From: Pseudomonadota bacterium
Lineage (GTDB): Bacteria; Pseudomonadota; Alphaproteobacteria; Rhizobiales; Hyphomicrobiaceae
Direction of reading: 5' to 3'
DNA length: 16,003 nucleotides
NCBI GenBank assembly: GCA_023430845.1
Contig: JAEYYJ010000094.1
Coordinates: forward strand, 1 to 16,003
Made by a program: the position numbers and the translations under genes. Below, in pieces: positions 1 to 16,003 of the stretch (position 1 is the first letter of the stretch; every line of letters starts with the position of its first letter). The notes beneath the pieces are model-generated. The model did not search any database, was not told the DNA's origin, and saw only the letters and a program-made list of their open reading frames with translations.

Positions 1-1535
1 ATGTCGCCAATGCCGGGCTGATGGCGATCGTGACCTACTGGGGACACGCGCTCGGCATCAGCATCGAGACGGACATGCGCGCCAAGGCCTTCGATCATCT
101 GCAGAAGCTGTCGTTCCGCTACTTCGATAACATGCAGACCGGTCACCTGATCACGCATGTCACGAAGGATCTCGAGGAAGTTGGCGAGATCGCCCACCAC
201 GGGCCGGAGGATGTATTCATTGCCGTCATGACGTTCATCGGCGCCTTCGTCCTGATGTTCGTCGTCCAATGGAAGCTGGCACTCATCAGCGCGATCATCG
301 TGCCGTTCATGACGTGGCTCGTCGCGCGGTACGGCGCACGAATGACCCATAACTGGGAGAGGCTCTTCCGGCAGGTTGGAAATTTCAACACGCGCATCGA
401 GGAGAGTGTTGGCGGAATCCGAGTCGTCAAGGCATTCACCAACGAAGATCATGAGCGCAGGCTCTTTGCGCGCGACAACGAGAGCTACAAAAAGACCAAG
501 CTCAACGCGTACGCCTACATGACCGCCAGCGTCACGTTGAGCTATCTCAGTACGCGGTTGGTGCAACTCATCGTTATGGTCGCGGGAGCGTGGTTCGTCA
601 TTGTGGGCGAGCTGACCTACGGCGGTCTCATCAGCTTCATTCTCCTCATCGACGTGTTCCTGCGTCCGATCGACAAGATCACGTCGGTGCTGGAGAGTTA
701 CCCCAAGGGAGTAGCTGGTTTCAGGCGCTATATGCGGCTGCTGGATACGGCTCCTGATATCGCGGACGCGCCCGGTGCCATCGCCGTCAGTGGCCTCAAA
801 GGCGACATTGTCTTCAAGGACGTCGATTTCAGCTACTCGGACAATCGCAAGATTCTCTCGCGGTTGAACCTTGCCGTCGGCAGTGGCGAAACCGTCGCCC
901 TCGTCGGGCCTTCCGGTGCCGGTAAGACGACGATCTGCTCTCTGGTGCCGCGCTTCTATGAGATCGATGCCGGCGCCATCACGATCGATGGCATCGATAT
1001 TCGCGCGATGACGCAGGCTTCGCTGCGTGCTCAGATCGGCATCGTTCAGCAGGACGTGTTCCTGTTCGGCGGATCCATCCGCGAGAACATTGCGTACGGA
1101 AATCTGGCAGCATCCGAGAGCGAGATCGTCGAGGCCGTGCGGCGTGCGAGGCTCGACTCGCTTATCGCGTCGCTACCGGACGGTCTCGATACGCTCGTCG
1201 GCGAGAGAGGCATCAAACTCTCGGGAGGGCAGAAGCAGCGTGTCGCCATAGCCCGCATTTTCCTGAAGAACCCGCCGATCCTCATCCTGGATGAGGCGAC
1301 CTCGGCACTCGACAGCGCAACTGAGCTCGCCATCCAGCAATCGCTGATGGAGCTCTCGGTCGGGCGAACGACGCTGGTCATCGCCCACCGGCTCGCGACC
1401 ATCCAGCACGCGGATCGGATCGTCGTCATCGACGAGAGCGGGATCGTCGAGGAGGGGAGCCACGAGGCTCTATTGGAGCGCGACAGTGCCTACGCGCGTC
1501 TCCACCGTGCGCAGTTCGGATTGCTGACCGCCTGA
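1..1535 (+). CDS. ABC transporter, fused permease/ATPase (5' end outside window)
   Basis: This is an exporter-fold ABC half-transporter with a membrane domain followed by a nucleotide-binding domain. The frame stays open to the left edge, and the first transmembrane helix expected of the family is missing, so the gene begins upstream. The first in-window ATG, at 21, is probably internal. Counting from it, hydrophobic segments lie near residues 66-102 and 170-215. Walker A is GPSGAGKTT (296-304), the Q-loop is at QQDVFLF, the signature is LSGGQ (400-404), Walker B is ILILDE (420-425) and the switch His is in AHR (456). All catalytic elements are intact. The protein would act in the inner membrane as a homodimer or with a partner not seen here. 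Its + strand neighbours are an RpiR-type regulator and a TonB receptor. Some exporter-fold ABC proteins import siderophores (YbtPQ, IrtAB), so a linked uptake role is possible but is inference. Lipid or drug export is the alternative. Confidence 0.9.
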   Translation, partial: VANAGLMAIVTYWGHALGISIETDMRAKAFDHLQKLSFRYFDNMQTGHLITHVTKDLEEVGEIAHHGPEDVFIAVMTFIGAFVLMFVVQWKLALISAIIVPFMTWLVARYGARMTHNWERLFRQVGNFNTRIEESVGGIRVVKAFTNEDHERRLFARDNESYKKTKLNAYAYMTASVTLSYLSTRLVQLIVMVAGAWFVIVGELTYGGLISFILLIDVFLRPIDKITSVLESYPKGVAGFRRYMRLLDTAPDIADAPGAIAVSGLKGDIVFKDVDFSYSDNRKILSRLNLAVGSGETVALVGPSGAGKTTICSLVPRFYEIDAGAITIDGIDIRAMTQASLRAQIGIVQQDVFLFGGSIRENIAYGNLAASESEIVEAVRRARLDSLIASLPDGLDTLVGERGIKLSGGQKQRVAIARIFLKNPPILILDEATSALDSATELAIQQSLMELSVGRTTLVIAHRLATIQHADRIVVIDESGIVEEGSHEALLERDSAYARLHRAQFGLLTA

Positions 1536-1655
1536 CCTTGCGGGCGTGTGGCGCAGGTGCGCCGGTCCAGGCGTGTCGGGTAGTGCGCTGAAATAATTCG
1601 ATAAATATGCTCATTCTCCATTCGCCCTAGAAAACATGACGGGAATAGTAAAGAA

Positions 1656-1666
1656 TGTAGTAGTGA
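1656..1666 (+). promoter_or_regulatory. Candidate operator TGTAGTAGTGA upstream of the RpiR-type gene
   Basis: TGTAGTAGTGA lies 18 bases before the regulator start codon. A 10/11 match in the opposite orientation lies in the other intergenic space of this locus (2610-2620). The half-site TGTAGT resembles that known for the RpiR-family regulator HexR, which suggests autoregulation. Only two sites support this and neither is a clean palindrome. Confidence 0.3.
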
Positions 1667-1684
1667 CCTTAGCAGGGTGTAGGG

Positions 1685-2551
1685 ATGTCCACGATAGATA
1701 CGCCGAACGATAAGCTGAGTGGCCGAATTCGGGCGCGCGCACGCTCGCTATCGCCCTCGCTCACCCGGGTGCTCGAGTTTATCGATACGCACCGCCACGA
1801 TGCCATGACCAAGTCGGCGGTCGAACTCGCCGCTGCGATCGGGACCTCGGATGCCACGGTGATCCGTGCCGTGCAGGCGGCCGGCTTCGACGGCTTGCGC
1901 GAGCTCAGGGAAGCGCTGGCGACAGCATCGGGCACCGGTCGAACTCCAGCCGATACGATCACGCGAACATTCGAGCAGGTGAAGGAGCGGTCTGCGACAG
2001 TCGTCGATCAGGTATTCTATGACCATCGCGAAGCCTTCAGCGTGCTCGAGGGTGACGAGGCGCGCGCGCGCATATTCGCGGCCATAGACTGCCTCGCGCC
2101 CGCAAGCCGCGTGGGCGTATTCGGAGGCGGCGCGACCGCATTTCTCGGGCGGTATCTGGCGCTCTCGCTCAGTCAGATAGGGCGCTCCACGGTCGTATTC
2201 GACGGCTACATGTCGCCGCTTCCCGAGCAGCTTCTGGAGATGCGCAACGTCGATGCCGTTCTCATGCTGGCTTTCGGCGGTCCTTACAAGGAAGCCTCAT
2301 CGACGATGGCGGAGGCACGGCGTTTCAAGATTCCCGTCGTTCTCATCACCGACTCGACGGAGCATGTCCTTGCCCGCCACGCTAGCGTCGTCGTGCCCGT
2401 GATGTGCAGTCAGGCGGGACGCATCATCCTCCATGGCACGACTCTCGTCTGCCTGGAGGCGATCGTCATGGGCATTATTGCAGACGATCCGACGGGAACG
2501 CTTTCGACGCTGGAAAGACTGAGAGAACTGCGCCTCGCTATCCGTCGATGA
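1685..2551 (+). CDS. MurR/RpiR-family transcriptional regulator (HTH + SIS)
   Basis: This is a 288-residue cytoplasmic DNA-binding regulator of usual family length. The N-terminal HTH_6 domain covers about residues 10-80, with the helix-turn-helix near 43-68 (ELAAAIGTSDATVIRAVQAA). The SIS domain covers about 130-250, with the glycine-rich start VGVFGGGATAF and the strand VVLITDSTEHV. In this family SIS domains usually sense phosphorylated sugars, but no sugar gene is visible. The gene lies between an ABC transporter and a TonB receptor on the same strand, so local control of uptake is the simplest inference. The start at 1685 has only a weak ribosome site (AGGG close to the ATG). The 149-base gap upstream is AT-richer than its surroundings and probably holds the promoter. 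The family call is firm; the effector and the target are unknown. Confidence 0.88.
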   Translation: MSTIDTPNDKLSGRIRARARSLSPSLTRVLEFIDTHRHDAMTKSAVELAAAIGTSDATVIRAVQAAGFDGLRELREALATASGTGRTPADTITRTFEQVKERSATVVDQVFYDHREAFSVLEGDEARARIFAAIDCLAPASRVGVFGGGATAFLGRYLALSLSQIGRSTVVFDGYMSPLPEQLLEMRNVDAVLMLAFGGPYKEASSTMAEARRFKIPVVLITDSTEHVLARHASVVVPVMCSQAGRIILHGTTLVCLEAIVMGIIADDPTGTLSTLERLRELRLAIRR

Positions 2552-2609
2552 GCGCTGTGTCAATTCTGCACCGTCGATTGCCTTTGTCTGATCCGCTCGA
2601 TGAAATTGT

Positions 2610-2620
2610 TTACTACTACA
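2610..2620 (-). promoter_or_regulatory. Candidate operator TGTAGTAGTAA upstream of the TonB receptor
   Basis: Read on the - strand this is TGTAGTAGTAA, matching 10 of 11 bases with the site before the regulator gene. It lies about 140 bases upstream of the receptor ATG in a 208-base gap. The same gap holds the 11-base direct repeat GCCAGCCAGCC (2651-2661 and 2680-2690). A role as binding site of the neighbouring regulator is inference. Confidence 0.3.
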
Positions 2621-2759
2621 GTCGGCAATCAGAAATCTGGCTCTGCTTCCGCCAGCCAGCCACCGCCCAAGTGACGCTAGCCAGCCAGCCGCGTTCGAAG
2701 CTGGAGCTGCGAGAGGTCGTTCTCAGTGGCTTCGCTAGCAGCTCACTTGGAGAAGACCA

Positions 2760-4841
2760 ATGCGCCACGTCGGGAATAACCTATCGCGATCGGTGACGAT
2801 CGTCGTCAGCGCCGCGCTTGCATATGGATTGGCGGGCGCATCGACGGCGGTGGCGCAGCAGCAGCCGACGACATTGCCGTCGCTCGAAGTGCAGACCAAG
2901 AAAGCCGCCAAGAAGCGCCGGGCCCCTGCTGCCAAAGCGGCGGCGCCGGCGCCCGCACCGGCACCTGCTCAACCCGCTGAGGAGGTGACGCGGCCGCCCA
3001 TCACGGTATCGGGCCCGCCGAGCATCGGCGCGAACTCGGTCGACATCACATCACAGGATCTCGAGCGGCTGAATCCGACCGATATCAAGCGCGTGTTCTC
3101 CGAACAGCCGGGCATACTCGTCGGCAGTTCGTTGCCCATGTCGCAGAAGGTATATGTCCACGGTATCGAGGAAACCGCGCTTGCGGTCACCATCGACGGT
3201 GCTGCTCAGAACAACAAGATATTCCATCACAACGCGACGAACTTCATCGATCCGAGCCTGCTGAAGGCCGTGAGGGTCGATGCCGGTGTGGCGCCGGCAG
3301 ATGCCGGCTTCGGCGCGCTGGCAGGCTCGATCGTCTACGAGACTAAGGACGTACGCGACCTTATGGACCGTGATGGTCTCGGCGGCTTCGCGAAGACGCA
3401 GTTCAACACGAATGGCCGCGTATTCACCAATAGCCTGGCCGGCTACGGCATGGCGAAGGGCTTCGAGGTTCTCGGCTATTTCACGATCGGCGATGGCGAC
3501 AATTTCAAAGCCGGAAATGGAGACACTGTCGGCGGAACAGAGACCGATTTCTGGAGTGGCCTCGCGAAGTTCGCCTATCAAGCCCCGAGCGGCGACCGCT
3601 TCGAGATCAGCCACGATCGCCTCAGCGACGATGCCATGAGGCCCTATCGCGCCAACTTCTCGATGCCGCCGACGGGGCCTGCCGAACCTCTGTTCAGGCG
3701 CTATAATATCGACCGGCGCACCACGGTCTTCAACTATAGCGATGCCACGCCTCAGGGGTGGTGGGATCCGAAAATCGTGCTCGCTCATAGCGAGACAGAG
3801 CTGCGCACACCGTTTGTCCATCGCGTAACCGGTGCTATCTCACCGACCTACGGCAAATCCGAGAGCCTCAATGGCAAGGCCGAGAACAAATTCTCCTTCG
3901 CCGCCGGAAATGTCATTGCCGGTGTCGACTTCATCAAGCGCCGCGCCGCGCTCGACTACCCTGGCGAGTATCCGCGGGAGAAGAGCGATGTCATGGGAGC
4001 CTATGCTCAGGCCCGCCTCGAGCCGGTCGCAGGCACGCGTCTCTCGTTCGGCGGGCGCGCTGACCATCAGTGGTTCACAGGTGCGGATGGGAACACAGAG
4101 GACGATGGCGGGCTCAGCGGGAACATCTCGTTCGAGCAGGATCTGATCGGACGTTTCCTGACGGTCAAGGCCGGCTACTCCCATGTCTGGGCCGGCATCA
4201 TGCTGGCCGAGAATTTCATCATGGATCCGAGCTGGGACTACAGCGGTGGTCTCAGGGCCGCAGTGGCCGACAACGTCAACGCGGGCCTGATCGCGCGCTA
4301 CAAGGGGTGGACATTCGAAGGAAGTGTTTTCCGGTCCGAGATCGCCGACGCGCGCGTCCGAATGATCTCGCGAGACGTGGAGTCGGAGGGTTACGAGCTC
4401 GGTGTCGGTTATGATTGGGGCAACGGCTTTCTGCGTGTGAAGTACGCGGATATCAAAGTCCTGATCGATGGCGAGCCTGCGGACTCCGACACGGGAACGT
4501 ATCTCGCCACGCCGTCCGGGAGGTTCATCACGATCACGGGCGTGCACAAGTTCGAAGGCACAGGTTTTACCGTCGGCGCGGATGCCAAGATTGCTCCGGA
4601 GTACGACTTCGTGATCGCCGGCTCACCGCCGTACGAGGGCTACAAGGTCTTCAACGCTTTCGTCGAGTACAAGCCGAACACGCCGGTCGATCTGACCTTC
4701 CGCCTGGACGTCCGGAATATCTTCAACGAGACGTATGCCGAGCGTGCGACGTACGGTCAGGAGTGGATCATCACTGACAACGTCACGCCCCTTTACGAGC
4801 CCGGCCGATCGTTCATCTTGAGCGCGACGGCGAAGTTCTGA
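2760..4841 (+). CDS. TonB-dependent outer-membrane receptor
   Basis: This 693-residue receptor has the length and layout of TonB-dependent transporters for iron chelates or heme. Residues 1-32 form a signal peptide ending AVA before QQQ. Residues 47-73 are a Lys/Ala/Pro-rich linker (KKAAKKRRAP, then APAPAPAPAQ). Candidate TonB boxes are near SLEVQT (41-46) and ITVSG (81-85). The plug domain covers about 92-195 and includes VYVHGIEETALAVTIDGAAQ and the VRVDAG...GFGALAGSI stretch. The rest is a beta-barrel, with LDVRNIFNETYAE near the end and a terminal Phe as needed for outer-membrane insertion. TTGGAGAAG just upstream supports the start. It would bind ligand at the cell surface and import it using TonB-ExbBD energy. 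The substrate cannot be fixed from sequence; the YRAN motif is only loosely like the FRAP motif of heme receptors. A hairpin follows the stop. Confidence 0.9.
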   Translation: MRHVGNNLSRSVTIVVSAALAYGLAGASTAVAQQQPTTLPSLEVQTKKAAKKRRAPAAKAAAPAPAPAPAQPAEEVTRPPITVSGPPSIGANSVDITSQDLERLNPTDIKRVFSEQPGILVGSSLPMSQKVYVHGIEETALAVTIDGAAQNNKIFHHNATNFIDPSLLKAVRVDAGVAPADAGFGALAGSIVYETKDVRDLMDRDGLGGFAKTQFNTNGRVFTNSLAGYGMAKGFEVLGYFTIGDGDNFKAGNGDTVGGTETDFWSGLAKFAYQAPSGDRFEISHDRLSDDAMRPYRANFSMPPTGPAEPLFRRYNIDRRTTVFNYSDATPQGWWDPKIVLAHSETELRTPFVHRVTGAISPTYGKSESLNGKAENKFSFAAGNVIAGVDFIKRRAALDYPGEYPREKSDVMGAYAQARLEPVAGTRLSFGGRADHQWFTGADGNTEDDGGLSGNISFEQDLIGRFLTVKAGYSHVWAGIMLAENFIMDPSWDYSGGLRAAVADNVNAGLIARYKGWTFEGSVFRSEIADARVRMISRDVESEGYELGVGYDWGNGFLRVKYADIKVLIDGEPADSDTGTYLATPSGRFITITGVHKFEGTGFTVGADAKIAPEYDFVIAGSPPYEGYKVFNAFVEYKPNTPVDLTFRLDVRNIFNETYAERATYGQEWIITDNVTPLYEPGRSFILSATAKF

Positions 4842-4863
4842 TGGTCTGAGCAGAGAATGTCAT

Positions 4864-4892
4864 GCGCGTAATCGCCAAGCGCGGTTACGCGC
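4864..4892 (+). terminator. Hairpin after the TonB receptor gene
   Basis: GCGCGTAA (4864-4871) pairs perfectly with TTACGCGC (4885-4892) across a 13-base loop that can form a small inner CGC/GCG stem. GTTCTCTTTG follows, a modest T-rich tail. It starts 23 bases after the receptor stop, so it probably ends that transcript. The rest of the 241-base gap to 5082 holds only the tRNA-type terminator and the att copy listed separately. Confidence 0.55.
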
Positions 4893-5007
4893 GTTCTCTT
4901 TGTCGGTTGGCAGACTTGTCGAGCGGCGGGGTGTATCGCGAAACGCGCTGACAGAGCGACTACGTCACCCACCTTGAGCTTGGATTCGCGATGCCGGAAA
5001 AATATAA

Positions 5008-5036
5008 CCCGCGCATATCAATAAATTAGGCGCGGG
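5008..5036 (-). terminator. Intrinsic terminator, - strand; probable displaced tRNA-Ser terminator
   Basis: On the - strand the stem CCCGCGC/GCGCGGG with a 15-base AT-rich loop is followed directly by TTATATTTTT, a textbook intrinsic terminator. It lies three bases beyond the outermost copy of the tRNA-Ser 3' end (5040-5054). No - strand gene end is close: the nearest, the HepT-like stop at 5334, is about 300 bases away with a + strand gene between. Its position and strand fit the original terminator of tRNA-Ser(CGA), separated from the gene by later insertions. Confidence 0.7.
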
Positions 5037-5039
5037 CGA

Positions 5040-5054
5040 CTGGCGGAGAGGGAG
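5040..5054. repeat. Attachment-site copy A (tRNA-Ser 3' end duplicate), outer boundary
   Basis: CTGGCGGAGAGGGAG is identical to the 3' end of the tRNA-Ser gene at 12953-12967 and to a third copy at 10681-10695, all in the same orientation. The bases that follow (TCGAACTCGCG) still look like a damaged T-arm. This is the duplicate expected at the far end of an element inserted into a tRNA gene. Confidence 0.8.
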
Positions 5055-5082
5055 TCGAACTCGCGAACGTCTACTGAGGTCT

Positions 5083-5295
5083 ATGTTTGTCCTCAAGAGA
5101 CTGACAAATCATAACGACAGCTTGGTCAACTTGGCTCGCATCGTGTCGATCGAGCCGTGGGGACAGGATGGCTGCATGCTGCGCTTCGGAAGCAGCGACA
5201 AAAATCATTGCGTCTTCGTCGATCACCGTCCGGAAGAGATCTTGTTCCTGCCACGGGTCCATCCAGCCCCCAAAGGCGAACTGATAGGATGGTAA
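5083..5295 (+). CDS. Small hypothetical protein, 70 residues
   Basis: This short protein begins MFVLKRLTNHNDSLVNLARI and ends PKGELIGW. It has alternating hydrophobic residues and no signal peptide, membrane segment or cysteine cluster. The pattern of a short LTNHNDSLVNLARIVSIEP segment followed by a strand and EEI is loosely like FlbD-type small proteins, but this is too weak for a call. The ATG at 5083 has GAGGT only two or three bases upstream, closer than is ideal. It is the first gene inside att copy A and is convergent with the HepT-like gene. No better start or longer frame is seen. A function cannot be assigned. Confidence 0.5.
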   Translation: MFVLKRLTNHNDSLVNLARIVSIEPWGQDGCMLRFGSSDKNHCVFVDHRPEEILFLPRVHPAPKGELIGW

Positions 5296-5333
5296 CGCTC
5301 ACATCTAGCCATCGCCCGCGCCGCGCGAGCAGG

Positions 5334-5687
5334 TCAGGATTTGCTTTGAAGCTTCGCGATCGCCGCCTCGCAGGATAGGCGTAGCGGTGGCAGGTGTTCG
5401 GTGATGGTCTGCCAGATGGTCTGCTTGACTATGTTCGGATAGTCGTGGCGCAGCCAATTGCCGATACCTCGGATGTCACTCCACGGCTGGTCAGGAGCGA
5501 GTTCCTCCGCGAGCAGGCCGAGCTTGGTGGCGGCCTCGCTGATGCGAGATAGGCAGCGCTCGCTCGCATCATAGATCAGATGATTGGAGAAGAAGTCCTC
5601 TTCGCTCATGCCCTGCGTGTAGCCGGCGATGGCGTCGATGTTGTAGATGATGTCGCCGAAGCGCTTCTGAGGATCGCTAGAAGGCAA
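5334..5687 (-). CDS. HepT-like HEPN protein (DUF86), putative toxin RNase
   Basis: This 117-residue all-helical protein of the HepT/DUF86 family is predicted to be the toxin of a HEPN/MNT (type VII) toxin-antitoxin pair. Such toxins cut RNA as dimers and are silenced when the partner transferase modifies a Tyr near the active site. The conserved segment is WSDIRGIGNWLRHDYPNI (residues 69-86). The usual RNxxxH reads GNWLRH here, so the standard Arg position is Gly76, while H81 and Y83 are kept and Arg occurs at 73 and 80. RG-x-GN-x-LRH-x-Y is a recognisable variant of the family. The start codon is TTG, with AAGGA eight bases upstream. The gene overlaps the end of the MNT gene by 11 bases, showing translational coupling. 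Activity is not certain given the altered motif. Confidence 0.82.
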   Translation of the reverse strand: MPSSDPQKRFGDIIYNIDAIAGYTQGMSEEDFFSNHLIYDASERCLSRISEAATKLGLLAEELAPDQPWSDIRGIGNWLRHDYPNIVKQTIWQTITEHLPPLRLSCEAAIAKLQSKS

Positions 5688-5979
5688 ACTGCCGGTCCTT
5701 GTCGATGGCGGTCTTGAGAGGGCCTGGCTCCCTGGGCTCGGGGATCACGTCCACGTTCACCTTGAGCAGCTCGGTAAGGCGGAGCTTGATGCGATCGAGC
5801 GCGCCGAAGGCGTAAAAGCCGCGGAACCGCTCGTTGAGGCGCACGGCCACGTCCACGTCCGAATGGGGGCCTGCCTCGTCGCGCGCGGTCGAGCCGAACA
5901 GCGCCACGCTCGCGGCGCCGAGCTCCTTCAGCTCGGCCTCGTGATGGCGGATGACGGCAATGGCAGTTTCACGCTGCAT
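5677..5979 (-). CDS. MNT-type nucleotidyltransferase, putative antitoxin
   Basis: This is a minimal nucleotidyltransferase of 100 residues starting MQRETAIAV. The signature GSTARDE (29-35) followed by SDVDVAV (40-46) supplies the GS motif and the paired Asp residues that bind metal and nucleotide. In HEPN/MNT pairs this enzyme transfers AMP groups to the HepT toxin and neutralises it. It is encoded first, with the toxin gene overlapping its last 11 bases, the usual order for these pairs. A longer frame from a GTG at 6021 exists, but residues 1-14 of that version do not look like the family. No ribosome site precedes either start; TATTGT six bases before the ATG could be a -10 box for a leaderless message. 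The gene is divergent from the HTH-ImmA gene. Confidence 0.85.
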   Translation of the reverse strand: MQRETAIAVIRHHEAELKELGAASVALFGSTARDEAGPHSDVDVAVRLNERFRGFYAFGALDRIKLRLTELLKVNVDVIPEPREPGPLKTAIDKDRQFAF

Positions 5980-6177
5980 GACTGCACAATAGCACAAGGA
6001 AGCAACTGGAAGAAGCTTCACACTGGCGTCGCCAGGTGCCGCTGTAGCGCGGCCAAGGTCCGCAAGTCCGGTCGGAGAGGGCTGGATGTCAAATTCTTCC
6101 TTTTAGGTTGAATTATGGAGCCGATTAGGCTACGTGGAAATGGGGATCGAGGGGAGGAGCAGCGAGGAGCGCGGACC

Positions 6178-7089
6178 ATGGCCACACTGACACCATTCGG
6201 GGTTGCAGTTCGGAAATTGCGATTAGAGAAGGGGCTTCGACTGGTCGATATGGCGAAGCCGCTGGGCATGAGCACGGCATTTCTCTCGGCTATCGAGACA
6301 GGCCGGAAGCCAATTCCCGATGGCCTTCTCAGTAAGATTTCGAGGTCGCTGGAATGGACCGCAGGTGAACTCGCGCTCGTGCGTAGGGCCATCGAGCAGT
6401 CGAGGAAGGAGGTGCGTCTCGACGGCAAGAGTGCGGAGGATCGAGAGCTGATCGCGGCATTCGCACGGAGCATAGACAAGGTGCCCGCCGCAACGATTAG
6501 TCAGCTCAAGAAGCTGCTCTTGAAGTCCGTGCAGAGCGAGGTGCCGTTCCAGCGCTCCCGTCGGGGTATTGTAGTGCCTCCCCTCGGGACCGCAGCGCTG
6601 CGTCAGTTCGCGGAGAGCGTTCGAGCAGCGTTCGTACCCGAGGAGCGCGTGGACTTCCCGATCATGGATGTGATCGAGTTCGGGATTGCTAGCGTTGCGG
6701 ATCCCAACTTCGTCTTCGATGTCCAGGAAGTCGAGGAGATGGGCGAGAATGAAGGATTAGTGCCGATCGGTGGATGCACGCTGATCCTGCGCAGAGATGT
6801 CTATGAGGGCGCATGCCAAGGTGGTCGTCGGCACCGATTCACGGCAAGCCACGAGCTTGGGCACTACCTCCTCCACCGCCATATCACCTTCGCGAGGGCG
6901 CGTTCAGACAGCGACAAGATCTACACAGATAGCGAGTGGCAAGCGGACACATTCGCAGGAACACTCTTGATGTCGCCGCGGCACGCAGCGTCATTCTCGA
7001 ACTCGGATGAGATGGCGGAGGCCTGCATCACGAGTCGAAGCGCGGCCAGCTGCATGTGGGAGAAATATAAGGAGGAGCGCATCATCTAG
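6178..7089 (+). CDS. XRE-family HTH / ImmA-IrrE zinc peptidase fusion protein
   Basis: This 303-residue protein has an N-terminal XRE helix-turn-helix (about residues 8-58: LRLVDMAKPLGMSTAFLSAI and PDGLLSKISRSLEW). A helical linker precedes a C-terminal ImmA/IrrE (COG2856) domain with the HELGH zinc motif (225-229) and the downstream acid E253 in EWQADTFA. Proteins of this build act as repressors or as proteases that remove repressors, and control mobile elements or toxin pairs. The start at 6178 has GAGGAG upstream; an ATG at 6115 would add 21 residues of unlikely composition. Its 5' end faces the MNT/HepT pair across about 200 bases, so it may set the expression of that pair or of the island. 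The targets are unknown. All zinc-binding residues are present. Confidence 0.87.
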   Translation: MATLTPFGVAVRKLRLEKGLRLVDMAKPLGMSTAFLSAIETGRKPIPDGLLSKISRSLEWTAGELALVRRAIEQSRKEVRLDGKSAEDRELIAAFARSIDKVPAATISQLKKLLLKSVQSEVPFQRSRRGIVVPPLGTAALRQFAESVRAAFVPEERVDFPIMDVIEFGIASVADPNFVFDVQEVEEMGENEGLVPIGGCTLILRRDVYEGACQGGRRHRFTASHELGHYLLHRHITFARARSDSDKIYTDSEWQADTFAGTLLMSPRHAASFSNSDEMAEACITSRSAASCMWEKYKEERII

Positions 7090-7278
7090 CGCAAGGTTCA
7101 AAAGATAAGGGCCAACGCCGCGAGGCATTAGCCCATATCGAACACCGGTATTCTTCACTGGGCTAGGGGCTCGCCGGTGAGGGAGCCACAAGCGCAGCTC
7201 AATTGGAAGCCTAAGCACCTTCTAGTTGTAATAATCGCTCGCGCTTGTCAAGGCGAACGTCGCCCCGGAGGCTTCAGC

Positions 7279-7416
7279 ATGGCTAAGAAGCTGGCTGATC
7301 CCCCTCCCGGATATCGGTACATGTTCCGCCCGTGGCGGTACTGTCCGAAAACCGGACGTCGGCTCTACGCGAGTGCGTATGGGCTGAGGGCGTGGCCGAT
7401 TTTGGTGCGCGCCTGA
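7279..7416 (+). CDS. Small hypothetical protein, 45 residues
   Basis: This very short gene has a strong ribosome site, GGAGG, seven bases before the ATG. The product begins MAKKLADPPPGYRYMFRPWR and ends AYGLRAWPILVRA. It is basic and rich in Tyr, Trp and Arg, with no signal peptide. Its pattern (PPGY, FRPWRY, TGRRLYA, KAWPI-like end) resembles small conserved proteins of proteobacterial accessory DNA, from memory and not tested. The frame is open further upstream to 7177, but the ribosome site argues for the inner start. A perfect nine-base stem-loop follows the stop by eight bases. About 190 bases without a clear gene separate it from the HTH-ImmA gene. Confidence 0.6.
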   Translation: MAKKLADPPPGYRYMFRPWRYCPKTGRRLYASAYGLRAWPILVRA

Positions 7417-7424
7417 CAAGAAAT

Positions 7425-7449
7425 GGCGGAGGGGCTAGGTCCCTCCGCC
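7425..7449. terminator. Strong hairpin between convergent genes
   Basis: GGCGGAGGG (7425-7433) and CCCTCCGCC (7441-7449) form a perfect nine-base stem with a seven-base loop. On the - strand it is followed by ATTTCTTG, and on the + strand by TCCAGAGC. It lies between the small + strand gene ending at 7416 and the - strand Cys-rich gene ending at 7561, so it probably ends transcription from one or both sides. The T content favours the - strand. Confidence 0.6.
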
Positions 7450-7501
7450 TCCAGAGCTACTCATGTACCGGACCTCCTCGCGCACGGATGGACGCAATAG
7501 C

Positions 7502-7536
7502 CGGTGATCGTGATCGACTACTGGCCACGATCACCG
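7502..7536. repeat. 11-base inverted repeat downstream of the Cys-rich gene
   Basis: CGGTGATCGTG (7502-7512) and CACGATCACCG (7526-7536) are perfect complements around 13 bases. The repeat lies 25 bases beyond the stop of the - strand Cys-rich gene. No T-run follows on either strand, so it may be an mRNA 3' stabilising hairpin, a recombinase site or an incomplete terminator. Confidence 0.5.
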
Positions 7537-7560
7537 CTCGGGCACGGGGAACCCACTCAA

Positions 7561-8133
7561 TTAGCACCAGGTGCCATTGCAATTCCCCGTCACGTCAGAC
7601 CACGTGCAACATACACATTTCGCCGGCACAGCTTCACCATCCTTCAGACGATGGTAGACCTTTCCGTCGCGTATGGTGCCCTCGGCAACATCGTCATCAC
7701 CTTTCAACCCCAGACCACGCTTGTAGAATTCGCTGCTGGTCAACGCATAAAACTGGGCCTCGGCGTTCTCTCGACTTCTGAGTTCAACAATTGCAGCAAA
7801 AAAGCTCGGGTCCGAAAGGGGACCACCGAAGTTGCCCTCTACCCTGGCACTCTCTTCGACGAAACAAATGGGGGTATCGCCCAACCACTTGTAGGCACGA
7901 AGATCACGTCGCTTGGTGACAGAAACGCGATCGACGAAACTCGTAACCAAGCCTCCCTCACCTGAACGAGAGGTGATGCCGGCCTGACTGTCAAAGTCAA
8001 TTCCAAGGACGTCGATCTCGTGATCGATGCACGAGATTAGATACTTAGAACTGACATGAGCGGCGCGAGCTGCATTACGAACGCCAAGGAAGAACCCTTC
8101 AGCATAGGCGGGGCCGCATTGATGATCGGACAT
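7561..8133 (-). CDS. Unknown protein with a cysteine-rich C-terminus, 190 residues
   Basis: The family is not recognised. The start at 8133 (MSDHQCGPAYAEGFF) is chosen because AAGGAG lies six bases upstream; a longer frame to 8199 would overlap the recombinase gene. There is no signal peptide or obvious membrane span. The body is mixed alpha/beta in character, with charged stretches such as VDRVSVTKRRDLRAYKW. The last 18 residues hold five cysteines in the pattern C-x-C-C-x8-C-x4-C, ending at the terminal Cys; three more lie at 6, 35 and 90. This could bind metal, form disulfides or be a modification site. The gene follows the serine recombinase on the same strand after 56 bases, so the two are probably cotranscribed. 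It could be an accessory factor of the recombinase or unrelated cargo. The coding call is fairly safe; the function is unknown. Confidence 0.7.
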   Translation of the reverse strand: MSDHQCGPAYAEGFFLGVRNAARAAHVSSKYLISCIDHEIDVLGIDFDSQAGITSRSGEGGLVTSFVDRVSVTKRRDLRAYKWLGDTPICFVEESARVEGNFGGPLSDPSFFAAIVELRSRENAEAQFYALTSSEFYKRGLGLKGDDDVAEGTIRDGKVYHRLKDGEAVPAKCVCCTWSDVTGNCNGTWC

Positions 8134-8189
8134 GAGCAATCTCCTTCGGTTGCAATAAAATATGCTGGCGAATGTTACTACGGCGGTCG

Positions 8190-8804
8190 CTACGCGCAAG
8201 TAGTGGCAAAGGGAGTCTCCTTTGATGCCGCGAGGGCTCGATAGATCGTCTTCCGACTACACCCTAACCGCCGCGCGATAGCCGAAGCGCCCATGCCCTG
8301 TTCGCGAAGGGCTTTCACGTCGGCCGGCGCGACTTGGCGCTTGCGGCCCTTGTACACGCCCTTGGCTTTAGCGCTGGCGATGCCTTCCATCTGGCGCTCG
8401 CGGCGGAGCTCGGTCTCGAACTGACCGATCGCGCCCATGATCGCGAAGAACAGTCGGCCCGCCGGCGTCTCGGTCTCGATGCTCTGATGCAGGACCTGCA
8501 GGGCAGCGCCCTTCGCCTCGAGCGTATGCGAGATCGCGATGAGGTCGGAGATGCTGCGCGCCAGGCGATCGAGGCGGGTAACGACCAGCACGTCACCCTC
8601 CTTAATGAACTCGAGCAGGATCTGCAGCTGCTCGCGACCTTCGCGCTTGGTCCCCGTCGCCTTCTCGGAGCGGATGATTGAGCAGCCCGCGGCAGTTAGC
8701 TGCTCATGCTGGATCGTGAGATCCTGATCGCTGGTCGACACGCGAGCGTAGCCGAAGCGCTTGCGGCTTACCTCCATCGCTTCCTTGAGCTTGAGCTGTG
8801 TCAT
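8190..8804 (-). CDS. Serine recombinase, resolvase/invertase family
   Basis: This is a complete 204-residue small serine recombinase. The catalytic domain begins FGYARVSTSDQ with the nucleophile Ser23. The conserved Arg cluster VTRLDRLARS (75-84) and the E-helix ETELRRERQMEG (130-141) are present. A linker GRKRQV leads to a C-terminal helix-turn-helix (about 160-192: MGASAIARRLGCSRKTIYRA). Such enzymes cut DNA at short paired sites to resolve transposition products, invert segments or maintain plasmids. GAGG lies six to seven bases upstream of the chosen start; an inner ATG at 8777 is also possible. No transposase and no transposon end repeats are visible, and this type does not normally insert into tRNA ends, so it is probably cargo or a remnant of a transposon or plasmid. 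The Cys-rich gene lies downstream in the same direction. Confidence 0.93.
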   Translation of the reverse strand: MTQLKLKEAMEVSRKRFGYARVSTSDQDLTIQHEQLTAAGCSIIRSEKATGTKREGREQLQILLEFIKEGDVLVVTRLDRLARSISDLIAISHTLEAKGAALQVLHQSIETETPAGRLFFAIMGAIGQFETELRRERQMEGIASAKAKGVYKGRKRQVAPADVKALREQGMGASAIARRLGCSRKTIYRALAASKETPFATTCA

Positions 8805-8922
8805 TGGGATCCTCGTCTCGGATGCTGAGTGTCAAAGAGACCAAATCGGCCCTATCGGCGCGACATTCGCGGATGCTCGCGGTTGTGTCGGATGCGTACA
8901 CCCCATCGCCACTGCCGCGCGC

Positions 8923-8947
8923 GGGCTGGTTCTGTGTGAGCCAGCCC
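8923..8947. repeat. Hairpin downstream of the broken Tat-signal gene
   Basis: GGGCTGG (8923-8929) pairs with CCAGCCC (8941-8947) around 11 bases. It lies 13 bases past the stop of the second half of the broken exported-protein gene on the - strand, as a 3' end hairpin would, but no T-run follows. It also lies about 120 bases upstream of the recombinase gene and could be part of a recombinase site. Confidence 0.4.
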
Positions 8948-8959
8948 TGTTCACGAGAA

Positions 8960-9654
8960 CTAGGCGCTGCGTTGATTAGCGAGGCGAATGATGTGGTCGA
9001 TGATGAGTTTCGGCGTGCCGTCGGAGAGTTGACCGCCAGAACTCAGCACCTCGCTAGCAACTCTTGCAAGAACGACCAGGTCGGCAAACGAGTGCAAGTC
9101 AAAGTCTTCGATCTCGTCTCTAAGACGGTCCATGATGTCCCACTGCGCATCGAGCGCGGCGCAGGTATCCTCGACGCCGGCGGCGCGCTCGGCGGCTTGG
9201 TCCGCTGCTATGAAGCGATGTGCGCGCGGTCCTCGTCCCCGATATCCAGCCAGTAGGTTGGCCTCAACACAAATGTCCCGCCTTCGCGCCCCGACTTGCG
9301 ACTGCGTTGGGCGTAGTAGACTTGACCGAAGCCGCGCTGTAGCCGGCCCTCATCATCGGTCGGGGCTACAATTGCGTTAGGGATGGCCGGTGCTGTACGG
9401 AAATAAATATCGCGGGCTTCATCATCGCTGGTGTTCAAGCGTCGACCTTCGCGGCAAGCAGTTTGCCATTGATCGAACAGGCGAGCGAGAGCGGGAGTAG
9501 GGGCACCTGCTGTCGGCGCAGCTGTGGAAGTCTCTGCGGCCACGAGCGCTGACGTGGCGGCCGCAGTGGTGCCGGCAATGAAGCGCCGGCGAGATACCGA
9601 TCCTGGGTCGCCTGCCTCAACGTTGCGCTGGGTGGCTACGATCTTCGTCTGCAT
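8960..9654 (-). pseudogene. Exported (Tat-signal) protein gene split by a frameshift
   Basis: The first frame (9654-9208) encodes 148 residues starting MQTKIVATQRNVEAGD, with a twin-arginine signal SRRRFIAGTTAAATSALVAA followed by a small-residue stretch, and stops at DEDRAHIAS. The coding sequence clearly goes on in another frame: from about 9228 it reads AHRFIAADQAAERAAGVED, then DIMDRLRDEIEDFDLHSFAD, and ends at 8960 with IRLANQRSA. Joining the frames at the CCGCGCGCA tract gives one protein of about 230 residues. The shift equals two extra bases, as from CG dinucleotide slippage, or one lost base. The mature part is helical and acidic, with no known catalytic motif. AGGA seven bases before the start supports translation. 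It could be a true pseudogene, a sequencing error, or less likely a programmed shift. Confidence 0.65.
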
Positions 9655-9715
9655 GGTGATGTCCTTTCAGGTGAATGTGCTTCTCGGTATTGGCGCGGGC
9701 CGATCGGCGCCGGCG

Positions 9716-9814
9716 TCACGGGAGGGTGGGATGCGCATGACGAAGGCGATCGATCACTGCGTTGACCGCGCGCGCCAGAGGCACCCAGCTTTCAGTAAGC
9801 TTGGAGGGAGGCAT
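9716..9814 (-). CDS. Possible 32-residue micro-protein
   Basis: This short - strand frame reads MPPSKLTESWVPLARAVNAV and ends RHAHPTLP. Its ATG is 15 bases past the stop of the 40-residue gene, and its stop is 61 bases before the Tat-signal gene, so the three could form one operon. The upstream GGGATGG is a weak ribosome site. Amphipathic helix character is visible (WVPLARAVNAVIDRL). Chance frames of this size are common, so the call is tentative. Confidence 0.35.
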   Translation of the reverse strand: MPPSKLTESWVPLARAVNAVIDRLRHAHPTLP

Positions 9815-9829
9815 TGGAGCCCATCCCGA

Positions 9830-9952
9830 TCACGCGATCTGGAAGATGAGGCCGACGGCCACCGCGACGGCTATCGTGCCGGTCACGATGAGAATGCGGT
9901 CGATGCTGCGGATGTAGTCATCGGCGCTGGGGCCGTGGTACGGACGACGCAT
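9830..9952 (-). CDS. Small single-pass membrane protein, 40 residues
   Basis: This gene is easily missed because of its size. A strong ribosome site AGGAGAAG lies three bases before the ATG at 9952. The product begins MRRPYHGPSADDYIRSIDR, a charged cytoplasmic head, and continues with one hydrophobic helix, ILIVTGTIAVAVAVGLIF, ending QIA. It should insert in the inner membrane with the N-terminus inside (two Arg at the start). No family is recognised. It leads a run of small - strand genes (32-residue frame, then the Tat-signal gene). A regulatory or toxin-like membrane peptide is possible but is only inference from shape. Confidence 0.6.
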   Translation of the reverse strand: MRRPYHGPSADDYIRSIDRILIVTGTIAVAVAVGLIFQIA

Positions 9953-10026
9953 GGTCTTCTCCTGATGCTGTCAGGCGTTGATCTAGGCCTCGTCCAGCGC
10001 GCCAACGCTGAGCGGGGCCGCTTCGC

Positions 10027-10478
10027 TTACGCACTTAGAATATTGAGAAGGGTGGGAACCGCCTTGATGAACTCCCGGTTGGCTTGCTCGCTGAGATTGC
10101 GATCTTGGTGCTGAGGCGGGAGGCCCGATCGCCAATGGACCTGGAATAGTGCTTCGCAAGCACCGCGCGCGCCGCCACGTCGTCCGCGGTGTGAATGGGC
10201 TCGGACTAGGTCGCCTTGGCCGCATCGTCCATTGAGAGCAAGAGGTCGGTGAAAGACGCCATGGCGGAGCGAAGCTCGGCAGCTGGCAGCGTGTCCCAAG
10301 CTCCCGCGTTCACCCGATCAACAGCCTGCCAGAACGCAGCATCGAGGCGCAGGAGCGCCTCCGTCTTCGGCATTCGTGAAGAAGGGGCGCACGATGCACC
10401 CGTCAATGCTGTGAGCGAAACCGCTGCCGGGAGGCCGAGCACGAGCGCGCGTCGACCGATCGAAGAAGTATTCCGCAT
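10027..10478 (-). pseudogene. Broken gene for a small exported protein
   Basis: The intact first part (10478-10206) encodes 90 residues: MRNTSSIGRRALVLGLPAAV, a Tat- or lipoprotein-like signal with GRR and a hydrophobic core ending near SCAPSS, then a helical segment DAAFWQAVDRVNAGAWDTLP. A TAG at 10206-10208 ends it, but in the same frame the sequence goes on sensibly (SEPIHTADDVAARAVLAKHY). Farther on, the plausible coding frame changes and ends at 10027 with EQANREFIKAVPTLLNILSA. One in-frame stop plus one frameshift is the simplest reading. GAGGGG upstream of the ATG is a good ribosome site. Its layout (short exported helical protein) resembles the other broken gene nearby, so both may belong to one loosely related family. 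A real 90-residue protein remains possible. Confidence 0.5.
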
Positions 10479-10639
10479 TCACTGTCCCCTCACGAGTGTG
10501 CCACGTCCGCGTTGGTGCAGAGCGGAGCGGTCGATTTGGGGGAGCCACTGACATTGTTGAGCGATACGCGTGCTCAATTTGCGCTGTCGGGAGCATCCCC
10601 ACTGAGTTCGTGAGTCTGACCGTGCGTTCCGACAGATCG

Positions 10640-10659
10640 AAACAGCTATGGTGCTGTTT
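10640..10659 (+). terminator. Hairpin with T-rich tail next to att copy B
   Basis: AAACAGC (10640-10646) and GCTGTTT (10653-10659) form a seven-base stem with a six-base loop, followed by TAACTCAATAATTTTGG. It looks like a weak intrinsic terminator on the + strand, but no + strand gene ends nearby. It lies 21 bases before att copy B and may instead be part of the element end. Confidence 0.4.
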
Positions 10660-10680
10660 TAACTCAATAATTTTGGATAT

Positions 10681-10695
10681 CTGGCGGAGAGGGAG
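10681..10695. repeat. Attachment-site copy B (tRNA-Ser 3' end duplicate), junction of two units
   Basis: CTGGCGGAGAGGGAG is an exact match to the tRNA 3' end at 12953-12967 and to copy A at 5040-5054, in the same orientation. What follows (TTACCGACCCC) is not tRNA-like. The copy divides the accessory region into an outer 5.6-kb and an inner 2.3-kb unit, as expected when a second element inserts into the same tRNA site. Confidence 0.8.
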
Positions 10696-10754
10696 TTACC
10701 GACCCCAAAAATAAGCCGTTGAATAGGCCCAATCTTTTTCCGTCCGCTTACGGA

Positions 10755-10781
10755 TTCGGCCTAACCTCGGCCAACGCCCTC
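10755..10781 (+). repeat. Arm-like repeats, left end of the inner unit
   Basis: TTCGGCCTAAC (10755-10765) matches 9 of 11 bases of the unit repeated three times at 12817-12849 (CTCGGCATAAC). It is followed directly by CTCGGC and then CAACGCCCTC (10772-10781), an exact 10-base match to 12861-12870. Both ends of the unit therefore share two repeat types in the same order and orientation. Confidence 0.55.
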
Positions 10782-11127
10782 TAATTAACCGCATCCCCTC
10801 GATCTATCCCCTTCATGCGCAGGCGTTTTTTCTAACTCGACTCGTGACGGAAATCTACCGTTACGGTGTGTGCAGATGTTATGCCATGCCAATTAATCTG
10901 TTGACGGAATATTCCGGTGGCGCTAGGGCGGAATTGTCGGCCGGCTCGAGGCCACCCGAACAGCCACGCAGCGGGGACGACGCTGTGATTTTTAGAGGGT
11001 TATGATTTGGGGAATATCTCATCGCTTTAGCGAGCTAGGCTGGATGGACGTACCGCAAGGCGGGGTTCAAGGAAGTCGGTCGCACAAAGTCGAATGATTT
11101 ATTGGCGCTGCAGTTGCTTCCTCAAGA

Positions 11128-11158
11128 CATGCCGGACGCAGCGCCGTTCGCCGGCATG
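11128..11158. repeat. Hairpin just upstream of the 79-residue gene
   Basis: CATGCCGG (11128-11135) and CCGGCATG (11151-11158) pair perfectly around 15 bases. The hairpin ends 23 bases before the ATG at 11182, close to the ribosome site, so it could be an operator or a leader structure controlling that gene. There is no T-run to suggest termination. Confidence 0.45.
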
Positions 11159-11181
11159 CAATCAAGGTTGGAGTTCGTTTG

Positions 11182-11421
11182 ATGAGTGAATTTCGAAACG
11201 AGTCGGGTTTGGATTTCGTCGACATTGCTTGCGAGGCCGTGCGCACCTACGCATGGACGGGCGGTCAGTCACTGACGATTGAGAGCCCGCTCAAACTGCA
11301 CGTCGCCCCGAGCGGTAGCCATCGCATTTTCGACGCGGCGGGGCGGTCGCACTACGTGCCCGCCGGCTGGATTCATTTGACGTGGACGGCCAAGGATGGC
11401 GCGCCGCACTTCGTGAAGTGA
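11182..11421 (+). CDS. Hypothetical protein, 79 residues
   Basis: The product begins MSEFRNESGLDFVDIACEAV and ends WTAKDGAPHFVK. It is small, soluble in character and probably mostly beta in its second half (SLTIESPLKLHVAPSGSHRI, then HYVPAGWIHLTW). GGAG about eight bases before the ATG at 11182 supports this start; a TTG three bases earlier is less likely. It is convergent with the AbiTii gene, 62 bases away, and is the only other gene of the inner unit. No family is recognised. A role beside the defence-type gene is conceivable only from position. Confidence 0.6.
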   Translation: MSEFRNESGLDFVDIACEAVRTYAWTGGQSLTIESPLKLHVAPSGSHRIFDAAGRSHYVPAGWIHLTWTAKDGAPHFVK

Positions 11422-11483
11422 TAATCCATCTTGGATGACCGGCAGCATTGGATCGGGTTGGATGATTTTGACGCTGCCTGTCG

Positions 11484-12371
11484 TTACGCGGAGAGTTTGC
11501 CAAGCAAGCTGATGAACCCCTCGGCGACAACATTGCCAGAGGCGCCTTCCAATATTCTCTTCGCAGAGGCGGCTAGCGATGCCATGCGGGAGGGCGGCGT
11601 TGAAGGGTTTTCGATTTCGTCGAGAACTGGCGTGAGCTCATCGGCAGTCTGTTGGGGCATCTGCCCCAACAGCGGGCGAACCTGCGCGACAATGTCGACT
11701 AGCTTCTCCACGTTGATGTTGGCAGTGGCTGTCTGAGAATTCTGGACATTGCCGCCCGACACATCTCCGACAACCCCAGCATTCTGGATGAAGTAGTTTT
11801 TCGTCACGCTTGCGGCGACTTTCTCTTTGGTTGTGAACTGAAGGCCATGCCCGAGCACGCCGGCCTTTTCCAACTCTAGAGTCCAGTCGAGAACCATCGA
11901 TCGGACGCGCTCGACGATCTCCCACACTTGCGCCCTCGAAATCACGAGACGAGCTTCGCGCAATTGAAACCGACGAACAAGATCAGAGCGCACCCCTTGA
12001 TGTCCAGAGAAGCACACGATGTCATCGGACTTCCTGTCTTCGAATTCAACTTCAAGTGCCGCAATAGACAGTCCGATGGGTGATTGCGTAACTTTGTCCG
12101 CCAACTCGAGGGTTCCGAAATGTATCGTTTGCCATCCGGAGTAGGCGCCGAGGCCTTGCCACTCGCCTGATAGACGGCGATAGGTCGGCAAATCTTCAAG
12201 TGCCGACTCCATGTACCCGTTCGATTCGGCGTCTATCCAGACGAGCGCATCGGCGAGGTTGAGTTTCACAGCTATAACTTTGGCCATCCGGAGCAGGCGT
12301 GAGACCGGAACGGTGGGATCAAGGGCCTGTCGTTGAAGCTCTATGACTGCATAGCCTTGATCGTCTGCCAT
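11484..12371 (-). CDS. AbiTii-domain protein, putative phage-defence gene
   Basis: This 295-residue protein carries an N-terminal AbiTii domain (about residues 5-185). It is recognised by the pattern ALDPTVPVSRLLRMAKVIAV, the acidic helix with W45 and LxGY-like NGYMESALEDLPTYRRL, and a beta-rich second half. A flexible Gly/Asn/Gln segment (KNYFIQNAGVVGDVSGGNVQ, 191-210) links it to a C-terminal helical region (220-295). The domain is named for abortive-infection loci. Its biochemical action is not known to me, so a phage-defence role rests on family association and on this setting in a mobile unit. GGGGA seven bases upstream supports the start MADDQGYAV. It is transcribed alone, toward the 79-residue gene. 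Two adjoining hairpins lie just upstream of its start. Confidence 0.75.
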   Translation of the reverse strand: MADDQGYAVIELQRQALDPTVPVSRLLRMAKVIAVKLNLADALVWIDAESNGYMESALEDLPTYRRLSGEWQGLGAYSGWQTIHFGTLELADKVTQSPIGLSIAALEVEFEDRKSDDIVCFSGHQGVRSDLVRRFQLREARLVISRAQVWEIVERVRSMVLDWTLELEKAGVLGHGLQFTTKEKVAASVTKNYFIQNAGVVGDVSGGNVQNSQTATANINVEKLVDIVAQVRPLLGQMPQQTADELTPVLDEIENPSTPPSRMASLAASAKRILEGASGNVVAEGFISLLGKLSA

Positions 12372-12403
12372 TCGGCATCCCCCAAGTTGACCCCGGCATC
12401 GTG

Positions 12404-12445
12404 CTGTGTCGAAACACAGACGGGCGCCCCGTTGCCGAGGCGCCC
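12404..12445. repeat. Two adjacent hairpins upstream of the AbiTii gene
   Basis: CTGTGT-CGAA-ACACAG (12404-12419) is a six-base stem with a tetraloop. It is followed two bases later by GGGCGCC (12422-12428) pairing with GGCGCCC (12439-12445) around ten bases. They lie 32-74 bases upstream of the AbiTii start, in its probable leader. They could attenuate transcription, bind a regulator or insulate the gene from tRNA-side transcription. Confidence 0.45.
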
Positions 12446-12816
12446 TCCGTTCAAATCAGCCGCGACAGCGCAGCTACCATCGAAGCCCATCGCGGATGCA
12501 CGAGGCACCCGAAGGCCAGACGGTAGCGTGTACCGCACGGCTGACTGGCTTCGAGGACAAGAAACACACCCATTGGGTGGCCCCCATCATCGTGCGCGGG
12601 GTCCTAACTTAGTCGACATCGCGCGTTGAGCCAGCGTGGGGATTTTCGGGACGTTTAGTAGTCTACCCGGTGCCCCCTGCACGCCTCGACTATTCCGTGC
12701 CCAACTAATTGGGATGACGCCGAGCGCCTTCAAGGGCGTGCCGCCAGTTGTCCACAGACGCACGCCATGCACGCGCGCCACATACCCGTGGCCCATGTGC
12801 CGATCCAGCCCCCAAT

Positions 12817-12849
12817 CTCGGCATAACCTCGGCATAACCTCGGCATAAC
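12817..12849 (+). repeat. Three tandem copies of CTCGGCATAAC, right end of the inner unit
   Basis: Three perfect 11-base copies run head to tail at 12817, 12828 and 12839. After one further 11-base step without the motif comes CAACGCCCTC at 12861. The period of 11 bases, close to one helical turn, puts all copies on the same DNA face, as for protein-binding arrays. Degenerate copies lie at the other end of the unit. Integrase arm sites are the best guess; replication iterons are the alternative. Confidence 0.65.
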
Positions 12850-12952
12850 ATTCAGGCTTTCAACGCCCTCGGCCCCATTCGCCGAAAAGGCCGAAAATCT
12901 CAACAAAATCGGGGATTTGTGCGGACTTTAGTGGAGGGTGACGGATGGTGGT

Positions 12953-12967
12953 CTGGCGGAGAGGGAG
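12953..12967. repeat. Attachment-site copy C (within tRNA-Ser 3' end)
   Basis: CTGGCGGAGAGGGAG here forms the last bases of the functional tRNA-Ser gene: CCA, discriminator, the 3' acceptor strand and the first T-arm bases. It is the parental target site from which copies A and B derive. Confidence 0.85.
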
Positions 12968-13043
12968 GGATTCGAACCCCCGGTACGGTTACCCGTACTC
13001 CGCATTTCGAGTGCGGCGCGATCGACCACTCTGCCACCTCTCC
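12954..13043 (-). tRNA. tRNA-Ser (anticodon CGA)
   Basis: Read on the - strand, the gene starts GGAGAGGTGGCAGAGTGGTC and ends with CCTCTCC, discriminator G and an encoded CCA, 90 bases in all. The acceptor stem GGAGAGG/CCTCTCC is fully paired. The anticodon stem CCGCA/TGCGG encloses the loop CTCGAAA, giving anticodon CGA, which reads the serine codon UCG. A long variable arm (near GTACGGGTAACCGTAC) and a normal T-arm with TTCGAATC complete the class II fold. The gene is intact although its 3' end is the insertion site of two mobile units, because insertion rebuilds the end each time. A promoter fits about 50-80 bases upstream. Confidence 0.96.
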
Positions 13044-13093
13044 GGAGCCGCGTCCCTGCGCCTCGATGAGGCCCCGGTTCGTACGGCGCGCGG

Positions 13094-13122
13094 ACCATAT
13101 CTTGCGTCCCCCCGGAGCGCAA
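13094..13122 (-). promoter_or_regulatory. Sigma-70-type promoter for tRNA-Ser
   Basis: On the - strand, TTGCGC (13122-13117) and TATGGT (13099-13094) are separated by exactly 17 bases and resemble -35 and -10 boxes. Transcription would start about 43 bases before the tRNA, leaving a short leader that contains a GCCTC/GAGGC hairpin. The promoter sits just downstream of the stop of the DsbD-domain gene. Confidence 0.55.
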
Positions 13123-13148
13123 GCGGGCCTGTACGCAGAAAAGATGCG

Positions 13149-14006
13149 TCACTCGAGCTTGAGCGTGGTCTCGGACTGGCCTCGTGGCGAAACCAGGGTG
13201 ATGCGGATGGTCTTGCCCTTGAGGTCGGCGATTTCAGCCCCCTCCGTCAGATCGACGACGAAGCTCGCGCGATCGCCTTCGGTCGGACCATCGCGCATGG
13301 CCATGGGGATCCAGAGGCCGTCCGGCGCCTCGACGAAAACATCGCCGTCTCCAGCCCCACCGGGAAAGACGGCATCCAGGCGAATGGACGGCTTCTCGCC
13401 ACTGAGAATCACCGAGGCATTGCTGAGATCGGGATCGGCTGGACGCTGCGCGCCGAGCGGACGAGGTATGCGGTCGAACGCGTCGGCGAGATCGCTCGCC
13501 ATGGGCTGCTTCTCAGCGTTTGCCGGTATGAGCAAATCGAGATGTGCCTGCACCGGGATGCATATATCCTTGCAGACGCCGTACTCGAGTAGAACCTTGA
13601 GCCTGATGTCGCGCCCCGGCTCGGCCGGCCGCACGACGAGCGGCAGCATGACATGCCGCTTATAGCCGATCGTATCGCCGCTACGGTCATTCTGACGGCC
13701 GGGCGCTGGATAACGCATCTCGAGCGACGCGACATTGGTGGCGTTCGACCATTCCAACAGCGGCGGTACGCCCGACGAACCTGGATTGCGCCAGTACGTC
13801 TTCCAGTCCTTCGCAAGCTCGATCTCGATGCCGGCCGCGAGCGTGCCTGCGGAAGCACCGGGAGGAGGTCCGCCAGCTACAAGGCGTGCACGCGCGTGCG
13901 GCTCCGTTACCCAAGACGAAGCAAGCTGCACAGGCTCGGCGGCCGCACTCTGAAGCAGAGCCGACAGCAGCAACCCCATCACGGAGATCGACAGATTTCG
14001 GTGCAT
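13149..14006 (-). CDS. DsbD N-terminal (alpha) domain periplasmic protein
   Basis: This 285-residue exported protein resembles the periplasmic alpha domain of the thiol:disulfide reductase DsbD/ScsB, without the membrane and thioredoxin parts. The start MHRNLSISVMGLLLSALLQS at 14006 gives a clean signal peptide cut near AAA-EP, and GGTGA lies seven bases upstream. A GTG at 14030 would add eight residues. Family marks include ELAKDWKTYWRNPGSSGVPP (early body) and the cysteine pair in LLEYGVCKDICIPVQAHLDL, where DsbD-type proteins carry their redox cysteines. It probably passes reducing power to periplasmic or cytochrome c maturation proteins, with the membrane partner encoded elsewhere. It is divergent from the YqgE/AlgH gene and lies next to tRNA-Ser. 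Confidence 0.85.
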   Translation of the reverse strand: MHRNLSISVMGLLLSALLQSAAAEPVQLASSWVTEPHARARLVAGGPPPGASAGTLAAGIEIELAKDWKTYWRNPGSSGVPPLLEWSNATNVASLEMRYPAPGRQNDRSGDTIGYKRHVMLPLVVRPAEPGRDIRLKVLLEYGVCKDICIPVQAHLDLLIPANAEKQPMASDLADAFDRIPRPLGAQRPADPDLSNASVILSGEKPSIRLDAVFPGGAGDGDVFVEAPDGLWIPMAMRDGPTEGDRASFVVDLTEGAEIADLKGKTIRITLVSPRGQSETTLKLE

Positions 14007-14204
14007 ATTGGCTTTCACCGGGGCCTCCACGGGCGGCGATCGTATCCGTGCGCCCTGTAAAGTGAAGTGACGTTCCGCTCTCGGCGGATCAAGTTTCGGT
14101 GCATATGAGATCGGAATTCACTTTCAACGCAAGGGCAATGCCGAAGCGGCGCCATGCTGCAAAACGGCTTCACATCCTGCGGCTGCAAGCGTTAGAGTTA
14201 AGCT

Positions 14205-14801
14205 ATGGATCAGGCACGCAAACGACGCGCTTCGGGGCCGAGCTATCTCAGCGGCCAGCTTCTCGTTGCCATGCCGACGATGAGCGACCGCCGGTTTCGC
14301 CGGTCAGTTATCTACATGTGCTCCCATTCTGCCGAGGGGGCTATGGGACTCATCGTCAATCAACGCTCGCCCGATGTTTCGCTAGGCGATCTCGTCGATC
14401 AGCTCGGGCTTGGTGAGAGTGGTACGGATGCCTTCCTCGAGCAGAGCGTATTGAACGGCGGGCCGGTCTCGACCGAGCGCGGCTTCGTGCTCCACACCAA
14501 CGACTACTTCGCCGATGAGGCGACGCTCGCCATCAGCGACGGCATCTGTCTGACGGCGACGATCGAGATACTAAAGGCTATGGCGGCCGGGCAGGGGCCA
14601 CGCCGCTCGGTGCTGGCGCTCGGATACTCGGGTTGGGCGCCGGGCCAGCTCGAAGCGGAGATTGGTGCCAACGGCTGGCTGAATTGCCCGGCGGACCGTG
14701 ACCTGATCTTCGATGTCGATCTCGAGCTCAAGTACGTGCGGGCGTTGTCCAAGATCGGTGTCGAACTCTCCCACCTTCACAGTGAAGCCGGGCACGCATA
14801 A
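14205..14801 (+). CDS. YqgE/AlgH family protein
   Basis: This 198-residue cytoplasmic protein of the conserved YqgE/AlgH (DUF179) family shows the typical order [54 protein letters not shown] and [17 protein letters not shown]. Length is normal for alphaproteobacteria. The biochemical role of the family is poorly defined; in Pseudomonas, AlgH was linked to alginate control. The start at 14205 ([13 protein letters not shown]) has no clear ribosome site and adds a basic lead of about 12 residues before the conserved part. The gene is divergent from the DsbD-domain gene and convergent with waaA, whose stop is 26 bases away. Nothing suggests transfer or damage. Confidence 0.92.
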
Positions 14802-14827
14802 AACGCCTGCCGGCACGCGTCATGGCA

Positions 14828-16003
14828 CTACGCCGCGCGCGGCTGGCCGAGCATGGCGATGATCGCCTGCGTGGTCCGCTCGAGGCCTCCGGACAGGCTC
14901 TCGAGGGTCGCCGTTGCCGTGGCGACGACAGCGTCACGACTCGCTGGACTTCCGAGCCATTCCAACACGTGACGCGCCATGTCCTCGGCATTGCGCACCT
15001 CGACGGCGCCGCCGGCGGCGAGCAGGGGCGCATAGATGTCGGTGAAGCTCGAAGTATGAGGGCCGACGAGCACGCTTGCGCCAAGGCGGGCGGCTTCGAT
15101 GGGATTCTGGCCGCCACGCTCGACCAACGAGCCGCCGATGAATGCGATGCGCGCCACGGAATAGAGTGTGCCGAGCTCCCCGATCGTATCCGCGATATAG
15201 ATATCGACGCCGGTATTCGGCAGCTCGCCGCGTGAACGCAGGGCGACAGTGTGACCGGCCGCGGTGAGATCCGCTGCAATTTGTGGTCCGCGATGCGGAT
15301 GGCGCGGCGCAATGATCGTGCACAACCCCGGCAGTGTCGGACGCATGAGCCGGTGTGCCGCGGCGACGACTTCCTCTTCGCCTGGGTGTGTACTAGCTGC
15401 GAGAAAGCGGGGGCGGCTGGCGAGGGCTGTGGTGAGCGCGGCGGCGGCCGCCTCGTCGATCGGCAGCAGGGGTGCGTCGAGCTTGAGATTGCCGACAGCC
15501 GCGGCATTCATGGCACCGAGCGCGGCAAGCGCGCGCGCAAGCTGATCATTCTGGGCAAGCACGGCATCGAGGCGGCCGAAGAGTGCCTTGGCGACGTTGG
15601 GCTTTCCCTGCCAGCGTGCGAGGCTGCGCCCCGACATGCGGGCATTGATGAGCGCGAGGCGGATGCCGCGCGCATGCGCCTCGAGAATGAGATTTGGCCA
15701 GATCTCCTGCTCGGTGAGCACGGCGACGTTCGGCCGCCAGTGATCCAGAAAGCGGCGCACGTACGGTGCAGAGTCGATCGGCACATACTGGTGGAAGCCG
15801 CGCGGCGGCAGCCGTTTTGCGGCGAGGCCGGCGGAAGTCACCGTGCCGGTCGTGAGGAGAACGGTCAGATCGGATCGCGCGGCGAGCAGGCGCTCGATCA
15901 GCGGCAGCACGGCGTTGGTCTCGCCGACACTGGCGGCGTGCAGCCAGAGGAGGTCGCCTTCGGGGCGGGGCATACCGGCAATGCCATACCGTTCGGTGCG
16001 GCG
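14828..16003 (-). CDS. waaA: 3-deoxy-D-manno-octulosonic acid (KDO) transferase, WaaA/KdtA (5' end outside window)
   Basis: This enzyme adds KDO from CMP-KDO to lipid IVA at the inner membrane during lipopolysaccharide core synthesis. The frame continues to the right edge (residues ...RRTERYGIAGMPRPEGD), so the N-terminal anchor and the true start are missing; about 390 residues are seen of a usual 420-440. Family marks are LLWLHAASVGETNA with the catalytic-type Glu, VLLTTGTVTSAGLA, VLTEQEIWPNLILEAHARGI, the C-terminal APRHPHR, and the nucleotide-binding FIGGSLVERGGQNPIEAARL. The protein ends GQPRAA. It is convergent with the YqgE/AlgH gene. In related bacteria waaA usually lies with lpxK and other lipid A genes, which would be just beyond the window edge. 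All conserved segments seen are intact. Confidence 0.95.
   Translation of the reverse strand, partial: RRTERYGIAGMPRPEGDLLWLHAASVGETNAVLPLIERLLAARSDLTVLLTTGTVTSAGLAAKRLPPRGFHQYVPIDSAPYVRRFLDHWRPNVAVLTEQEIWPNLILEAHARGIRLALINARMSGRSLARWQGKPNVAKALFGRLDAVLAQNDQLARALAALGAMNAAAVGNLKLDAPLLPIDEAAAAALTTALASRPRFLAASTHPGEEEVVAAAHRLMRPTLPGLCTIIAPRHPHRGPQIAADLTAAGHTVALRSRGELPNTGVDIYIADTIGELGTLYSVARIAFIGGSLVERGGQNPIEAARLGASVLVGPHTSSFTDIYAPLLAAGGAVEVRNAEDMARHVLEWLGSPASRDAVVATATATLESLSGGLERTTQAIIAMLGQPRAA

Follow-up and report, generated by a model that had tools for sequence, protein, structure and literature searches.

In the literature, CIMEs (cis-mobilizable elements) figure as ICEs or IMEs that have decayed, and tandem accretion is described for them (PMC5704250). 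By definition, they derive from such elements by deletion and are mobilised through recombination with an adjacent element. Similarly, 15 Dehalococcoides ssrA islands are reported without an integration module (PMC3146451). In a window of 16,003 nucleotides, that is, the whole stretch of Hyphomicrobiaceae DNA that was analysed, we examined a locus which we explain, with moderate confidence, by tandem accretion, at a tRNA-Ser(CGA) gene, of two att-flanked units that lack an integrase; the inner one, unit R, was probably moved by a tyrosine integrase of another element. As in the CIMEs of PMC5704250, att sequences stand on both sides of each unit, no integrase or transfer genes were recognised, and the units are stacked at one gene end. 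Indeed, no transfer family was found among the 10 ORFs scanned with Pfam, PADLOC and PHROGs (10 of the 30 listed frames of at least 80 aa, the remainder being mostly overlapping frames). Unlike the CIMEs described there, the locus holds a 2.3-kb unit whose short end blocks are common to units with unlike cargo at two tRNAs. Stacked integrase-less islands are already known; the new parts are common ends with exchanged cargo and a family of 40-aa proteins.

The Dehalococcoides islands are also in tandem, bounded by RNA-gene repeats and devoid of an integration module, but their integrase is a large serine recombinase, their target is the tmRNA gene and their cargo is rdhA-rich (PMC3146451). tRNA islands of the Islander type end, as here, in an intact tRNA and a displaced 3′ fragment, but Islander demands an integrase gene per island, so that units of the present kind are filtered out (PMC4383910). 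At our locus, the intact tRNA and the displaced 3′ fragment were found, and no integrase gene inside the island. For ICEMlSymR7A, no element factor other than attP and intS is reported to be necessary for integration. This element has a rhizobial tyrosine integrase and an attP with five arm-type motifs, comparable to the repeats proposed as arm-type sites in unit R, but it is conjugative, encodes its own integrase and carries another motif (PMC11963761). Pseudomonas tmRNA islands moved by a jumbo phage are similar in their defence genes, their 14-bp repeats and the absence of transfer genes, and differ in that each has its own tyrosine integrase (PMC12595487). MITEs and CALINs are, as proposed here, recombinase-less elements using a recombinase made elsewhere, but the helper is a transposase or an integron integrase, and the sites are different (PMC11389934).

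An exact 15-mer occurs at 5040, 10681 and 12953, always on the + strand. Two further matches in the window each have 3 mismatches, no other 15-mer is present three times (either strand counted), and about 3e-5 exact copies are expected by chance. The sole tRNA detected in the window is an intact tRNA-Ser(CGA) at 12954..13043 on the − strand (ARAGORN; Rfam RF00005, 53.8 bits), which makes the 15-mer copies the 3′ end of the tRNA and places the units downstream of it. The earlier note had described just this, a direct triplicate with an intact tRNA at the last copy only, and our scan agreed. Copy 1 (12953..12967, +) is the 3′ end of the intact gene, copy 2 (10681..10695, +), which extends to 16 bp, is the boundary between the two units, and copy 3 (5040..5054, +) is the outer end of unit L. 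Copy 3 is followed by GTTCGA, the T-arm sequence of the tRNA, with a 4-nt gap relative to the tRNA, as read from the printed sequences. A 14-mer version occurs twice each in the relatives G025, G027 and G028 and once each in G022 and G029, and its reversed control gave 0 occurrences, indicating that this word is not frequent in the genomes of those relatives.

Unit R (10696..12952) lies between att copies 1 and 2, adjoins the tRNA and measures 2.3 kb. It carries a gene for a 295-aa AbiTii-domain protein (11484..12371, −; PF18864, 2.5e-33; PADLOC AbiTii, 1.1e-37). AbiT defence consists of a pair, AbiTi and AbiTii; here, a weak AbiTi match (PADLOC, E 0.022) falls in the C-terminal part of this same protein, whose AbiTii domain is strong. 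A small ORF (11179..11421, +) weakly matches phrog_27874 (E 1.7e-5). The AbiTii gene is of defence type and would presumably act in defence; together with the HepT/MntA pair of unit L, it bears out the presence of defence-like genes in the interval (Pfam, PADLOC), as had been claimed from the letters.

The ends of unit R are common to two units of G025. One is a single unit of 2.65 kb with the 14-mer at either end, located at the same tRNA and next to the same neighbour gene as in the window; such a relative had been named in the earlier note as supporting evidence. The unit carries an ORF of 210 aa and, by a Pfam match below cut-off, a radical-SAM-like gene. The other, of 2.0 kb, lies at tRNA-Tyr and is bounded by a 16-bp repeat. 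Block A, the tRNA-proximal arm of unit R (12734..12952, −), is 78% identical over 220 bp to the G025 sequence after the second att copy and 79% over 111 bp to that after tRNA-Tyr. Block B (12418..12734, −) and the G025 tRNA-Ser unit share 91% identity across 317 bp, with the flanking chromosome at 78%. Among the distal blocks, D1 (10949..11005, −) is 98% identical over 57 bp to the tRNA-Ser unit, and D2 (10846..10931, −) 82% over 86 bp to the tRNA-Tyr unit. Hence, unit R has B and D1 in common with the tRNA-Ser unit, and A and D2 with the tRNA-Tyr unit; the two G025 units have no block in common, and none of the end blocks recurs in all three units. The cargo is unlike in the three units. Measured against the adjoining chromosome, B and D1 are more similar than expected from plain descent. 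Block A is as divergent as the chromosome and could be an old resident arm.

A further unit, at tRNA-Ser(GGA) of G027 (1.85 kb, 18-bp repeat, DUF4236 protein), has none of the R blocks. Since att-bounded units of 1.9-2.6 kb were found at 3 of 85 tRNAs of two relatives, the small size is less unusual than the earlier note had supposed; the unusual features are the absent integrase and the common ends. No parent ICE or IME with the same end blocks was found in 103 family genomes, and a plasmid search with 4700-13140, limited to near matches, gave no match.

Block A contains three tandem 11-bp repeats (12814..12849, +; GTTATGCCGAG read on the − strand), which we propose to be integrase arm-type sites. 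GGCATAAC is found again at 10878 (−), near the distal end of unit R; all four such words of the window are inside this unit, three in block A and one near the distal end, with 0.24 expected. The exact pair GGCATAACN2-5GGCATAAC occurs three times in 103 genomes: once at each end of the G025 tRNA-Ser unit and once in G056, where it separates a tyrosine integrase gene from tRNA-Gln. The reversed control gave 3 matches in 3 genomes, equal to the real count, so the weight rests on the positions of the matches. Tandem repeats of period 10-13 lie at most 160 bp downstream of 11 of the 86 tRNAs in two relatives, compared with 38 of 1720 random stretches (2%). Four of these 11 tRNAs are followed within 3 kb by a PF00589 match, and one of these matches is the DUF6538 integrase at tRNA-Ser(GGA) of G025.

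Unit L, the outer unit (5055..10680, 5.6 kb), lies between att copies 2 and 3. It encodes a HepT-like toxin (5334..5687, −; PF01934, 3.1e-18) and a MntA-like nucleotidyltransferase antitoxin (5677..6021, −; PF01909, 1.8e-12); the two genes are adjacent, as in type VII MntA/HepT systems, and the NCBIfam equivalog cut-offs were not reached for either. Further genes specify an HTH and M78 (ImmA/IrrE-like) protein (6115..7089, +; Pfam), a 212-aa protein of unknown family (7561..8199, −; no Pfam, PADLOC, PHROG or NCBIfam match) and a serine recombinase (8190..8804, −; PF00239, 2.1e-39; phrog_125), which is the recombinase that had been noticed in the interval. The latter is of the resolvase/invertase type, not the tRNA integrase type, and such enzymes are not known to target tRNA ends. 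It was rejected as the main explanation of how the units move, none having been seen in the G025 units either. The frames at 9208-9654 and 10206-10478, candidates for the pseudogenes named in the earlier note, are short and open and have no Pfam, PADLOC or PHROGs match, and the first has an NCBIfam match far below cut-off. The ends of unit L have no block in common with the other units compared, and no tandem arm-type repeats were found. Of the two stacked units claimed in the earlier note, unit R is independently supported by the single unit of G025 and the end blocks, and unit L is the weaker case, resting on two att copies and foreign-looking genes. Two stacked units remain the best reading.

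No tyrosine integrase was recognised in either unit. A tblastn search with three island integrases gave no match inside 5040-12953 at E up to 1. A profile of eight integrases, which recovered the left-out G028 integrase at 2e-130, found in the six frames of the window nothing but one fragment outside the units (12942-13589, E 0.25). None of the 15 PF00589 places of G025 is inside its tRNA-Ser or tRNA-Tyr unit. Phage satellites (PICI, P4-like) are defined by an integrase together with a packaging or replication module; no such families were found among the 10 ORFs scanned, nor an integrase. As to a possible helper, the DUF6538-containing integrase at tRNA-Ser(GGA) of G025 shows the layout tRNA, tandem repeats, integrase gene; its repeats have another sequence than the GGCATAAC-type repeats of unit R, and no exact GGCATAAC pair was found near an integrase in G025. 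The DUF6538 match of the G056 integrase is below the Pfam cut-off (18.7 of 27 bits), and this integrase has no BLAST relative in the other fetched loci at E 1e-4, G025 integrases included, with a positive control run. In G027, tRNA-Ser(CGA) is likewise occupied by an island with an integrase gene, and so, probably, it is in G028, where the second copy is on another contig and adjoins an integrase. Both integrases are less likely helpers, since no GGCATAAC was found in L038 or L037.

The earlier note had also taken the DNA outside the interval for ordinary chromosome. This was confirmed for the right flank (78% nucleotide identity over 2,577 bp to G025) and not demonstrated for the left one, for which no conservation was seen in seven relatives searched. 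Its TonB gene was matched in three of the seven, at best 39% (G028), and a search for an empty site by way of this gene yielded, beside the TonB match, no RpiR relative and nothing but an ABC match of 24%. The search was also made in 20 regions around the neighbouring Dsb gene, several of which end at contig ends. tRNA-Ser(CGA) adjoins the Dsb gene in three of them, and all three have a second genomic 14-mer and other downstream DNA; the predicted empty site was not found. A Dsb protein search of the genome contigs gave three loci, none informative for the site, the contig of L001 being without a tRNA.

We propose that unit L, the presumably older one, would have arrived first at tRNA-Ser(CGA), and that a younger unit R would later have entered the intact tRNA end and displaced L outward. 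Unit R would then be a divided attachment region around exchangeable cargo, with block A and the tandem repeats at the tRNA side, D2 plus a single repeat word towards the far end and, as cargo here, the AbiTii gene behind the conserved 40-aa gene. Its excision and insertion would probably be carried out by the tyrosine integrase of another element, perhaps of the DUF6538-containing type, as the layout suggests. More tentatively, and with considerable doubt, such units may be recombinase-less, attP-only carriers of 2-3 kb that, in Hyphomicrobiaceae, move from one class II tRNA gene (Ser, Tyr) to another on borrowed tyrosine integrases, perhaps of DUF6538 type, and swap defence cargo between B and D1, the 40-aa protein being a shared functional part. 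If so, their relation to tRNA islands would be that of MITEs to transposons. If integrase-less units do move in trans, small carriers of defence genes at tRNAs are more numerous than is indicated by island finders that require an integrase; end blocks with tandem repeats near tRNA 3′ ends would provide a search signature, and the 40-aa family a new marker of such elements.

An appreciably less probable explanation than accretion of moving units is that both are remnants of integrase-bearing tRNA islands, immobile since their integrase was deleted after insertion. CIMEs have been published as arising in this way (PMC5704250), and the islands at the same tRNA in G027 and probably G028 would fit it, as would the old look of unit L, without arm repeats, and the absence of a block in all three related units, as expected from patchy loss. 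Yet, neither the window nor the two G025 units showed a recognisable integrase fragment, and ends common to units with other cargo at two tRNAs would require repeated deletions sparing the ends. The integrase may have been lost separately in each unit. It is unlikely that only unit R is site-specific, with 5055-10680 consisting of accessory DNA of the ordinary kind or belonging to a larger island, and with the 5040 copy marking something else. The lack of common ends and arm repeats in unit L and the unconserved left flank agree with this, but at 5040 all 15 bp match exactly, the orientation is that of the other copies, and T-arm sequence follows after the gap. Chance repeats, for which only the short repeat length speaks, are next to impossible given the expectation above and the same pattern at the same tRNA in a relative, and are already refuted for unit R by its common ends. 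We retain two stacked units, with unit R probably moved in trans.

Block B includes the 40-aa ORF (12451..12573, −), of an unannotated family, and a G+C-rich, terminator-like hairpin directly after its stop codon (12422..12446, −), which has no good T-run in this copy. Block B is more stably folded than shuffled sequences (z -3.5), and no Rfam family was found at threshold. In eight sequences, pS was 0.448 and pN 0.223 in the ORF frame, compared with pS/pN of 0.289/0.256 and 0.226/0.305 in the other two. Because substitutions favour the ORF frame, a small protein gene was preferred for block B and, with no Rfam family at threshold, a structured RNA was set aside. A larger same-strand gene stands close behind the ORF and hairpin in several of 16 loci, not all, and one idea is that ORF and hairpin may act as an attenuator of the gene behind. 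The 40-aa protein had no match in phage and plasmid records; it was found in one viral contig, L083.

The 15-mer CTGGCGGAGAGGGAG was present exactly at 5040, 10681 and 12953, as the earlier note had stated and as an exact-match search of the window confirmed; a count of all 15-mers showed it to be the only one occurring three times. The copy at 12953 is the 3' end of tRNA-Ser(CGA) (12954-13043, minus strand), and therefore all of 5040-12952 lies directly downstream of a tRNA, a usual target of tyrosine integrases (PMC4383910). Two units are bounded by these copies. Unit R (10696-12952), next to the tRNA, held one AbiTii-domain gene and one small ORF. Unit L (5055-10680), the outer one, held HepT-like and MntA-like genes, genes for an HTH-M78 protein and a 212-aa protein, a serine recombinase of the resolvase/invertase type, and small ORFs. 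Pfam, PADLOC, PHROGs and NCBIfam scans, which took in 10 of the 30 frames of at least 80 aa listed for the region, assigned no family to the 212-aa protein or to the small ORFs of unit L. The HepT-like protein (5334-5687) carries GNWLRHDY at a position where one would usually find an RNxLxHxY-type motif. Three island integrases used as tblastn queries had no match within either unit up to E 1; the window gave two weak matches, both outside the units. Likewise, a profile of eight integrases gave a single fragment in the window (E 0.25), again outside them, while recovering an independent integrase of the related genome G028 at 2e-130.

We then considered the same site in relatives, using the neighbouring Dsb-like gene, which was matched in 98 of the 103 genomes of the family. 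Twenty regions around it were fetched, several shortened by contig ends, and tRNA-Ser(CGA) followed the gene in three of them (G025, G027 and G028). The empty tRNA-Ser(CGA) site that the earlier note had proposed to look for was found in none of the 20. A 14-mer form of the repeat was present twice in each of these three genomes and once each in G022 and G029. In G025, a 2.65-kb unit separates the tRNA from the second copy; it holds an ORF of 210 aa and a radical-SAM-like gene whose Pfam match is below cut-off. The tRNA of G027 adjoins a 17-kb island that encodes a tyrosine integrase together with an HTH protein and a D5/DUF5906 protein, and the second copy of G028 lies on another contig, adjoining an integrase relative. 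The KdtA-YqgE-Dsb-tRNA side was 78% identical over 2,577 bp between the window and G025, and the KdtA relatives bearing an organism name, among 120 listed, were Hyphomicrobiaceae or Hyphomicrobium. The left-flank TonB gene was matched in only three of seven genomes (best 39%), so the left flank is not demonstrated as ancestral chromosome.

The best-supported order, judged from position, is that unit L would have inserted first and unit R later, into the intact tRNA end. We propose that unit R would act as an attP plus cargo, with an integrase supplied in trans. Separate decay of integrase-bearing parents is a real alternative, though one that we consider less likely than not. Unit R can be compared with two units of G025. 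Its block A (12734-12952) resembled two stretches of G025, one lying behind the second att copy (78% over 220 bp), the other right after tRNA-Tyr(GTA) (79% over 111 bp), whose end is repeated (16 bp) 2.0 kb away. Block B (12418-12734; 91% over 317 bp) and D1 (10949-11005; 98% over 57 bp) matched the G025 tRNA-Ser unit, and D2 (10846-10931; 82%) the tRNA-Tyr unit; in a search of 103 genomes, D1 and D2 matches were confined to these two units. Block comparison found nothing common to the two G025 units, so none of the blocks is present in all three, and the cargo was different in each. All four blocks were absent from unit L and from the 1.85-kb unit that follows G027 tRNA-Ser(GGA). The 2.0-kb tRNA-Tyr unit (L097, 15857-17959) encodes, besides carrying block A, an HTH-containing protein, with no integrase match. 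Its D2 counterpart keeps a palindrome, CGGAATATTCCG (window 10905-10916), a possible protein-binding site. Two 23-mers, one close to unit L's outer end (5251-5273) and the other inside block A (12793-12815), are 83% similar, possibly a relic of related ends, or chance.

Block A also contains three tandem 11-bp repeats (GTTATGCCGAG). The motif GGCATAAC occurred four times in the window versus 0.24 expected, always in unit R: three times in block A and once near the distal end. The pair GGCATAACCGTGGGCATAAC was present at both ends of the G025 tRNA-Ser unit, and the last of its three exact occurrences in 103 genomes was in G056, with a tyrosine integrase gene on one side and tRNA-Gln on the other. 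That integrase matched DUF6538 below cut-off only and had no BLAST likeness to the fetched G025 integrases at E 1e-4. A reversed-pattern control also gave three matches, in three genomes; therefore the number of pairs proves nothing, and their positions carry the weight. Tandem repeats of period 10-13 were found within 160 bp downstream of 11 of 86 distinct G025 and G027 tRNAs with at least 160 bp downstream, versus 38 of 1720 random stretches. Four of the 11 tRNAs had a match to PF00589 in the 3 kb downstream, one being G025 tRNA-Ser(GGA), followed by a DUF6538 tyrosine integrase gene; two preceded the integrase-less G025 units, and five had neither. By place and period, we read the repeats as putative integrase arm-type sites. 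A rhizobial ICE attP has five arm motifs, and attP plus integrase was reported sufficient for integration (PMC11963761). Period-11/12 repeats just downstream of tRNAs at five loci (L119, L139, L144, L163 and L180), with no tRNA-end repeat of at least 13 bp found in the next 15 kb, could be the orphan arms of elements since lost, or of longer ones.

Stacked islands lacking an integrase have been described before, as CIMEs (PMC5704250) and in Dehalococcoides (PMC3146451), and Islander discards islands without an integrase (PMC4383910). A limited literature search recognised no published description of the present units. Among 85 distinct tRNAs of G025 and G027 that were followed by at least 1.5 kb of sequence, three had a repeat of at least 13 bp of their own 3' end within 15 kb, versus none in the reversed control; the 17-kb G027 island, beyond that limit, is outside the count. 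Small units lay at G025 tRNA-Ser(CGA) (2.6 kb), G025 tRNA-Tyr (2.0 kb) and G027 tRNA-Ser(GGA) (1.85 kb). The last (L167), bounded by an 18-bp tRNA repeat, encodes a single 523-aa DUF4236 protein.

Block B encodes a 40-aa protein (12451-12573, minus strand). A profile search of 5.8 billion proteins, restricted to those between 0.55 and 1.75 times as long as the query, returned 58 relatives, 50 of them exactly 40 aa long. None had a Pfam domain, and no Pfam or NCBIfam model matched the window's copy. M1, E8, A9, P12, Y17, R18, G22 and R38 were invariant in 28 aligned 40-aa family sequences. The gene was found in 6 of the 103 genomes of the family, in 3 from a sample of 397 across the order, in 5 from a sample of 394 in the family to which G305 belongs (a genome counted in both samples) and on one viral contig. 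By eye, a G+C-rich, terminator-like hairpin follows the ORF at all 16 loci, with at least four Ts behind it at 13; the window is one of the other three, and the ORF of G045 has its frame shifted. Six of the 16 loci (window, G025, G045, G056, G086 and G680) had a tRNA within about 1 kb, two (G305 and G475) lay inside larger att-bounded islands with a Pfam-confirmed integrase, and neither arrangement was seen at the remaining eight. The gene is thus not confined to integrase-less units. We would guess that it serves cargo genes as a small regulator or a leader. In G056 (L089, 794-2478), two tRNA-Gly(TCC) genes 1.6 kb apart share their last 25 bases and enclose genes for an HTH protein, the 40-aa protein and a 148-aa protein.
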